Assembly: GCA_903828565.1 (NCBI GenBank)
Contig: CAIKMQ010000003.1
Coordinates: forward strand, 248,001 to 312,000
Source: an uncultured Leptolinea sp.
Lineage (GTDB): Bacteria; Chloroflexota; Anaerolineae; Anaerolineales; Anaerolineaceae
Reading direction: 5' to 3'
Length of the DNA stretch: 64,000 nucleotides
The notes beneath the pieces are model-generated. The model was not told the origin of the DNA. It did no database searches and saw nothing but the letters and a program-made list of their open reading frames with translations. Made by a program: the position numbers and the translations under genes. Positions 1 to 64,000 of this stretch are shown one piece after another. The number at the start of each line of letters is the position of its first letter. Within the stretch, counting starts at the first letter, position 1.

Positions 1-1
1 G

Positions 2-1864
2 GTCAGCGGAACGATCGCCAGCCTGGCATCCGGCGCGGCATTTGTGGTAGCCTGTCTGCTGATGCTCTCCCTGCGTTCCAACCCGGAAGCTGTGGTCGTT
101 CCCTTCGCAGAGTGGATCCGCGTTGGCGGACTGGCCGTGGATTGGGCCTTCCGGGTCGACACGCTCTCGGTCACCATGATGCTGGTGGTTTCCGGCGTCG
201 GTACACTGATCCATATCTACGCGATTGGGTACATGCACGAAGATGTCCGTCTGAACGAAGACCCCGGCCGGTTTACCCGCTTCTTTATTTATCTTAACCT
301 GTTCATCGCAATGATGATGATCCTGGTCAGCGCGGAAAGTTACTTGATGACATTCGTTGGCTGGGAAGGTGTGGGTCTCTGCTCTTACCTGCTGATCGGT
401 TTCTGGTTCGAAAAGGGAAAAGAAGGCACAGGTAATGCCATAGCTGCAAAGAAGGCTTTCATCACCAACCGCGTGGGCGATTTCGGCTTTCTGGTTGCGA
501 TGTTCATGATATTTTTACAGTTTGGGACATTATCTTTCAGCGAACTGGCACACGTTTCTGCGCCGGTGGGCGCGCTGGGGACGGTGGTTGTGGCAGGCAT
601 TGGACTATTCCTGCTGCTGGCCGTAACAGGAAAAAGTGCTCAGCTGCCGTTGTTCGTCTGGCTGCCGGATGCCATGGCTGGCCCGACACCTGTCTCTGCG
701 CTGATTCATGCGGCGACGATGGTGACCGCCGGTGTGTACCTGGTTGCCCGCTCAGCTCCGCTGTTTGAGCTCAGTCCGGTGGGTCCGCAGGCTGTTGCCT
801 GGGTTGGCACCCTGACCGCTCTTTTTGCTGCGACCATTGCTGTCGGCCAGTATGATATCAAGAAAGTGCTGGCTTACTCCACCATCAGCCAACTGGGCTT
901 TATGGTGGCGGCAGTTGGGATGGGCGCTTATGTTGCCGGTATGTTCCACCTGGTGACGCACGCTTTCTTCAAAGCGCTCCTCTTCCTTTCCGCAGGTTCT
1001 GTCATCCAGGGCGTCGAACACGGACACCACCACGATCCCCACGCAGATCATTATGCGGAGTTTGACCCGCAGGATATGCGCAATATGGGGGGGCTGGCTG
1101 GAAAGATGAAGGTCACGACAGCGGTGTATATCATTGGCGCGCTGGCACTGGCTGGCGTAGCCCCCCTGGCGGGTTTTTTCTCAAAAGACGAGATTGTTGC
1201 CTTTGCCTTCGGTAAAAACCCGGTGATGTTTACCATGCTGCTGCTGGCAGCCTTCTTTACGGCGTTTTACATGGCACGCCAGGTGTGGATGGTCTTCTTT
1301 GGCAAGGCTCGCACCACTGCCGCGCAAGGCGCACGTGAAAATCCCCTCGTTATGACCATCCCCCTGATGGTGCTGGCAGTTCTTTCGCTGGTGGGTGGAG
1401 CCCTCAACCTTCCCCATGTAGAAACACTCGGTAAGTGGTTGGAGCACACCATGGAAGGGCTACACCCGGCTGAGTTTAACTGGCTGGTCGCGGGTATCTC
1501 TTTGGCAGTCGCCTTCACAGGGATCGCAGCCGGCTGGTTCTTTTACGGAAGAAGGTCCTGGCAGCCTGGCCAGTCCGATCCGATGAAAAAGCTGCTGGGC
1601 CCGCTCTTTACGGCCTTCGAGCGAAAATGGTGGGTGGACGAGATCTATAACGCCCTGCTGCTGCAGCCGTATAAAGACCTTTCAGCAATTCTGGCTGAAC
1701 CTGTGGATCAGAAGCTCATCGATGGGTGCGCGAATGGCCTGGGCAGAATGACGGGCTGGTTCTCTCGGGGTATCGGCGTTTTGCAGAATGGGTTGGTGCG
1801 TTCCTACGCGCTGGTGATCCTTGCCGGTGTAGCCGCCATTCTTGGATATCTGATCTTACGGTAG
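2..1864 (+). CDS. nuoL: NADH-quinone oxidoreductase subunit L (5' end outside window)
   Basis: Antiporter-like membrane subunit of respiratory complex I, which couples NADH oxidation and quinone reduction to proton pumping. The reading frame is open from base 2 and already encodes a membrane helix there. The GTG at 44 is therefore unlikely to be the true start, and the N-terminus lies upstream. Counting from that GTG, the conserved helix with GWEGVGLCSYLLIGFW carries the antiporter Glu at residue 108. It is followed by the AAKKAFITNRVGDFG segment and the Lys/His-rich core (HAATMVTAGVYLVARS). The C-terminal part is long, as expected for the lateral helix of NuoL. It is 10 bases from nuoM and in the same direction, so this is the usual L-M-N order. 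Identity is secure; only the start is missing. Confidence 0.95.
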   Translation, partial: VSGTIASLASGAAFVVACLLMLSLRSNPEAVVVPFAEWIRVGGLAVDWAFRVDTLSVTMMLVVSGVGTLIHIYAIGYMHEDVRLNEDPGRFTRFFIYLNLFIAMMMILVSAESYLMTFVGWEGVGLCSYLLIGFWFEKGKEGTGNAIAAKKAFITNRVGDFGFLVAMFMIFLQFGTLSFSELAHVSAPVGALGTVVVAGIGLFLLLAVTGKSAQLPLFVWLPDAMAGPTPVSALIHAATMVTAGVYLVARSAPLFELSPVGPQAVAWVGTLTALFAATIAVGQYDIKKVLAYSTISQLGFMVAAVGMGAYVAGMFHLVTHAFFKALLFLSAGSVIQGVEHGHHHDPHADHYAEFDPQDMRNMGGLAGKMKVTTAVYIIGALALAGVAPLAGFFSKDEIVAFAFGKNPVMFTMLLLAAFFTAFYMARQVWMVFFGKARTTAAQGARENPLVMTIPLMVLAVLSLVGGALNLPHVETLGKWLEHTMEGLHPAEFNWLVAGISLAVAFTGIAAGWFFYGRRSWQPGQSDPMKKLLGPLFTAFERKWWVDEIYNALLLQPYKDLSAILAEPVDQKLIDGCANGLGRMTGWFSRGIGVLQNGLVRSYALVILAGVAAILGYLILR

Positions 1865-1874
1865 AGGAAGGGCT

Positions 1875-3383
1875 ATGACCAACCTACTCAATCCACTGGT
1901 ATTACTTCTGCTCATCCCGCTGGCTGGAACTTTCCTGCTCTGGCTGATCCCCGGCGGACGGAAATCGCTGGTACGCTGGGTGGCTCTGCTGACCAGCCTG
2001 ATCGCCTTCGGGTACTCGCTCTGGATGTTGTCGCAATTCCAATCCACTGACCCTGGCCTGCAGCTGGGTGTCAAAATCCCGTGGCTGCAATTTGGTTCGA
2101 CCACGGTTCATTTCGAAGTAGCTGTAGACGGCCTGAGCATCCTGATGGTGATGTTGACCACCTTCCTCACGCCGATCGCCATCCTATCTACGTGGACCGC
2201 GGTCAAAGAGAAGGTGAAAGGGTTTATGGCCTTCTTCCTGCTGCTGGAAGCCGGCATGCTGGGAGTTTTCCTGGCGCAGGATATGATCCTCTTTTACGTG
2301 TTCTGGGAATTTACCCTGGTTCCGATGTACTTCCTGATCGGCATCTGGGGCGGCGAACGTAAGGTGTATGCAGCCGTCAAGTTCTTCTTGTTCACCATGT
2401 CCGGCTCCCTGCTGATGCTGGCAGCCATGCTCTGGCTTGGCCTGACGCAGGGGACATTCTCCCTTCCACAATTGGAAGGAGTGGGTGGAATGGTGCCTGC
2501 AGCCGCAGGGCTGCTATTTGGTGCTTTCGCCCTGGCCTTTGCCATCAAAGTGCCGATGTTCCCGCTGCACACCTGGCTGCCGGACGCGCACGTGGAAGCA
2601 CCGACAGCCGGCTCTGTCATTTTGGCTGGTGTCCTGCTGAAGATGGGTGCGTATGGCTTTTTACGGTTCAATATCCCGCTATTCCCGCAGGTGGCAGTCA
2701 AAGCTGCCCCCTGGTTAGCCCTGCTGGCGGTGATTGGCATTATTTATGGTGCAGCTACAGCTTTTGTCCAGAAGGATGTGAAGAAGCTGGTGGCTTATTC
2801 ATCCGTCAGCCACCTCGGTTTCGTCGTGCTGGGCATCTTTGCCCTCAACCCGCTCGGGTTGCAAGGTGGTATTCTGCAGATGGTCAATCACGGCTTGAGC
2901 ACCGGTGCCCTCTTCCTGTTGGTAGGCATGATCTATGAACGCCGGCATACCCGTCAGATGGATCAGTTTGGCGGCCTATGGAAAGTGATGCCTGTATTCG
3001 GCACACTGACTCTGCTGGTCGTGCTCTCTTCTGTCGGGCTGCCGGGCTTGAACGGTTTTGTCGGTGAATTCACCATTCTGATGGGTGCCTACACCAGCAC
3101 TGCGATCAATTACACGCTGGCTGCTATTTTGGCGGCTACGGGTGTCATTTTAGCAGCGGTTTACCTGCTGCATATGTATCAGCATGTGTTTCTCGGCCCG
3201 GTCACCCATGAAGAGAACCGCTTTTTGAAAGACCTCAATGCTCGCGAGATCCTTACCCTGGTACCGTTACTGGCTGTCAGCGCCTGGATTGGGTTGTACC
3301 CAAAACCATTCTTTGCGATCATGGCACCGGCTGTAGATAAGTTGATCGCGATCGTGCAACCGTTCATTGCGGTTGTGAAATAA
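1875..3383 (+). CDS. nuoM: NADH-quinone oxidoreductase subunit M
   Basis: Second antiporter-like membrane subunit of complex I, 502 aa, normal family length, with about 14 predicted helices. Conserved proton-channel residues are visible: Glu145 in FYVFWEFTLVPMYFLIG, Lys225 in AIKVPMFPLHTWLPDAH, and Lys256 in the following helix. The ATG follows a GGAAGGGCT ribosome site and lies 10 bases after nuoL; nuoN follows 10 bases later. Nothing unusual is seen. Confidence 0.96.
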   Translation: MTNLLNPLVLLLLIPLAGTFLLWLIPGGRKSLVRWVALLTSLIAFGYSLWMLSQFQSTDPGLQLGVKIPWLQFGSTTVHFEVAVDGLSILMVMLTTFLTPIAILSTWTAVKEKVKGFMAFFLLLEAGMLGVFLAQDMILFYVFWEFTLVPMYFLIGIWGGERKVYAAVKFFLFTMSGSLLMLAAMLWLGLTQGTFSLPQLEGVGGMVPAAAGLLFGAFALAFAIKVPMFPLHTWLPDAHVEAPTAGSVILAGVLLKMGAYGFLRFNIPLFPQVAVKAAPWLALLAVIGIIYGAATAFVQKDVKKLVAYSSVSHLGFVVLGIFALNPLGLQGGILQMVNHGLSTGALFLLVGMIYERRHTRQMDQFGGLWKVMPVFGTLTLLVVLSSVGLPGLNGFVGEFTILMGAYTSTAINYTLAAILAATGVILAAVYLLHMYQHVFLGPVTHEENRFLKDLNAREILTLVPLLAVSAWIGLYPKPFFAIMAPAVDKLIAIVQPFIAVVK

Positions 3384-3393
3384 GGGAGCCAAC

Positions 3394-4842
3394 ATGAGCC
3401 TTTCAGATCTCTTAATCCTTCTCCCGCAGGCTTTCCTGCTGGTATGGGCCTCCCTGCTCCTGCTGGTGGACCTGTTCATCTCTAAAGAACGCAAGGTGAT
3501 CACAGCCATTCTTGGTGCAGCCGGCCTGGCCATCACATTGGGGCTGACAAGCGGGCAGTGGGGCAGCCGTGCGACAGGTTTCAACCAGATGGTGGTGGTA
3601 GATAACTTCTCGGTATTCCTCAGTGGATTATTCACCCTGGCTGGTTTGGTAGCGATCGTTATCGCTTATGACAATATGCGGCGTACCGGCATCCATAAGA
3701 CCGAGTTCTACTCTTTGCTGCTTTTTTCCGTGGCTGGCATGATGCTGATGTCTGCAGCTGCGGATCTGATCATCGTTTTCCTGGCACTGGAACTGCTCTC
3801 GATCCCTCTCTACATTCTGGCCGGATTGGCAGTGCCGCGGGCTGGATCTGCTGAAGGCGCTATCAAGTACTTTTTGCTTGGTGCTTTTGCCTCAGGGTTT
3901 GTACTGTATGGAACCGCGCTGATCTTTGGTGCCACGCAGGGTACTTCCCTGGCTGGCATCATGGCTTCCATCCAGTCCGGCACAGCTGAGCTTCCATTGC
4001 TGGTCATTGGCGCTGCCCTGTTACTGGTCGGTTTCTCCTTCAAAGTCGCTGCAGTTCCCTTCCACATGTGGACTCCGGATGTGTACCAGGGCGCACCGAG
4101 CCCCGTAACCGGTTTCATGTCCATTGGTGCCAAGGCGGCAGGTTTCGCGGCTCTCATCCGGGTTTTCTCGCTGGCTTTCCCGTCACTGGCGGGGCAATTC
4201 GCCCCAATCTTTGCGGTGCTGGCAGGCCTGACCATGGTGGTCGGAAATGTCGCCGCTGTGAGCCAGGTGAGCATCAAACGGATGCTGGCTTATTCCAGTA
4301 TCGCGCATGCCGGTTATATTTTGATGGCGCTGGTACCTTTGGCCGATCCGTCCGTGGCTGCCAATAGCACAGCTTCTGCCTTGACGTACCTGGTTGTGTA
4401 TGGAATTACCACGCTCGGTGCCTGGGCAGTGATCTCTGCGGTGGAAAACGCAGATGGCGGCGATACGTCGGTACGCGATCTGAGCGGTCTCGCGCGACAG
4501 CATCCCTGGCTGGCAGCTGCCATGACCTTCTTCATGCTCTCGTTCACCGGTATTCCCCCGTTGGCTGGTTTCTGGGGCAAGTTCTACCTGTTTCGCACCG
4601 CCATCGAAGGCGGATACACGACATTGGCGATCATCGGTTTGTTGTCTTCGCTGGTCTCCGCCTGGTACTACCTGCGGGTGATCGTGATGATGTACTTCCG
4701 TGAAAGTGAGGCTGGCGCGAGTCGGGCCCCATCCATTCAGATTGCCGCAATCTTGCTGGCGCTGGCAGTACTGGTGCTGGGGCTGTTCCCCAGCGGCCTT
4801 TTCCAGCTGGCGCTGCAAGCACTGGCAAACGGTGTGAGTTAA
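3394..4842 (+). CDS. nuoN: NADH-quinone oxidoreductase subunit N
   Basis: Third antiporter-like subunit of complex I, 482 aa. It has the hydrophobic multi-helix pattern of the family, the LALELLSIPLYILAG helix with its conserved Glu, and FKVAAVPFHMWTPDVYQGAP with the Lys of the proton path. It is preceded by a GGGAGCC ribosome site. It is the last gene of the nuo operon here: a clear hairpin terminator follows within 25 bases. Gene order and length are ordinary. Confidence 0.96.
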   Translation: MSLSDLLILLPQAFLLVWASLLLLVDLFISKERKVITAILGAAGLAITLGLTSGQWGSRATGFNQMVVVDNFSVFLSGLFTLAGLVAIVIAYDNMRRTGIHKTEFYSLLLFSVAGMMLMSAAADLIIVFLALELLSIPLYILAGLAVPRAGSAEGAIKYFLLGAFASGFVLYGTALIFGATQGTSLAGIMASIQSGTAELPLLVIGAALLLVGFSFKVAAVPFHMWTPDVYQGAPSPVTGFMSIGAKAAGFAALIRVFSLAFPSLAGQFAPIFAVLAGLTMVVGNVAAVSQVSIKRMLAYSSIAHAGYILMALVPLADPSVAANSTASALTYLVVYGITTLGAWAVISAVENADGGDTSVRDLSGLARQHPWLAAAMTFFMLSFTGIPPLAGFWGKFYLFRTAIEGGYTTLAIIGLLSSLVSAWYYLRVIVMMYFRESEAGASRAPSIQIAAILLALAVLVLGLFPSGLFQLALQALANGVS

Positions 4843-4861
4843 TACGAGATAAGACTGCCCA

Positions 4862-4890
4862 AAAGCCGGTCAATAAATGACCGGCTTTAT
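4862..4890 (+). terminator. Rho-independent terminator of the nuo operon
   Basis: Perfect 11-base-pair stem (4862-4872 with 4878-4888) with a five-base loop, beginning 20 bases after the nuoN stop and followed by a T-rich tract. Confidence 0.85.
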
Positions 4891-5043
4891 TTATATTATC
4901 TTCATGGATCAAACCATAAGCAGTTGAGTGATTACCCATCTAAAAATCTATAATGAATGAAGTTATACTTGCAGCGGCGGGTTTATTGATCTGCCTGCCA
5001 GATGGATGCCATCTACGACATGAACCAGGATACGGGAGAAGCC

Positions 5044-5562
5044 ATGTTCACCAACCTTGAGACCCAGCGATTGACCCTGAGATGCATAGATCACAGCGAC
5101 CGCGATTTCATTTTTAAAGAATTCCAAAGCGAGTTCATCAACCGATACTTGTTTGATGAAGAACCCATGACGGATATCTCACAAGCCGATCAATTGATCG
5201 AATTCTATACCATGAGCGAACCGCGCATGCAAAACAGATGGGTATTGGTAGACAAAATCACAGGAGAGAAGCTGGGGACCTGCGGCTATCATTTTTGGAA
5301 GCCTGACCTGCAAGAGGTGGAGATCGGTTTTGAATTGATGGAAGCGTTCAACGGCAAGGGCTACATGCTGGAAGCGGTTGAAACGATCCTTGCTTTCGCG
5401 CGTCAACAAATGCAGGTAAAAACGATCCGCGCGGTGGTTTATCAGGGCAACACCAAATGCATACAACTCCTGGAAAAGTTACAGTTCGTTAAAGTAGGTG
5501 ATGAGAATACTGAATTTGACGGTAAAAGTTATCTTCACGATGTATATGCATTGAAGATATAA
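5044..5562 (+). CDS. GNAT family N-acetyltransferase (RimJ/RimL type)
   Basis: 172-aa acetyltransferase that would move an acetyl group from acetyl-CoA to an amine; the substrate cannot be told. The N-terminus LETQRLTLRCIDHSD, the KLGTCGYHFW strand and the GFELMEAFNGKGYMLEAV acetyl-CoA loop are typical of the RimJ/RimL branch. The last part, YQGNTKCIQLLEKLQF, matches the N-x-x-S/C-x-x-L-x-K element of these enzymes. The ATG at 5044 is chosen over an in-frame ATG at 5002 because GGGAG sits 5 bases before it and the family match begins just after it. It is a single gene between the nuo terminator and a tRNA, and slightly more AT-rich than its neighbours. Confidence 0.85.
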   Translation: MFTNLETQRLTLRCIDHSDRDFIFKEFQSEFINRYLFDEEPMTDISQADQLIEFYTMSEPRMQNRWVLVDKITGEKLGTCGYHFWKPDLQEVEIGFELMEAFNGKGYMLEAVETILAFARQQMQVKTIRAVVYQGNTKCIQLLEKLQFVKVGDENTEFDGKSYLHDVYALKI

Positions 5563-5613
5563 CTTGAACTGAGCCTGATAGGAGTTTCACAAAGAGTGGT
5601 AATGGGTGGGTAG

Positions 5614-5685
5614 TGGGCCCGGAAGGATTCGAACCTTCAACCAAGCGGTTATGAGCCGCCTGCTCCGCCATTGAGCTACAGGCCC
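5614..5685 (-). tRNA. tRNA with CAU anticodon, probably tRNA-Ile2
   Basis: Full cloverleaf on the minus strand, 72 bases including an A discriminator. It has a 7-bp acceptor stem (one G-U pair), a D arm starting TAGCTC, an anticodon stem GGCGG/CCGCT with loop CTCATAA, and a T arm GAAGG-TTCGAAT-CCTTC. The anticodon is CAU. Acceptor pairs C4-G69 and C5-G68, which TilS needs in the E. coli Ile2 tRNA, are present. This favours tRNA-Ile2 (lysidine-modified, reads AUA) over elongator Met. CCA is not encoded. Isotype is an inference; tRNA identity is secure. Confidence 0.93.
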
Positions 5686-5804
5686 GCGGGAAGCTATTTG
5701 AGCCATCCGACAGTTGCGTATTATATCATACCCATCCATGAGGATAAATATCTCAAACTTCGACGAAATTGAGTAGCGCGGTATAGACAGGCAGGCCTGT
5801 ATTC

Positions 5805-5833
5805 TTGTAAAGATCGACCGGCTACGGTATAAT
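5805..5833 (+). promoter_or_regulatory. Promoter of the ROK regulator / sugar transporter cluster
   Basis: TTGTAA at 5805-5810, a 17-base spacer, then a perfect TATAAT at 5828-5833. Transcription is predicted to begin near 5840, giving a leader of about 55 bases before the GTG at 5895. Confidence 0.75.
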
Positions 5834-5840
5834 CAACATA

Positions 5841-5859
5841 CTTAATAAAGATTATTAAG
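5841..5859. promoter_or_regulatory. Palindromic operator at the transcription start
   Basis: Perfect inverted repeat CTTAATAA-AGA-TTATTAAG starting one base after the predicted +1. An AT-rich palindrome in this position suits a ROK-family repressor, so autoregulation by the adjacent gene is likely. The binding protein is an inference. Confidence 0.6.
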
Positions 5860-5894
5860 GAACTAATTCAGGGATAAGGGAAGCTACAGGCACT

Positions 5895-7154
5895 GTGAAC
5901 ATCACCACACCAGCAGCTGTTCGAGCCAATAACCTTTCTATCACGCTCAACTTGATCCATGAGCGGGGTTCGATTACCCGCACAGAATTGATGGAGTTAA
6001 CGCAATTAAGCGCGCCGACCATCTCTGCCCTGGTGAATTCCCTGATATCCGCCGGTTTCGTTATTGAAGGCGGCAGCGGAGCTTCCTCCGGCGGCAGACG
6101 CCCCACCATCCTGCAGTTCAATTATGATGCCCGCCATGCCATCGGTGTGGATATGGGTGCAGCGCATGTCACTGTTGTGAGCATGAACCTGGCGGGTGAA
6201 GTCAAAGCCCGACAATCTCACCGCATGGATATTGTGAACCTGCCCCATCAAACCCTGGAAAACATCGTGCAGATTGTAAAAGAGGTAATCGCAGAGACCC
6301 GCGTTCCGGTCGAAGAGATACTTGGGCTGGGGCTGACAGTTCCCGCGCCGCTGAATACCATCACCTCCGGTACTTTTCTCACCCATTACATGCCGTCCTG
6401 GAAAGGCATTTCCCCGGCTGTTGAGCTTGCCAAAGAGATTACCATGCCGATCTACCTGGAGAATGATGCAAACGCTGGAGCGCTGGCAGAAAAGTGGTGG
6501 GGCAGCGCGAAGCAGTGTGATACCATCGTTTTTGTAAAGCTCGGCACAGGTGTCGGCAGTGGATTAATCATCGGCAATGAGATCTACCGCGGATTTAGTG
6601 GTACTGCGGGTGAGATCGGGCACACCACCATTGAAACCATGGGTCGGCGCTGTCGCTGTGGTAACCACGGTTGTATGGAAAGTTATGTCGGGCTTCCCGG
6701 AATCCTAATGGATGCCCGTCTGGGGCTGGCGGAAGATGCCAGCTGGGTGGGATCTTTGGATAACTTGACCGTGCAACAGGTGATCGATGCTGCCAGATCC
6801 GGGAATAAATTCTGCCTGCAACTCATTCAAACTGCTGGCAGGTATCTGGGCATCGGCCTGGCGAACCTGATCAACATTATGAATCCCGGTATGCTGGTGC
6901 TGGGTGGAGATCTGGCTGAGGCGGGAGATCTATTGATCGAGCCCATGGTCGCTTCCATGCTCAAGCGGTCCATACCCTTTGAGAAACATATGGAAAAGAT
7001 CGTGGTGAGTGAGTTGGGGCAGGACACTGTGGCAATCGGTGCCGCAACGCTAGCTATCATCGAAGCATTTTCACCATCCAATTTGTATCGAACATTGCAT
7101 CGTTTGGATGATTTATATTTGAAAGGAGGTGAGGCTATACAGAAGGAGGGTTAA
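5895..7154 (+). CDS. ROK family transcriptional regulator
   Basis: 419-aa NagC/Mlc/XylR-like repressor. Residues 12-58 form a winged helix-turn-helix (GSITRTELMELTQLSAPTIS). From about residue 80 there is a ROK sugar-kinase-like fold: the phosphate loop GVDMGAAHVTVV, LENDANAGALAEKWWG holding the Asn-Asp pair, the GEIGHTTIE motif and the zinc-binding CRCGNHGC. The effector is probably a sugar or sugar phosphate. The GTG start at 5895 places the HTH at the usual distance from the N-terminus. It lies 46 bases upstream of a CUT1 binding protein, so it most likely controls that transporter. A strong promoter and a palindrome precede it. Confidence 0.9.
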   Translation: MNITTPAAVRANNLSITLNLIHERGSITRTELMELTQLSAPTISALVNSLISAGFVIEGGSGASSGGRRPTILQFNYDARHAIGVDMGAAHVTVVSMNLAGEVKARQSHRMDIVNLPHQTLENIVQIVKEVIAETRVPVEEILGLGLTVPAPLNTITSGTFLTHYMPSWKGISPAVELAKEITMPIYLENDANAGALAEKWWGSAKQCDTIVFVKLGTGVGSGLIIGNEIYRGFSGTAGEIGHTTIETMGRRCRCGNHGCMESYVGLPGILMDARLGLAEDASWVGSLDNLTVQQVIDAARSGNKFCLQLIQTAGRYLGIGLANLINIMNPGMLVLGGDLAEAGDLLIEPMVASMLKRSIPFEKHMEKIVVSELGQDTVAIGAATLAIIEAFSPSNLYRTLHRLDDLYLKGGEAIQKEG

Positions 7155-7200
7155 ATGCAATACAATGGAGTTCATATAACTAAACTTTTCTGGAGGAAAC

Positions 7201-8484
7201 ATGTCTAAACGCATTTTAACAGTAGTCAGCATCCTGATGGTGATCTCATTCGCCATCTCTGCCTGCGCCCCCGCTGCCCCCGCTGCTGAAGCCCCCGCCA
7301 CGGAAGCCGGTAAGGTTCAGGTCTTCTCCTGGTGGACGGGTGGTGGCGAAGCCGCCGGCCTCGAAGCCATGATCAAGGTCTTTAATGCGAAATACCCGAA
7401 CATTGAATTCGTCAACGAAGCAGTTGCCGGTGGCGCTGGTACCAATGCGCGCGCAGTTCTGGCGACCCGCCTTCAGGCTGGCGATCCCCCCGATAGCTGG
7501 CAGGGCCATGCCGGGCAGGAACTGATTGGCACCTATGTAGCCGCCGGCCAGATCCAACCCCTGAATGACCTCTACGAAGCCAATGGCTGGTTAGCTGTCA
7601 TGCCAGAAACCTTGATCCCCTTGATCTCCAAGGATGGAAACATCTATTCCGTGCCAGTGAATATTCATCGCGCGAACGTGATGTGGTACAACCCGGCCGT
7701 CCTGGCAGCCAACAATGTTGCCGTCCCCACCACCATGGAAGAATGGTTCACTGCCCTTGAGACCCTCAAGGCTGCTGGTGTTGAAACCCCGTTAGCCCTC
7801 GGTGAACAGTGGACCGCAATGCACCTCTTCGAAACCGTGCTGCTCGGTACCATGGGCCCAGAAAAATACAATGGCCTTTGGGACGGCACCACAGCCTGGG
7901 ATGGCCCGGAAGTGACAGAATCCATCGCCAACTATGCCAAACTGCTCACCTACACCAACAGCGATGCCACCTCCCTCACCTGGCAGGATGCTTCTCAGCT
8001 GGTGATAAATGGCGATGCAGCTTTCAACGTAATGGGCGACTGGGCCGAAGGATACTTCAAAGAACTCGGCAAGACCCCCGAAACTGATTTCGGTTGGGCT
8101 CCTGTTCCTGGTTCCGTTGGTTCCTTCCAATTCCTCTCCGACAGCTTCACCCTTGCAACAGACGCCCCGAACCCCGATGGCGTGAAAGCCTGGTTGACAG
8201 TCTGCGGTTCCAAGGAAGGTCAAGATGCCTTCAACCCCGTCAAGGGTTCCATCCCTGCTCGCAGCGATGGCGACAAGAGCCTGTATGATGTCTATCTGCA
8301 GTCAGCCATGGCTGACTGGGCCAGCAACACCGTCGTCGGTTCTTTGACCCACGGTGTAGTAGCCAATGACTCCTGGAAGAACGAGATCAATACTGCTCTC
8401 GGTCTGTACCTCGGCACCCTCGATGGAGCCACCCTCCAGGCTGCTCTGACGACTGCGTGCGCAGCTCAGGGTCCCTGCAAGTAA
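7201..8484 (+). CDS. Sugar ABC transporter substrate-binding lipoprotein (CUT1 type)
   Basis: 427-aa extracellular solute-binding protein of family 1. A signal peptide with lipobox AISAC places it as a membrane-anchored lipoprotein; the Ala/Pro-rich stretch after the Cys is a tether. The mature part starts with VQVFSWWTGGGEAAGLEAM, a typical CUT1 beginning, and contains the usual NGDAAFNVMGDWAEGYF motif. It is preceded by CTGGAGGAAAC, a strong ribosome site. The ligand is unknown but is likely a mono- or oligosaccharide, judging from the ROK regulator upstream and the MalF/MalG-like permeases downstream. A stable hairpin directly after its stop may favour its expression over the permeases. 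Confidence 0.93.
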   Translation: MSKRILTVVSILMVISFAISACAPAAPAAEAPATEAGKVQVFSWWTGGGEAAGLEAMIKVFNAKYPNIEFVNEAVAGGAGTNARAVLATRLQAGDPPDSWQGHAGQELIGTYVAAGQIQPLNDLYEANGWLAVMPETLIPLISKDGNIYSVPVNIHRANVMWYNPAVLAANNVAVPTTMEEWFTALETLKAAGVETPLALGEQWTAMHLFETVLLGTMGPEKYNGLWDGTTAWDGPEVTESIANYAKLLTYTNSDATSLTWQDASQLVINGDAAFNVMGDWAEGYFKELGKTPETDFGWAPVPGSVGSFQFLSDSFTLATDAPNPDGVKAWLTVCGSKEGQDAFNPVKGSIPARSDGDKSLYDVYLQSAMADWASNTVVGSLTHGVVANDSWKNEINTALGLYLGTLDGATLQAALTTACAAQGPCK

Positions 8485-8503
8485 ATCTCTTATCGAGTAC
8501 AAT

Positions 8504-8535
8504 GTTCTGGGGTGAATGCAAATTCACCCCAGAAC
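8504..8535 (+). promoter_or_regulatory. Intercistronic hairpin between binding protein and permeases
   Basis: Perfect 14-bp stem (8504-8517 with 8522-8535) closed by a GCAA tetraloop, 19 bases after the binding-protein stop and 25 before the permease ATG. No T-run follows, so it looks like an mRNA stabiliser or partial attenuator and not a full terminator. This arrangement is known in other ABC operons, where the binding protein is made in excess. Confidence 0.75.
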
Positions 8536-8560
8536 TCATTTATTAATTCGGGGAGCTTTT

Positions 8561-9454
8561 ATGCGTAAACGGGTAGACAAGGAAAGACTGCTTGGAGTGG
8601 TGATGATCAGCCCCTCCATCTTGGCTGTTGCAATTTTCATTTATTACTTTATTCTTTGGTCTGCCAGGGTGTCTGTCTCCAAGTGGACTGGTTTAATGCC
8701 GGATTATACGTATGTCAAACTGCAAAACTTCATCGGCCTATTTCATGATCCGCGTTTCAGTATCGACATCCGAAATACCCTGCTCTTTACGCTGCTATTC
8801 GTTTCAGGCTCTCTGATCGTCGGCCTCATCTTAGCCATCCTGTTGGATCAGGACTTGAAAGGTGAATCCTTCTTCCGATCCCTTTTCATCTTCCCGATGG
8901 CGATCTCATACATTGTCACCGGTGTTGCCTGGCGGTGGTTGATGAACCCTGCTGCGGGTGGACGTATCAGCGGCTTGAATCTACTGTTCGATAAACTCGG
9001 CCTGGATTTCCTGATCAATTCCTGGTACACCACCAGGGTCTGGGGCATTGCTTTCATCGCCATCCCGGCGATCTGGCAAATGTCTGGCTATGTGATGGCA
9101 CTATACCTGGGTGGGTTGCGTTCCATACCGCAGGAGATCCGCGAAGCTGCCAGAGTGGATGGAGCAACCGAGGTGGAGATCTACCGGCATATCATCCTGC
9201 CGATGATCCGACCCATCACGCTATCCGCGCTGATCATCCTGGGACATATGTCCCTGAAAGTCTTTGACCTGATCTACTCCATTGCGGGAAAGCAGGTGGC
9301 GCTGGACGTACCGGCTATTTATATGTGGCAGGTAACCTTTGATGGCCTCTTCTACGGACGCGGCGCGGCTATTGGCATTTTGCTGCTTATCAGTGTGGCG
9401 GTGCTGATCATTCCGTACATGCGCTACAGCCTCAAAACGGAGGAGAGTCTATGA
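8561..9454 (+). CDS. Sugar ABC transporter permease, MalF type
   Basis: 297-aa inner-membrane permease with six predicted helices. The EAA loop that contacts the ATPase is clear: EIREAARVDGATEVEIYRHI followed by ILP. The ATG at 8561 is preferred over an upstream in-frame ATG at 8516. GGGGAG lies 5 bases before 8561, whereas 8516 falls inside the intercistronic hairpin. Its stop overlaps the next permease start (ATGA), so the two are translationally coupled. No ATP-binding gene follows; a shared MsmK-like ATPase elsewhere is likely. Confidence 0.92.
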   Translation: MRKRVDKERLLGVVMISPSILAVAIFIYYFILWSARVSVSKWTGLMPDYTYVKLQNFIGLFHDPRFSIDIRNTLLFTLLFVSGSLIVGLILAILLDQDLKGESFFRSLFIFPMAISYIVTGVAWRWLMNPAAGGRISGLNLLFDKLGLDFLINSWYTTRVWGIAFIAIPAIWQMSGYVMALYLGGLRSIPQEIREAARVDGATEVEIYRHIILPMIRPITLSALIILGHMSLKVFDLIYSIAGKQVALDVPAIYMWQVTFDGLFYGRGAAIGILLLISVAVLIIPYMRYSLKTEESL

Positions 9455-10272
9455 TCCGCTCACGCAGCCGCTATTTACTTTACATCCCGTTGGTGCTGGC
9501 AGCCTTGTTCTTCCTGCTGCCCATGTACGTTATGCTTGTCACCGGTTTCAAGAGTTTCGCCGAAGTTAACCTGCAAACCATGTGGGATCTACCGCAAGCA
9601 GGGATCAAGCTGGATAACTTTAAAGAAGCCTATAGAAACCTGGCACCATCCCTTGGCAATTCCTTCTTGATGGTCATTCCTGCTGCTGTCATCAGTTCCA
9701 TCCTTGGATCCATCAATGGGTACATCCTGGCCAAGTGGAAGTTCAAAGGCGCAGATGTGATCTTCCCGCTGATTCTTTTCGGAATGTTCATCCCTTACCA
9801 GTCTATCCTCATCCCGCTGGTATCTTTTATGCGGCAGATCGGTTTGTACGGGAGTATCCCAGGCCTTGTCCTGACGCATGTGATCTATGGTATCCCGATC
9901 ACCACCCTGACGTTCAGGAATTATTACGCCACGATCCCAAAGGAACTGTTGGAAGCTGCCCGAATAGATGGCGCGGGGATCATCCGCATCTTCACCAAGG
10001 TGCTTTTACCCATCTCCCTTCCTTCATTCGTGGTTGTGCTCATCTGGCAGTTTACCTCTGCCTGGAACGATTTTCTATTTGCAGTTGCGCTCACGAAGCC
10101 GGAAGCTTGGCCTGTCACTGTGGCTCTGAACAATATGGCCGGCAGCCAGATAATCGCCTGGAATGTGCAGATGGCCGGTTCCTTCCTGGCCGCCCTGCCG
10201 ACTCTCGTGGTTTACATCTTCCTGGGGAATTACTTCCTCCGGGGTATGATGGCGGGATCGCTCAAAGGGTAG
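9451..10272 (+). CDS. Sugar ABC transporter permease, MalG type
   Basis: 273-aa second permease of the CUT1 transporter with six predicted helices and the EAA loop ELLEAARIDGAGIIRIFTKV. It starts in a 4-base overlap with the MalF-type gene, as is usual for this pair. It closes the operon: a 13-bp hairpin terminator follows after 18 bases. No nucleotide-binding subunit is encoded in the window for this transporter. Confidence 0.92.
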   Translation: MIRSRSRYLLYIPLVLAALFFLLPMYVMLVTGFKSFAEVNLQTMWDLPQAGIKLDNFKEAYRNLAPSLGNSFLMVIPAAVISSILGSINGYILAKWKFKGADVIFPLILFGMFIPYQSILIPLVSFMRQIGLYGSIPGLVLTHVIYGIPITTLTFRNYYATIPKELLEAARIDGAGIIRIFTKVLLPISLPSFVVVLIWQFTSAWNDFLFAVALTKPEAWPVTVALNNMAGSQIIAWNVQMAGSFLAALPTLVVYIFLGNYFLRGMMAGSLKG

Positions 10273-10290
10273 GATAAGTATCATTAAACA

Positions 10291-10327
10291 GAGCGGCTGG
10301 CAGATATCTGCCAGCCGCTCTTTACTT
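10291..10327 (+). terminator. Terminator of the sugar transporter operon
   Basis: Perfect 30-base palindrome (10291-10320, 13-bp arms with an ATAT loop), followed by TTTACTT. It lies between convergent genes and may also act on the minus-strand peptidase gene. Confidence 0.85.
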
Positions 10328-10344
10328 AATTCAACATAGCTTAT

Positions 10345-11427
10345 TTAGTAGATGTAATTCCATGGGTTATCGTTCAACCCCATGTAGCGGATCTCAAAGT
10401 GGAGATGAGGGCCGGTAGAATTACCCGTGCTGCCGATCACACCGACCGGTGTTCCCTGGTAGACCGATTGGCCGCAAATCGCGTATAAGACGCTCATGTG
10501 GGCGTACAGGGTCTGGTATCCATTGCCGTGGTCGATCATTACGGTATTTCCGTAACCGCCATTTGCCCAGCCGGAATACACCACCAGGCCGCTGTCTGCA
10601 GCCAGGATAGCTCCGCTGGTCATGGAACCCAGGTCAATTCCCTGATGAACCCCTTCAATATAATCGTTTCCGATCAGAACACCGCCATCCATCGGGTTGC
10701 CGAAGGAGCCATCTCCGAAAGCGCCGCCGCCGGATGTGTCACAACCGCCATCGCCAAACAGCTTGGCAAGGGTGCCGGCTGAACCGCGGGGGATTGCTCC
10801 CTGGAACCACTGGACCACCTCACGCCGGCCGCCAGGGACCATGATATAGGTTCCCGGCTCAATTACCGGGTTAGCCAGGTCCAACCGGTTGATAGGCGCC
10901 TGCAGGATGTCTTCTGCATCAGCAAAGAAGGCTTCAGCGACCGATTGAACCGTATCCCCTTTTTTCCACTTGTAATAGATGCCGTCAGAAGGCGGAATGA
11001 CCAGATCCAGGCCGGGAGAGAGCATGTCCGGGCTGCCGTTCAGGGTGTCGTAATTTGCCCAGAATATGGTCTCAGGTTCGAGATCGAACTGCTTCGATAT
11101 GGCAAAAAGTGAATCACCTTCTGCGATCACATAATGTTCGGCAACTGTCCGGCCGTTATCGGGTATCTCGGTATGTCCCTGCAGGGCGCGCACCACCGAT
11201 TTTTTCGGGAAGTAAGATACTTCGGCGGAATAAGCCTGAGCCACCGCGGGACGGGCAGGTTCGGCGTTGGTAGATTCAGGCGTTGGCGCTGCTTTCGAAA
11301 AAAGCAGGAAGGCAGGTGGCTGAATGATGGCCATTATAGCCAGAATGAGCAACATCAGGCCAGCCAGAACCCAAAGTACAACAGAGAACGCCCTGTCGCG
11401 GCTGCTGGATGGATGATCGGTAGACAC
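10345..11427 (-). CDS. LysM domain / M23 family metallopeptidase
   Basis: 360-aa cell-wall protein that probably cleaves peptidoglycan cross-bridges outside the cell. Residues 14-44 form a single membrane anchor. Two LysM glycan-binding domains follow at about 98-145 and 152-198. Then a Gly-rich linker leads to the LytM/M23 domain. The zinc motifs are intact: H261-x3-D265 in HQGIDLG and HLHFE at 341-345. The C-terminus ends shortly after the domain. It sits 2 bases downstream of rho, so it is probably co-transcribed with it, an unexplained pairing. Confidence 0.92.
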   Translation of the reverse strand: MSTDHPSSSRDRAFSVVLWVLAGLMLLILAIMAIIQPPAFLLFSKAAPTPESTNAEPARPAVAQAYSAEVSYFPKKSVVRALQGHTEIPDNGRTVAEHYVIAEGDSLFAISKQFDLEPETIFWANYDTLNGSPDMLSPGLDLVIPPSDGIYYKWKKGDTVQSVAEAFFADAEDILQAPINRLDLANPVIEPGTYIMVPGGRREVVQWFQGAIPRGSAGTLAKLFGDGGCDTSGGGAFGDGSFGNPMDGGVLIGNDYIEGVHQGIDLGSMTSGAILAADSGLVVYSGWANGGYGNTVMIDHGNGYQTLYAHMSVLYAICGQSVYQGTPVGVIGSTGNSTGPHLHFEIRYMGLNDNPWNYIY

Positions 11428-11429
11428 GT

Positions 11430-12704
11430 CTACATTGCCTCGGTAAGTGTTTCCAGAAATTCCTGGTTGGATTTTGTTTTGGCCATTCGCTGTAAAATGG
11501 CTTCGGTGGCAACAGCGGTATCCATACCGGCTCCCTGGGGTTGCTGGCCGATCATTTGCAGGTACATGCGGCGCATCAACCAGACGCGCTGCAACAGGTC
11601 TGGGCCAAGCAGCAGGTCCTCGCGGCGGGTAGATGAGCGCTCCATGTCGATCGCCGGGAAGGTGCGGCGTTCCTGCAGCTTGCGCGAGAGGTGCAATTCC
11701 ATATTGCCGGTACCCTTGAACTCTTCGTAGACCACATCATCTAGGCGGGAGCCGGTATCGATCAGAGCGGTCGCGATGATGGTAAGCGAGCCGCCTTCTT
11801 CCAGGTTACGGGCAGCGCCGAAGAATCGTTTGGGCGGATACAACGCGCTCGGATCCATACCACCAGAGAGGGTGCGGCCGGAGGGATTGACCACCAGGTT
11901 GTAGGCACGAGCCAGGCGGGTGAGCGAATCCATCAGGATGACGACGTCACGGCCGATCTCCACCAGCCTTTTCGCGCGATCCAGGGCGATCTCTGCGGAG
12001 CGCACATGCGAGCTGACGGGTTCATCGAAGGTGGACGCAACCACTTCGGCTTCCACAGTTCGATCCACATCCGTTACCTCTTCCGGGCGTTCACCAATCA
12101 TGGCCATAATGAGGTGAACATCCGGGTACTGTGTCGCGATGGCATTGGCGATCTGTTTCAGGATGGTGGTTTTACCGGCTTTGGGGGGAGAAACGATGAT
12201 ACCGCGCTGTCCGCGGCCGATGGGTGAGATCAGGTTAATCAGGCGGGTGGAAAGGACGGAGCGATCTGTCTCGAGGTCGAAACGCTTGTCTGGGAAGATC
12301 GGTGTCAACCGGTCAAAATCAATGCGTTTGCGCATTTCTTCGGCAGGGATGCCATTGATGCTTTCGACCTTGAGCAATCCCCAGTGACGCTCAGATTCCC
12401 GGGGGGGGCGGACATGCCCGATGATCAGATCACCCGCGCGAAGGTCGTAACGGCGCAATTGTGCCTGCGAGACATAAACATCATCCTGGCCGACCTGGTA
12501 GTTACTGCGCAAGAAACCCACGCCTTCGCTCATAATCTCCAGGATACCACCGCGTACTTCCAGGCCTTCTTTTTCTGCTTCAGCCTGGCGAATGCGGATG
12601 ATAAGGTTTTCTTTCTTCATCCGCTCGGCCTTTGGAATATTCATGGATACGGCCATTTCACGCAGCGAGTGCAGGGGCGAATTTTCTAATTCAATAATTC
12701 TCAT
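11430..12704 (-). CDS. rho: Transcription termination factor Rho
   Basis: 424-aa RNA-dependent ATPase helicase that terminates transcription. It has the N-terminal Rho domain (residues 1-45), an OSB-type RNA-binding fold with [15 protein letters not shown], and the RecA-like motor with Walker [10 protein letters not shown] (172-180) and Walker [18 protein letters not shown]. The Q-loop and R-loop regions follow, and [19 protein letters not shown] is typical. Length equals that of classic Rho without the large N-terminal insertions seen in some high-GC bacteria. The ribosome site is weak (TTGAG). It leads a two-gene unit with the LysM/M23 gene. Confidence 0.97.
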
Positions 12705-12898
12705 GATTTGCTCAACTTTTCATCAAACAGGGTTGGATATCTGTCGCCGATCCGTGATGGGACAGATTATTAATTAACAATAGTGTTTACCTGGATAGTA
12801 AGGATCAATAGTTTGGGTAATTGGGGGAATGGAAAAGCTAACCTTGATCTTGTGAAGCGATTATAGCATGCCAGTTTTTTTCATGCAAGCCTGAAAAG

Positions 12899-15800
12899 TC
12901 AACCTTTTTGAACACCGATTCTGGTGTGTAATAATTGTTTGATCTGCTCCTCTGCAAGTTCCTTCCCGGTAGCAGTGAAAAGGGTGGCAAAGTACGCTGC
13001 CGGGCTGCGTACCTGAATGGAAAGTGAAATAGCCGGGCTTTTCTCGCCAAAATAGGTGGAATGCCAGCCGGCAGTTGAGTTTTCTACCGCACGCTCTACC
13101 TGCACGACAGCACCGGCCATTTGGGCGATAAAGATATGGTATTGATTGCCGGGGTAATCCAGATGGCATACCTGATACCCGTCCCGGAGTTCCATATGGT
13201 ATTTTCCATCAGCCAGTAGCCAATGCAGGTGGTAGTCATGTGCCTGGTGTCCATCCAATTGATCGATCACCAGCCACATACCCTCACCCAGACCCCTTAC
13301 CTGCCGTGTGTGCCGGACGGGGTCTCCCAAGCGCGCGTAGCCGTTATGAGTTGCCAACCAGCTGTTATCGTCCTGATGAAGTACTTTACCGGTGGACCAA
13401 TGTGCCCAGGTGAAGCGGCTGAGCCAGTGCATCTGGTCCGTTGCATCCACGCTCACCGTGTTGTGCGCTGCGGTGTGGGCTAATCCATTTTGCCAGGGAT
13501 CGGCGCCGTGATACAGGTAAGTTCCGGCATCCAGAGCCAGGTTGAATTTCCCCACCCACAGGTCCATGTGCAACTGGTCCGCATGGGACGGCCGATTTAT
13601 GTGCTTCACCGCACGCAAGTAGACCCGGCTGGAAGGATCTTGCAGCAGAGTGATCCCGGCATCCGGGAAACAAGTCGAGGGGGCTGGGGGAGTGACCAGC
13701 GGCAGCTGTAAAGCGGCCTCACCCAGGATCCACCACGAGGCCTCATCCCAGGGGCCGGGATGGAGCGCGCGCACGTTTCGGGATACAAACGAAAGCAGCT
13801 GCAGGGTGGGGCGGTAATCGCTGAAATCACACCCATCCAGCGGCAGGATCAGTGCGCCGTCATTCGACCCAAAGACTGGCACCTTGCCGGTTTCTTTGTC
13901 CATCAGCGCCAGCAGGAAATCAGTGGAATGAGAAAGTCGTTCATTTAAGGCAGCGGGCAATGGCTGACCCTGTAACTCTGCCAGCCGAATTGCCAGTGCA
14001 GCCAGTTGAAGCACAAAGCGCTGGTAATTGATCGAGTACATGCTGTAGCTGCCATCCAGGAAGAGCTGGCGCATAGCCTGTCGCACGAAATGTTTTTGCC
14101 CAAGGGTGCGATAATGTTCCGCTCCACGCAGTTCAGGGAAGACCGTACCGCAAAGCCACAGGCCGAAAGATTCTGATATGGCGTGATTATTCCCTGTATG
14201 GATGGCAAAGGGAAGGCTGAGTTCCAGCTTGCGGGCAAGTGCGCCAGCCAGGCAAGTCAGGGCTGCTGTCTGCTCCGCCGTGGTGTGCGGTGATCTTTTG
14301 AATGTATACCAACCGAAGCAAAGCGCCAGCAACCGTAGCGCAGCTTCCTGGCCGCCCATCCAGTTCACACCGTTGTAGGGCGGATTCTTTTCCATCCAAT
14401 CTTCCACCAGGCGCCAGAAGGCCGCGGCATACTTTTCATCAGCAGAGGAAGCGTAGGCTCGCAGCAGAGGATAGATCATGTTCAACCGGCTGGCTTCCCA
14501 GGCATATTTGATGTCATAGTCCCCGTACTCAGGGATCTGTGAAAAGTGCGTAGATGGATTAAAATGCTTCCCGCTCATAGGGTCCACATGCCAATTCGGC
14601 GGGAAACCGGTTTTCAGCCACTGCCAGCCAAAATACTGCCATTCGCCTGCCAGGACCTGCTCTGCCATGTGAACTGCCTGCCTGGTATCCCATGGCGCAT
14701 CCGAAGGCGTTGCCGGGACATCCATAAAGAACCAGGGAGGAGCATTCTTCATGCGCCAGGCATGGTACATTACAGTTTCAGCAGGAATGGATGGCTTGAT
14801 CCAGTGGCTTAGCGGATATTTTGCCCAAGATGCGGAGGGCAATTGGTGTTTTGCCACCCCCAGTCGGTTCAGGAGAGTGAACCACCCCCGGTAAGCCAGC
14901 CAATCGGGTCCCAGGTGCAGGCCAAGGGACAGGTAAGCCATGAGAGATGAAAAGTCCTTATAGCGGGTGGCGGTGATCGAAAAAAGTACCCAGAAGAGGG
15001 GAATGCCGGGCAAGATTACCCAGCCAGACCAGGGGGCATGGGTGACCCATCCCCAGGCGAGAAGGATGCCTAGAAATGTCAGCAGGATATAGATATTGCT
15101 CACTGCCGAGTGGCTGAAGCCGGCAGTGACCATCCGCTGGTAGAGATGGCTGCGGTGAGCTGCGAAGACGCGCTCGTGCCGGAGGAACCGGCGGATAAAG
15201 GTGATACCTGCGTCCAGGATGAAGACCCAGAGGAGCATGACTCCTGCCATCCAGGGTTGAGACGGGTGCTGAGCGACCAGCAGAGGGAGCATGGCCAGTG
15301 TGTATCCCAGGAAACCGCTGCAAACATCCCCCATAAAAATGCGTGCGGGCTGCCAGTTGTGCCCCAAAAAACCCAGGCTGCCAGCCGCGACCGCGAGTGC
15401 CAACCAGAAAGCCAGGCTGCCAGCACCGCCCAGATATACTGCCAACAGAAATGCCCAGCCTAGGCCGGCGGCCAGCGCGACACCGCCGGCAATGCCGTCA
15501 ATGCCATCCATAAAGTTGTAGGCATTCGTCAGCCCCACAATCCACAGGATGGTCAGGGGAATACCCCACGCGCCAATTTGGATGCCGGGAGTAAAAGGAA
15601 AAGGCAGGGCTGAAAAATAGCCGCAGGCTGCAATGGATAAAATAGCTACCAGGGTATGAATGACCAGCCGCACACGAGCCGGCAGCGAGCGGATGTCATC
15701 CCGCCAGCCGAGGATGGCAATGAGGGTGCCACCGATCAGGTATCCGCCAACTATCCGCCAATCTCCATAAACAAGCCCGTATACCAGAGCGGAGGTAAGG

Positions 15801-15979
15801 GCGATCAGAACGACAGGCAATCCCCCTCCGCGCGGCGTAGGGACGCTGTGGGAGCTGCGTTCATTGGGTATATCCAGCAATGCCCGGCTCACCGCTTGTT
15901 TAAGCAACAGTGCAACAAGCCCATATACCAGGGATGCAATCGCAAGAAAAGCTACAAGGATCAGATACCAGGGGATCAT
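12899..15979 (-). CDS. Fusion: WecA/MraY-like phosphoglycosyltransferase + heparinase II/III-like polysaccharide lyase
   Basis: 1026-aa two-part protein. Residues 1-340 are a multi-helix polyprenyl-phosphate glycosyl-1-phosphate transferase. Visible are PNERSSH and PRGGG (38-53), the DD motif in GWRDDIRS (91-98), NAYNFMDGIDGIAGG (152-166) and the HRSH loop (275-278). It would attach a sugar phosphate to undecaprenyl phosphate at the membrane. After a linker, about 390-1026 form a heparinase II/III-like protein. A helical toroid carries GNNHAISESFG and SINYQRF (Asn, His and Tyr of the active site). A beta-sandwich then contains HADQLHMDLW around residue 798 and AHNTVSVD. The start overlaps the upstream glycosyltransferase stop by 4 bases. 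These domains are usually separate proteins, so the fusion is unusual. One continuous frame is seen, with no sign of a frameshift. Confidence 0.88.
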   Translation of the reverse strand: MIPWYLILVAFLAIASLVYGLVALLLKQAVSRALLDIPNERSSHSVPTPRGGGLPVVLIALTSALVYGLVYGDWRIVGGYLIGGTLIAILGWRDDIRSLPARVRLVIHTLVAILSIAACGYFSALPFPFTPGIQIGAWGIPLTILWIVGLTNAYNFMDGIDGIAGGVALAAGLGWAFLLAVYLGGAGSLAFWLALAVAAGSLGFLGHNWQPARIFMGDVCSGFLGYTLAMLPLLVAQHPSQPWMAGVMLLWVFILDAGITFIRRFLRHERVFAAHRSHLYQRMVTAGFSHSAVSNIYILLTFLGILLAWGWVTHAPWSGWVILPGIPLFWVLFSITATRYKDFSSLMAYLSLGLHLGPDWLAYRGWFTLLNRLGVAKHQLPSASWAKYPLSHWIKPSIPAETVMYHAWRMKNAPPWFFMDVPATPSDAPWDTRQAVHMAEQVLAGEWQYFGWQWLKTGFPPNWHVDPMSGKHFNPSTHFSQIPEYGDYDIKYAWEASRLNMIYPLLRAYASSADEKYAAAFWRLVEDWMEKNPPYNGVNWMGGQEAALRLLALCFGWYTFKRSPHTTAEQTAALTCLAGALARKLELSLPFAIHTGNNHAISESFGLWLCGTVFPELRGAEHYRTLGQKHFVRQAMRQLFLDGSYSMYSINYQRFVLQLAALAIRLAELQGQPLPAALNERLSHSTDFLLALMDKETGKVPVFGSNDGALILPLDGCDFSDYRPTLQLLSFVSRNVRALHPGPWDEASWWILGEAALQLPLVTPPAPSTCFPDAGITLLQDPSSRVYLRAVKHINRPSHADQLHMDLWVGKFNLALDAGTYLYHGADPWQNGLAHTAAHNTVSVDATDQMHWLSRFTWAHWSTGKVLHQDDNSWLATHNGYARLGDPVRHTRQVRGLGEGMWLVIDQLDGHQAHDYHLHWLLADGKYHMELRDGYQVCHLDYPGNQYHIFIAQMAGAVVQVERAVENSTAGWHSTYFGEKSPAISLSIQVRSPAAYFATLFTATGKELAEEQIKQLLHTRIGVQKG

Positions 15980-17196
15980 TTGTGGACCATTCCCAGCATG
16001 ATTGCCAGGGTTTCTTCCATTTTATCGTTCCGGTCCATATGCCGGCAGATGTACTCACGGGCGTTAAGGCCCATCTGCTGCAAGCCTTTGGGGTCTTCCA
16101 TTAGTTGTGACAGGCATTGAGCCAGGGCGGCGGGATTTCCGGGAGGAACAGCGACACCCCCATGCGCTTCCTCAACCAGTTGGCGGATGACGCCATCAAT
16201 TGCCAAAACAGTCGGTTTGCCGGATGCCATATAGTCAAAAACTTTATTCGGGTAGGTTGTGCGGAACATGGGGATATCCTGCAGGATCGCCAGACAGACA
16301 TCCGCACAGGCAATCGCGCCAGGCATCGCGCTTTTTGGGATGGCTCCGGCGAAAACGATATTACTTAAACCCAACCGCCTTGCTTCAGCTTCCAGGTTGG
16401 GGCGTTCCTTCCCATCTCCCAGAAGCGCCAGTCGAAAATCCGGCTTGTCTTGCAGCAGTGCTGCGGCTTGAAGCAGGGTGGGGATATCATTGGCTGCACC
16501 CAGTGCACCTGCATACAGGGCTACAAACTTTCCGGCAAGATGCAGGCGCTCCCGCAGGTCTCCCGGTAGGATAGATGGGTGGAACATGCGCGTATCCGTT
16601 CCATAGGGGATGTAACGGACTTTGGCAGGGGGAACCCCGCGTGTTTTTAAGTAATCAACATAGGCAGGGGAGTTGACCAGGATGATACTGGCACGGGCAT
16701 ACAGGAAGGACTCAAGCCAGCGGGAAAGGGTGATGACCAGGCGGGACTTGATCACACCCATGCCGATTGCAAATTCCGGCCAGAGATCACGTACTTCCAG
16801 TAAGAAGGGTTTGCGTCGAATGGCAGCGATGAGCCAGGTGGCGAAAGCCTGGAAAAGCGGCGGTGTCGTTGCCATGACCAGGTCGACATCCCTGACTTTG
16901 AAGGACGCAGCAATGGAACTGAACATGAACGAAATGAAGGATAAGACCCGCAAGAAATAACTGTGATGTAAAGCAGGGAGGATGGAAGCCCGCAGGATTT
17001 GCACCCCTTCTACTTCCTGCCAGGCAGAAAGCCCACGGTGTTTCAGTATCTTCTGGCCGGTCTGGTAGTTTAGGTCGCTGCCAATAATAATGAGGTGATG
17101 GCCGGCATGTTGAAGGTGCCTGGCAAGCTCAAAATGGCGGGTGTGGCCAGGTTCATTGGGAGAAACGAAGGCCTGATTCACCAATAAAACCTTCAT
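15976..17196 (-). CDS. Glycosyltransferase family 4 (WbuB-like)
   Basis: 406-aa GT-B fold glycosyltransferase for cell-surface polysaccharide. The N-terminal acceptor domain starts MKVLLVNQAFVSPNEPGHTRH, the form seen in WbuB-type enzymes. The donor domain contains YAGALGAANDIPTLLQAA, and IDGVIRQLVEEAHGGVAVPP is the nucleotide-sugar binding loop. It is the first gene of a two-gene minus-strand unit with the transferase-lyase fusion (ATGA overlap). It probably adds a sugar to the lipid-linked product of that protein. The exact sugar is unknown. Confidence 0.88.
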   Translation of the reverse strand: MKVLLVNQAFVSPNEPGHTRHFELARHLQHAGHHLIIIGSDLNYQTGQKILKHRGLSAWQEVEGVQILRASILPALHHSYFLRVLSFISFMFSSIAASFKVRDVDLVMATTPPLFQAFATWLIAAIRRKPFLLEVRDLWPEFAIGMGVIKSRLVITLSRWLESFLYARASIILVNSPAYVDYLKTRGVPPAKVRYIPYGTDTRMFHPSILPGDLRERLHLAGKFVALYAGALGAANDIPTLLQAAALLQDKPDFRLALLGDGKERPNLEAEARRLGLSNIVFAGAIPKSAMPGAIACADVCLAILQDIPMFRTTYPNKVFDYMASGKPTVLAIDGVIRQLVEEAHGGVAVPPGNPAALAQCLSQLMEDPKGLQQMGLNAREYICRHMDRNDKMEETLAIMLGMVHK

Positions 17197-17382
17197 CGGG
17201 GGGCTCCAGTGTTCGATCGGTCAGCTTCCATTGTCCTGATTATAGTCTGAAATCCGGCCTATCGGCGTAGAGGCAATTTTTCCGCGGGGAATTATTCTCC
17301 ACCCAAATGCATTTTTATAGAGGGATGTGCGATAATAAAGTTGTGTTGCCGGGCGATTTCCGGCAGGGATGACGGAGGAGCA

Positions 17383-17634
17383 ATGAACCAGAATAGCAGC
17401 AGAACCGAGGAGTTTCAGATCAACGGCGATGAGATCATGTCCAAATTGAAAGAATTATTGCATGAGGGCAATATCCGCCGCATCACGATCAAGAACGAAG
17501 AAGGCAAGACCATTGTCGATATCCCCCTGACTGTCAGCGTGGTAGGGATCCTGATCGCACCGCAGCTGGCTGCCATCGGGGCGATCGCTGCCCTGGTCGC
17601 GCGCTGCACGCTGGTAGTGGAAAAATCTGAATAA
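17383..17634 (+). CDS. DUF4342 family protein
   Basis: 83-aa protein. It begins with a short polar stretch, then FQINGDEIMSKLKELLHEG, then IRRITIKNEEGKTIVDIPLT and a hydrophobic C-terminal helix, the usual DUF4342 layout. The family has no established function. The ATG at 17383 has GGAGG 6 bases upstream. The in-frame TTG at 17341 would add residues outside the family, so it is rejected. It is followed after 57 bases by a lipoprotein gene on the same strand. Confidence 0.85.
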   Translation: MNQNSSRTEEFQINGDEIMSKLKELLHEGNIRRITIKNEEGKTIVDIPLTVSVVGILIAPQLAAIGAIAALVARCTLVVEKSE

Positions 17635-17691
17635 GGGAGTTGTATAATCAAATAGATCATCCGGACTTTTCTTTATCGAAAGGAGGGAAGG

Positions 17692-18456
17692 ATGAAAACA
17701 AATAGCATGATTTTAGCTGTCTGTGTGTTGTTTCTATCTGGCTGTGGCGGATTGACAGGACCGGATACTGCAGCAGGTGAGAACCCATCCCTTTCCGCCA
17801 TTCAAACGGCTGTAATGGCTGCCCTGCCCACCTGGCCTGCAGTGGGGAGTGATGCAACCCCTTATGCTCAAACCTCATTGGCAACCATCACAGAAACTCC
17901 AATACCGGTTGATGTGTCATTTGATGCCTCGGTATCCGCTGATACGTTGAACCTACGCGGCGGGCCAAGCCTGCTGCACAATATCATCAGCCAGTACCAT
18001 AAGGGGGAGGTTGTTCGGCTGTTGGGTCGCGCGCCGGGTAACGAGTGGGTGAAAGCTGTCGGTGCGGATAATCGCATCGGATGGCTGGCGGTGACTCACC
18101 TGGCTTTACCTCAGGAGGCGACTAACTTGCCAGTGTTGACAATCAATGAGAGCCTGGTTGCCAGGGGGCGTGTTGTGGATGTAAATGGTGCAGGTATCGC
18201 CGGGATTCAGGTGGCGTTGACACGTATGGGTGGTGCAGACCGGGTTCGCATTCAGGGTACTACTGGCGAAGATGGTATTTTCTATGCCTACGCGCCGGTG
18301 GAATACCAGGGAAAATGGCTGGCCGCGGTGGTGGGGGTTGGCTGTGCCAGCCGTATCGTGGACGCCAATTGTCGCTATGGCGGTGCGTTCTACCCGCTGG
18401 TAGGAACGGATCTGGAATTGCCTATATTTACCGATCTTATCATCACGTATAAGTGA
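17692..18456 (+). CDS. SH3b-domain lipoprotein
   Basis: 254-aa secreted lipoprotein. The signal peptide ends in lipobox LSGC (C18). Residues 80-140 form a bacterial SH3 domain (DTLNLRGGPSLLHNIISQY, then WVKAVGADNRIGWLAVTHL). Such domains bind cell wall or proteins. The C-terminal 90 residues (RGRVVDVNGAGIAGIQVALT) resemble a carboxypeptidase-regulatory-like beta-sandwich. AAAGGAGGG precedes the ATG. It probably acts as a surface adhesion or scaffolding protein. No enzyme motif is seen. Confidence 0.8.
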   Translation: MKTNSMILAVCVLFLSGCGGLTGPDTAAGENPSLSAIQTAVMAALPTWPAVGSDATPYAQTSLATITETPIPVDVSFDASVSADTLNLRGGPSLLHNIISQYHKGEVVRLLGRAPGNEWVKAVGADNRIGWLAVTHLALPQEATNLPVLTINESLVARGRVVDVNGAGIAGIQVALTRMGGADRVRIQGTTGEDGIFYAYAPVEYQGKWLAAVVGVGCASRIVDANCRYGGAFYPLVGTDLELPIFTDLIITYK

Positions 18457-18697
18457 TCAATATCCATCGACCATTAGGAGGGTTAATAACATCTGATCCT
18501 TACTGAAGTTCATTTGTTGCAAGACATAGTTCTTCGGCTTGCTTGTTTCCGGATGTTTTGTACATACGAGAATATTGCACAAAAAGAATGTGCTTGATTT
18601 ACCCCCAATTGAAGGCGTATGGTGATTTCGAGTAATGGATATAATGGTAATTAGAAGTAAAAAACCTGAATGACCAGAGTATTCTAGGAGGAGAGCC
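18457..18697. other. AT-rich intergenic region
   Basis: 240 bases with no supported gene. A TATAAT at 18640-18645 lies upstream of the next small gene, but no convincing -35 accompanies it. Confidence 0.4.
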
Positions 18698-18967
18698 GTG
18701 GATTATTGTCAGGTTTGTGGAAAGTATGCCCAAACAAAGTATGTACAGTATTATCAAAACATTGGCGTACTTTTCGTGAGGTTTTCAAAGCAAGTAAAAG
18801 GCAATCTATGCAAAGATTGTTCCAGTAAGATTTTTTGGTCTTTCACCACTACAACTCTTTTCCTTGGGTGGTGGGGTGTTATATCTTTTTTTTTCACCTT
18901 GTTTATTCTCCCTAACAATTTAATCCAATATCTAGGCAGCCGAAAGCTTGAAGCGCCGGATTGGTAA
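18698..18967 (+). CDS. Small membrane protein with paired CxxC motifs
   Basis: 89 aa, not recognised. The N-terminus has CQVCGK (residues 4-9) and the middle has CKDC (38-41), which could form one zinc ribbon. One or two hydrophobic helices follow (about 46-78: TTTLFLGWWGVISFFFTLFI). The soluble zinc part and membrane hairpin suggest a membrane-attached binding module. The GTG start is backed by an AGGAGGAG ribosome site 7 bases upstream. Base composition is more AT-rich than the surrounding genes, and both flanks are gene-poor. Function unknown. Confidence 0.65.
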   Translation: MDYCQVCGKYAQTKYVQYYQNIGVLFVRFSKQVKGNLCKDCSSKIFWSFTTTTLFLGWWGVISFFFTLFILPNNLIQYLGSRKLEAPDW

Positions 18968-19144
18968 ACAACCAATAAAAGAGCAGACACGAATTATTTC
19001 CGCGAGAGTTTTGAGCTCATGTCCATTATGGATACTGAATCAACAGAGATTTGAAATTGGAAATATAACTAGTTTACACAGCGTTATTTTATTTGGACAA
19101 TCTACTGGTAAGATTGCCCGCATATTACACATCGTGGAGGATTT

Positions 19145-19423
19145 ATGAAAAAGATCAGCAACTTCATTTTTGTGGCATTATTCATCAGCCTGATACTCAC
19201 CGCTTGCGCGCCAGCTGCGAATAGCTCGACCTCATCCCTGGATGGCAAGACTCTGGTAGATGAGAAATGCAGCACCTGCCACAGTGCTGACGCGGTAATG
19301 AATGAAGGAATGACGCAGGCAGAATGGTCCAATGTTGTATTACGCATGATCGGCCACGGCTTGAAGGTAACGGACGTGGAACAAACTACAATCGTCGCCT
19401 ACCTGGCGCAGACCTATCCATAG
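19145..19423 (+). CDS. Mono-haem c-type cytochrome lipoprotein
   Basis: 92 aa. Lipobox LTAC (C21) indicates membrane anchoring outside the cell. One haem attachment motif is present, CSTCH (residues 42-46). The C-terminal pattern WSNVVLRMIGHG ... AYLAQTYP is typical of small class I cytochromes, and Met in VVLRMIGHG may be the distal ligand. GTGGAGG precedes the ATG. It lies 7 bases before a second gene of the same kind, so the two are likely made together. Partner enzymes are not in the window. Confidence 0.82.
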   Translation: MKKISNFIFVALFISLILTACAPAANSSTSSLDGKTLVDEKCSTCHSADAVMNEGMTQAEWSNVVLRMIGHGLKVTDVEQTTIVAYLAQTYP

Positions 19424-19430
19424 GAGAGAA

Positions 19431-19799
19431 ATGAAGAAACTGTGGGCTTTGATGATGATGCTGGGGGTCCTGGCAGCGTGTGTTCCTGCCGGGAGTACAC
19501 AGGTGGAGGTAACACAAGCAGATCCGACGCCGGCCGCAGCGATTGTCACAGCGACACAGAATCCAGAGATCGCGGTACCAACAGCCGAACCAACACATCA
19601 GCCAATGGATCCGGCAGCGGCCGCATCCCTGCTACAGGAACGCTGCGGCATCTGCCACAGCCTGGATCGCGTGAACAACGCTTCAAAATCGTTTGCTGAG
19701 TGGACAGTGACCATCCAACGGATGGTGCAGCACGGGGCGATACTCACCGCGGATGAGGAAACCGGACTGGTAGCCTACCTCGCTACAATTCAACCTTAA
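19431..19799 (+). CDS. Mono-haem c-type cytochrome lipoprotein with Pro/Thr linker
   Basis: 122 aa, similar to the preceding gene from residue 63 on. The signal peptide ends in lipobox LAAC. An Ala/Pro/Thr-rich tether of about 45 residues follows, then the haem motif CGICH, WTVTIQRMVQHG and AYLATIQP. The longer tether could hold its haem farther from the membrane than the first protein does. AGGAGAG precedes the ATG. A GAAA-loop hairpin terminator follows the stop. Confidence 0.82.
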   Translation: MKKLWALMMMLGVLAACVPAGSTQVEVTQADPTPAAAIVTATQNPEIAVPTAEPTHQPMDPAAAASLLQERCGICHSLDRVNNASKSFAEWTVTIQRMVQHGAILTADEETGLVAYLATIQP

Positions 19800-19830
19800 A
19801 AATGCAGACCCCGCGAAAGCGGGGTCTAAA
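19799..19830. terminator. Bidirectional terminator between cytochrome and degV genes
   Basis: Nine-bp perfect stem (19806-19814 with 19819-19827) and a GAAA loop, sited between convergent genes. The T-run is on the minus-strand side (GCATTTTTAA), so it best serves the degV operon. Confidence 0.8.
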
Positions 19831-19846
19831 GTTCATTCCGTGATGC

Positions 19847-20695
19847 TTATTCTCCGGTCATCCAGGTGATGGCCACGGTTCCCGGGCCGACATGGCTGCC
19901 AACTACCGGGCTGATCTCTGAGAGGATCATTTCCACCGGGTTGAAAGCTTCTTTACAACGCTGCATCAGGTCATCCGCGGTCGCCCGATCCAGGGCATGA
20001 AAGACAGAGATCCGCACGGGTTTCCCTTCCTTGATTCCTTCACCGACCAGCTGCACCAGTCGCTCGAGAGCCTTTTTCCGGGTCACCGCAGAGCCGGCTG
20101 CTTCGATCTTGCCATCGGATAATTGCAATATCGGTTTGATACTGAGGGCGGATCCCAGCAGGCGTTTGGCACCACCGATGCGGCCGCCTTTATGCAGGTA
20201 TTTCAGGTCTTCCACTGTAAAGTACACGCCGATATGCTTGTAAGAATCCAGCGCGACCTGTTTGGCCTGCTGCAAAGTAGCGCCTTTTTCAATGGCGCGG
20301 GCGGTGGCTAGGACCATCCAGCCCAGGGGCATGGAAACCAGTTTGGTGTCAATGATATCCACCGGCCGGCCGGCAAAACTTTCCACAGCGATCGCACCGT
20401 TGGCGTAAGAGGCAGATATCCCGGATGAGAGGGGGAGGCAGAGGACTTCATACCCGGTATCCAGAGCAGCCTGGATCGCCTCTGTGTGTGCATGGATGGA
20501 AGTGGCATTGGTGGTAGGGAGAGTATCAGCATCCTTTAACCGGGTGTAGAACTCTTCGGCTTTCAGATCTACCCCGTCGCGGAAACTTCCGCCTTCCCAG
20601 TTGACTGTCAGGGGGATGACCTCAATTTTGTACCTGTCCACGTATTCCTGAGGAAGATAAGCGGTGGAATCGGTGATGATCTTTATCTTTGTCAT
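19847..20695 (-). CDS. DegV family fatty-acid-binding protein
   Basis: 282-aa DegV/FakB-like protein. FakB-type members present fatty acids to a kinase for phospholipid synthesis. The N-terminal IKIITDSTAYLPQEY and the LSSGISASY loop are typical, as is YLHKGGRIGGAKRLLGSALSIKPIL with the ligand-covering segment. The start at 20695 has GGGAG upstream and fits the family start. The frame is open to 20779, but the extra 28 residues are outside the family. It is the last gene of a dnaG-rpoD-degV minus-strand run. No FakA-like kinase is nearby. Confidence 0.9.
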   Translation of the reverse strand: MTKIKIITDSTAYLPQEYVDRYKIEVIPLTVNWEGGSFRDGVDLKAEEFYTRLKDADTLPTTNATSIHAHTEAIQAALDTGYEVLCLPLSSGISASYANGAIAVESFAGRPVDIIDTKLVSMPLGWMVLATARAIEKGATLQQAKQVALDSYKHIGVYFTVEDLKYLHKGGRIGGAKRLLGSALSIKPILQLSDGKIEAAGSAVTRKKALERLVQLVGEGIKEGKPVRISVFHALDRATADDLMQRCKEAFNPVEMILSEISPVVGSHVGPGTVAITWMTGE

Positions 20696-20779
20696 TATTG
20701 CTCCCTTTCTATAACGATAAAAGTGGTGTACACCAATGATACCAAAAAACAACCGGCTGGCAGTGGTGCCAGCTGCCAT

Positions 20780-22420
20780 TTAACTCATATAATCCTTGAG
20801 GTTCTTACTACGGGTGGGGTGGCGCAATTTGCGCAGGGCTTTCGCCTCTATCTGCCGGATGCGTTCACGGGTGACGTTGAAGTACCGGCTGACTTCTTCC
20901 AGGGTATGATCTTTACCATCTGTCAAACCAAAACGCAGCTCCAACACCTGCCTTTCGCGTTCCGAGAGAATTGAAAGCGCATTCTGCACCTGATCTCGCA
21001 GCATTTCGCGGGCGGCGGCATCCATAGGCTCAAGGGCGTCATCGTCTTCGATGAAATCGCCCAGTTGGCTGCTTTCTTCGTCCCCGACCGGCCGTTCCAG
21101 GGATACCGGTTCCTCGGCGCTTTGAAGTGTCTTCTGCACTTTGATGGCTGCCAGGGTCCAGCGATGTTGCAGGTCCAGTGAAAGTGGCTCTCTATTGGTT
21201 CGTGCCTGGTGGATGGCGAGAGTATCCGCTTCATCCAGGAAGCCGCCTTCAAGCGCCAGCTCTTCATTGGTCGGGTCCCTTCCCAATTCCTGCACCAGCT
21301 TACGCTGCACACGCAACAGGCGGGTAATGGATTCAAAGAGATGCACGGGGATGCGGATGGTGCGAGCCTGTTCGGCAATGTAGCGGCTGATGGATTGACG
21401 GATCCACCAGGTGGCATACGTTGAGAATTTGAAGCCACGAGTCGGGTCGAATTTATTGACCGCGCGCAGCAATCCCAGATTTCCTTCCTGGATCAGGTCG
21501 AGGAAAGAGATGCCGCGGCCGAGGTAGCGCTTGGCAATACTCACCACCAGGCGCAAGTTGGCTCGAATAAGCATTTGGTTGGATTCTTCGGCAATGGCTT
21601 CTATAGCCTTGGATTCTTTTTGAAGCGTGGCTGCATCAGGCAGGTGCTTACGTAAAGTATCGCGGTGGGGGAAATCGCGATGTTTTTTCAGGTGTGCTAA
21701 CATGGCCTGCGCAGTGCTTTGCGGCAGCAGATACATGCACAGAAACACCGTGAACGCCTGCTTCACCAACAAAGTCCAGGTGTTATCCTTCCCCCACTGT
21801 CCGTTATCCAGGTAAGCACGCAGGTAAGAGCCCTGGTCTATCTGCCAGGCTTCGCGTAGATTCTGTGCTTCGGCCAGTAACATCGCCGGATCCGGTACAC
21901 CGAAACCGCTTTTTTCGCCCATTTCTTCCCATACCAGCCAGTGGCTGATGAGTTCTTCGTACACACAATTGAACACGCGCGCGTCCATCTGATCGGGCGG
22001 GCAGTTATGCTTCTGAACGCGCAGGTTTTCCAGGAATCGCAGGGCTTCAATGCGGGCAGCCAGCCGGAGCTCACTGTCTGAATCCAGCAGATGGATCTGA
22101 CCAATCTCTTTCAGGTAAAGACGCACCGGGTCTTCCGAGAGTTCCATGACGGCATTTGCCGCGCTGATCTCTTCGAGTGCATCTCCGCCCAGAAGTTCAC
22201 CTGTTTCCGCGGCTGCGGTTGTCAGGCTGACCTCATCCGGTTCATCCGCTATGCCACCCCGGTCGTCATCATAGGTCAATTCCATGATTGTATCCAGGGC
22301 ATCGCCATCATCATTTGTCCCGGGTGCTGAGTAATCATCCTCGCTGGATGAGCCGGATATATGGCGATTCACTGGGGCTTTTTTCCGCGGTTGTTTTTTT
22401 GCTTGTGAGGATTGAGGCAT
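20780..22420 (-). CDS. rpoD: RNA polymerase primary sigma factor RpoD/SigA
   Basis: 546-aa main sigma factor. An acidic low-complexity N-terminus (1-90) is followed by region 1.2 ([18 protein letters not shown]). A non-conserved insert of about 130 residues comes next. Region 2 has [30 protein letters not shown] and [14 protein letters not shown] for -10 recognition. Region 3 follows, and region 4 holds the HTH in [20 protein letters not shown] for -35 recognition. The large insert between 1.2 and 2 differs in sequence from the E. coli one. It lies 8 bases after dnaG, the conserved dnaG-rpoD order. Confidence 0.96.
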
Positions 22421-22428
22421 GTTTATTC

Positions 22429-24342
22429 CTATAGTTTCCGTTTCTGGCTATCCAACCGCAAGGCACTTTCCAGTTTCTTGATCATTTGCAAGTTTTCCAG
22501 CACCTGATTTTGGAAGGGAACAGTGCTTCCTTCCGGATGCTCATCTTCTTGTAAATACCGCAACTGCAGGAGGGCATCTTTACATCTCTTGTTGCGTAAA
22601 CGGATGACCGTACGAAAAACATCCACCACCAGATCATCCTCGTTAATTTTATCCTGATTATTAAAATCGAAGAATTTTGTCAAATCAGTCAACAGGGATG
22701 CGTCCAGGTTTGCAGCGATATACTCCTGCGGGTCGAGTTCGTCCTGTTCCAAAGCTGTGTTCAGTACAAAAAAAGCCTGCTGAAGGTCCGATTGGCCAAA
22801 ATCCTGCCCGGAAAGGCGGGGCAGATCGGTCTGACGCAGATTTCGATCCACCCTGTAAAGTAAAGGTGGATTGCTGATCAGCCAAGCCAGAACATGTCTT
22901 TCCATTTCAGGCGTCGGGTCTGTTGTGCCTGCACGCAGAACCTGCCGGGGGGACTGCGGATTGGGTTGGTTCGTTACCCGTCTTCCGGAGGGGAGACTCG
23001 CCTGTCGGGCGGGGTGCATGCTCAGCAATGCCTCTTCTCCTACTCGCAGTAACCGAGCCAACCGCTGGCGGTAGGCATCCCGTTCCACCGTACCCGGTAC
23101 GTCTTCGATCAGTGGCAAAACAGCTGCGGCGATCTCATTCTTTACCCGTGGGTCTGTCACATCCTTGGATCTGGCGAGGGATTCCATTACATGGATTACC
23201 AGCGGAGTCGCGCGATCCACGATACCCTGCCATTCAGCCGGGTCACGGTTCACCACCTCATCCGGGTCCATCCCTTCAGGAAGGGTGGTCACCCGCAGGT
23301 CTGCCTGCAAGCGTTTTTCATGGCGCAGCAGTCCGCGCACGTCAAATCCAATCTCCTCGCCGTGGTCCATAGCTTCACGGGCGACTTCAAGGCCGCGCAG
23401 GGTGGCTTTCTCGCCGGCGGCGTCCGCATCCAATGCCAGAACGATACGGCGGGTAAATTTCTTTAAGAGCCGCATCTGGTCTTCGGTCAGGGCTGTTCCC
23501 ATCGGTGAGACGGCATTGGCGAAACCAGCCTGGTGCAATGCCACCACATCCAGGTAGCCCTCAACGATAACAGCCTGATCTTGCAGGCGGATAGCCTTGC
23601 GCGCGCGGTCCAACCCGAACAGCAGACGGCCTTTATCGAACAGAATCGTCTGCGGGGAATTGAGGAATTTTGGCTGGTCCTGTGGATTGAGGATGCGCGC
23701 GCCAAAGCCGGCCATCTTCCCTTCCATTGTGCGGATCGGGATCATGATGCGGTTACGGAAGCGGTCGTAATACCCGCCCCCCTCTCTTTCTGTGAGCAGG
23801 CCGCATTCAATCTGGGCCTGAGGATCGATTCCGCGCGCGATCAGGTGTTTTTGCAGTGAATCCCAGGAGTCGGGGGCGTAGCCGAAACCGAATTGTTCCA
23901 GGGTGGCATCCTTCAGGTCGCGTTTATGCAGGTAATCCAGGGCAGAACGGCCGGCAGGAGACTCCAACAATTGACTGTGGAAAAACTGAACCGCCAGTTC
24001 CAGAGCATTTTCCAGCCTGTCGCTGATGTGCCGTGTTCGTTCCATCTCCGGCGTCGGGGGTGCCAGTTGCACACCGGCTCTTTCAGCCAGGTATTTGAGC
24101 GCCTGGCTGAAATCCATGCCTTCACGTTTCATGATGTATTTAAAGATGTCCCCGCCTTCGTTGCATTGGCCGAAACATCGCCAGGTGCCCGTATCCGGGA
24201 AGACTACGAACGCAGGGGTATGGGTATTCGGATGGAATGGGCAAAAACCTGTCATGCTGCGGCCTGAACGGCGCAGTTTAACCGTCTCTGCCACGATATC
24301 TTCTAAGTTCAAACGTGCCTTGATCTCATCCGTAACTGTCAT
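22429..24342 (-). CDS. dnaG: DNA primase DnaG
   Basis: 637-aa primase that makes RNA primers for replication. The CHC2-type zinc finger is at residues 34-60 (CPFH ... CFGQC), with three residues between the last two Cys instead of the more common two. The TOPRIM core contains [17 protein letters not shown] and the acidic ALDADAAGE motif. The C-terminal helicase-binding part is diverged. The ATG at 24342 has AAGGAAG 5 bases upstream and starts at the family N-terminus. An in-frame start at 24450 would overlap the upstream lipoprotein gene, so it is rejected. Confidence 0.96.
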
Positions 24343-24364
24343 TTTCTTCCTTGCGGCAGCTGGG

Positions 24365-26296
24365 TTAAGGGCAGTCGTTTCCCATGTGTATCTTTTCGAT
24401 CTGCCAGAAGATGGAACGGGAAGTGGCATCCACGGTGATACCGCAGACATCCGACCTGAATGCAGCCACGCGCAAAGGCTGATATACCGGAATCGCCGGG
24501 AGATCGGCGCTGAAGATAGCTTGGGCGGTATTCAGCCCATCGCTGTAACCGGGTAGCCCCGGTAGTGATAAGCGGGAGGCATCGCAGGCGGTATCGAAAG
24601 CGGATGAAGAGTAGCCGGTGACATTGACTCCAATCCAGTCTGTTGAGGTTGTGGGGATCTGCCCGGTTTCATAGAGCTGGCAGGCTGAAGTTACACCGCC
24701 CCAGTAGAACAGAGCCATATCGAAAGTTCGTCCAAAGATCACGCCATCCGGCCCGGGGGAAAACAACTGGCTGGCTGGCATGTACACCTGCTGGACATCA
24801 AATCCACAGGCTTGCAGGTCCAGAGCGATCTTTTCACCCGCTGCCATCCGCAGGCCAGTGTTTGTGGTCGCCAGATCCACCTGCAAAAGTGTCCCCGGGG
24901 GAACGCCAACAGCGGAATAGGCGATTCGCGGGGTGGCAGGGTCTTGATCGTGATCTTTCCAGCCGGCAGATTCCAGCAGGGCAATGCCTGCCGCCGGGTC
25001 ATAAAGCGCCTTGTCTACTGCCGAGTTTGCATTGGGGGCATCCGCAGGAAGAAAACTGGCGGGAGTCTGTGAAAATCCGCCAAGCAATCCGTCGTTCATC
25101 CCGGATGTATCCATGCATAGCTGAACGGCCTGCCGCACCCGACCATCCGCAAAGATGGCAGGTTGATCACCCTGGTTATACTGGTAGCCGTTGTCATGGG
25201 AGGCTGGTTTAGTATTGAGCGAAAGCATTTCAATAAATGGCGAAGGTAGTGCCATCAATTGTATTTGCCCTTCTTTTGCAGCTGCATCCATGCTGGCGAC
25301 CTGGCTTTCCAGCCCGGTACTGACATCCAGTAGGTCGCATTCACCGGAAAGCAAAGCCTGAATATTGGATTGGGCATCTGTTCCGGTGAAACGGAAGGTG
25401 AGGATATCCGTTGCTGGCAGATCTTCAGCGGCGCGGAAGTATGCCGGGTTTCGCACGGCCGTGATATGGTCGCCGGGAATCCACTCGGAGATCACATATG
25501 GACCCCAGCCGACAGGGCGCTGATATGCCTGTGGATCTGTAAGAAGGGTAGCAGGGTCTTTCGCGCCTAGAAGGTGCTGCGGTAAGGGCAGCCAGAAGCG
25601 GTTGGCAAACGCCGCATCCCGGTAGCCCGGCAGACCCACCCACTCAACGGTCAGGTCATCCACTGCGGTGTAAGAAGCGGTCCGCTGGATGATGCCTTTG
25701 CTGGTGGGCAGTAAAGGTGAAGCAGCCAGTGAGTATGAAAAGACGGAATCTGCAGCGGTAAGGGGCTTTCCATCAGACCATAACAACCCGGGGAGCAGGG
25801 AGAAACGCGCATGCAGCTGATCCACTGTGACCGGGGTTTTTCCGTCATAGGTTTGAACGCAATCCGGTGAAGAGCAACCGGAAGGTAAATAGCGTACACC
25901 TTTGTGCAATGTGGCCAGGTTGCCGTCCACATCCACCAGGTCCATGCCTTCTTTTAATTCAACCGGGGTTAGAGTCGCGTCGCCGGTTTCAAGGGACGGA
26001 ATGGATGTCAAGATCACAGGCTGGTAGGCATAATCAACATAATCGATTGGTCCGTCATAAATGGCTTCCAGCACGGTCAGCATGGAAGCATTGAAAATTC
26101 CATTATATAGAAATAGACTCTCCGGTTCAGAACCGAGGCAGATGGTCAATTCACTGGGTACCGGGGTGGACGTTGGCGGTAGCGGTGTCTCGGTTGGCGT
26201 GGCGGATGGCAGCGGAGTAGGCGCAACCGGGCTGAATGTACACCCGGCGATAAGGATAGAGAGGGTCAGGAGAATGAGATGTTTTTTTATGGGCAT
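24365..26296 (-). CDS. ABC transporter substrate-binding lipoprotein, family 5 (peptide/nickel type)
   Basis: 643-aa extracellular binding protein. A short signal peptide ends in lipobox LIAGC. A Pro/Thr/Ser-rich tether of about 45 residues follows, then an SBP_bac_5 fold. It includes FSLLPGLLWSDGKPLTAADS, the characteristic motif of oligopeptide-type binding proteins. The start at 26296 gives a proper signal peptide; the frame is open to 26350. No permease or ATPase is nearby. It lies 22 bases upstream of dnaG in the same direction, so transcription may enter the replication operon from here. The ligand is unknown. Confidence 0.88.
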   Translation of the reverse strand: MPIKKHLILLTLSILIAGCTFSPVAPTPLPSATPTETPLPPTSTPVPSELTICLGSEPESLFLYNGIFNASMLTVLEAIYDGPIDYVDYAYQPVILTSIPSLETGDATLTPVELKEGMDLVDVDGNLATLHKGVRYLPSGCSSPDCVQTYDGKTPVTVDQLHARFSLLPGLLWSDGKPLTAADSVFSYSLAASPLLPTSKGIIQRTASYTAVDDLTVEWVGLPGYRDAAFANRFWLPLPQHLLGAKDPATLLTDPQAYQRPVGWGPYVISEWIPGDHITAVRNPAYFRAAEDLPATDILTFRFTGTDAQSNIQALLSGECDLLDVSTGLESQVASMDAAAKEGQIQLMALPSPFIEMLSLNTKPASHDNGYQYNQGDQPAIFADGRVRQAVQLCMDTSGMNDGLLGGFSQTPASFLPADAPNANSAVDKALYDPAAGIALLESAGWKDHDQDPATPRIAYSAVGVPPGTLLQVDLATTNTGLRMAAGEKIALDLQACGFDVQQVYMPASQLFSPGPDGVIFGRTFDMALFYWGGVTSACQLYETGQIPTTSTDWIGVNVTGYSSSAFDTACDASRLSLPGLPGYSDGLNTAQAIFSADLPAIPVYQPLRVAAFRSDVCGITVDATSRSIFWQIEKIHMGNDCP

Positions 26297-26387
26297 TATG
26301 GATCCGATCGCGCACAGTTGCGCAGTAATGGTACGGAAATTATACATCAAGCCAATAAGAGACTATTTTAAGTAACAGGCAGGCAGC

Positions 26388-26416
26388 TTGACCATGACAG
26401 GTTCCTATGCTATTCT
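26388..26416 (+). promoter_or_regulatory. Promoter predicting a leaderless mRNA
   Basis: TTGACC (26388-26393), 17-base spacer, then TATTCT (26411-26416) with an extended TGn. Only six bases separate the -10 from the ATG at 26423, so the start of transcription should fall on the start codon. Confidence 0.7.
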
Positions 26417-26422
26417 GGCTGC

Positions 26423-27064
26423 ATGTTGATCCATCGAGCCACTTTATCCCACGCGGCTTTACGAGCATCCGCAACGATCGTATTGGTGCTGTGTGTCCTT
26501 TCAGCATGCACCCGCCCGGCAGCTGGAACTTTACCGGTGCCTTCTGGCTCTGCCTCTGTACCCACGGTAACCGGAAATCCGGCACAACATCAGATCGGTG
26601 CGACACAGACTGCCAGCACGCTTCTGCAGAAAATAACCCCAACGACTGCTATCCCTGTATCGAAGACAAAAATCCCAACAACCACCCCCACCATCACGGA
26701 TACGCCACCGTTGGTTACGATCGGGTTGCCGAAGGTATATCAGCTTTCAGCGGGAGAAAGCCTGTATTGTATCGCCAGGCGGTTTGACCTGGATATCGGT
26801 GAGCTGCTCAGCCTGAATCACCTACTTACCGAAAGCCAGCCGCAACCTGGGACGATCATCCAACTACCTCAAACAGGCCATCCGTGGTCTTCAGGCGAGC
26901 GGATGTTGTTACCGCGGCCGGGAAGTTATACTGTTTCTGTGGGTGATACCCTGGGAGGAATTGCCTGCGCATACGGCGATCTTACCCCGGAGCAGATCAT
27001 CGAAGCCAATCAACTGACTGTAAATACTAGTTTGGCCGCCGGCCAGATACTGATCATTCCTTAG
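26423..27064 (+). CDS. Lipoprotein with two LysM domains
   Basis: 213-aa secreted protein. A longer-than-usual N-terminus leads to a signal segment with lipobox LSAC. A Ser/Thr/Pro-rich tether follows, then two LysM modules: about residues 106-150 (VYQLSAGESLYCIARRFDLD) and 168-213 (SYTVSVGDTLGGIACAYGD). LysM binds N-acetylglucosamine glycans such as peptidoglycan. No catalytic domain is attached, so it is a wall-binding surface protein. No ribosome site is seen, which fits the leaderless promoter. The next gene starts 7 bases after the stop. Confidence 0.83.
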   Translation: MLIHRATLSHAALRASATIVLVLCVLSACTRPAAGTLPVPSGSASVPTVTGNPAQHQIGATQTASTLLQKITPTTAIPVSKTKIPTTTPTITDTPPLVTIGLPKVYQLSAGESLYCIARRFDLDIGELLSLNHLLTESQPQPGTIIQLPQTGHPWSSGERMLLPRPGSYTVSVGDTLGGIACAYGDLTPEQIIEANQLTVNTSLAAGQILIIP

Positions 27065-27071
27065 GTGCAGC

Positions 27072-27623
27072 ATGAGAAATGAAAAAGTCGTTCCATTCAA
27101 AAAAGTTGCCAGTGAGATTGGTTACCAGGGGCGGGCGTTTACAATGCGCCGTGACCGCTTGGAACTTCCGGACGGCCGGACAGTGGTCTATGACATCATC
27201 GATCATCCGGGGGCGGTGACCATCATTCCGTTGAATGAGCAGGGCGATGTCCTGTTCATCCGGCAGTACCGCCCGGCCACCGGGGAAGTCTTGCTGGAAT
27301 TACCGGCAGGCACTCTAGAGAAGGGTGAAGAACCGCTGCATTGCGCGCAGCGTGAGATTCGTGAAGAGACCGGGTATGCCGCTACCCAGATGACACCCCT
27401 GGGTGGATTATGGCTGGCTCCCGGGTATTCCAGCGAATACCTGCACTATTTTCTGGCTGAGGGGTTATATCCCTCCCATGCGGATGGGGATGATGATGAA
27501 TTTATTTCTGTGGAAAACATTCCATATGAACATGCCATACGGATGGCACTCAACGGGGAGATTCGTGATGGAAAGAGCCTGGCCGGCTTGCTGTTGTTAC
27601 AGGGACATCGCCAGGAGGGTTAA
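27072..27623 (+). CDS. NUDIX hydrolase, ADP-ribose pyrophosphatase type
   Basis: 183-aa cytosolic hydrolase. The Nudix box GTLEKGEEPLHCAQREIREE fits G-x5-E-x7-R-E-U-x-E-E-x-G-U and binds the metal. The upstream strand GAVTIIPLNEQGDVLFIRQYRPA and the ELPAGTLE start of the box are typical of the ADP-ribose pyrophosphatase subgroup. The likely reaction splits ADP-ribose to AMP and ribose 5-phosphate. It follows the LysM lipoprotein by 7 bases. Its stop overlaps the stop of the convergent MscS gene within TTAA, with no terminator between. Confidence 0.9.
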   Translation: MRNEKVVPFKKVASEIGYQGRAFTMRRDRLELPDGRTVVYDIIDHPGAVTIIPLNEQGDVLFIRQYRPATGEVLLELPAGTLEKGEEPLHCAQREIREETGYAATQMTPLGGLWLAPGYSSEYLHYFLAEGLYPSHADGDDDEFISVENIPYEHAIRMALNGEIRDGKSLAGLLLLQGHRQEG

Positions 27624-28435
27624 TCGATCAACTGGATGTTTTCCTGCCGCAGCCTTTCCTGGATTTGCTGAATAAGCTTTAGTTTAACATCTGCTCCCTG
27701 CCCCAGGGCAGTGCGGGCAATCAGGTTCAATTCCACCTTGGTGGCAGCCAGATCAGCAGTGCTTAAAACCTGCCAGCGGTCCACCAGGTTGGTTTGCTCG
27801 TTGTAAATCTCCTCGCCCAGGATTTTGAGGGTTTCCAGGCAGCGATCCAGGTCACTGGCTGCGACCAACAGGCTGATATTGACGGTGGAGAACTTTCCGC
27901 GGCTGAAATTGCGAACGATCCGGATCTCGCCATTTGGGATGGTGTACTCCTCACCGGTTGGAGCACGCAGCTTGGTGGTGGTCAGGTTCACTTCCTCGAT
28001 CACACCCTGGATGTTCAGGCCATTGATGGAAAACTCCACCTTCTCGCCGATATCAAATGTGTTGCTGAACAGAAAGCTCATTCCCGCCAACAGGTCACTG
28101 ACCAATGGTTTGGCGCTCAACCCAAAGGCGGCGCTGAAGAGGCCCAGGATCCAGATGAGGGTGCTGGTCGGGATGAAGAGCGCCAGGGATGCCATCATGG
28201 CTATTACGAAAGCGAGAAACGTGATCAGGCTGCCTATCAGCACCTGCAGTTTCCTGGCGCGCTCTGGTGAGGTCACCCGGCCGTGCGATGCAAAGCTGCT
28301 CAGCCTGACGATACGGCGTGTCAGGCGGCCGAGCAGATAAGATACGATCCAGGCCGCCGCAAAGAAACCAGTAATCCACAACAGGGTAGAGGGGCCGGGC
28401 AGGTTTACCTGCAGTGAAGGGGGAGTTGTTATCAT
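27620..28435 (-). CDS. Small-conductance mechanosensitive channel, MscS family
   Basis: 271-aa membrane channel that opens under turgor. Three or so helices lie within residues 18-120; the pore helix is rich in Ala/Gly (FSAAFGLSAKPLVSDLLAGMSF). The beta domain follows with FDIGEKVEFSINGLNIQGVIEEV and the PNGEIRIVRNFSRG signature of MscS. A C-terminal alpha/beta domain completes it. It is 22 bases downstream of the DUF554 gene and probably co-transcribed with it. Confidence 0.92.
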   Translation of the reverse strand: MITTPPSLQVNLPGPSTLLWITGFFAAAWIVSYLLGRLTRRIVRLSSFASHGRVTSPERARKLQVLIGSLITFLAFVIAMMASLALFIPTSTLIWILGLFSAAFGLSAKPLVSDLLAGMSFLFSNTFDIGEKVEFSINGLNIQGVIEEVNLTTTKLRAPTGEEYTIPNGEIRIVRNFSRGKFSTVNISLLVAASDLDRCLETLKILGEEIYNEQTNLVDRWQVLSTADLAATKVELNLIARTALGQGADVKLKLIQQIQERLRQENIQLID

Positions 28436-28457
28436 CGTTTGACCAGACAGATACAGA

Positions 28458-29168
28458 TTAGATCACACCCAACAGTTTCAGCAGATAAACAAGCAGCGGG
28501 GTGGTAAAAAGCGCAGGGATAAAACTCCCTACACGGATCTTATACATATTCATTACACTGCTGACACCGACGGCCATCAGCACCAATCCACCGACAGCAG
28601 TCATCTCGCTCATCATCATACCGCTGGTGAGTGGTTTCAATTGGCCAGCCAGCAGTACGATGGCGCCCTGGTATCCCAGCACCGGAATGGCGCTAAAGAT
28701 GACACCGACACCCATGGTCGAAGCGAAGGACAGGCAGATAAAACCATCCAAAATGGATTTGATGATCAGCATCTGGTGATCGTTGTTCAAACCGCCCTGA
28801 ATGGAGCCCAGGATCGCCATCGGGCCGGAACAGAAAAGGATGGAGGCTGCCAGAAAACCGCGTAAAAATTTTTCTTGGCCGCCGGAATCTGTACCGCGGA
28901 TGAAACGGCGTTCAAGCCACATCCCCAGGGCAGAAAATCCTTCTTCGATCTTCCACCATTCCCCCAGAAATGCGCCGATCAGTAATCCGCCCAGGGGGAT
29001 GATGGAATTGGTCGTCTCAAGAAACATTTTCAGGCCGATAGCGATGACGAACAACCCCATCCCTGAGATGACCGTGTTTTTTACCCGCTCAGGCAACCGG
29101 CTACCCAGCAGCAGCCCCAGGCTACCGCCGGCAATAATGGCAAGGACATTGATCCATGTACCTAACAT
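28458..29168 (-). CDS. DUF554 family membrane protein
   Basis: 236-aa multi-helix membrane protein of unknown function. It starts MLGTWINVLAIIAGGSLGLLLG, the usual DUF554 N-terminus, and includes LCFCSGPMAILGSIQGGL-like text (ILFCSGPMAILGSIQGGLN) typical of the family. The ATG at 29168 matches the family start; an upstream in-frame start at 29231 is rejected. A TACAAT lies 8 bases before the ATG, with no good -35. Followed by an MscS channel gene, so both may be envelope transport proteins. Confidence 0.87.
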   Translation of the reverse strand: MLGTWINVLAIIAGGSLGLLLGSRLPERVKNTVISGMGLFVIAIGLKMFLETTNSIIPLGGLLIGAFLGEWWKIEEGFSALGMWLERRFIRGTDSGGQEKFLRGFLAASILFCSGPMAILGSIQGGLNNDHQMLIIKSILDGFICLSFASTMGVGVIFSAIPVLGYQGAIVLLAGQLKPLTSGMMMSEMTAVGGLVLMAVGVSSVMNMYKIRVGSFIPALFTTPLLVYLLKLLGVI

Positions 29169-29300
29169 AATGGCTGATTGTACAACAGAACTCGGAATTT
29201 TGGAGGAACCTCCCGGCTTGGGGCAGATCACGGGTCGGAATCGGGTAAAATAAGACCAGATTCTTGGTACGAGTCTGTCTGCTTTATCTTGGAGGGTTCC

Positions 29301-30278
29301 ATGAACATTTTTATTTCAGGCGGGGCAGGCTATATCGGTTCCACAGCTGCTGCCGCTCTTTTACGCGCCGGTCACAGTGTCACAGTGTATGATTCCCTGA
29401 TCAAAGGACACCACCAGTCCATCCCGCCGCAAGCCAGATTCATCCTGGCAGATCTGGCTGACATTGAGACATTGAGCGCTTCGCTGCTGAGTGACAGTTA
29501 CGATGCGGTCATGCACTTTGCCGCGTTCATTGAAGCGGGTGAATCCATGGTAGACCCCGGCCGCTTCTTCCGTAATAACTTTTCAAACTCCATTCATTTA
29601 ATTGACGCAGTGGCAAAAGCGGGCATCCCGCGTTTTGTCTTCTCTTCTACCGCTGGCGTATATGCTTCATGCGATGACCCCATCCGTGAAGGCAGCTTGC
29701 TCGGCCCGGCCAGTGTCTACGGCCAGACGAAGTTGATGGTGGAACAAGCGCTGGGATGGTACCGGCGGGTCTATGGCTTGAAGACGGCAGTGCTGCGGTA
29801 TTTCAATGCAGCCGGAGCAGAAGGCGACCGGGGTGAAGCCCATGAGCCGGAAAGCCACCTGATTCCACTGGTACTTAAAGTTGCCCTCGGGCAAAGGCCG
29901 GATATAAAAATATTTGGCACAGATTATCCCACACCAGACGGAACGAACATCCGCGACTACATCCATATCAGCGACCTGGTGAGCGCCCATCTGCTGGCGC
30001 TGGAAGCGCTGGAGAATCGGGATGATCTGCTGTATAACTTGGGGAATGGCGCGGGGTATTCCGTCCGTGAAGTGATCGACACCGCCCGACGGGTGACCGG
30101 ACATCGCATACCCGCTGTCGAAAATCCACGCCGGCTGGGCGACGCACCGCGCCTGGTGGCGAGTTCAGAGAAGATCCGTAAAGAGCTGGGTTGGCAGCCA
30201 AAACACCCGGCACTGGAAGAGATCATAACATCCGCCTGGGATTGGCACCAGCGTTACCCCGACGGGTATCAGAATTAG
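29301..30278 (+). CDS. galE: UDP-glucose 4-epimerase
   Basis: 325-aa short-chain dehydrogenase-type epimerase that interconverts UDP-glucose and UDP-galactose with bound NAD. The Rossmann motif GGAGYIGS is at residues 7-14. The catalytic Ser is in SSTAGVYA and the Tyr-x3-Lys pair in YGQTK. The NAA-like FNAAGAEGDRGE and PDGTNIRDYIHISDLVSAH segments are classic GalE. The ATG at 29301 has GGAGGG upstream; the longer frame to 29178 is outside the family. It opens the long co-directional run that ends at 37780. Confidence 0.93.
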   Translation: MNIFISGGAGYIGSTAAAALLRAGHSVTVYDSLIKGHHQSIPPQARFILADLADIETLSASLLSDSYDAVMHFAAFIEAGESMVDPGRFFRNNFSNSIHLIDAVAKAGIPRFVFSSTAGVYASCDDPIREGSLLGPASVYGQTKLMVEQALGWYRRVYGLKTAVLRYFNAAGAEGDRGEAHEPESHLIPLVLKVALGQRPDIKIFGTDYPTPDGTNIRDYIHISDLVSAHLLALEALENRDDLLYNLGNGAGYSVREVIDTARRVTGHRIPAVENPRRLGDAPRLVASSEKIRKELGWQPKHPALEEIITSAWDWHQRYPDGYQN

Positions 30279-30286
30279 GAGATGAG

Positions 30287-31834
30287 ATGACATTATCATT
30301 ACTGCTTGTATTGCTGCCGGTGCTTTTGATCTTCATCTTGCTTGTCTGGCGGCGGACGGCGGCCGATGTGGCCGGGTTGGCTGGCTGGCTGGCAACAGCG
30401 TTGGTCGCCTGGTTATATTTCGGTACCGCTCCCAGGGTCATCCTTCTATCCAGCCTGTCCGGCCTGGTGGCTTCACTGCCAATCGCGCTGATGGTGGCTG
30501 CCTCGATTCTCCAGATCACCATCATGCAGCAGACGGGGGCGATGGCGCGTGTAGTGGCATTTATCAAGACCATTTCGCCCGCCAACCAAGTAGCTCAGAT
30601 CATGCTGGTCAATATGGGTTTTGGCACCATCCTGGCTGCTCTCGGCGCAACCCCTGTTTCCATTCTGCCGCCCATCATGTTGGCGTTGGGGTATTCATCC
30701 TTCATTGCCATTGCCTTACCCGCTCTGGGATATGACGCTTTATGTACCTATGCCCTGCTGGGCATCCCGGTGGTGGTCTTTTCGGGATTCACCGGATTGT
30801 CGGTGGCAGAGGTGGGCGGGTACTTTGCCAGGTATATGCCGGTCATTTCCACCTGCATCGCTCTGGGGATGTTGTGGATTGCCGGTAAAGGCGAAATGTT
30901 AAAAAAAGGCTGGCTGGCTGCACTGCTCTCAGGCCTGACAGCCGGGTTCCTGGCCATCGCCATGAACCATTTCGGGCTGGTGACTATTACAGGTATCGTT
31001 GCCGGGCTGGGTGTGGTATTGGTGATGCTGGTTTACCTACGGATATCCGGTCAACCGATATTTGACCGGGGGGCATTGAACGAAAAAGACCTGGCAGTCG
31101 AAAAGTCCATGCCGCTCTGGCGGGCACTCTCCCCATGGATCCTGCTGGTTCTTTTCTCGCTGCTGGTTAACGCGCCATTTCTGCCTTTCTTCAAGCTGAC
31201 ATTCTCGCAGTGGGCTATGCCGTTAGAGATCATACCCGGCGCCCCAGAAAAAATGCGGGTATTGTGGCAGGCTTACACCTGGGTGTTGGTAAGTACCCTG
31301 CTGGCACTGCCTTTCCTGAAAAGCAACCGGGGGTTGCTCAAAGAATCCATCAGCCGCTGGCTCAAACGTTTTCCGCGGCCGATGCTGGCCTCCGGGGTCT
31401 TCTTTGCCATTGCACTGGTGATCAATCACTCAGGGAAGGCAGCAGATTGGAGCCTGGCAGACCCGATGAAGAACATGGTGAATGTGCTGGCGGCAGCCGC
31501 CTCACAGGGGTTCGGGAATCTATACCCGTTGGCTGCACCTTACCTGGGACTGTTCGCAGGTTTTATCAGCGGATCGGAGGCTTCAGCCATTGCCATGCTC
31601 ACCAAGCTGCATCTCAGTACAGCTGAGCAGATTGGGGCGGTAGGGCTGGTGGTGGCAGCTGCCAGCGGTATTGGCGGTGGATTGGCTAGCGTGATCTCGC
31701 CTGCGAAACTACAGAATGCTGCGGCGAGCATTGACCGGATTGGTGAAGAAGCCCGAGTCATCCCATTGACCTTTGTCATATCCATCCTCATTACTGCGGT
31801 GTGCGCGGTGATGACGTTGATCTGGGCTTTTTAG
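30287..31834 (+). CDS. L-lactate permease family (LctP) transporter
   Basis: 515-aa membrane transporter with about 12-14 helices, in the family that imports lactate or glycolate with protons. Family features include the LVNMGFGTILAALGATPVSILPP stretch in helix form (residues about 105-127), FSGFTGLSVAEVGGYFA, and near the end FAGFISGSEASAIAML and SVISPAKLQNAAAS. The ATG at 30287 has AGGAG upstream and follows galE by 8 bases. It is somewhat diverged from E. coli LldP, so the substrate is open. Its position after galE is not explained by known pathways. Confidence 0.85.
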   Translation: MTLSLLLVLLPVLLIFILLVWRRTAADVAGLAGWLATALVAWLYFGTAPRVILLSSLSGLVASLPIALMVAASILQITIMQQTGAMARVVAFIKTISPANQVAQIMLVNMGFGTILAALGATPVSILPPIMLALGYSSFIAIALPALGYDALCTYALLGIPVVVFSGFTGLSVAEVGGYFARYMPVISTCIALGMLWIAGKGEMLKKGWLAALLSGLTAGFLAIAMNHFGLVTITGIVAGLGVVLVMLVYLRISGQPIFDRGALNEKDLAVEKSMPLWRALSPWILLVLFSLLVNAPFLPFFKLTFSQWAMPLEIIPGAPEKMRVLWQAYTWVLVSTLLALPFLKSNRGLLKESISRWLKRFPRPMLASGVFFAIALVINHSGKAADWSLADPMKNMVNVLAAAASQGFGNLYPLAAPYLGLFAGFISGSEASAIAMLTKLHLSTAEQIGAVGLVVAAASGIGGGLASVISPAKLQNAAASIDRIGEEARVIPLTFVISILITAVCAVMTLIWAF

Positions 31835-31847
31835 CCGAGGAGGAACC

Positions 31848-32858
31848 ATGCCTATGTTTATCACCCCGGCCTATCAGCCGGAAGAAGCTCGTTATGAGCA
31901 GATGCAATACCAACGCTGCGGCCGCAGTGGTTTGCTGCTTCCGCGGATCTCTCTTGGCTTGTGGCATAATTTTGGCGGCGTGGATCCTTTTGAGAACGGG
32001 CGGGCGATCCTGCGCAGGGCCTTTGATCTGGGTGTGACCCATTTCGACCTGGCAAATAATTACGGCCCACCCTACGGCACAGCCGAAGAAACCTTTGGGA
32101 AGGCAATGCAAAAAGACCTGCTGCCTTTCCGGGATGAGATGGTAATCTCCACCAAAGCGGGCTGGGATATGTGGCCCGGGCCTTATGGCGACCTTGGTTC
32201 GCGAAAATACCTGGTAGCCAGCCTGGATCAGAGCCTGCGCCGCATGGGGCTGGATTATGTTGATATTTTTTATCACCACCGACCAGACCCGAATACGCCG
32301 TTGGAAGAAACGATGGGTGCACTGGCAGACATCGTCCGCTCTGGCAAGGCATTATATGCCGGGATTTCATCCTATGACCCGGAGCGTACTGCTCAGGCAG
32401 CAGACCTGCTGGCTGGCTACAAGGTACCTTTAATGATCCATCAACCAGTCTATAGCATGCTCAATCGGGATGTGGAAAAAGGATTGCTGGCCATACTGGA
32501 AAAGCGCGGTATCGGCTGCATTGTCTTCTCCCCGCTTGCCCAGGGACTTCTGACGAACCGGTATCTGTCGGGTATCCCCGGCGATTCACGCGCGGCGCGT
32601 CCGCAGGCATACCTCGGAGCCGGGGATGTCAAGCCGGAAGTGGTGGACAAGGTGCGCAGGTTAAATGAACTAGCCAAAGACCGCGGTCAAAGCATGGCAC
32701 AGATGGCAATCGCATGGGTGCTGCGCCAAACGGCAGTCACCTCGGCTCTGGTGGGGGCTTCCAGCCCGCGGCAGATAGAGGATACTGTCCGATCACTTGA
32801 CCGGTTGGATTTTTCAACCAGTGAGCTGCAATCGATCGATTCCATCCTGGCGGAGTAA
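31848..32858 (+). CDS. Aldo/keto reductase (YghZ / glyceraldehyde-3-phosphate reductase type)
   Basis: 336-aa NADPH-dependent reductase with a TIM barrel. The catalytic tetrad is intact: Asp and Tyr in THFDLANNYGPPYG, Lys in ISTKAGWD, His in IFYHHRPDP. The N-terminal start (YQRCGRSGLLLPRISLGLW) and GPPYGTAEETFG match the YghZ branch, which acts on L-glyceraldehyde 3-phosphate and methylglyoxal. It has a strong GAGGAGG ribosome site and lies 13 bases after the permease. A more distant paralogue is at 47975. Confidence 0.9.
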   Translation: MPMFITPAYQPEEARYEQMQYQRCGRSGLLLPRISLGLWHNFGGVDPFENGRAILRRAFDLGVTHFDLANNYGPPYGTAEETFGKAMQKDLLPFRDEMVISTKAGWDMWPGPYGDLGSRKYLVASLDQSLRRMGLDYVDIFYHHRPDPNTPLEETMGALADIVRSGKALYAGISSYDPERTAQAADLLAGYKVPLMIHQPVYSMLNRDVEKGLLAILEKRGIGCIVFSPLAQGLLTNRYLSGIPGDSRAARPQAYLGAGDVKPEVVDKVRRLNELAKDRGQSMAQMAIAWVLRQTAVTSALVGASSPRQIEDTVRSLDRLDFSTSELQSIDSILAE

Positions 32859-32901
32859 AACCCAGCCAGATCTGATCACAGGCAATCTTTTAGGAGTATG
32901 C

Positions 32902-33936
32902 ATGATAACTAAACGACTGGTACTGGTAGGTTTCGGGAATGTGGGAAAGGCTCTGGTGCGCCTGTTGGAACAGAAACGCGGCCTGCTAAGGAGCGAATAT
33001 GGGGTGGACGTGGTCTTCACAGGTATCTATACTGCTCACCACGGTGCTGCCATCCACCCGGATGGGCTGGATGCACTCAGAGCCATAGAGATCGCCCAGG
33101 CAGGCGGCATGCTGGATGAGCTCAGCCAGGTACCCTGCCGTTACAACAGCGGATTGGATTTCATCCAAGCCTGCCCCGGCGATGTGATGTTCGAGAATTC
33201 ACCCGTCAACCATCATACCGGTCAGCCAGCGTTAGATCACCTTAAAGCAGCCCTGGAAAAAGGTATGGATGCCATCACTGCCAATAAAGGCCCGGTGGTG
33301 CATGGCTACAGCGTTCTCAGCCAACTGGCGAAAAACCAGGGCAAGCACTTTTTCTTTGAATCCGCGGTCATGGATGGCGCGCCGATCTTCTCTCTCTTCC
33401 GCGCTGCTCTGCCAGGCATTGAAGTACGCGGTTTTCGCGGCATTTTGAATTCGTGTACCAATATGCTGCTGACGCAGATGGAAAAGGGCGACACCTTTGA
33501 AGAGGCGCTCGAATACGGCCGCAGGATCGGCATCACAGAGACCGACCCGAGCGCGGATGTCGACGGCTGGGATGCGGCGATTAAGGTGGCGGCGTTGAGC
33601 ACCGTCTTGATGGGTGTGCCCCTATTGCCGGATCAGGTGGACCGTCAGGGGATCCGCGCTTTGACACCGGCAGATATTGACCGGGCGAAAGCACAGGGAA
33701 AACGTTGGAAACTGGTTTGCAGCGCCCGGCGTGAAGGTGCCGGTGTGGTGGCTCGTGTCGCGCCTGAAATGGTGGGAACAGATAGCCCGCTATACAGCAT
33801 CAATGGAACATCCTCTTATGCGCAATTCGAGACAGATACTCTCCCCGGATTGGGCATTGTTGAATCCGACCCCGGGCCTGAAACCACAGCTTACGGGTTG
33901 TTAGCTGATTTTCTGAACACCTTACGGCAGGGATGA
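32902..33936 (+). CDS. hom: Homoserine dehydrogenase
   Basis: 344-aa enzyme reducing aspartate semialdehyde to homoserine, on the route to threonine and methionine. NAD(P)-binding GFGNVGKALV is at residues 8-17. TANKGPVV is the catalytic core start, and FESAVMDGAPI, GILNSCTNM and TDPSADVDGWDAAIK are family signatures. No C-terminal ACT domain is present, so direct threonine feedback through such a domain is unlikely. The ATG at 32902 has TAGGAG 5 bases upstream; the upstream extension to 32797 would overlap the reductase gene. Its stop overlaps the folK start. Confidence 0.93.
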   Translation: MITKRLVLVGFGNVGKALVRLLEQKRGLLRSEYGVDVVFTGIYTAHHGAAIHPDGLDALRAIEIAQAGGMLDELSQVPCRYNSGLDFIQACPGDVMFENSPVNHHTGQPALDHLKAALEKGMDAITANKGPVVHGYSVLSQLAKNQGKHFFFESAVMDGAPIFSLFRAALPGIEVRGFRGILNSCTNMLLTQMEKGDTFEEALEYGRRIGITETDPSADVDGWDAAIKVAALSTVLMGVPLLPDQVDRQGIRALTPADIDRAKAQGKRWKLVCSARREGAGVVARVAPEMVGTDSPLYSINGTSSYAQFETDTLPGLGIVESDPGPETTAYGLLADFLNTLRQG

Positions 33937-34421
33937 CCGATCACCGGGTTTATCTCTCGCTGGGTACGAATATCGGTGACCGTAGAAAATATCTGCGGCA
34001 GGCGATCGAAAGTTTACATAAGGTGGGTCGGGTGGAAGTATGCTCTTCGGTCTACGAAACCGAGCCGTGGGGGTACCTGGACCAGGATAAGTTTTTAAAT
34101 ATGGTAACGCGCCTACGCACAGAGCTGGACCCGTTGCCGTTGTTAAAGGCTCTCAAAGCCCTGGAAAGACAGATCGGGCGGGAACCGGGTGTTCGTTACG
34201 GTCCGCGAGTGATCGACATGGATATTCTGTGTTTTGATGATATCCTGCTGAACAGCCCTGATCTGACCATACCGCATCCGCAGATGGCTGGTCGCGCCTT
34301 TGTGCTGGTACCGCTGGCTGAGTTGGATGAAGGGTTGATCATTCCCGGCCTAAATGTGACAGTTTCTAGGCTGATGCAGGTCATCGGTTCTGCCGGCATA
34401 ACGAAAGAAGGTGCACTGTGA
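33933..34421 (+). CDS. folK: 2-amino-4-hydroxy-6-hydroxymethyldihydropteridine pyrophosphokinase
   Basis: 162-aa folate pathway kinase (HPPK) that transfers pyrophosphate from ATP to 6-hydroxymethyldihydropterin. It starts YLSLGTNIGDRRKYL, has VYETEPWGYLDQDKFLNMV, and the metal-binding GPRVIDMDILCFDD (two Asp). Length is normal. It starts inside the hom stop (ATGA) and ends inside the folP start (GTGA), so translation is coupled on both sides. Confidence 0.95.
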   Translation: MTDHRVYLSLGTNIGDRRKYLRQAIESLHKVGRVEVCSSVYETEPWGYLDQDKFLNMVTRLRTELDPLPLLKALKALERQIGREPGVRYGPRVIDMDILCFDDILLNSPDLTIPHPQMAGRAFVLVPLAELDEGLIIPGLNVTVSRLMQVIGSAGITKEGAL

Positions 34422-35278
34422 TCCACCCTGCTGATCTGCCCCGTGACCGTACACTGATCATGGGTATCTTGAATATTACCCCCGACAGTTTTTCGGGGGA
34501 TGGACTGGTTGTGGGTGGGGATGTCACCCGTGTTGCTCTTGAGAAAGCGCGCCTGTTCATTGAAAATGGCGCGGATATTCTGGATATCGGTGGAGAATCC
34601 ACCCGACCGGGCTCGCAGATCGTTTCTACACAGCAGGAGATCGAACGGGTGGTACCTGTCATCCAGGCAATCAGACAGGAAACTGACATCACCATCTCGG
34701 TGGACACCTATAAGGCAGAGGTCGCTGAAGCAGCCCTGGGTGCCGGCGCCAACTGGATCAATGATGTCTGGGCACTGCGTGCAGACCCGCAAATGGCACC
34801 GTTGGCAGCCAGAACTGGAGCACCGCTGGTTTTAATGCATAACCGCAGCAAATCCGGCGAGGTAATCCTGCAACAGCGGTTGGGGGGGATGTACCAGGGT
34901 GCTGAGTACCATGATCTGATGAGCGAAGTTTGCGCTGAGCTGCTGGATTCGGTGCGCATAGCAGAAAATGCCGGCGCATCACGCCATGCCATTATTTTGG
35001 ACCCCGGCATCGGTTTCGGAAAGACTGTAACCCAGAATCTGCAGTTGATCGCCCGCCTGGATGAGGTAAAAGGGTTGGGCTTTCCGGTCCTGCTCGGGCC
35101 GTCGCGCAAATCGTTCATTGGTTACACACTGGACCTGCCGCCTGAGGAACGCCTGGAAGGGACACTGGCGGCACTGGCAGTGGGGATTACCCGCGGGGCA
35201 AATATCGTCCGTGTGCATGATGTCAGGCAGGCTTTTCGCCTAACACGGATGGTGGATGCCATTCTGGGAAGTGTGTAA
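34418..35278 (+). CDS. folP: Dihydropteroate synthase
   Basis: 286-aa enzyme that joins the HPPK product to p-aminobenzoate, the target of sulfonamides. The motifs are complete: MGILNITPDSFSGDG, DIGGESTRPGS, WINDVWAL, LILMHN-like LVLMHNRSK, LDPGIGFGKT and GPSRKSFIG. It has a GTG start with a 4-base overlap with folK. The next gene, a PBP homologue, begins 10 bases later. Confidence 0.95.
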   Translation: MIHPADLPRDRTLIMGILNITPDSFSGDGLVVGGDVTRVALEKARLFIENGADILDIGGESTRPGSQIVSTQQEIERVVPVIQAIRQETDITISVDTYKAEVAEAALGAGANWINDVWALRADPQMAPLAARTGAPLVLMHNRSKSGEVILQQRLGGMYQGAEYHDLMSEVCAELLDSVRIAENAGASRHAIILDPGIGFGKTVTQNLQLIARLDEVKGLGFPVLLGPSRKSFIGYTLDLPPEERLEGTLAALAVGITRGANIVRVHDVRQAFRLTRMVDAILGSV

Positions 35279-35287
35279 CTGCCTGTC

Positions 35288-37780
35288 ATGAAACGGCTAC
35301 TGCTCTCTCGATTGGTGCGGATTCGGCGGCTGCGGCGTCAGGCATCCGGCATTACTGCCCGTAGGTTGGCGGGCGGGTACAGCCTGTCTTTTTCCATATT
35401 GATCTCATTTGTTTTTCTGCTGATAACCGGTGTATTCGCCTGGCAGGCTGCGGTGATTATTCGGGATATACCGGATATCCATGATCTTGCCCAGGTGATG
35501 GATCCGCAGCAGGGCATCTTTTCTGTGCCTACCCGGTTCTATGACCGCACCGGTGAAGTGGTTCTGGCTGAGGTACCTGAAAATGGGGGTGCAGCAAAAA
35601 AATACCAGTTATCAGAAGAGATCGATCCGGTTTCCCCGCTGGTGCAGGCGATGCTGGCAGCTTATCAACCGGATTACTGGACGGGAACAGCTTTCCGCTT
35701 GGATGATCTTTCACCCGAGAAACACGGCACTATTGCCCAGCGAACGGTATATGAAGCCCTGTTGAGCGCGGATCCGGCGTCCCCCGGCCGGGCAGTATCC
35801 GAAAGGGTACTGGCACAGCAGGCAATCGATTCATACGGCCGTCCGCAGGTGCTGAATTGGTTTTTGAGACTCTTGCCCTTTGGCAATGGATTGTACGGCA
35901 TCGAGCAGGCTTCCCGGGCGTATTTTGGTACTCCGGCGTATCAGCTGAATCTGCCGCAAGCTGCCATGCTGGCCGGTGTCAGCCTTGCTCCTGCCCTGAA
36001 CCCGTGGGATTCACCAGCCGGGGCGGTCTCAGTTCAGCAGCAAGTTTTGGGGCGTATGGCATCTCTGGGGATGATTTCGGAGGATCAACTACACAACGCG
36101 ATGCTCACGGTGGTGGATGTTCTGCCGGATGCTGCCGGGTCAGGATCTTTTCTCCTGTTTACGCAAAACGCGTGGGATGAGGCCGGTAAACAATACGGGG
36201 TGGACAGGGTGGCACGCGGTGGGCTTGAAATTCGCACCACGCAGGATGTAAACCTGCAGCAGCAGGCGGATTGTCTGCTCTTTAGCTTGCGGGGAATTTT
36301 AGAAACTGGTACAGGTGAGACAGGCTGCGCCGCAGCCGCTTATTTACCCTTACTTCCGCCATTTGATCCGGTACCCGCCGGCAGCCTGTCCTTTGAAATG
36401 GTAGTGATGGATCCAGTCACTGGCGAGGTGCTGGCTCTGGCACAAACACCCTCGGGGGCGTCCGAAAACACAGCCAAACTGGGTAGCCTGGTGGCACCAT
36501 TTATTTACCTGAACAATTTTGCCGGCGGACGGGGACCTGCCAGCCTGGTTTGGGATGTGGCGTATGAGAAGGATGATTTTACCTGGCAGGATGCTGATGA
36601 GGTTGGCCCTGAAAGCGCTCGTTCAGCCTTAAATCGCGATGATCTGGCTCCTGCCGCGGAAATGCTGGTGCAGGGTGGAGAGATCTCGTTTGGCAGACTG
36701 GCGGACCTTTTGGGATTATCCGCAGATCCCGCTGGTGATCCTTTGAGCTACTCTGGCGGGGTGGTCCAGACGGCGTACGCATACAGTATGTTGGCCAATG
36801 GCGGGGTATTACCTGAAAGCCCTACCTACCTTCTGGGTACTACGACTGACTCAATCGTTGAGCGGCAACAGATCGCCGTGGTATCCCCCCCACTGGCTTA
36901 TCTGGTGAATGATATCCTGTCGGATCCGGCAGGGCGGGGTGGGACAGCAAAATTGGCCATCCGCGCGGGCGGGAATGAGGCGTTGGCTGTAAAGATCGGG
37001 CAGGTGGGTAAAGGGGAGGCTGCCTGGGCGGTAGTCTATTCACCGCAGCGTGTAGTCCTTGCGCGCATCCGCGCTGTAGACCCGGCTGCCGGTATTACAG
37101 TGGACAGTGCCTGGGCAGCCGCGCTTGCCGGGGCGATGGAGAAAGCAGCCAGCGCAGGGCAACCGGCGGAGCATTGGCAGGATCCGGTGGGTGTATCCCG
37201 TGTTGTGGTGTGTTCACCTTCAGGCTTGCTGCCGGACGCAGATTGCCCGAAAAACCGCCAAGAGATCTTCCTGTCAGGCAATGAGCCGTATATTCTGGAT
37301 GATCTATATAAGTCAGCTGAGATTAATCGGGAGAATGGCACCCTGGCAACGATTTTCACTCCGCAGGCATTGGTTGAAAAGCAGATTTATCTGATCATAC
37401 CGGAAGCCTATCAAGCCTGGGCGCTGGCGCAGGGGATACCGGATTACCCGATGGAATATGATACAGCGCCGCCGCCGGCAGCAACAGCTGGTGCGGTCAT
37501 CCGCATACCGCAGATGTATGAAACTGTGAGTGGGATAGTGAAGGTGTCCGGTGATGCAAGCGGGGAAGGATTCACCAGCTATCGCCTGGATTACGGACAA
37601 GGATTAAATCCCCCGACCTGGGTGCAGATCGGGGAAACAGCCGTGAACGCGGTCGCTGACGGCCTGTTGGTCGAATGGGATACGCGCGGTTTGCAGGGCC
37701 TTTACACCCTGCGCTTGCAGGTTGTGGGTGAGGGAGGCCGGTTGCATGAGCACATGGTGGTTGTGACCGTACAGCCCTGA
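35288..37780 (+). CDS. Class A penicillin-binding protein homologue with degenerate active sites
   Basis: 830-aa membrane protein built like a bifunctional peptidoglycan synthase. It has a basic N-terminus, one helix (33-58), a GT51-like domain (about 105-260), a transpeptidase-like domain (about 300-650) and a C-terminal Ig-like region. GT51 structure is recognisable in LPFGNGLYGIEQASRAYFG and AAMLAGVSLAPALNPW. However, the E-D of the catalytic EDRRF motif is absent (AAYQPDYW at 124-131) and the GSTITQQL motif is altered. In the transpeptidase, the Ser-x-x-Lys motif reads SLVA (400-403), so the Lys is lost. The Lys-Thr-Gly motif reads KIG (569-571). It is therefore probably a non-enzymatic cell-wall scaffold or regulator. 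It is the last gene of the folate run. Confidence 0.82.
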   Translation: MKRLLLSRLVRIRRLRRQASGITARRLAGGYSLSFSILISFVFLLITGVFAWQAAVIIRDIPDIHDLAQVMDPQQGIFSVPTRFYDRTGEVVLAEVPENGGAAKKYQLSEEIDPVSPLVQAMLAAYQPDYWTGTAFRLDDLSPEKHGTIAQRTVYEALLSADPASPGRAVSERVLAQQAIDSYGRPQVLNWFLRLLPFGNGLYGIEQASRAYFGTPAYQLNLPQAAMLAGVSLAPALNPWDSPAGAVSVQQQVLGRMASLGMISEDQLHNAMLTVVDVLPDAAGSGSFLLFTQNAWDEAGKQYGVDRVARGGLEIRTTQDVNLQQQADCLLFSLRGILETGTGETGCAAAAYLPLLPPFDPVPAGSLSFEMVVMDPVTGEVLALAQTPSGASENTAKLGSLVAPFIYLNNFAGGRGPASLVWDVAYEKDDFTWQDADEVGPESARSALNRDDLAPAAEMLVQGGEISFGRLADLLGLSADPAGDPLSYSGGVVQTAYAYSMLANGGVLPESPTYLLGTTTDSIVERQQIAVVSPPLAYLVNDILSDPAGRGGTAKLAIRAGGNEALAVKIGQVGKGEAAWAVVYSPQRVVLARIRAVDPAAGITVDSAWAAALAGAMEKAASAGQPAEHWQDPVGVSRVVVCSPSGLLPDADCPKNRQEIFLSGNEPYILDDLYKSAEINRENGTLATIFTPQALVEKQIYLIIPEAYQAWALAQGIPDYPMEYDTAPPPAATAGAVIRIPQMYETVSGIVKVSGDASGEGFTSYRLDYGQGLNPPTWVQIGETAVNAVADGLLVEWDTRGLQGLYTLRLQVVGEGGRLHEHMVVVTVQP

Positions 37781-37781
37781 G

Positions 37782-40004
37782 TTATTTGCCTGTCTTACGG
37801 GGGATGATCGTCAGCGGGGCGATAGAAGCGAGGAAGTTTTTCTTCGTACCATCATCAAAGACCACAACCACGGTGGCATCCGGGCCATCCAGTTTGCATT
37901 GCTCCACCCAGCCATCTCCATACGAAATGTGCCTGACACGCATATTGGCTTCATAAGGCAGCGGAGGAGGTGGCGCAGGTTTGGCGGGAATACTGGTCCA
38001 GGTCATTTCACTCTGCTGTTCACGCCAGGTGGATTGATTCCGTGAGTACTTCCCGGAAGAAGTGAACGCAGGGGTGAAGGCGGCCACCTCGCGCTTTAGC
38101 AGGCGGGAGGGAATATCAGCCAGGAAACGGGATGGTTCGGTGTATTCCACCCCGGTATAACCCAAACGAGACTCCGCCCGTGTCAGGTAAAGCAGATCCT
38201 TGGCGCGGGTGATGCCTACATAGAACAACCGCCGCTCTTCTTCCAATTCTTCCGGATCATCCAGTGACCGGCTGTGGGGCAACACCTTTTCATCCAGTCC
38301 ATAGATGAAGACTGCTCCAAATTCCAGCCCCTTGGCAGCGTGTAGTGTCAGCAATGTCACCGCATCGGGTGAATCAGGCAAGGTATCCTGGTCTCCCACC
38401 AGTGCCAGATTCTCAAGAAATGCGTCCAATCCGGGTTCACTGTATTCGGCAGCCAGTCGCAGAACTTCTTCCACATTCTCCCAACGGTCCTGGCCTTCTT
38501 CGCTCTCATCCTGGCAGTAGTCCTGATACCTGATATCATCCAGGATCTTGTGTAGCAGGTCTGCAACCTTTCTGCTGTCTTTTAAAGATATCCATTCTCG
38601 CAGTTGGGTGCCGAAGTCAGCCAGGCGTGTGGCGGCAGCCCGTGGCAAGAATTGCCAGTGAGGGGAGGTCTCGCCATCCGCCATGCTGAGCAGGATTTCG
38701 CCGGTGGATAAGTTGTTTGCAGCAGCATAACCCAATAATTCAGACACGGTCTTTTCGCCGATCTTGCGCTGAGGTACATTGATGATCCGCTCCAGGCTAA
38801 TCGAATCCGCCGGGTTGTGTGCCAGCCGGAGGTAGGCGATCACATCTTTTACTTCCCGTCTGCCATAAAATCGTAACGCTCCGACCAGCCGGTACTTTTC
38901 ATGTAGTTTAATGAAAAACTCTTCCAACTGGCGTGATTGCGCATTTGTGCGGTACATGATGGCAATTTCACCTGTTGGAAAGCGACCTGAGAGCCGCAAT
39001 TCACGGGCCTTGCGGCAGACGAATTCCGCCTCTACTTTGTCATCTTTCCCGGTGAAAAGATGAACAGGTTCACCATCCCCGCGTTCGGTGAATAGCGCTT
39101 TGCGGGTGCGGTGGTGATTGCGATCGATGACGGCGCGGGCTGCATCCAGCACCGTCTGGGTGGAGCGGTAGTTCTGCTCGAGGAGGATTTTGGTGGTGCC
39201 GGTATACTCCTGCTCAAAGCGTTCCACATTGCGGTAATCGGCACCACGCCAACGATAGATTGATTGGTCTTCATCTCCCACCACAAAGATGTTACCGTGG
39301 TGGCTGGCAAGCTGACGCAGCAGGCGGTACTGCGGCACGTTGGTATCTTGAAACTCATCCACCAGAATGTGCTGGAAGCGTTGGGCGTATTTCTCCCGCA
39401 CCAGGGTGTTTTCTTCCAGCAGGCGTGCTACGTACAGCAGCAGGTCATCGAAATCTACCGCGTTGTTCTCCACCAGCATCTGCTGGTATCTTCCGAAGAC
39501 CCGTTGAACGGCTTTCTCCCGGGGTGACCGTGCCTGCATTTCATCCGGAAGCAGCATGTCATTCTTTAATTGTGAGATGGAATTTAGGATGCTCCCGGGA
39601 CGGTAGAGCTTGCTATCCAGGTTCAGATCTTCCAGGCAGCGCTTGACTACGCGTTCCTGATCATCCGTATCAAAGATGACATAGTTGGAGTTCACCGGGA
39701 GGAAATCCGCCTCGCGCCGCAGGATACGCGCGCAAGCGGAATGAAAGGTTCCCATTGTAAGCCCGGTGAGATCTGAATCAACCAGGGGGCGGACACGCTT
39801 TTCGATCTCGCGCGCAGCCTTGTTTGTAAAGGTGACCGTGAGGATATGGTAGGGGCTCACATGCATCTCGCCGATGAGATAAGCCACACGGTGGGTTAAG
39901 ACGCGGGTCTTGCCAGAACCAGGGCCGGCCAGCACCAGTACAGGCCCGTTACCGGCAGTCACGGCGGCGATCTGTTGTGGGTTAAGGGAGGAATAATGAG
40001 ACAT
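37782..40004 (-). CDS. pcrA: ATP-dependent DNA helicase, UvrD/PcrA type
   Basis: 740-aa superfamily 1A 3'-5' helicase for repair and for clearing proteins from DNA. Motif I AGPGSGKTRVL, motif Ia TFTNKAAREI, motif II VDEFQDTN, motif III GDEDQSIYRWRGAD, and the later motifs LLTLHAAKGLEF and YVGITRAKD are all present. The C-terminal Tudor-like part (VRHISYGDGWVEQCKLDG) is the PcrA RNA-polymerase-binding type. The ATG at 40004 is chosen because the promoter predicts the mRNA to start there and the family match begins just after. Convergent with the PBP homologue (1-base gap). Confidence 0.94.
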   Translation of the reverse strand: MSHYSSLNPQQIAAVTAGNGPVLVLAGPGSGKTRVLTHRVAYLIGEMHVSPYHILTVTFTNKAAREIEKRVRPLVDSDLTGLTMGTFHSACARILRREADFLPVNSNYVIFDTDDQERVVKRCLEDLNLDSKLYRPGSILNSISQLKNDMLLPDEMQARSPREKAVQRVFGRYQQMLVENNAVDFDDLLLYVARLLEENTLVREKYAQRFQHILVDEFQDTNVPQYRLLRQLASHHGNIFVVGDEDQSIYRWRGADYRNVERFEQEYTGTTKILLEQNYRSTQTVLDAARAVIDRNHHRTRKALFTERGDGEPVHLFTGKDDKVEAEFVCRKARELRLSGRFPTGEIAIMYRTNAQSRQLEEFFIKLHEKYRLVGALRFYGRREVKDVIAYLRLAHNPADSISLERIINVPQRKIGEKTVSELLGYAAANNLSTGEILLSMADGETSPHWQFLPRAAATRLADFGTQLREWISLKDSRKVADLLHKILDDIRYQDYCQDESEEGQDRWENVEEVLRLAAEYSEPGLDAFLENLALVGDQDTLPDSPDAVTLLTLHAAKGLEFGAVFIYGLDEKVLPHSRSLDDPEELEEERRLFYVGITRAKDLLYLTRAESRLGYTGVEYTEPSRFLADIPSRLLKREVAAFTPAFTSSGKYSRNQSTWREQQSEMTWTSIPAKPAPPPPLPYEANMRVRHISYGDGWVEQCKLDGPDATVVVVFDDGTKKNFLASIAPLTIIPRKTGK

Positions 40005-40011
40005 CGGGCTG

Positions 40012-40040
40012 ATTCTACTCGCCCGGGGAGGGCATGTCAA
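40012..40040 (-). promoter_or_regulatory. Promoter of pcrA, leaderless
   Basis: On the minus strand TTGACA (40040-40035), a 17-base spacer, then TAGAAT (40017-40012). The ATG at 40004 is 7 bases past the -10, so it falls at the predicted +1. No ribosome site is possible between them. Confidence 0.75.
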
Positions 40041-40100
40041 ACTGAAGGCGGATCAGCAGTAAAATACACATAATTAGTGATTTGGAGTATTGGAGGTGTG

Positions 40101-40631
40101 ATGAAAGGCCTGGTATTGGATGTCTTGGTAGCCGGTTCGAAACAAACTCTGCAATCAGAATCCGTTCGTTCCATCCTGCTGGATTTTGCGGGCGTGACCG
40201 GGGATGTGCATTACGGATTCTCGCGGGCTGCGGATTCGCGTACCCCCTGGTATCCGCGGGGAACTCCCATCCGCAATGACCGCCAGGTGTCGCTGGTGTC
40301 GCAGGAGGAACTGGCACTGGTGGCAACAGCACTCGGCGTACCTGCCCTTGAAGCGCCTTGGGTGGGAGCAAACCTCCTGTTGAGCGGTATTGCGGATCTC
40401 ACCCGACTGCCCTGGAATGCCCGTTTGGCCTTTTCAGGCGGGGTCGTGCTGTCACACTTGCGGTCGAATCCGCCATGCACCGGACCGGGTAAATTGATAG
40501 CAGCCGCCTATCAGCAACCTGACCTGGCATCCGCCTTCCCGAAGGCAGCCATGGATAGGCGCGGCCTGGTAGCGAGCGTGGAACTGCCGGGGATCATTTC
40601 ACCCGGTGATACTGTGGAAGTAGTGTTCTGA
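40101..40631 (+). CDS. MOSC domain protein
   Basis: 176-aa protein with a MOSC sulfur-carrier fold, related to the C-terminal part of molybdenum cofactor sulfurase. Residues NDRQVSLVSQEELALVA and the Cys in NPPCTGPGKLI, the expected persulfide-carrying position, are present. The ATG at 40101 has GGAGGTG 5 bases upstream and is preferred over the GTG at 40077. No molybdopterin genes are nearby, so the partner is unknown. Its stop codon sits at the base of a terminator hairpin. Confidence 0.85.
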   Translation: MKGLVLDVLVAGSKQTLQSESVRSILLDFAGVTGDVHYGFSRAADSRTPWYPRGTPIRNDRQVSLVSQEELALVATALGVPALEAPWVGANLLLSGIADLTRLPWNARLAFSGGVVLSHLRSNPPCTGPGKLIAAAYQQPDLASAFPKAAMDRRGLVASVELPGIISPGDTVEVVF

Positions 40632-40675
40632 TGGAAAGCACCCGCCGGGAGTTCCGGCGGGTGCTTTCCATCATT
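40631..40675. terminator. Bidirectional terminator between MOSC and prmA genes
   Basis: Perfect 18-bp stem (40631-40648 with 40654-40671) with a GAGTT loop. It fills the space between two convergent stop codons, overlapping both. T-runs are short. Confidence 0.8.
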
Positions 40676-41591
40676 TGGGTTTGTTCAGTGCCAGGGAGAC
40701 CCAGTCGCCCATCTGTTTGCGGGCGTGATATTCCAGTCCCGCTGCCCGGGCAGCCTGTAATACCCCTGGTTCCTGTTCCTCCAGAATGCCGGAAAGTACC
40801 AGAAAACCGCCGGGGGTGACCAATTGTGCCATCCCTGCCGCGATCAGGCGTATCAGTACAGGTGCCAGAATGTTCGCAAGCACCAGTGGGGCAGTAGAAA
40901 ATGCGTAACCTCCAGCCAATACCTCGTCCACAGAGCCTTCACCGATCTCCAACCCGGTTTTAATGCCGTTCGCATCTGCGTTCTCGCGGGTGGCTTTCAC
41001 GGAGAGTGGGTCAATATCCACAGCAACCGCGGTCCGCGCGCCTAATTTCAGGGCAGCGATAGAAAGGATGCCGGAACCGCAGCCGATATCGATCACATCC
41101 ATGCCTGGCTGGCAAAGATCTTCCGTGAACTCCAGGCACAGCCGGGTGGTTGGATGTGTGCCGGTGCCAAATGCCATGCTGGGGTCTATGCGCACAACAA
41201 TGCGTTCGCCTGCATCCTGTTCGATCCATGCAGGCAGGATCAGGATGCGCGTACCAACGGGAATGGGGTGGTAATTGACCTTCCAGGCTGACATCCAGTC
41301 CTGGTCTTCGATCGGGCGGTAAACCGGCTGCGGCAGCGGGGTGATCTGCGCCAGGTGCCACAAACCGCTCTCTAGCTTTTGGCGGGTAGTTTCCAGTTCA
41401 TTATCCACCGGGATATATCCAAAGACCCGCACCGGTCCACCGGGTGTACCTTCATCGTCTATGCTATCAAAGCGGACGCCGCTCTCAACAACCACGCCGC
41501 CTTCCACATAGCGTGCCATCAGGTCTGCCAGCGCTTCAGCCAGCTCGCCATCCACCACCAGGGATACTTCCAACCAGCGTGCTTCAGCCAC
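40671..41591 (-). CDS. prmA: Ribosomal protein L11 methyltransferase
   Basis: 306-aa S-adenosylmethionine-dependent enzyme that methylates Lys and N-terminal residues of ribosomal protein L11. It has the substrate-recruiting N-terminal domain (1-100), then DPSMAFGTGTHPTTRLCLE and the SAM loop VIDIGCGSGILSIAALKLGA, with LANILAPVL as the NPPY-like motif IV. It overlaps dnaJ by 8 bases and closes the heat-shock operon, as in several Gram-positive bacteria. Confidence 0.94.
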   Translation of the reverse strand: MAEARWLEVSLVVDGELAEALADLMARYVEGGVVVESGVRFDSIDDEGTPGGPVRVFGYIPVDNELETTRQKLESGLWHLAQITPLPQPVYRPIEDQDWMSAWKVNYHPIPVGTRILILPAWIEQDAGERIVVRIDPSMAFGTGTHPTTRLCLEFTEDLCQPGMDVIDIGCGSGILSIAALKLGARTAVAVDIDPLSVKATRENADANGIKTGLEIGEGSVDEVLAGGYAFSTAPLVLANILAPVLIRLIAAGMAQLVTPGGFLVLSGILEEQEPGVLQAARAAGLEYHARKQMGDWVSLALNKPK

Positions 41592-42705
41592 CGATAGCCT
41601 CTTTCAACCAGTCCATAAAATTCCGTTCTTGCGGTTTGACTTCAGTGCCGAGGGTTGTGGCCAGTTGTTCAAAGAGGAGGCGTTGTTTCTCATCCAGTTT
41701 TTGCGGTATCTCCACATTGATAAATACCATTTCATCTCCACGACCGTTTTGCTTGAGATAAGGGACACCCTTTCCTCGCAGGGTAAATACCTTGCCTGGC
41801 TGCGTGCCAGATGGAACTTTTAGCTTTACTTTCCCATCCACGGTAGGCACCTCGATCTCAGCGCCTAAAACGGCCTGGGTGATATTGATGTTGAGGTTGA
41901 GCAGTATGTCATTTTGGCGCCGGGTGAAGAAGGCGTGCGGTTTTACTTCCATCTCCACGTAGAAGTTGCCATTCGGGCCGCCATTGGCACCGGGTTGGCC
42001 TTCGCCTGCCAGGCGTATCTGTGTGCCCGTATCCACACCAGCCGGGATGGCTACGGTCTTCTTCACGTGTTTGCGTTCCACACCGCGTCCGCGGCATTGT
42101 TTACATGGATGGGTGATCACCTCACCGCTGCCGCTGCAGGCCGGGCAGGTAGCCACCTGCACCATGGATCCCAGAAAGGTCTGCCTGACCTGGCGGATCT
42201 CGCCTTTACCATCGCAGGAAGAGCATTTTCCCGGTGTGGTACCAGGTTCAGCGCCATTCCCGCGGCAGGTGGAGCAGGTTTCATCACGATCGAATTCCAG
42301 AACCTTCTCAGCGCCGAAGACGGATTCCTCGAAGGAGAGAGTCATTTTTTGGCCGAGATCCTGCCCGCGACGGGGAGCATTGCGTGTCTTTCTTCCACGG
42401 CTGCCGCCCATACCAAAACCAAAGAATTCACTGAACAGATCGCTCAGATCCACATTGGTGAAGTCTGGCGCACCGCCCATGCCATTGACGCCGGCATGGC
42501 CATAGCGGTCGTAAGCTGCCCGTTTCTCCGGGTCAGACAGTACGGCGTAGGCTTCGCCGACTTCTTTGAATTGCTCTTCGGCTGTATGGTCTTTATTGAC
42601 GTCCGGGTGGTACTTGCGTGCCATCCCGCGGAAGGCTGTCTTGATCTCATCCGAAGTGGCAGCACGGTTGATGCCCAGGATTTCGTAATAATCTCGTTGT
42701 GTCAT
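41584..42705 (-). CDS. dnaJ: Chaperone protein DnaJ
   Basis: 373-aa Hsp40 co-chaperone that stimulates DnaK. J-domain 4-70 with the HPD motif in RKYHPDVNKDH. A Gly/Phe-rich linker follows (75-125). The zinc region has all four CxxCxGxG repeats (CSTCRGNG, CSSCDGKG, CPACSGSG, CKQCRGRG). Then come the substrate-binding and dimerisation domains. Start at 42705. It is separated from dnaK by a 38-base palindrome. Confidence 0.96.
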   Translation of the reverse strand: MTQRDYYEILGINRAATSDEIKTAFRGMARKYHPDVNKDHTAEEQFKEVGEAYAVLSDPEKRAAYDRYGHAGVNGMGGAPDFTNVDLSDLFSEFFGFGMGGSRGRKTRNAPRRGQDLGQKMTLSFEESVFGAEKVLEFDRDETCSTCRGNGAEPGTTPGKCSSCDGKGEIRQVRQTFLGSMVQVATCPACSGSGEVITHPCKQCRGRGVERKHVKKTVAIPAGVDTGTQIRLAGEGQPGANGGPNGNFYVEMEVKPHAFFTRRQNDILLNLNINITQAVLGAEIEVPTVDGKVKLKVPSGTQPGKVFTLRGKGVPYLKQNGRGDEMVFINVEIPQKLDEKQRLLFEQLATTLGTEVKPQERNFMDWLKEAIGG

Positions 42706-42726
42706 GTGACCTGCTTAAAAGGTTTA

Positions 42727-42764
42727 CCGCGAATACTGTATCAGCGCTGATACAGTATTCGCGG
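42727..42764. promoter_or_regulatory. 38-base perfect palindrome between dnaK and dnaJ
   Basis: 19-base arms with no spacer, 13 bases after dnaK stop and 22 before dnaJ ATG. In RNA it would form a very stable hairpin. On the minus strand it is followed by TAAACCTTTT, so there is no strong T-run. Likely a processing or partial termination site that lowers dnaJ relative to dnaK. Confidence 0.75.
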
Positions 42765-42777
42765 TTGGGATCACGGT

Positions 42778-44688
42778 TTACAGGCTTTTGAATTCGCCAT
42801 CCACCACATCTTCCCCGCCGGGGGTGTCACCACCGCCAGGGTTTCCACCGTCACCGGGGGTACCGGCTTCACCCGCGGGGGGAGTCCCCTGCTGGTATGC
42901 CGCGCTGCCGATGGATTGCAGCACCGTGGTAAGTTCCTCGGTGGCGGTTTTGATGCCCTGGGTGTCTTCGCCAGCCATCAGCGCACGCACCTTGGACATC
43001 GCCTCATCAGCCTTGGTTTTCATATCGGCCGGAACCTTGTCTCCCAGGTCTTTCAGGGTCTTTTCGGTCGTATAGATCATGTTGTCCGCCTGATTGCGGG
43101 CTTCGATCAGTTCTTTACGCTTCATATCTTCATCTGCGTGGGCTTCTGCGTCTTTGCGCATGCGTTCCACCTCGGCTTCAGAGAGCCCGGATGAAGCGGT
43201 GATTGTGATGTGCTGGCTGCGATTGGTAGCCTTATCTGAAGCGGTTACCTTGATGATGCCATTGGCATCGATATCAAAGGTGACCTCAATCTGCGGCACA
43301 CCGCGGGGCGCGGCTGGGATGCCATCCAGGTTGAAGCGGCCCAGGCTTTTATTGTCTGCTGCCATCGGGCGTTCACCTTGAACCACATGGATCTCCACCT
43401 GGGTCTGGCTGTCTGCCGCGGTGGAAAACACCTGGCTTTTACGGGTCGGGATAGTGGTATTGCGTTCGATCAGTGGGGTGGCCACATTGCCCAGGGTTTC
43501 AATGGAGAGGGTCAGCGGGGTTACATCCAGCAGCAGAACATCTTTCACTTCACCACCAAGCACACCCGCTTGAATGGCTGCGCCGATCGCCACGACTTCA
43601 TCGGGGTTGACACCCTTGTGTGGTTCTTTGCCAAATTCGCGTTTGACTACTTCCTGGACCAACGGCATACGGGTCATGCCGCCAACCAGCACTACTTCGT
43701 GGATATCGGTGGCTTTCAGGCCGGCATCCGCAAGGGCGCGGCGCACGGGTTCGAGTGTTTTCTGCACCAGGTCGCCGGTCAATTGTTCCAGGCGGGCGCG
43801 GGTGAGGGTCGTCACCAGGTGTTTGGGGCCGCTGGCATCCGCGGTGATGTAGGGCAGGTTGATCTCTGCCTGCATGGTGGTCGAAAGCTCGATCTTGGCC
43901 TTCTCAGCGGCTTCTTTCAAACGCTGCAGGGCCTGGCGATCGCCTTTCAGGTCGATCCCGTTGGAACGCTTGAATTCATCAGCCAGAAAATCCAGAATAC
44001 GCTGATCGAAATCATCACCACCCAGGAAGGTGTCACCGGCGGTGGAACGTACCTGGAACACGCCGTCACCGACATCCAGTACGGAAACATCGAATGTGCC
44101 GCCGCCCAGGTCGTACACAGCAATGGTCTCGTTCTTTTTCTTATCCAGCCCGTAGGCGAGGGATGAGGCGGTGGGTTCATTGATGATGCGCAGCACTTCC
44201 AACCCGGCGATCTTGCCGGCATCTTTGGTGGCATTGCGTTGAGCATCATTGAAATACGCCGGTACGGTGATGACTGCCTGGGTGACAGATTCACCCAGAT
44301 AGGCTTCCGCATCCGCTTTCAATTTAGCCAGAATCATGGCTGAAACCTCAGGCGGGGAGTAATCCTTGCCATCCATCGCCACGCGCACGTCCCCATTGGG
44401 AGCTTTGGCAGCTTTGTAGGGGATGCGGCTGAGGGTGCGCTGTACTTCGGCATCATCAAACTTGCGTCCCATGAAACGTTTGATCGAGAATACGGTGTTC
44501 TCGGAATTGACGATGGATTGGTTGCGGGCAACCCGACCGACCAGGCGTTCATGATTCTTATTGACAGCTACTACCGAAGGAACCAGGCGCTCCCCTTCGG
44601 ATGAAGGAATGACGACCGGCTCGCCGCCTTGCATAACGGCTACGACAGAGTTGGTTGTACCCAGATCAATACCTATGACTTTTCCCAT
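42778..44688 (-). CDS. dnaK: Chaperone protein DnaK (Hsp70)
   Basis: 636-aa Hsp70. The ATPase domain starts [20 protein letters not shown] and contains [18 protein letters not shown] and [14 protein letters not shown]. The interdomain linker is [12 protein letters not shown]. Substrate-binding domain and helical lid follow, with a Gly/Pro-rich C-terminal tail. Length and order are normal. Lies 8 bases after grpE in the CIRCE-controlled operon. Confidence 0.97.
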
Positions 44689-44696
44689 TTTTTCTC

Positions 44697-45242
44697 CTAT
44701 TGAGCGACACGAACCAGCGCTGGCCGGATGACCCGTTCACCGATCATGTACCCTTTTTGAATGACTTCGATGATCTCACCGCTCTGGTGAGTATTACTGA
44801 CTTCCTGTGAGAGAGCCTCATGGCGGTTCGGGTCGAACATCATCCCCTCAGCAGGGGCTTCGCTGACACCTTCCGACTTGAGAATATCTTGCAGCTTTTT
44901 ATAGATCAGTTCCACGCCAAGTGACCACTGCTGACCTTCGCCTTCTTGCGGCCGGGTTTTCAATGCACGCTCCAGGTCATCCAGCACCGGCAGATACTTT
45001 TTTGCCACACGGCCGGTAGTATCCTGAGCAGATTGGGCAGAATCCCGTTCCACACGTTTTCGGTAATTCGCAAAGTCAGCCCGTTCGCGCATTAAGCCAT
45101 CCAGGTATTCTGCGCTTTTGGCTTTTAGATTCTCGATCTCCTTTAGCAGGTCATCTTGCGCGGGTGCTGACCCTGCCGGGACGTTCTGCCCCTGGTCTTG
45201 CGGGGTTTCTTCTGTTACATTCTTGTGTTTTTTTTCAGTCAT
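44697..45242 (-). CDS. grpE: Nucleotide exchange factor GrpE
   Basis: 181-aa dimeric factor that releases ADP from DnaK. A charged N-terminus and a long coiled coil (about 28-85, with [12 protein letters not shown]) are followed by the beta-domain signature [21 protein letters not shown]. It sits between hrcA (43-base gap) and dnaK (8-base gap). Confidence 0.95.
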
Positions 45243-45285
45243 GCTTTGTCCAATTCCTTATTCAGCAGGTTGTGAATCGGTGGTT

Positions 45286-46320
45286 TCAGTCCACCATGCT
45301 GGTATTTACCAGGTCGCTCAACAGGTTCGCCATGAAGCGCACAGTCGAGATGGTCTTACCGTAAAACATGCGGGTCGGCCCGAGGACTCCCAGCGTACCC
45401 GTAGCCTGTCCCGGTACACCATAGCGGGCTAACACAATGGAGCATTGGCGCAGGTCATCATCCTGGCCCTCGCCGGCGATCAACACCTGCACGCCTCCGA
45501 AGTTCGAATTCATGACGGTGCGATTTAGCAGATCTTCCAGCCGGGAGCGTTCTTCAAGCAACCGCAGTGACTTTCTCGCATCTTCACTATTGGCGAATTC
45601 TGGTTCAGCCAACACATTGGACAGGCCGTCCATGAAGATCTCGCCTGTGAGAGCTAAAGAGGAGCTTTCCAACTCCTGTACCAACAGGTTCAGAATATCC
45701 TGTTCCAGCGGATCCATCTGCAGGCACAGCTTTTGAATACCACTGGCATCTTTACCCATACAGGCATTGTTCAATCGGTTGGCAAGCAGAGAGAGGTTGG
45801 TCTGCGAGATTGGCTCGGCCAACGTCAGCATCTGTTGATGGATCTCTCCGCCGAAGAGTACCAGAACCATTAGAACCTGCTTGCCGTGGGTCGCGATCAG
45901 CTCAAGGTGCTTCAGACGGGCAGTGCGCGCATGCGGGGCGGTGACCACCGACGCGGCACTGCTCTGATGCGCCAGCACCGAAGCGGCCAGACGCATCCAC
46001 TGCTCAGTATCCTGACGGCTCTGGTAGAACTGGTGGCTGATGGTCCGCTGGGTATTTTGCGGCAGGTCGGTATCATGCAGCAGTCTGCCGACAAAATAGC
46101 GATAACCTGCGTCCGTAGGCATGCGCCCGGCGGAGGTGTGAGGTTGCGCGAGATAGCCGGCATCATCCAACGCGGAAAGTTCATTGCGCACGGTCGCCGG
46201 GCTCATGTCCAGGTTGTAGCGCTCCACCAGGTATTGCGAGCCGATGGGCAGCGCGTTCTGGGTGAAGTCGTGGATCACCAGCGAAAGGATGAAGTTTTGT
46301 CTGTCGGTCAATTCGTTCAT
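45286..46320 (-). CDS. hrcA: Heat-inducible transcription repressor HrcA
   Basis: 344-aa repressor that binds CIRCE and is kept active by GroEL. The N-terminal winged helix (1-70) has PIGSQYLVERYNLDMSPATVRNE and LSALDDAGYLAQPHTSAGRMPTD split across the wing. The C-terminal GAF-like domain includes YGVPGQATGTLGVLGPTRM. A perfect CIRCE lies 13 bases before the ATG. First gene of the operon hrcA-grpE-dnaK-dnaJ-prmA. Confidence 0.95.
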   Translation of the reverse strand: MNELTDRQNFILSLVIHDFTQNALPIGSQYLVERYNLDMSPATVRNELSALDDAGYLAQPHTSAGRMPTDAGYRYFVGRLLHDTDLPQNTQRTISHQFYQSRQDTEQWMRLAASVLAHQSSAASVVTAPHARTARLKHLELIATHGKQVLMVLVLFGGEIHQQMLTLAEPISQTNLSLLANRLNNACMGKDASGIQKLCLQMDPLEQDILNLLVQELESSSLALTGEIFMDGLSNVLAEPEFANSEDARKSLRLLEERSRLEDLLNRTVMNSNFGGVQVLIAGEGQDDDLRQCSIVLARYGVPGQATGTLGVLGPTRMFYGKTISTVRFMANLLSDLVNTSMVD

Positions 46321-46332
46321 GGTTTTGATGTT

Positions 46333-46359
46333 TTAGCACTCTCATAGCGAGAGTGCTAA
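46333..46359. promoter_or_regulatory. CIRCE operator
   Basis: TTAGCACTC (46333-46341), 9-base spacer, GAGTGCTAA (46351-46359): an exact match to the consensus. It lies just after the predicted transcription start of hrcA and is the binding site for HrcA. Confidence 0.97.
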
Positions 46360-46372
46360 ACCCTCGCTATTG

Positions 46373-46401
46373 ATGATAACATGCTGGGGGAGGGTCGTCA
46401 A
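46373..46401 (-). promoter_or_regulatory. Promoter of the hrcA-grpE-dnaK-dnaJ-prmA operon
   Basis: Minus strand TTGACG (46401-46396), 17-base spacer, TATCAT (46378-46373) with an extended TGn. The start would be near 46366, immediately before the CIRCE, so HrcA would block the promoter. Confidence 0.8.
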
Positions 46402-46542
46402 GCAGGCTGAGATGATTCAAATGAAACGTTAATAGAGGGTTGTATGGAGAACCATTCAATTGACCCCTGCGGGTCTTTCCCTTAGAATAGTACTGTGAGC
46501 ACCTTACAGTCGTACTCTTTCTTCGCGGGTTTCTTCCGCACA

Positions 46543-46626
46543 GATCATGACCCGCCATCCGGAGAATGCACTTTTCCCGGGCAGGCCTCTTGCTGAGCCT
46601 GCCGAGGTGTGCAACCGGACGTGATC
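46543..46626 (+). promoter_or_regulatory. Structured leader upstream of the aminomutase gene
   Basis: Nested inverted repeats: GATCA/TGATC (46543, 46622), TCCGG/CCGGA (46558, 46615), TGCA/TGCA (46567, 46610) and GGCAGGC/GCCTGCC (46580, 46597). Together they would make an 84-base interrupted hairpin ending 20 bases before the ATG. No T-run follows. It matches no riboswitch I know. Confidence 0.5.
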
Positions 46627-46646
46627 ATTGAAAGGAAGAGTATGCC

Positions 46647-47978
46647 ATGACAAATAGAGAATTCCCCTCCCGCCGTGCCGCGATTTTCGCTGATGTACCG
46701 GATGAAAAATGGAATGATTGGCGCTGGCAATTAAGCCGGCGGCTAAATTCTGTAGAAGAGATCGAGAAGGTTCTTCCGCTGACAGGCAGCGAAAAGAAGG
46801 CTTTATCCACTCCCGGGCTATTCCGGGTGGATGTCACCCCGTATTTCATTTCCCTGATAGACCCGGATGACCCAAATGACCCGATCCGTCGACAGATCAT
46901 CCCAACCGCTGACGAGATACTGCCATTCACCGGCATGATGGAAGATTCCCTGGCCGAAGATCGCCACTCTCCTGTGCCGGGCCTGGTACATCGCTACCCA
47001 GACCGGGTCCTGATGCTGGTCACCACGCAGTGCGCTTCGTACTGCCGCTATTGCACCCGCTCACGCATCGTGGGTGACCCGGCAGCCAACTTTTCGCGCT
47101 CCGAGTTCGAAGCGCAGGTGGCATACCTGGAAAAAACCCCGCAGGTGAGGGATGTACTGCTTTCAGGCGGCGATCCGCTGACCATTGCCCCCCGCCAGCT
47201 GGAAGAGATCCTCTCACGGTTACGTGCGATCCCGCATATCGAGATCATCCGTATTGGCAGCCGGGTACCGGTTTTCATGCCGCAACGGGTAACCGAAGAG
47301 CTGACCGACATGCTGCAAAAATATCATCCACTCTGGATGAACATCCATGTGAACCACCCCAATGAGATCTCACGCGAGCTGGCAGAGGCTTGTGACAGGT
47401 TGACAAGAGCCGGCATTCCCCTGGGTAACCAGAGCGTGCTCCTGGCGGGAGTCAATGACTGCGCGCACATCCAACGGCAGTTGGTACAAGACCTGGTGCG
47501 CATCCGCGTCCGGCCTTATTACCTCTACCAGTGTGATCTGGTGGAAGGCGCGGGCCACTTCCGCACACCGGTTGGCAAAGGCGTAGAGATCATCGAAGCC
47601 CTGCGCGGGCATACCAGCGGTTATTCTGTTCCCACCTATGTGGTAGATGCCCCGGGAGGAGGCGGAAAGATCCCGGTTATGCCCAACTACCTCATTTCAC
47701 AGTCGGATCACAAAGTGGTACTGCGCAATTATGAAGGGTATGTAACCGCGTATGAAGAACCGATCACATACCAGCCGCATAACCCTTCCACCTGCCCCTT
47801 CTGCCAGAATAAAAAAGAGGAGCCCGGGCAGCGCGGCATCTTCGGCATGCTGGATGGGGATGAAATGTTCATTAAACCAGAAGATTTTGACCTGCTGCAT
47901 AACCGCGGAGGTGGCCAGCATCGCCTGCGATCAGATGAACAGAAATGGAAGCCTCTTGGCATTGGGGATGGTGAATGA
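46647..47978 (+). CDS. kamA: Lysine 2,3-aminomutase-like radical SAM enzyme
   Basis: 443-aa enzyme of the KamA family, using PLP, S-adenosylmethionine and a [4Fe-4S] cluster to move an amino group from C2 to C3. The cluster Cys are C129-x3-C133-x2-C136. The PLP Lys is K341 in DAPGGGGKIP. Asp297 (YQCDLVEG) and Asp334 (VVDAPGG) match the two Asp that hold the substrate amino group in clostridial lysine aminomutase and are replaced in glutamate aminomutase. Lysine is therefore the likely substrate. The C-terminal CPFC pair (383, 386) is present. Product would be beta-lysine, for lysine breakdown or an osmolyte. AAGGAAGAG precedes the ATG. It overlaps the next gene by 4 bases. Confidence 0.88.
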   Translation: MTNREFPSRRAAIFADVPDEKWNDWRWQLSRRLNSVEEIEKVLPLTGSEKKALSTPGLFRVDVTPYFISLIDPDDPNDPIRRQIIPTADEILPFTGMMEDSLAEDRHSPVPGLVHRYPDRVLMLVTTQCASYCRYCTRSRIVGDPAANFSRSEFEAQVAYLEKTPQVRDVLLSGGDPLTIAPRQLEEILSRLRAIPHIEIIRIGSRVPVFMPQRVTEELTDMLQKYHPLWMNIHVNHPNEISRELAEACDRLTRAGIPLGNQSVLLAGVNDCAHIQRQLVQDLVRIRVRPYYLYQCDLVEGAGHFRTPVGKGVEIIEALRGHTSGYSVPTYVVDAPGGGGKIPVMPNYLISQSDHKVVLRNYEGYVTAYEEPITYQPHNPSTCPFCQNKKEEPGQRGIFGMLDGDEMFIKPEDFDLLHNRGGGQHRLRSDEQKWKPLGIGDGE

Positions 47979-48943
47979 TGCATTACCGGCGCCTGGGCCG
48001 TACCGGCCTGAAAGTTTCTGAGATTTCCCTGGGAGCATGGATCACCTTTGGCTCTCAACTGGATGAGCAGGCTTCTATCACGCTGCTGCGGGCCGCGTAT
48101 GATCAGGGGATCAACTTCTTTGATAATGCCGACATGTACGCGGATGGTATGGCTGAGCAGGTGATGGGGAAAGCCATTACCGGGCTGCCGCGCCAGGCGC
48201 TGGTGATCTCTTCAAAGCTGTTCTTTCCCACATTCCCCGGGCCGAATGGCAAAGGCCTTTCACGCAAGCATATCTTCGATTCCATCCATGCTACCCTGCG
48301 GCGGTTGAACACCGATTACGTGGATCTTTATTTTTGCCACCGTTACGATCCAGACACACCGCTGGAAGAAGTAGTTCGGGCGATGAGCGACCTGGTGAGC
48401 CAGGGTAAGGTGATGTATTGGGGAACATCCCGCTGGAGCGCCAGCCAGGTGACAGCCGCCATTGCTGTTGCCCGCCAGATCAACGCAGTTACACCCGCCA
48501 TGGAACAATGTCGCTACAATATGCTGGATCGAAGGTCGGTTGAAGTGGACCTGGCGTTCGCGGTCAAAGAGTTTAGTCTGGGGTTGACCACTTTCAGTCC
48601 GCTGGCTTACGGTTTGCTTTCAGGGAAGTATAACAACGGCATCCCTGCAGGCAGCCGGGCTTCCTTCCCCGAAATGGCATGGGTGAAGGACCGGTTGAGC
48701 GATACGGAAATTGCCCGAGTGCGCGCGCTTGGAGAGGTATCTGCTGAGATCGGTTTGACACCTGCGCAACTGGCTATTGCGTGGATCTTACGCCGCAAAG
48801 AAGTCAGCAGTGTCATTACCGGTGCTTCACGCATCGAACAGCTGGATGAGAATCTTCAGGCTAGTGAAGCGGTGAAACTCTTGACAGACGAGGTATTGGA
48901 ACGGATCGAGAAAGTACTGGATAACCATCCGGATGAAGATTAG
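47975..48943 (+). CDS. Aldo/keto reductase (Kv-beta-like)
   Basis: 322-aa NADP-dependent reductase. Catalytic residues are present: Asp and Tyr in NFFDNADMYADG, Lys in VISSKLFF, His in YFCHRYDPDTP. The start YRRLGRTGLKVSEISLGAW and SPLAYGLLSGKYNNG match the AKR6 group that includes potassium-channel beta subunits. It is translationally coupled to the aminomutase (ATGA). No potassium channel is nearby, so a metabolic role is more likely. Substrate unknown. Confidence 0.9.
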   Translation: MMHYRRLGRTGLKVSEISLGAWITFGSQLDEQASITLLRAAYDQGINFFDNADMYADGMAEQVMGKAITGLPRQALVISSKLFFPTFPGPNGKGLSRKHIFDSIHATLRRLNTDYVDLYFCHRYDPDTPLEEVVRAMSDLVSQGKVMYWGTSRWSASQVTAAIAVARQINAVTPAMEQCRYNMLDRRSVEVDLAFAVKEFSLGLTTFSPLAYGLLSGKYNNGIPAGSRASFPEMAWVKDRLSDTEIARVRALGEVSAEIGLTPAQLAIAWILRRKEVSSVITGASRIEQLDENLQASEAVKLLTDEVLERIEKVLDNHPDED

Positions 48944-48955
48944 TTGACTTTTTCG

Positions 48956-48987
48956 AACCTCCCGCCAGCGTCTGGCGGGAGGTTTTG
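48956..48987 (+). terminator. Terminator after the aminomutase-reductase pair
   Basis: Perfect 13-bp stem (48956-48968 with 48972-48984) with a CGT loop; TTTT overlaps the stem end. The minus-strand side has no T-run, so it mainly serves the plus strand. Confidence 0.8.
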
Positions 48988-49001
48988 CATTAATTGGGAG
49001 A

Positions 49002-51182
49002 TCAAACGTTGATCTGACCTGCGGCTGGCTGCCAGAGGCGCACCTGGTTTCGGCCATTCTGTTTTGCAGAATAAAGTGCCTCATCTGCCCGTTGCAGGTG
49101 TACGGAAAGCCCCTCGGCAGAAGATAATTTGGTCACAGTGGCGACACCCACACTGGCAGTGATCCTGATCTGAGAGCCATTGTATGGATAAGGATCCGAT
49201 CCAATGGCTGTACATAGCCGCTCCGCTGCCTGTTGGGCCTGGGTATCATTCGTTTCCGGCAACAGGATCACGAATTCCTCACCACCGTACCGTCCGATCA
49301 GGTCGTATTCGCGCAGGTTGGCCAGACATCTTTGGACCAGAGCTTTGAGTAATGCATCACCTGCCAAGTGGCCATACGCATCATTGACGTGTTTGAAACG
49401 GTCAATATCCAGGATCAGCAGAGCCAACTGCTTTCCAAGCCGGTGTGTGCGTTCCAGTTCGATCTCAGCCAGTGAATAGAAATGCCTTCGGTTGATAATC
49501 CCGGTTAATGGATCAGTGATGGCCAGTGTACGGGTCTGTTCGAATAGTCGTGAGTTCTGGATGGCTATGGCGACATGAGAAACAAGCAGCTCTGCCATGT
49601 GGATCTCGTTTTCACTGAACGGATTCTGGACAAGGCGCGAAACGCACAACACACCCAGGCGTTCACTTCCGGACATGACGGGCAAACTCAGCAGGGCTCT
49701 GGGTTTACGGGTACTGAACTCCGACAGCCTGCCTTCCCATTCTTCGTAATTACCCACAGCCACACTGGATCCATTCTGGATCGCCAGCCCGGCAGCGCCG
49801 TTGCCGATTGGGATGATCTTGACCGGTTCATAAGTAAGGTCACCAGAACCATGCTGCAGAATCAGGATGTTTTCTGCCGGCTCGAAGTGGTAATAATAAA
49901 CAGATGTAGCCCGCAGCATGTGCTGAATATTCTCTGTCGTATTCTTGATCAGGGTTTCTAGGTCCAATTCAGAACTTAATGCCAGGGTCATCTGACGCAG
50001 CATCTCCAACTGATCTGCTTGTAAGCGGATCTCTTTTTCAACAGCTTTCCTTTCGTGTATTTCCTGCTGCAGGTGATCATTGGCATGTTGGAATTCACTC
50101 GTTCGTTGTTCCACCCGTTGTTCCAACCCGGATTTCGCAATCTGTAACTGGGCGATCAGCTTACTGTTTTCGATCATCAGCCAGATCTGACGCAATAAGG
50201 CTAATGCGCTGATCCCTATAACCGAGATCGCGATGTCTTTCAAATTCATCCATAGCGGAGTTCCAATAGCCCTGAAGAAGATCAGGAAGTCGATTAACAA
50301 CCAAAGATCCGGCAGGTATGCCACCCAGCGTTCTTCAGTGTCATACAACACAAGATCGTTCTTCTGTGACGAAAAAGGTTTTTCATCCCTGGATAGTTGT
50401 ACCCAGGCTGCCAGCACTATCAGCAGGTGAGAGAGCATCCACACCTGGTTGTTAAGCATACCCGCGATGGTTTCCTGCAGGATGTAAGCGAGACTGAAGA
50501 ATGAATCGGATATGATGAGGGCGAGCACCCCGCCGGTGATGAGTAATAGCGGTTCATCCAGCCGTGCAGCCGGCCGGCTGCGGAAGATCATCAGCATCAG
50601 CAGCCAGAATAGAACCAGATCCAATGATGGGTAAGCCAGGGAGAGGGTCTGTTCCAGGCTGGCAGTGCTTGGGTTGGCCAGGAGAGGGCCAATCGCTATA
50701 TTTGAAAACAGTAATGCGCCTGAGAAGGCTACGATGGTAAGGTCCAGCATCAGGCGGACCTTCTGCCCGGTGGTGGACTTTTTGGATGGTGCGTTCAGAA
50801 TGGCAATTCCGAAGACGATATAGAAGACTAGGTAGAAAACATCTGCTTTGGATGGGAACGGCGAGATGCGCAGGATGGTCTCGTAAACAGCCCAGGCGAT
50901 ATCACCAATGAACCACATGCCCATGGCTATGGATAACAATTGCCAGAAGCGGCGCCGTGTCAGCTCTTCAGGTTTCTGGTAGCGCAAGCTGGCAGCCCAG
51001 AGCAGCCCCACAGCGCATGCAACCACAACAGCCTGCAACCAGTCGCTGATGGCTATCAGGGTAAACTCATCAGTTTTTATAATGAGAAGCATGGTGTGAA
51101 GGAAAAACGCAACCAGCGCGATAATTAGCAACAGGCGTTGTGAGGGCTTTGAAATGGAATGTGAGAAAGAAACCCCAGACAT
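49002..51182 (-). CDS. Membrane-bound GAF-GGDEF diguanylate cyclase
   Basis: 726-aa signalling protein. About 8-9 helices lie in residues 15-330. A coiled coil follows (340-395), then a GAF sensor domain (about 395-540, ALSSELDLETLIKNTTENI) and a GGDEF domain (550-715). The active site is YGGEEFVIL, a functional variant; LDIDRFKHVNDAYGHLAGD holds the metal-binding Asp. It should make cyclic di-GMP in response to a membrane or small-molecule signal. No Arg-x-x-Asp inhibitory site is evident before GGEEF. It is a single gene, divergent from the thiamine operon. Confidence 0.9.
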   Translation of the reverse strand: MSGVSFSHSISKPSQRLLLIIALVAFFLHTMLLIIKTDEFTLIAISDWLQAVVVACAVGLLWAASLRYQKPEELTRRRFWQLLSIAMGMWFIGDIAWAVYETILRISPFPSKADVFYLVFYIVFGIAILNAPSKKSTTGQKVRLMLDLTIVAFSGALLFSNIAIGPLLANPSTASLEQTLSLAYPSLDLVLFWLLMLMIFRSRPAARLDEPLLLITGGVLALIISDSFFSLAYILQETIAGMLNNQVWMLSHLLIVLAAWVQLSRDEKPFSSQKNDLVLYDTEERWVAYLPDLWLLIDFLIFFRAIGTPLWMNLKDIAISVIGISALALLRQIWLMIENSKLIAQLQIAKSGLEQRVEQRTSEFQHANDHLQQEIHERKAVEKEIRLQADQLEMLRQMTLALSSELDLETLIKNTTENIQHMLRATSVYYYHFEPAENILILQHGSGDLTYEPVKIIPIGNGAAGLAIQNGSSVAVGNYEEWEGRLSEFSTRKPRALLSLPVMSGSERLGVLCVSRLVQNPFSENEIHMAELLVSHVAIAIQNSRLFEQTRTLAITDPLTGIINRRHFYSLAEIELERTHRLGKQLALLILDIDRFKHVNDAYGHLAGDALLKALVQRCLANLREYDLIGRYGGEEFVILLPETNDTQAQQAAERLCTAIGSDPYPYNGSQIRITASVGVATVTKLSSAEGLSVHLQRADEALYSAKQNGRNQVRLWQPAAGQINV

Positions 51183-51281
51183 ATATACCCCAAATTAAAG
51201 TAATTTCTTACTTGATTATACATGCATAAGGGTATATTAATACTGATCATTATGAACTTTACCTATTGATTCATCTGGTAT

Positions 51282-51310
51282 TTGACAGCCGGTGTAAACC
51301 GTCGTATGAT
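51282..51310 (+). promoter_or_regulatory. Promoter of the thiamine operon
   Basis: Perfect TTGACA (51282-51287), 17-base spacer, TATGAT (51305-51310). The start is expected near 51317, at the first stem of the TPP riboswitch. Confidence 0.85.
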
Positions 51311-51311
51311 G

Positions 51312-51410
51312 AATTTACCGGGGAGCCTGAAATGCCAGGCTGAGAGGAAGGAGCAAATCTTTCGACCCTATGAACCTGATCCGGATAATGCCGGCGGAGG
51401 GAGGGTAGCA
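51312..51410 (+). ncRNA. TPP riboswitch (THI element)
   Basis: Canonical aptamer. GGGGAGCC is followed by the stem AGCCTG/CAGGCT and CTGAGAGG. Then come ACCCTATGAACCTGATC and CGGATAATGCCGGCGGAGGGA (split here), the two conserved pyrophosphate- and pyrimidine-binding halves. TACC (51316) closes with GGTA (51404). Thiamine pyrophosphate binding should turn down the downstream genes. Confidence 0.97.
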
Positions 51411-51418
51411 GTAATTCC

Positions 51419-51448
51419 AAAACACCTCTCCACCGGGGAGGTGTTTTT
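51419..51448 (+). terminator. Riboswitch expression platform hairpin
   Basis: Ten-bp stem (51419-51428 with 51438-51447) ending in five T (51444-51448), right up to the ATG at 51449. The 3' arm contains GGGGAGGTG, the only ribosome site for the next gene. The hairpin can thus both terminate transcription and hide the ribosome site. Confidence 0.8.
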
Positions 51449-52093
51449 ATGTTAAGGCGCCAGGTGAGTATTTATCTCAATGGGGAGATCAGTCCTGCGG
51501 ACCGGCCGATGAGCGGCAGCCGCAGGCTGTTGATCGCTGTGGATGGTGGTGCGCGGCATTTGCGCGCGATAGATATATTGCCTGACATGCTAATCGGTGA
51601 TCTGGATTCAATTACCGAAGAGGATCGGGCGTGGTGCGAAGCTGGTGATGTCGAGATACGGCAGTATCCGGCTGAAAAGGATGATACCGACTTTGAACTG
51701 GCTTTGCGGTTTGCTTTAGGCCGCAGCAACGGAATGGTGCATGTTTACGGCGGCTTAGGCGGCAGGTTGGATCATACTATTGCCAATATCAGCGTTCTGG
51801 CTGGCCCGGCGCAGGTAGGGCGGCAGGTGGAACTGCGTCGCGGGGAGGAAAGGGTCTTCTTCGTGGGGCAGCACATACAGATTACTTCACCTTCTGGCAC
51901 ACTCCTCTCCTTACTCCCCTGGGGGGAACCGTGCACCGGAATTTCGACAAGCGGATTGCGCTATCCCCTGGATGAGGAAACCCTCTTCCCGGAGCATTCA
52001 CGCGGGGTTAGTAATGAGTTATTAACAGGCACTGCAGAGATCCGTTGCCGGAAAGGGAATCTTTTATGCATCGTTCATCCATCTTCTTATTGA
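51449..52093 (+). CDS. Thiamine pyrophosphokinase
   Basis: 214-aa enzyme that makes thiamine pyrophosphate from thiamine and ATP. VDGGARHLRAIDILPDMLIGDLDS (given in two parts: VDGGARHL, PDMLIGDLDS) and the metal-binding EKDDTDFELALRFAL are the family signatures; GGLGGRLDHTIANI lies at the dimer active site. The C-terminal beta domain is complete. First gene after the TPP riboswitch, so it is repressed by its own product. The next gene starts before its stop. Confidence 0.92.
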   Translation: MLRRQVSIYLNGEISPADRPMSGSRRLLIAVDGGARHLRAIDILPDMLIGDLDSITEEDRAWCEAGDVEIRQYPAEKDDTDFELALRFALGRSNGMVHVYGGLGGRLDHTIANISVLAGPAQVGRQVELRRGEERVFFVGQHIQITSPSGTLLSLLPWGEPCTGISTSGLRYPLDEETLFPEHSRGVSNELLTGTAEIRCRKGNLLCIVHPSSY

Positions 52094-53124
52094 TAGCAGC
52101 CGCGCTGATATTCAGCTCCTGCCAGCCAACCCTGCCATCAGAGGTATCTGAGACAGCCGTGCTGCGGGTAATGACCCATGATGCATTTTCCATCAGTGCG
52201 GATCTGGTGACGCAATTTGAAACCGAACACCAGGTAACTATCGAATTCATTAAAGCCGGTGATGCCGGGGCAGCTTTGAACAAGGCCCTGTTCACGGCTG
52301 AGAATCCGCTGGCGGATGTGCTCTTCGGGGTGGATAATACTTTCCTTTCGCGGGCTCTCGATCACCAGTTATTTGAGCCTTACGCCTCGCCGGCTCTGGC
52401 AAATATCCCCCCGCATTTCATTTTGGATCCTGGAAATTCAGCACTACCAGTGGATTATGGCGATGTTTGCATCAATTATGATAAGTCCTACTTCCAGCAG
52501 GCGGGGATACCCATACCAGCCAGCCTTTCGGATCTGACAAAACCGGAATATGCCGGGTTGCTGGCAGTGGAAAACCCGGCGACCTCATCCCCGGGGATGG
52601 CTTTTCTGCTTTCTACGATCGCTGCGTACGGCCCGGAAGGTTACCTGGGTTACTGGCAGGCATTGCACGAAAATGGGGTTGTAGTGGTGAATGACTGGGA
52701 GACCGCTTATTATACGAACTTCTCCGCCTCTAGCGGCCGAGGGCCGCAGCCGATGGTGGTCTCTTATGGCACCAGCCCGGCTGCTGAAGTGATCTATGCA
52801 TCCGAGCCTGTGGCCGAATCTCCGACGGCATCCCTGGTAGGAGAGAATATGTGCTTTCGACAGGTGGAGTTCATTGGCATTTTGAGGGGAACCCGGGAAA
52901 GAGAACTGGCAGAGCAGTTCGTGGATTTTATGCTGAGCAAACCAGTTCAGGAAGATATCCCGCTGCAGATGTTCATGTTCCCTGTGCTTTCAACCGCCAG
53001 CATCCCGGATGTCTTCACTCAGAACGTACAGATCCCTGAACTGCCAGCCGGCATTGACCCCGGGCTGGTGGAGCAGAACCGAGAGCAATGGCTGCAGGAT
53101 TGGACCGAGGTCATGCTGAAGTGA
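52066..53124 (+). CDS. thiB: Thiamine ABC transporter substrate-binding lipoprotein (ThiB-like)
   Basis: 352-aa extracellular binding protein of the ThiB/iron family. Signal peptide with lipobox FSSC. Then VLRVMTHDAFSISADLVTQFE, LADVLFGVDNTFLSRALD, LPVDYGDVCINYDKSYF and VVSYGTSPAAEV, all typical of thiamine-binding proteins. The ATG at 52066 has AAAGGGA upstream; an in-frame TTG at 52045 lies deeper in the kinase gene. It overlaps the kinase gene by 28 bases. The riboswitch and kinase context supports thiamine or a phosphate ester as ligand. Confidence 0.88.
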   Translation: MHRSSIFLLIAAALIFSSCQPTLPSEVSETAVLRVMTHDAFSISADLVTQFETEHQVTIEFIKAGDAGAALNKALFTAENPLADVLFGVDNTFLSRALDHQLFEPYASPALANIPPHFILDPGNSALPVDYGDVCINYDKSYFQQAGIPIPASLSDLTKPEYAGLLAVENPATSSPGMAFLLSTIAAYGPEGYLGYWQALHENGVVVVNDWETAYYTNFSASSGRGPQPMVVSYGTSPAAEVIYASEPVAESPTASLVGENMCFRQVEFIGILRGTRERELAEQFVDFMLSKPVQEDIPLQMFMFPVLSTASIPDVFTQNVQIPELPAGIDPGLVEQNREQWLQDWTEVMLK

Positions 53125-54809
53125 GACCGGGTACCGGCAGGAATTGGCGCTGGTTACTTTTGCTGCTGCCCACCCTGTACGGGCTGATTTTCTTCGCCAT
53201 GCCCTTGTTACAGGTGGTACGCTCCAGCGGATTTAAGATGGGTCCGATGACAGCAGCCGGGGACACGGTAACCTGTGTGTTAAGTTTCTCGCTCTGGCAG
53301 GCAGCTCTCTCTACGGTCTTGACATTGTCAATCGGGTTGCCCGCAGGGTATGTGCTCTACTGCTTTCGTTTTCCCGGAAGGCGTGCACTGCGCTTGTTGA
53401 CCGCCATCCCCTTTATTTTGCCAACCGTTGTTGTGGCGGCGGCATTCAATGCCTATGCCGGCCCCAATGGCTGGCTGAACCAGGCCTGGCGGGCGGTTTC
53501 TGGCAGCGAAGAACCGCTCATTATCCTGACAGGCAGCCTGGTAGGGATTTTGATGGCGCATGTTTTCTATAACCTGACGATTATCATTCGCATGGCCGGC
53601 CCGGCATGGAGCAACCTCAACCCGCGCCTGGAAGCTGCGGCACAGACCTTGGGGGCGAATCCCTGGCAGGTTTTCCTCCATGTGACACTACCCCTTCTGC
53701 GGCCGGTGATTGTATCGGCATCGCTGCTTGTCTTCCTCTTTGATTTCACCAGCTTTGGTGTGATCTTACTGGTAGGCGGATTGCGCTTCAGTACGCTGGA
53801 GGTAGAGATCTACCGCCAGACGCTCAGTTTCTACAACCTGCCATTAGCCAGCCTCTTGGCGTTGATCCAAATGGCTTGCACGCTGGCGTTTGCCGGCCTG
53901 TACCAGTACTTCTCCAACCGTCCGGTGCCACTGGTGCCGGCATCCGAGCGGAAAGCTGCGCGCAAACCGGACGGTTGGCGCCAGATTCTGGGCATCGGTC
54001 TGGTGATCGTATTTCTGTGGGTCTTCTTTGCCGGTCCGTTGCTTTCATTGACCGCCAGTGCTTTCTGGTCGATCGGTGCGGACCGCGGTGAAAGGGGATT
54101 GGTAGCTGCCGGCTGGACCCTGGATCATTTTGCGGGTCTGGCGCAAAATCGCAACAGTGACCTGTTCTATGTGCCTCCACTGACCGCGCTGATGAATTCG
54201 CTCAAATTTGCGTCGCTGACTGCCATTGTCAGCCTCGGGTTGGGGTTGTTGCTGGTGTACGGGCTTCCCCGGCAGGGCAGGTGGCGATCGGGCGCTGAGA
54301 TCCTTGTGATGCTGCCACTTGGAACGTCCGCGGTGACCCTCGGGTTGGGATACATACTGGCCTTCAATAAAGCACCCTTCGCCTGGGGGAGTTCCCCGTG
54401 GATCTTGCCGATGGCGCATACCCTGGTGGCACTGCCGTTCGTGGTGCGTACCCTGATGCCTGCGGTGTCTTCCATCCCAGCGGATTACCGGCAGAGCGCG
54501 GCGGTGCTTGGAGCAGGCAGTTGGCGCATCTTCTGGAGCGTGGATCTGCCGCTGATCCGGCGGGTGATGGTCTCGGCCTTCATCTTTGCCTTTACGATCT
54601 CGCTGGGGGAGTTCGGTGCAACCAGCTTGTTGTACCGTCCGCAGTACCCGACCCTGCCGGTTGCCATTTTCCGCTATCTTTCTCTGCCTGGCGCGGCTAA
54701 TTACGGGCAGGCGATGGCGATGAGCGTTGTGCTGATGCTGGCGTGCGCCGCAGGCATTCTCATCATTGAAAGGTCCTCCGGTTTTCTGGCTGGGGAGGGA
54801 GGCGAATGA
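53121..54809 (+). CDS. thiP: Thiamine ABC transporter permease (ThiP-like)
   Basis: 562-aa double permease with about 12 helices and two EAA loops: LEAAAQTLGANPWQVFLHV near residue 195 and QSAAVLGAGSWRIFWSVDL near 470. This two-in-one layout is that of ThiP/FbpB. The GTG at 53121 overlaps the thiB stop (GTGA) and has GAGG 10 bases upstream. A longer frame from 53088 would overlap thiB by 37 bases and is less likely. It overlaps thiQ by 4 bases. Confidence 0.88.
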   Translation: MRPGTGRNWRWLLLLLPTLYGLIFFAMPLLQVVRSSGFKMGPMTAAGDTVTCVLSFSLWQAALSTVLTLSIGLPAGYVLYCFRFPGRRALRLLTAIPFILPTVVVAAAFNAYAGPNGWLNQAWRAVSGSEEPLIILTGSLVGILMAHVFYNLTIIIRMAGPAWSNLNPRLEAAAQTLGANPWQVFLHVTLPLLRPVIVSASLLVFLFDFTSFGVILLVGGLRFSTLEVEIYRQTLSFYNLPLASLLALIQMACTLAFAGLYQYFSNRPVPLVPASERKAARKPDGWRQILGIGLVIVFLWVFFAGPLLSLTASAFWSIGADRGERGLVAAGWTLDHFAGLAQNRNSDLFYVPPLTALMNSLKFASLTAIVSLGLGLLLVYGLPRQGRWRSGAEILVMLPLGTSAVTLGLGYILAFNKAPFAWGSSPWILPMAHTLVALPFVVRTLMPAVSSIPADYRQSAAVLGAGSWRIFWSVDLPLIRRVMVSAFIFAFTISLGEFGATSLLYRPQYPTLPVAIFRYLSLPGAANYGQAMAMSVVLMLACAAGILIIERSSGFLAGEGGE

Positions 54810-55864
54810 GCGGTCTATCCATTCGGGGCATCACAAAGGAGTATGAGGGGAAACTGCTGCTGCGCGGCATCACGCTGGATTTACCGCCCGGTGAGATCGC
54901 CTGCCTGCTCGGTCCTTCGGGCAGTGGAAAAAGCACTATGCTGCGCATCATCGCGGGGTTGGAGCAGCCGGATTCCGGCCAGGTATTATGGGATGGGCAG
55001 GATCTTGCCCGCACCCCGGTACACCGGCGGCAGTTTGGTTTTGTTTTTCAAGATTATGCGCTCTTCCCCCACCTGAGCGTCGGCAGGAATGTAGCTTTTG
55101 GGGTAAGCCGGGCTAGGTTGTCAGCGGATGAGATCCATACCCGTGTTGCGGATGCCCTGAAGGCAGTGAATCTGCCGGGGTTTGAGAATCGCGCCGTGCA
55201 GGAGCTATCCGGCGGAGAGCAACAGCGTGTGGCGCTTGCCCGTACACTGATCACCCGCCCGCGGCTGCTGCTATTGGATGAGCCACTGGCCGCCCTGGAC
55301 CGCGGGTTGAGGTCGCAGTTGCAAGAGGAACTGCGGGCCGTGTTGCACGCGGCGGGAGCGCCGGCATTATATGTCACGCATGATCAGGAAGAAGCCTTTT
55401 TCCTCGCGGACAGGTTATACCTGCTGGATCAGGGGATCATCCACCAGGGAGGTGAGCCGCGTCAGCTGTATCTGCAGCCTGTCGACGGAAAGACCGCCAG
55501 CTTCTTTGGATTGAAGAACCAGTTGCCAGGCACGCTATCAAACGACGTGGTGCATACACCTCTCGGGCAGTTTACCGGTTTGGATTTTTCTAACCTACCA
55601 GCAAACCAGCGGGTGGATGGCGCGCATGTGATCCTGCTGCTGCGGCATGCCACTGCATGTTCAATAAAGATAGAGGTTGGGCAGGGCGGGATTCTGCAAG
55701 GTAAAGTAGCGGATTGCCGCTTCTTTCCGGCGGGGTATCAGGTATCCCTGGAATGCAGCGGGAAGATTTTTACTTTTATCCTTCCCGAGCCAATCTCTGC
55801 CGGTACAGAAACCTGCCTGCTGGTGCAGCCCGATGATATTACTGTAATTGCGGGGGAGGGATGA
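54806..55864 (+). CDS. thiQ: Thiamine ABC transporter ATP-binding protein (ThiQ/FbpC-like)
   Basis: 352-aa ATPase. Walker A GPSGSGKST (36-44), Q-loop FVFQDYALFP, signature LSGGEQQRVALARTL, Walker B LLLLDEPLAALD, and switch His in YVTHDQEEA. A C-terminal TOBE-type domain of about 110 residues makes it longer than E. coli ThiQ and more like the iron/sulfate transporter ATPases. ATGA overlap with the permease. The next gene also overlaps (ATGA). Confidence 0.9.
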   Translation: MSGLSIRGITKEYEGKLLLRGITLDLPPGEIACLLGPSGSGKSTMLRIIAGLEQPDSGQVLWDGQDLARTPVHRRQFGFVFQDYALFPHLSVGRNVAFGVSRARLSADEIHTRVADALKAVNLPGFENRAVQELSGGEQQRVALARTLITRPRLLLLDEPLAALDRGLRSQLQEELRAVLHAAGAPALYVTHDQEEAFFLADRLYLLDQGIIHQGGEPRQLYLQPVDGKTASFFGLKNQLPGTLSNDVVHTPLGQFTGLDFSNLPANQRVDGAHVILLLRHATACSIKIEVGQGGILQGKVADCRFFPAGYQVSLECSGKIFTFILPEPISAGTETCLLVQPDDITVIAGEG

Positions 55865-56355
55865 TCATTATCAAGCAGGATGCCGCCGGGCAGGAGGTCT
55901 GGCGTTACAGCGGCGAGCTGATGCACCAGGGTGAAAAAGTTTCGATCGTCCATGCCCATTTCGGAAGGGAGGATCTGCCTTTCTACGGTATTTTATTCAA
56001 GCGCGGTGACCTGTTCGTGGAAGCCTTTTACCACGATAAATGGTATAACATACTCGAGATCTATGACCGGGATGACGGGCAATTGAAAGGCTGGTATTGC
56101 AACCTTTCGCGCCCGCCGCGCATCACAGGCGAATCCATCACCTTTCAGGATCTGGCTCTGGATGTGTTGTTGGTAAAAGATGGAGAGGTGCAGGTGCTGG
56201 ATGAAGACGAGTACCTGGCACAGAGGTTGGACCCCACCGAAAAACGGATGGTTGAGGCCGCTCTGCAGGAAGTGTTGCAGATATTGGCAGAACCTGGTTT
56301 CAGGGTGCGGGTTGGCAGTAAAGGAGATGGATCTTGCGTGTGCTCATCGGAGTAG
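55861..56355 (+). CDS. DUF402 domain protein
   Basis: 164 aa. It has the DUF402 core: FVEAFYHDKWYNILEIYDRDDG, GWYCNLSRPPRI, DLALDVLLVKDGEVQVLDEDEY (given as separate pieces: DLALDVLLV and VLDEDEY). Characterised members of this fold are metal-dependent phosphatases of nucleoside di- and triphosphates or nucleotide esters (Ntdp, FomD). The acidic residues used there (D in DLALD, D and E in LDEDE) are present. It starts inside the thiQ stop, so it is co-translated with the thiamine transporter. A role on thiamine phosphates or nucleotides is possible but only an inference. Confidence 0.82.
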   Translation: MIIIKQDAAGQEVWRYSGELMHQGEKVSIVHAHFGREDLPFYGILFKRGDLFVEAFYHDKWYNILEIYDRDDGQLKGWYCNLSRPPRITGESITFQDLALDVLLVKDGEVQVLDEDEYLAQRLDPTEKRMVEAALQEVLQILAEPGFRVRVGSKGDGSCVCSSE

Positions 56356-57041
56356 AAAATAATAATGAAAGCCGCTCGGTGGCTTGGGCTCTCGAGCACT
56401 TCGGCTGTTACTGCATCGCACCAGACGGCCAGTCAGCCGTGGTGGGAATGGCGCGTGCCATCCCGGAGTATATTGCCTGGTTGGAGACTCACACGAAGGC
56501 ACCCTGGTTCTCACCACAGGAGATCGACATCCGCCTGACAGAGGTGTGTGATGATTACTTTATCAATGACCAGTTCGATACAGTTCCCGCAGGCGGGCGC
56601 ATCGTGAAAGCCTGGTTCAAAACCGATTGGAAGCCCCTCACACGCAGCGATGTGGAACATATCCTGCAAATACTAACCTGGACCCGGGAGGACCTTCTGG
56701 CTCTGGTTTCGGGGTTGGAAGACGCCGTGCTGGATGCCACCCTGGTGGAAGGGGAGTGGACCATCCGCCAGATACTGGCGCATGTAGCCCGTTCGGAGTG
56801 GTGGCTGGTGGATCGCCTCGGCCGCACGCACTCCGAAGAGATGCTCTCACCGGATGCGTTTACCCGGTTACTGGAAGAGCGTGGCCATTTGCTGGAGGTA
56901 TTGCCTGACCTGGTGGATCTGCACCAGGTGGTAGGCAGAGATGGAGAGTTTTGGAGCCCGCGCAAGGTGGCTCGCCGCCTGTGCTGGCATGAACGCGACC
57001 ACATACAACAGATCACTAAACTACTGGCCGTACGCGGCTGA
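56334..57041 (+). CDS. DinB-like protein with N-terminal HicB-like domain
   Basis: 235 aa. Residues 1-60 (VENNNESRSVAWALEHFGCY, then YIAWLET) resemble the small HicB-like alpha/beta domain. Residues 105-235 look like a DinB/YfiT four-helix bundle: WTIRQILAHVARSEWWLVDRL and LCWHERDHIQQI provide the His residues (HVARSEWW, WHERDH) that would bind a metal. Such proteins include thiol-dependent S-transferases. The TTG start is supported by AAGGAGAT 5 bases upstream and by the family N-terminus. It overlaps the DUF402 gene by 22 bases. Confidence 0.75.
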   Translation: MRVLIGVENNNESRSVAWALEHFGCYCIAPDGQSAVVGMARAIPEYIAWLETHTKAPWFSPQEIDIRLTEVCDDYFINDQFDTVPAGGRIVKAWFKTDWKPLTRSDVEHILQILTWTREDLLALVSGLEDAVLDATLVEGEWTIRQILAHVARSEWWLVDRLGRTHSEEMLSPDAFTRLLEERGHLLEVLPDLVDLHQVVGRDGEFWSPRKVARRLCWHERDHIQQITKLLAVRG

Positions 57042-57052
57042 AAGAGGCCATT

Positions 57053-57415
57053 ATGATCCTATTGAACTTTTCATCTAAATTCCATACCATCCAGTTCGAC
57101 CAGTTTAAAGCACTGACTTCGCTGGAGATCACTGAGCAGGTGATGCTGCCAACTGATATCGGCAGCGATGACGCCGTGGAAGAGCTGCTGGATTCTCTTT
57201 TTAAGAAAGCAAAGCTGACCGAAGAAGAATTGAAATCCGGTCAGCTGGTCGTCCACCTGCCGCCGCAGACCAACCGGGCTTTGAAGGTTCTGGCGTATGT
57301 CGCGCGGCGAGCCGGCAAACTGCCGCTGGCCATCCGTACCAGCGTGCCGACCTTCGCGCTGAGCTCCGGCCCGACGATTATGGAAGTGCTGGACCTGGAA
57401 AAGATGCTGCGGTAA
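57053..57415 (+). CDS. Csx15-like small protein
   Basis: 120 aa. It begins MILLNFSSKFHTIQFDQF and ends with LVVHLPPQTNRALKVLAYVA followed by RRAGKLPLAIR. This layout (LNFS start, an acidic middle, an L-V-x-L-P-P loop, then an Ala/Leu helix and G-x-x-P-x-x-I-R) resembles the CRISPR-associated Csx15 family as I recall it. Csx15 is linked to cyclic oligoadenylate binding in type III systems. No CRISPR array or cas genes are in the window. The gene starts 11 bases after the DinB-like gene with GAGG upstream, so it belongs to the tail of the thiamine operon. Assignment is by eye and uncertain. Confidence 0.5.
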   Translation: MILLNFSSKFHTIQFDQFKALTSLEITEQVMLPTDIGSDDAVEELLDSLFKKAKLTEEELKSGQLVVHLPPQTNRALKVLAYVARRAGKLPLAIRTSVPTFALSSGPTIMEVLDLEKMLR

Positions 57416-57423
57416 TGAATGCA

Positions 57424-57450
57424 TAAAAAAAGCCGGCGAAAGCCGGCTTA
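57424..57450. terminator. Terminator between Csx15-like and C39 genes
   Basis: Eight-bp stem (57430-57437 with 57442-57449), GAAA loop. The minus-strand side has seven T in a row, so it is a strong terminator for the C39 gene, whose stop codon lies within the stem. It may also end plus-strand transcripts. Confidence 0.85.
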
Positions 57451-58680
57451 ATTGTTGGCCAGAAAATCCAGGGCGTAGATCGCGTCGGGATAGGCTTCGT
57501 TGTAGTACAGGGCTTTCTTGAATTCTGAAAGCGCGGCGCTGCGATCACCGGAGCGGTAATGCGCCCAGCCCAGCCACAGGCGGGCTTCCTCGGAGTTGGG
57601 GGTGATATTGACCGCATATTTGGCAATGGTCATCAGGTCTTCCGTGCGGCGGGCGTTGAAATAGGCGATGAACGGGCCGAACTGGTAACGCAGCATACGC
57701 TGAGGGAAGCCGAGCGCGCGAGCCTGATCATAGGCTGATGCTGCTTCGTTATATTGTTCAAAATAGACCAGGTTGCTCCCCAGGTTGAACCAGGCAAAGG
57801 TGTTTTCGGGTTCATGGAGGGTTGCCTGGCGTGCTTCTTCCAGCGCGTGTTGACGGTTCACATCTACATCCCATTCATCCCCAAGCAGGGCTTTCACGGT
57901 CTCTTCCTTTTCCGGTGGGTAGATCAGGATGTACACATGATTAAAGGATTGCCAGGCGTTCTCCAGTTCTGTATAGGAGATGGCCAGGTTGGGTCCGTAA
58001 TAGGTGTCTTGTGCTACGAAAGTACGGGTGGCGTCGTTGTACCCTGAGATGAACTGATAGTGTCCGGCCCACAGGTCGTCGTTTGGCCAGTACTTCTGGT
58101 CCATGTGGAAGGACTCTTCCACCATCACCGGGATGCCATTGGCCAGCAGGGATTTCAAAAGCTGCACATCCCCGCCCACACGGTATTCAATGTTCAACCA
58201 GCCGGCATTATTGCGCACAAAATAGACCAGCTCTTCCACGTTGACATTGCGATCCTCTGGGCGTGGTTTGAGAATGCTTGCCACGGATTCCTGGTTGCCT
58301 TCCCAGCCGTAGAAGCGCAGGTAAGTGGAAAGCGCCGCCGGGCCGCAATTATTCATCGTCTGCTGTTCAAAGGTAGGCGCCGGCAGTGAAGCGGAGGCAG
58401 GCAGGGCGGTTGGCATGGGCGTGGGTGGCAGCGGGGTGGGAGATGACTGCGGTTGCGGTGTGATCATGGGGGTGGCTACAGCCTGCTGCGGTTCAGGCCC
58501 GGCGGTGGGGATGGCTGAGACCGGCCGCAGTGCCCCGCGCAGGTATGACGCGGCAAAATCCACCCGCCACGAAAGCCGCTCGTGTACCGGCGGCAGGAAA
58601 TAAAACAGCGTGATCAGCAGCACTGCGCACAAGGCACCGGCTGCAAATTGAACGATTCGATTGCGAAACATGCCGTCCAT
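57448..58680 (-). CDS. C39-like cysteine peptidase with TPR repeats, membrane-anchored
   Basis: 410-aa surface protein. Membrane helix at about 8-28, then a Pro/Thr-rich tether (50-100). A C39-like domain follows with the catalytic triad in place: C112 (NNCGPAALSTYL), H207 (AGHYQFISGYND), D225 (FVAQDTYYG). From about residue 295 to the end are TPR-like repeats (NTFAWFNLGSNLVYFEQYNEA, trimmed; ARLWLGWAHYRSGDRSAAL). C39 enzymes cut leader peptides; here it is outside an ABC transporter, so its substrate is unknown. The ATG at 58680 gives a normal N-terminus; upstream frame to 58752 overlaps miaB. Confidence 0.8.
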   Translation of the reverse strand: MDGMFRNRIVQFAAGALCAVLLITLFYFLPPVHERLSWRVDFAASYLRGALRPVSAIPTAGPEPQQAVATPMITPQPQSSPTPLPPTPMPTALPASASLPAPTFEQQTMNNCGPAALSTYLRFYGWEGNQESVASILKPRPEDRNVNVEELVYFVRNNAGWLNIEYRVGGDVQLLKSLLANGIPVMVEESFHMDQKYWPNDDLWAGHYQFISGYNDATRTFVAQDTYYGPNLAISYTELENAWQSFNHVYILIYPPEKEETVKALLGDEWDVDVNRQHALEEARQATLHEPENTFAWFNLGSNLVYFEQYNEAASAYDQARALGFPQRMLRYQFGPFIAYFNARRTEDLMTIAKYAVNITPNSEEARLWLGWAHYRSGDRSAALSEFKKALYYNEAYPDAIYALDFLANN

Positions 58681-58724
58681 TTTACCACGCAGCCATATCG
58701 GATAAATTAGGTGTGATTTCGTTC

Positions 58725-58733
58725 TGATATAAT
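58725..58733 (+). promoter_or_regulatory. Extended -10 promoter of miaB, leaderless
   Basis: TGATATAAT: extended TGn plus perfect TATAAT at 58728-58733; no clear -35. The start should be near 58740, one base before the ATG at 58741. The in-frame ATG at 58732 lies inside the -10 and cannot be the start. Confidence 0.65.
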
Positions 58734-58740
58734 GGACGCC

Positions 58741-60069
58741 ATGAAATACCATATTTGGACAGAAGGCTGCCAGATGAACGTGGCAGATTCCCTGCGGGTC
58801 TCCACCGCGCTGGAGCAGATGGGGTATGAACCGGTAGGCGCACCGGAAACGGCAGATGTCATTGTTTTGAACACCTGCGTGGTGCGCCAGTCGGCTGAAG
58901 ATAAGGCTTATGGCCGGCTTAGTTCCATCCGCCCGCTGAAAGACGCCAACCCCGGATTGGTCATCAACCTGATGGGCTGCCTGGTAGGCGTCAAGAACAA
59001 CCCAATTCTACGGCAGCGCTTTCCCTATGTGGATGTCTTCTCTCCCCCTTCCGACCCGGCACCGCTGATCTCTCACCTGCAGCAGAAACACCATCAGCTA
59101 ATGCAGGCGGGTGAAACCGCTGAGCGTCACGCGTTGATGGATGAAGAAATGTCCCTGCCGGGCTATGCCCACGCACAAGGCGTGACGGCTTTTTTGCCGG
59201 TGGTTCTGGGATGCTCCCATGCCTGCACCTACTGCGTCATCCCTTACCGGCGCGGGGTGGAAGAAAGCCGCCCCTTTGACCAGGTGGTCGCAGAGGCCGA
59301 GAGCATGGTTGCAGCTGGTGTGCGTGAGATCACCCTGCTCGGGCAGATCGTTGACCGTTTTGGGAAAGACCTTCCCCCTGGGCAGGATCTGCCTGCCTTG
59401 CTGCGGCGCATCTCACGAATCTCCGGGCTGTCGCGCATACGCTTCCTCACCTCCCACCCCAACTGGATGACGGACGAGCTACTGGATACTGTGGCTGAGA
59501 TTGAACAGGTCTGCCCGCACATCGAGGTGCCTGTTCAGGCGGGGGATGATACTGTGCTGCAGAATATGCGCCGCGGCTACACCCGCGACGATTACCGCCA
59601 GTTGGTGGCCCGCATCCGCCGGCGAATCCCCGGAGTCTCGATTGCCACCGACATCATCGTCGGCTTCCCCGGCGAAACAGATGAACAATTTCAACAGACC
59701 TACGATCTGCTGGAAGAGTTGCGGCTGGATGTAGCCCACCTGGCCCGCTATTCTCCGCGGCCGAACACCGTGGCTACCCGCCAGATGATGGATGACGTCA
59801 GCGCCGCCGAGAAAATGCACCGCTTCAGGCTGTTGGAACAGCAGCAGGAGCGCATCGTGGGCGAGATCCACGCCGGCTACCTGGGGCGGGTGGTGCCGGT
59901 GCTGTTCGAAGAGAAACATAAGGATCGCTGGCGCGGCCGCACTGAGACCAACAAGCTGGTTTTTGTGGAAACCAATGCCGACCTGCGCGGGCAACTGCTG
60001 CCTGTGCACATCACCTGGACCGGGCCGTGGTCCATGCTGGGCGAGCTCGCCCGTGCCGGGGATCAATGA
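58741..60069 (+). CDS. miaB: tRNA-2-methylthio-N6-dimethylallyladenosine synthase
   Basis: 442-aa radical SAM methylthiotransferase acting on A37 of tRNAs. N-terminal UPF0004 domain with three cluster Cys (TEGCQMN, NTCVV, MGCLVG). The radical SAM domain has GCSHACTYCVIPYRRG (C-x3-C-x2-C) and VPVQAGDDTVLQNMRRGYT. C-terminal TRAM domain from about 375. Start choice is set by the promoter. The NUDIX gene starts within its stop (ATGA). Confidence 0.93.
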   Translation: MKYHIWTEGCQMNVADSLRVSTALEQMGYEPVGAPETADVIVLNTCVVRQSAEDKAYGRLSSIRPLKDANPGLVINLMGCLVGVKNNPILRQRFPYVDVFSPPSDPAPLISHLQQKHHQLMQAGETAERHALMDEEMSLPGYAHAQGVTAFLPVVLGCSHACTYCVIPYRRGVEESRPFDQVVAEAESMVAAGVREITLLGQIVDRFGKDLPPGQDLPALLRRISRISGLSRIRFLTSHPNWMTDELLDTVAEIEQVCPHIEVPVQAGDDTVLQNMRRGYTRDDYRQLVARIRRRIPGVSIATDIIVGFPGETDEQFQQTYDLLEELRLDVAHLARYSPRPNTVATRQMMDDVSAAEKMHRFRLLEQQQERIVGEIHAGYLGRVVPVLFEEKHKDRWRGRTETNKLVFVETNADLRGQLLPVHITWTGPWSMLGELARAGDQ

Positions 60070-60497
60070 AGAAACAGCGTATCCGCCCAATCGCCATCGG
60101 GATTTTCGAGAATGAGGGGCGCATCTTGGTTTTTGAGGGCTACGACGCGGTGGAAGGCGAATACTTTTACCGCCCACTGGGCGGCGGGATTGAATTTGGT
60201 GAGACTGGGGCGCAGGCGCTGGCACGCGAGATGCGCGAAGAAACGGGGGAAGAGATCAAGGATGTGGCTTTTCTGGGGATGATCGAAAGTATATTTACCT
60301 GTTATGGAGATCCCGGGCATGAAATCGTGCTGGTATACCGGGCGGCTTTCTGCTCTGATGAGGTGTACTTGCGGGAGGAGCTGACCGCCGGCGAAGATGA
60401 CGGAACCGTCATTCGCGTGCGTTGGATGGAGAAGGAGTGGTTCCGGGACCACCCGGGCATGCTTGTCCCCGAGGAATTGGTGGGGTTGATTGGGTAG
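60066..60497 (+). CDS. NUDIX hydrolase
   Basis: 143-aa hydrolase. The Nudix box GGIEFGETGAQALAREMREE then TGEEI is complete. The start IRPIAIGIFENEGRILVFEG is typical of MutT-like members. Substrate unknown. It starts in a 4-base overlap with miaB and so is co-translated. Three small hairpins follow the stop. Confidence 0.88.
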   Translation: MKKQRIRPIAIGIFENEGRILVFEGYDAVEGEYFYRPLGGGIEFGETGAQALAREMREETGEEIKDVAFLGMIESIFTCYGDPGHEIVLVYRAAFCSDEVYLREELTAGEDDGTVIRVRWMEKEWFRDHPGMLVPEELVGLIG

Positions 60498-60503
60498 AGG
60501 GGG

Positions 60504-60598
60504 TTGAGTCCCACTTATGGAAGAAAGTGAGACTCAAAAGGGTTTGTGTCTCATTGGTGGGACATAAATGGTGCGGAGTGATGCGGTTGGAACGCATC
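60504..60598. repeat. Three consecutive small inverted repeats
   Basis: First: 13-base arms with one mismatch (60504-60516 with 60525-60537). Second: six-base arms with one G-U pair (60547-60552 with 60559-60564). Third: six-base arms (60580-60585 with 60593-60598). GTCCCAC at 60508 can also pair with GTGGGAC at 60557. They sit between the NUDIX gene and an AT-rich island. They could be a composite terminator, a small RNA or an island border. Confidence 0.45.
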
Positions 60599-60632
60599 CT
60601 CTTGCTTGTCCAGCAAAAAAACAATTCATCTA

Positions 60633-60887
60633 CTACTTTCTTATAAAGGTTACTTCCCCCGTTTTTTGATTAACCGATTCTACTTTCCAACCTGCATCAA
60701 GCCAGGAGGTTGCCTGTGGCCGGTTCAGATGCGCAATCTGGTTCCCCCACCATGGACGGTGATCATATGCACTGCCAGGTAACTTGGCACCTAAAATCTG
60801 CTCAATCTCAATAAAACTGAATGTACGGGTTGAAATAGATACGGGAAGAGCTTCGAAAAACTTTTGAAGTGGATCATATTTACCCAT
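60633..60887 (-). CDS. DUF7662-like small protein
   Basis: 84 aa. GKYDPLQKFF at the start, SFIEIEQILGAKLPGSA, HRPWWGN and SWLDAGWKVESVNQKTGEVTF (20-residue limit kept by listing as SWLDAGWKVESV) form the layout of a family often listed as DUF7662. No function is established. GAGGG precedes the ATG. It is divergent from the YaaA-like gene with a shared AT-rich promoter region, and both lie in a low-GC stretch. Confidence 0.7.
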   Translation of the reverse strand: MGKYDPLQKFFEALPVSISTRTFSFIEIEQILGAKLPGSAYDHRPWWGNQIAHLNRPQATSWLDAGWKVESVNQKTGEVTFIRK

Positions 60888-61005
60888 GCGTTTACCCTCT
60901 ATATTTTCGAAAATCTGAATATGGAAATATCCAAGGTGCTATCGTGAGATCGGATGTAAGGCCTATAATTATTATACGTCTGATTTATAACTGGAGTTCG
61001 TGATA
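60888..61005. promoter_or_regulatory. AT-rich divergent promoter region of the island
   Basis: 118 bases between divergent genes. TATAATTATTATA at 60963-60975 offers -10 elements on both strands. No clear -35 is seen. Confidence 0.4.
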
Positions 61006-62160
61006 ATGGAAAAATTACCCGTTCTCTTCATTTCTGTTTGTTCACATCTCAAGACAAAGAATGACACGCTTGTTGATTATTCTGACCAAGAATCAATTTT
61101 CAACTATCTTGATAAAAAACTTCAGCGGAAACTCCACAGTATTAGAGAGAGTAATCTGCGGTTGTTATTGGATGGAAAAATATTGAGGGATGGTGAGCCA
61201 ATAATTAAGAAACCTTCGAATAGTGAGTTAACTCTAGGCAAAGATTTAATGTATGGCGGTGCAAGTCAGGGTAAATACCTTCCAGCAATAAAAAGGTACG
61301 CAGGCAGGTTTTATACCCAACTCGGAGGAGAAAATGATAGGGCATGGCTGATAGAAAATTCAAATATACATCTTCTGATTATCTCGGGCCTGTATGGTGT
61401 ACTTACTCCTTGTGAAATGATACAGGACTATTCGTTACATATTCTTGATAGCTCAGAAGTTGCACACAACTGGAGAGAGGATGATTCTCTCACACAACTT
61501 ATAATCAACTACATTACACATAACAAGATTCAAAAAATAATTGATGTAATGGGTGATGATAATTACAAACATCTACTCAATTGGAATGAGCTGCGTCGAT
61601 ATGTAAGAGGGAATTTGCTCCATACTTTTAGTTTAGAATATTCATCGCCTGATATTCTATTCCCTCTTGGTTGTTTATTAAAGGATATGATCTGGAATTA
61701 TTCCGATGCGGATTATCAGCGATTACGCCCAGGTAAGGTTGTAGATACGGAATATCACCCTGTGTACTTTGATGAAGTTCTAATTACATCAAAAAATCCG
61801 AATTTCCGAGAAGAAAGTGAATCAAAGAAGGGACTTTTATGTAATATCGATCGTGTTCGAAGGATGAAGGCCAATTTAAATCGAGCGGTCCATTCCGTTC
61901 TACTTGACAAGAAAATATATAAAAAGACGCATGGACTTGGGGGAAACATTGATTTATTAGGATCAAACAACATTGTTTCACTGACATTCCTACAAGATAT
62001 GAGGAAATTTCTAGATATGCGGAATGCGATTGATTATGAAGATAAACAAATTTCAGAGAAAGAGTTTCATCTTCTATGCACGATATATGATAATTCGATC
62101 ATAGAATTGACAAGGATACATGGAGCTCGCTTTAATTATTTAGAAGATGTTAACCGATGA
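61006..62160 (+). CDS. YaaA/DUF6884-like protein with helical C-terminal domain
   Basis: 384 aa. Residues 1-190 resemble the YaaA/DUF6884 fold: LFISVCSHLKTKN at the start, KYLPAIKRYAGRFYTQLG, and LLIISGLYGVLTPCEMIQDY, close to the SGLYG-L-P motif of YaaA. Residues about 285-384 are helical and contain MRNAIDYED, which faintly recalls the R-N-x3-H motif of HEPN domains, but the His is Tyr. Codon use (AAT, AAA, ATA) is clearly unlike the neighbours, so recent transfer is likely. ATG at 61006 has GGAG 9 bases upstream. A defence or stress role is a guess. A terminator follows. Confidence 0.6.
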   Translation: MEKLPVLFISVCSHLKTKNDTLVDYSDQESIFNYLDKKLQRKLHSIRESNLRLLLDGKILRDGEPIIKKPSNSELTLGKDLMYGGASQGKYLPAIKRYAGRFYTQLGGENDRAWLIENSNIHLLIISGLYGVLTPCEMIQDYSLHILDSSEVAHNWREDDSLTQLIINYITHNKIQKIIDVMGDDNYKHLLNWNELRRYVRGNLLHTFSLEYSSPDILFPLGCLLKDMIWNYSDADYQRLRPGKVVDTEYHPVYFDEVLITSKNPNFREESESKKGLLCNIDRVRRMKANLNRAVHSVLLDKKIYKKTHGLGGNIDLLGSNNIVSLTFLQDMRKFLDMRNAIDYEDKQISEKEFHLLCTIYDNSIIELTRIHGARFNYLEDVNR

Positions 62161-62185
62161 TATAACGAGGAAGGGAGTTTTGTGG

Positions 62186-62218
62186 GTCGGGTAGAGTGCA
62201 GCGATCCCCGACGTTTTT
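62186..62218 (+). terminator. Terminator after the YaaA-like gene
   Basis: Six-bp stem (62186-62191 with 62207-62212) with a 15-base loop, then GTTTTTCT. Moderate stem but good T-run. Confidence 0.6.
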
Positions 62219-62270
62219 CTGTCACAATTATTAACGCTATTATCTCTTCCCCATCATGTAAGAGATGGTC

Positions 62271-62288
62271 GCTGCGCGTGCGCGCAGC
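62271..62288. repeat. GC-rich inverted repeat downstream of the glycosylase gene
   Basis: GCTGCGCG-TG-CGCGCAGC, 41 bases past the minus-strand gene stop. It marks the return to high GC at the end of the AT-rich island. No T-run is found on either side. Confidence 0.5.
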
Positions 62289-62328
62289 GCAGGTGTCATT
62301 TCGTTCAGCATGGCAACCAAGGGCTAGG

Positions 62329-63012
62329 TTATCGATCGCACCGCTGCGCATACGTTTGCCTACCCTCGCACCTTTCCTGCAGCAGGCAGCGCGCGCACTG
62401 CGGTTTTGCCGGGTGGCAGATCTCCCGCCCCAGGCGGATGAAGTTCAGGTGTGCCGCATAGTAGGTCTCCGGCGGCAGGGCGGCTTCCAGGTGGCGATGG
62501 GCCTCTTCCACACTCATCTCGGGCGGACGCAAGCCCAGCCGGCCGCTGACTCGGTAGATGTGCGTATCCACCGGGAATGCCGGCTTGTTCAGTGAAAATA
62601 ACAATACGATTGCGGCGGTCTTCGGACCGACGCCGTTGTGCTTCATCAGCCAGGCACGTGCTTCTTCCAACGGCAAGTCAGCCAGAAAATCCAGCGACAG
62701 GGAGCCGCGCTCTGCCTGGATATCCCGCAGTACCTGCTGAATGCGCGGGCCTTTCTGGTTCGCCAGCCCAGCTATACGGATGGCTGCGATCACCTCTGCT
62801 GTTTCCGCGCAGGCGACCTGCTCCCAGGTGGGGAAGCGGACACGCAGCGAAGCAAAAGCCCGGTCCCGGTTGATATCATTGGTGTTTTGAGATAGGATGG
62901 TTGAGACCAGCTCATCCAGTGCTGGCAGGGGATTGCGCCAGGTGGGATGTCCGTAGAAAGACAGAAGCAGCTGGTGGGCTTCAAGCGCGGTGAGCGGAGC
63001 CAGCGCGGACAT
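62329..63012 (-). CDS. Endonuclease III-type DNA glycosylase/AP lyase
   Basis: 227-aa base-excision repair enzyme. The HhH-GPD motif ends in NGVGPKTAAIV with catalytic Lys131, and Asp149 is in FPVDTHIYRV. The [4Fe-4S] Cys follow: C199-x6-C206-x2-C209-x5-C215, the exact Nth spacing. It should remove oxidised pyrimidines. The ATG at 63012 is chosen; the frame is open to 63138 but overlaps the asparaginase gene. It is 7 bases downstream of the asparaginase stop. Confidence 0.9.
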   Translation of the reverse strand: MSALAPLTALEAHQLLLSFYGHPTWRNPLPALDELVSTILSQNTNDINRDRAFASLRVRFPTWEQVACAETAEVIAAIRIAGLANQKGPRIQQVLRDIQAERGSLSLDFLADLPLEEARAWLMKHNGVGPKTAAIVLLFSLNKPAFPVDTHIYRVSGRLGLRPPEMSVEEAHRHLEAALPPETYYAAHLNFIRLGREICHPAKPQCARCLLQERCEGRQTYAQRCDR

Positions 63013-63019
63013 GATGGCT

Positions 63020-64000
63020 TTATTTGCCGATCGAGAAAGCCGCGCGGTACTCCCCGACATCCAGGCGGGCGAAGTTGTATATGCGCCGCGGGCTGAATTT
63101 TGACAGTGCGGCGGCTTCCGCAGCGTTGAGCGCGCCAAGTTGGCGCAATATCTCCACCGAGACTAGCTGGCGGGCGCGCGAATCACCCGCGTCACCGTCC
63201 GAGATCTTCATGGCGATCCCCAGCGCGGGTGAGCCGGGTTCGATGGCATCGGGCATCACGCCCAGGATCTGGTATCCCTCAGCGCCACCTTTGGCCACAA
63301 CGCTTGGAGCAGCCCGCATCAACAGTGTGTCGAACTTCCCAGGCCCGGCAATCATCCCGGGTTCGTGACGCATGGCATCCACCAACCTGCGGCAGGCAGC
63401 AGCACGCGCGGGGGGCATTCCGTCCGGCTGGCACAATCTGGCCATCGCCAGGGCAGCAGCCTGCAGCGGCAGGGCAAAGTTCGGGGCAGAACAGCCATCC
63501 GTGCCGATGACGATCTCGGTAGAGGAGACACCGGACATCTCTGCCAGTGCCTGTAAAATCGCCTGCTGGACCGGGTGATCCATGGACAGGTAGGTCTCCA
63601 ATGGCAGGTTGGACATGCGCGCCATCCCCAGCATGCCGCTGTGTTTCCCGGAGCACATATGGCGCACCGGCAGCGGCTGTTCGCCGCGCGAGCGCAACTG
63701 GTAGGCGGTTTCACTATCACCGGGGGTGTGGCTGCCGCACTGCAGCGCGGTTTCGGGGATGGACATTTTTGCCTGCATCCCGCGCACCACCGCGACATGC
63801 TCATCGGTGCCGGAGTGTGAGGCGCACAGGATGGCGACCTCGCGTTCATCCAGGCCGAAGTGGTCCGCGCCGCCTTTTTCAATGAAGGGCAGCGCCTGAA
63901 AAGGTTTGCTGGAGGAGCGCAGGTAAGTAACCATTTCGGCATCGCCATGGCTGGCCAGTAGTTGGCCGCGCGAGTCAACCACCGCGAACGCGCCGTAATG
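63020..64000 (-). CDS. Asparaginase (N-terminus outside window)
   Basis: C-terminal 326 residues of an asparaginase of the Rhizobium etli AnsA-like family (PF06089). The frame runs off the window: the last codons read HYGAFAVVDSRGQLLASHGD, matching an internal family segment, so the GTG at 63982 is not the start. Other markers are SSSKPFQALPFIEKGGADHF, CASHSGTDEHV, MCSGKHSGMLG and GTDGCSAPNFALP. Reaction: asparagine to aspartate and ammonia. It is followed closely by the glycosylase gene. Confidence 0.88.
   Translation of the reverse strand, partial: HYGAFAVVDSRGQLLASHGDAEMVTYLRSSSKPFQALPFIEKGGADHFGLDEREVAILCASHSGTDEHVAVVRGMQAKMSIPETALQCGSHTPGDSETAYQLRSRGEQPLPVRHMCSGKHSGMLGMARMSNLPLETYLSMDHPVQQAILQALAEMSGVSSTEIVIGTDGCSAPNFALPLQAAALAMARLCQPDGMPPARAAACRRLVDAMRHEPGMIAGPGKFDTLLMRAAPSVVAKGGAEGYQILGVMPDAIEPGSPALGIAMKISDGDAGDSRARQLVSVEILRQLGALNAAEAAALSKFSPRRIYNFARLDVGEYRAAFSIGK

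Follow-up and report, generated by a model that had tools for sequence, protein, structure and literature searches.

An AT-rich island of two divergent genes, both with intact reading frames, interrupts a region of otherwise housekeeping appearance (by eye) in the window, the 64,000-nucleotide stretch of Leptolinea DNA analyzed here. The genome it comes from totals 2.22 Mb, split over 48 contigs. A reading from sequence alone had singled out the pair as a candidate for an undescribed system, which raises the question of what the larger protein does and whether the smaller gene belongs with it. Our main reading, to which we assign a probability of roughly 0.5, is that the large gene is a member of an undescribed single-protein sensor-effector family, in which a YaaA-like sensing domain is joined to an exchangeable effector of RNase or toxin type. 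What stands of the earlier proposal is a YaaA-like/HEPN-like fusion with relatives that carry other toxin or RNase tails; the two-gene system does not. The locus contains the following features.

58732 to 60069, + strand: MiaB-type gene (by eye), bordering the variable site on the left
60066 to 60497, + strand: nudix-type gene (by eye), GC3 host-like at 0.69; missing at the G011 site
60504 to 60537: hairpin, 92% complementary
60580 to 60598: hairpin
60633 to 60887, - strand: DUF7662 gene (PF24698), 84 amino acids; predicted model winged-helix-like, with weak matches
60888 to 61005, no strand: divergent intergenic region, with GGAG at 60993 to 60996 (+) and GAGGGT before the ATG at 60887 (-)
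61006 to 62160, + strand: YaaA-like/HEPN-like fusion gene, 384 amino acids from ATG 61006 or 386 from GTG 61000
61006 to 61785, + strand: YaaA-like domain, residues 3-262 (Pfam match, VIA structural alignment, pLDDT mostly above 90)
61039 to 61053, + strand: C14-S-H-L-K18, which fits the CxxxK motif described for DUF6884
61381 to 61398, + strand: ISGLYG, residues 128-133, counterpart of LSAxxG in which I replaces L and G replaces A
61807 to 62136, + strand: predicted HEPN-like helical domain, residues about 270-379 (VIA and Foldseek on the predicted model)
62020 to 62037, + strand: R341-N-A-I-D-Y346 (RNAIDY), in the place of R-x4-6-H in HEPN RNases, with Tyr for His
62277 to 62354: GC-rich inverted repeat, 85% complementary
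62329 to 62997, - strand: endonuclease III-type gene (by eye), bordering the variable site on the right

To judge from its spacing, nine nucleotides 3' of GGAG, ATG 61006 is the likelier start of the large gene than GTG 61000; residue numbers nevertheless follow the 386-residue reading from GTG 61000.

Composition sets the island apart. Across 60633 to 62160 the GC content is 0.373, against 0.544 (SD 0.032) for the window over 1.5-kb stretches, and every one of the 12 lowest-GC stretches of that length overlaps the island. The large gene has the lowest GC3 (0.32) among the 53 window open reading frames of at least 100 amino acids (median 0.615), and the DUF7662 gene has a GC3 of 0.39, while the nudix-type gene on the left side is at 0.69. 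The initial description of two low-GC divergent genes with codon use unlike their neighbors is thus borne out, and the stretch, foreign in composition, was probably imported into a Chloroflexota-type genome. The hairpins and inverted repeat said to flank it do exist but are unremarkable, given 3 terminator-like sites observed against a shuffled mean of 1.5 (SD 1.3). A search for direct repeats flanking the island, as insertion edges, found none.

Comparison with relatives revealed a variable site, as had been anticipated. In one genome of the same family (G011), the miaB gene ends 94 bases before the endonuclease III match, which is followed by an asparaginase-type gene; between the same neighbors, the window holds the nudix, DUF7662 and YaaA-like genes. 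The nudix-type gene (60066-60497) is gone from G011 but has host-like GC3, so it may represent a separate insertion or a loss in G011. The surroundings of endonuclease III in six other family genomes, two of them read on contigs or stretches no longer than 8 kb, had no adjacent miaB (0 of 6; the G008 match lies about 5 kb off) and are not informative on the site.

A second copy of the fusion occurs at another site in a same-genus genome (G001), where it lies between murE-type and LOG-type genes (by eye). Its protein is 31-37% identical to that of the window and matches letter for letter a named record of Anaerolinea sp. SW.3.17. This copy is AT-rich too (GC 0.325 versus 0.494 for its locus), and two imports, one in the window and one in G001, would be the simplest account. 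The long form is otherwise rare nearby: matches were found in 2 of 61 relatives, in 2 of 396 genomes of the class when a single protein was the query (one a weak 62-residue match), and, at the level of the order, in 2 of 350 genomes, with four other matches in frames of 260-291 amino acids. Across the phylum, a two-row profile gave matches in 10 of 400 genomes; the strongest were the window's own and that of G716, whose long-form copy is cut off by a contig end.

The YaaA-like nature of the N-terminus, as first proposed, is supported by both sequence and predicted structure. The Pfam YaaA family (PF03883, DUF328) matches residues 91-198 at 7e-10 (39.3 bits against a curated cut-off of 29.6), VIA superposes residues 3-262 of the predicted model on E. 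coli YaaA (5caj; Z 16.4, 227 aligned, 3.9 Å), and Foldseek returns YaaA at 8e-6. The AlphaFold2 model, made from an input alignment of 24 rows, has a mean pLDDT of 85.8, with ten-residue means mostly above 90 up to residue 260. While sharing fold and Pfam match with YaaA, the window protein differs from the E. coli protein by about 125 extra C-terminal residues and a DUF6884-like CxxxK motif, and it fails the NCBI equivalog criterion for the peroxide stress protein YaaA (best 29.2 bits, cut-off 392).

DUF6884 (PF21818) is distantly related to YaaA according to Pfam's authors and features CxxxK and LSAxxG-type motifs (PMC11701544), both of which are present in the window protein. However, no DUF6884 match was listed for it at E ≤ 10, and the congener's protein scored below threshold (19.4 bits against 30). 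The designation DUF6884-like therefore holds at the superfamily level only and not as a profile match. DpdC, which belongs to the dpd restriction system and has been placed in DUF328 (PMC12839542) and in DUF6884 (PMC11888242), acts on 7-deazaguanine in DNA (PMC12839542); in contrast to that system, no dpd genes were noticed in the window by eye. In PADLOC-DB 2.0.0 (2023), no family matched the large protein or the DUF7662 protein at E ≤ 10.

The helical, HEPN-like C-terminus suggested by the sequence-only reading agrees with the predicted model, in which VIA pairs the tail with 2hsb (Z 10.2, 99 aligned, 2.4 Å; helical bundles can reach about 10 by chance), 6m6w_H (Z 10.1, 103 aligned, 3.6 Å), and 7ae2_A (Z 8.8). 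Ranks 2-15 were nearly all HEPN or HEPN-partner chains (Z 8.5-10.2), above the first clearly unrelated row, DrrA (Z 7.7), and other bundles (at most 6.7). Foldseek placed HEPN chains at E values of at least 0.27, several with probability above 0.9. The tail is the model's least confident part (ten-residue pLDDT means of 48 to 87; 66 around the motif), and because the alignment fed to AlphaFold included archaeal RNx3H tails, the HEPN fold, although supported by prediction, is not independently predicted. When the window tail was compared by hhalign with the archaeal RNx3H tails, probabilities were 0.15-0.27%, no higher than the 0.09-0.28% obtained with the SLFN and RelE tails; these profiles, thin as they are, show no sequence link between the window tail and the archaeal ones.

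Active HEPN RNases are described as carrying R-x4-6-H, with D replacing H in some families and another conserved H as a potential contributor (PMC3710099). The motif is absent here, with RNAIDY in the window and RNDVEY in the congener copy (L034); H311 is invariant in the two-row alignment of these proteins. The titles of 7ae2 and 7ae8 name H107, Y109, and R102, corresponding to R-x4-H-x-Y. Counted along the aligned ranges, R341 falls between one and four residues away from R102, the offset varying with the end at which counting starts, and R341 and Y346 may match R102 and H107. The tail would, on the predicted model, resemble HEPN toxins (HepT, MNT-HEPN) in its helical fold (VIA Z about 9-10), and it shares an R-N motif start at a roughly matching place; it departs from them in the Tyr for His, the YaaA-like fusion, and the lack of any MNT antitoxin gene noticed nearby.

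Beyond the genus, a three-row alignment (window, G001, G716) retrieved eight loci from named records, comprising the congener, three Gammaproteobacteria, two Alphaproteobacteria, one Methanomicrobiales, and one Chloroflexi. In relatives from Proteobacteria and archaea, the YaaA-like domain is followed by a ParE-like, Schlafen AlbA_2, or RNx3H tail, the first two filling the place that the HEPN-like tail occupies in the window protein. With a six-row N-domain profile, 25 of 232 genomes in the class of L040 matched, 19 of them across almost the full domain with E below 1e-50. The class of L035 gave matches in 81 of 274, with E below 1e-12 only in L035's own genome; the other matches (7.8e-13 to 4.2e-4) were mostly in YaaA-length frames.

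Tail assignments differ in their basis. ParE-like tails passed the Pfam cut-off in L036 and L038 and also in L072, a partial copy, and fell below it in L035, and the RelE label of L065 and L069 denotes sub-threshold Gp49 matches. SLFN_AlbA_2 was over the cut-off in all six members scanned (L040, L055, L061, L062, L064, L068) of nine SLFN-labelled rows. Ten rows have R[NG]x3H tails, a motif that helped label them and is not independent; among the RNx3H rows, Swt1-HEPN matches, both sub-threshold, occurred only in L067 and L081, and the Pfam scan listed none for L070, L071, L056, L060, L063, and L079. Labels for L054, L057, L059, L066, L078, and L080 were given by eye or motif. L063 and L079 continue into HEAT repeats, and in L056 and L060 the YaaA match has a sub-threshold DUF6884 match ahead of it.

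On a tree of 34 rows, one branch (100/100) splits 27 long forms from 7 classical YaaA rows. With the window and L034 counted as HEPN and L037, L039, L041, L058, and L072-L077 left out, at least four changes among three tail classes are required; well-supported branches alone force fewer (HEPN 2, SLFN 2, RelE 1), and the sequence cuts were too long for L035, L067, L070, and L079. Because the long branches of the window and L034 meet, their sister relation (95/65) is unsure. As a separate observation, two loci encode a gene beside the YaaA-Schlafen fusion (L137, 6236-6958; L131, 7272-8267) that resembles by eye the N-terminal extension fused in L059, L061, and L062 and is a candidate functional partner.

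The defence role envisaged for the island is suggested by the tails of its relatives, and the neighborhood evidence is mixed. In archaea, 102 neighbor proteins from 18 loci (L118 and L127 unused; L136 a 271-residue partial copy only) matched 263 PADLOC models versus 82 for 101 control proteins from 14 arbitrary stretches of the same genomes, figures that count models, many of them redundant methylase models. By protein, among the first 25 matches listed for each set, the loci gave three (mad2) plus two (type I methylases; PDC-S09), and the controls gave three (mad2), two (mad3), and a Wadjet-type set; an excess of defence genes is not clear. In bacteria, with L034 and L041 excluded, 28 neighbor proteins from five loci matched 151 models, including type I methylase, specificity, and PDC-S11. 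The controls, 58 proteins taken from 15 of 18 short contigs, matched 14, including restriction-methylases. This signal is suggestive, coming from few loci that are not independent, since a single cassette, nearly copied, seems to account for the type I genes next to L025, L039, and L041.

Among individual neighbors, type I restriction genes lie near L039 and L041 (and, by eye, L122 and L134), an NTPase with a sub-threshold NACHT match near L036, an EVE protein near L134, and a separate DUF6884 protein near L136. A PLD protein adjoins L035 and a sub-threshold one L037; the NucS/DUF4268 proteins near L038 and L039 are presumably the two PDC-S11 matches. Searches of plasmid, phage, and viral collections returned no relative of the window protein, and two alignments found none in viral contigs. 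The plasmid matches of L038 and L040 were limited entirely or mainly to the tail.

The small gene was correctly read as DUF7662: PF24698 matches at 4.4e-11 (42.9 bits against 26). Structure searches with its model (pLDDT 93.6) gave a best Foldseek E of 0.087 and a best VIA Z of 5.3, with several winged-helix DNA-binders among rows too weak to rely on. The protein may be a winged-helix regulator in its own right and not an obligate partner. Within the phylum, 28 of 201 genomes contain DUF7662, one of them the window's own, and 0 of 14 control genomes do; elsewhere it is often a small protein, sometimes with an XRE-like helix-turn-helix (by eye). CBS domains are joined to DUF7662 in L020, L160, and L177, accompanied by Swt1-HEPN matches that are sub-threshold in L020 and L177 and by eye in L160. 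The first two (L020, 1051-2574; L160, 478-2253) combine CBS, DUF7662, DUF4268, and a Swt1-HEPN-like part in a single chain and are possibly kin of NCBI's CBS domain-containing anti-phage protein DS11 (NF053863), with which, going by its family name, they have the CBS part in common. The HEPN-type part of L081 matches DS11 weakly (E 0.052), far under the cut-off (12.7 bits against 260).

If the two genes formed a toxin-antitoxin-like module, a YaaA-HEPN toxin would be paired with DUF7662 as antitoxin or repressor across a common divergent promoter. Their divergent adjacency and shared low GC are consistent with this, as are the chaining of DUF7662 elsewhere with CBS, DUF4268, and sub-threshold Swt1-HEPN matches and its weakly winged-helix-like model (best Z 5.3). 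Yet the examined flanks of other YaaA-fusion loci (some 1.4 to 8 kb on either side, shorter where a contig ends) contain no DUF7662, and the congener G001 (85% complete) carries the fusion with no DUF7662 match, which makes such a module distinctly improbable. As far as this DNA reaches, the outcome is the one that the sequence-only reading had itself named as refuting, a lack of co-occurrence in other genomes. The DUF7662 gene is probably not a fixed partner of the fusion gene; its tie to HEPN-like proteins may be recurrent, and only the window shows it tied to the YaaA fusion.

The missing HEPN histidine lends itself to two further accounts. One is that the fusion is a decaying cargo gene from a past insertion, its function lost, in keeping with its foreign composition and its solitary position in a region of housekeeping appearance. 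We regard decay as very improbable because the frame is intact, the CxxxK and [LIV]SxLYG motifs are conserved, the N-domain is well folded in the model, and a divergent congener copy, 31-37% identical, keeps the same RN-x3-Y. The other is a DNA-repair or oxidative-stress protein, with a YaaA-like domain that acts as in E. coli (peroxide protection) and C-terminal domains that are accessory nucleic-acid-binding modules, not toxins. Homology to YaaA in sequence and structure and archaeal neighborhoods that are not clearly defensive agree with that role, but the separation of long forms from classical YaaA on the tree, the patchy presence (2 of 350 genomes of the order), and tails drawn from RNase and toxin families of different folds render it unlikely.

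Under the sensor-effector reading, the YaaA-like domain would bind nucleic acid, the likeliest target being a DNA feature that is foreign, damaged, or modified, and binding would alter the state of the C-terminal effector. The effector would then cut RNA or otherwise halt translation, and would be swapped between lineages among HEPN-like, ParE/YoeB-like, and Schlafen AlbA_2 forms. In the window member, with Tyr for the catalytic His, another residue (H311 is a candidate) might serve, or the tail might act by binding alone. E. coli YaaA co-purifies with dsDNA, and those who solved its structure call its molecular role unknown (PMC4834066). From that co-purification and the role of DpdC, we infer a similar capacity in the fusion family. 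The fusion protein has a YaaA-like domain, its relatives differ in their tails, and its site is variable; DNA sensing, toxicity, and a part in defence or DNA-stress shutdown are putative.

A broader proposal, which we put forward tentatively, is an undescribed family, polymorphic and with an immune or genome-stress role, that spans archaea and bacteria. Its YaaA-like sensors of DNA lesions or modifications would bear interchangeable HEPN, RelE/ParE, or Schlafen tails, such that aberrant or foreign DNA would directly trigger RNA destruction. The tail fusions give a testable hint that what YaaA-like domains sense is the state of a nucleic acid. They also mark out, among archaea and uncultured bacteria, a candidate family of sensor-effectors whose window member is unmatched by the 2023 PADLOC models. 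Among the literature matches listed, mostly outside subscription literature, no title or abstract opening reports a fusion of YaaA, DUF328, or DUF6884 to HEPN, Schlafen, or RelE. The main text of a 2013 HEPN survey (PMC3710099) names neither YaaA nor DUF328, and the terms YaaA and anti-phage both occur in PMC12489045, PMC12483538, and PMC12887533. Two apparent leads (PMC12135965, PMC11148199) were discarded, as the matches were to DUF3289.

The cassette of type I restriction genes and a YaaA fusion at L039 and L041 merits a remark of its own. The two are near-copies by eye under different labels, Alphaproteobacteria and Chloroflexi, which points to transfer or to mixed assemblies. Upstream of the restriction genes and the fusion in L039, the translation of positions 1-306 repeats one residue run and looks like a CRISPR-type repeat array.
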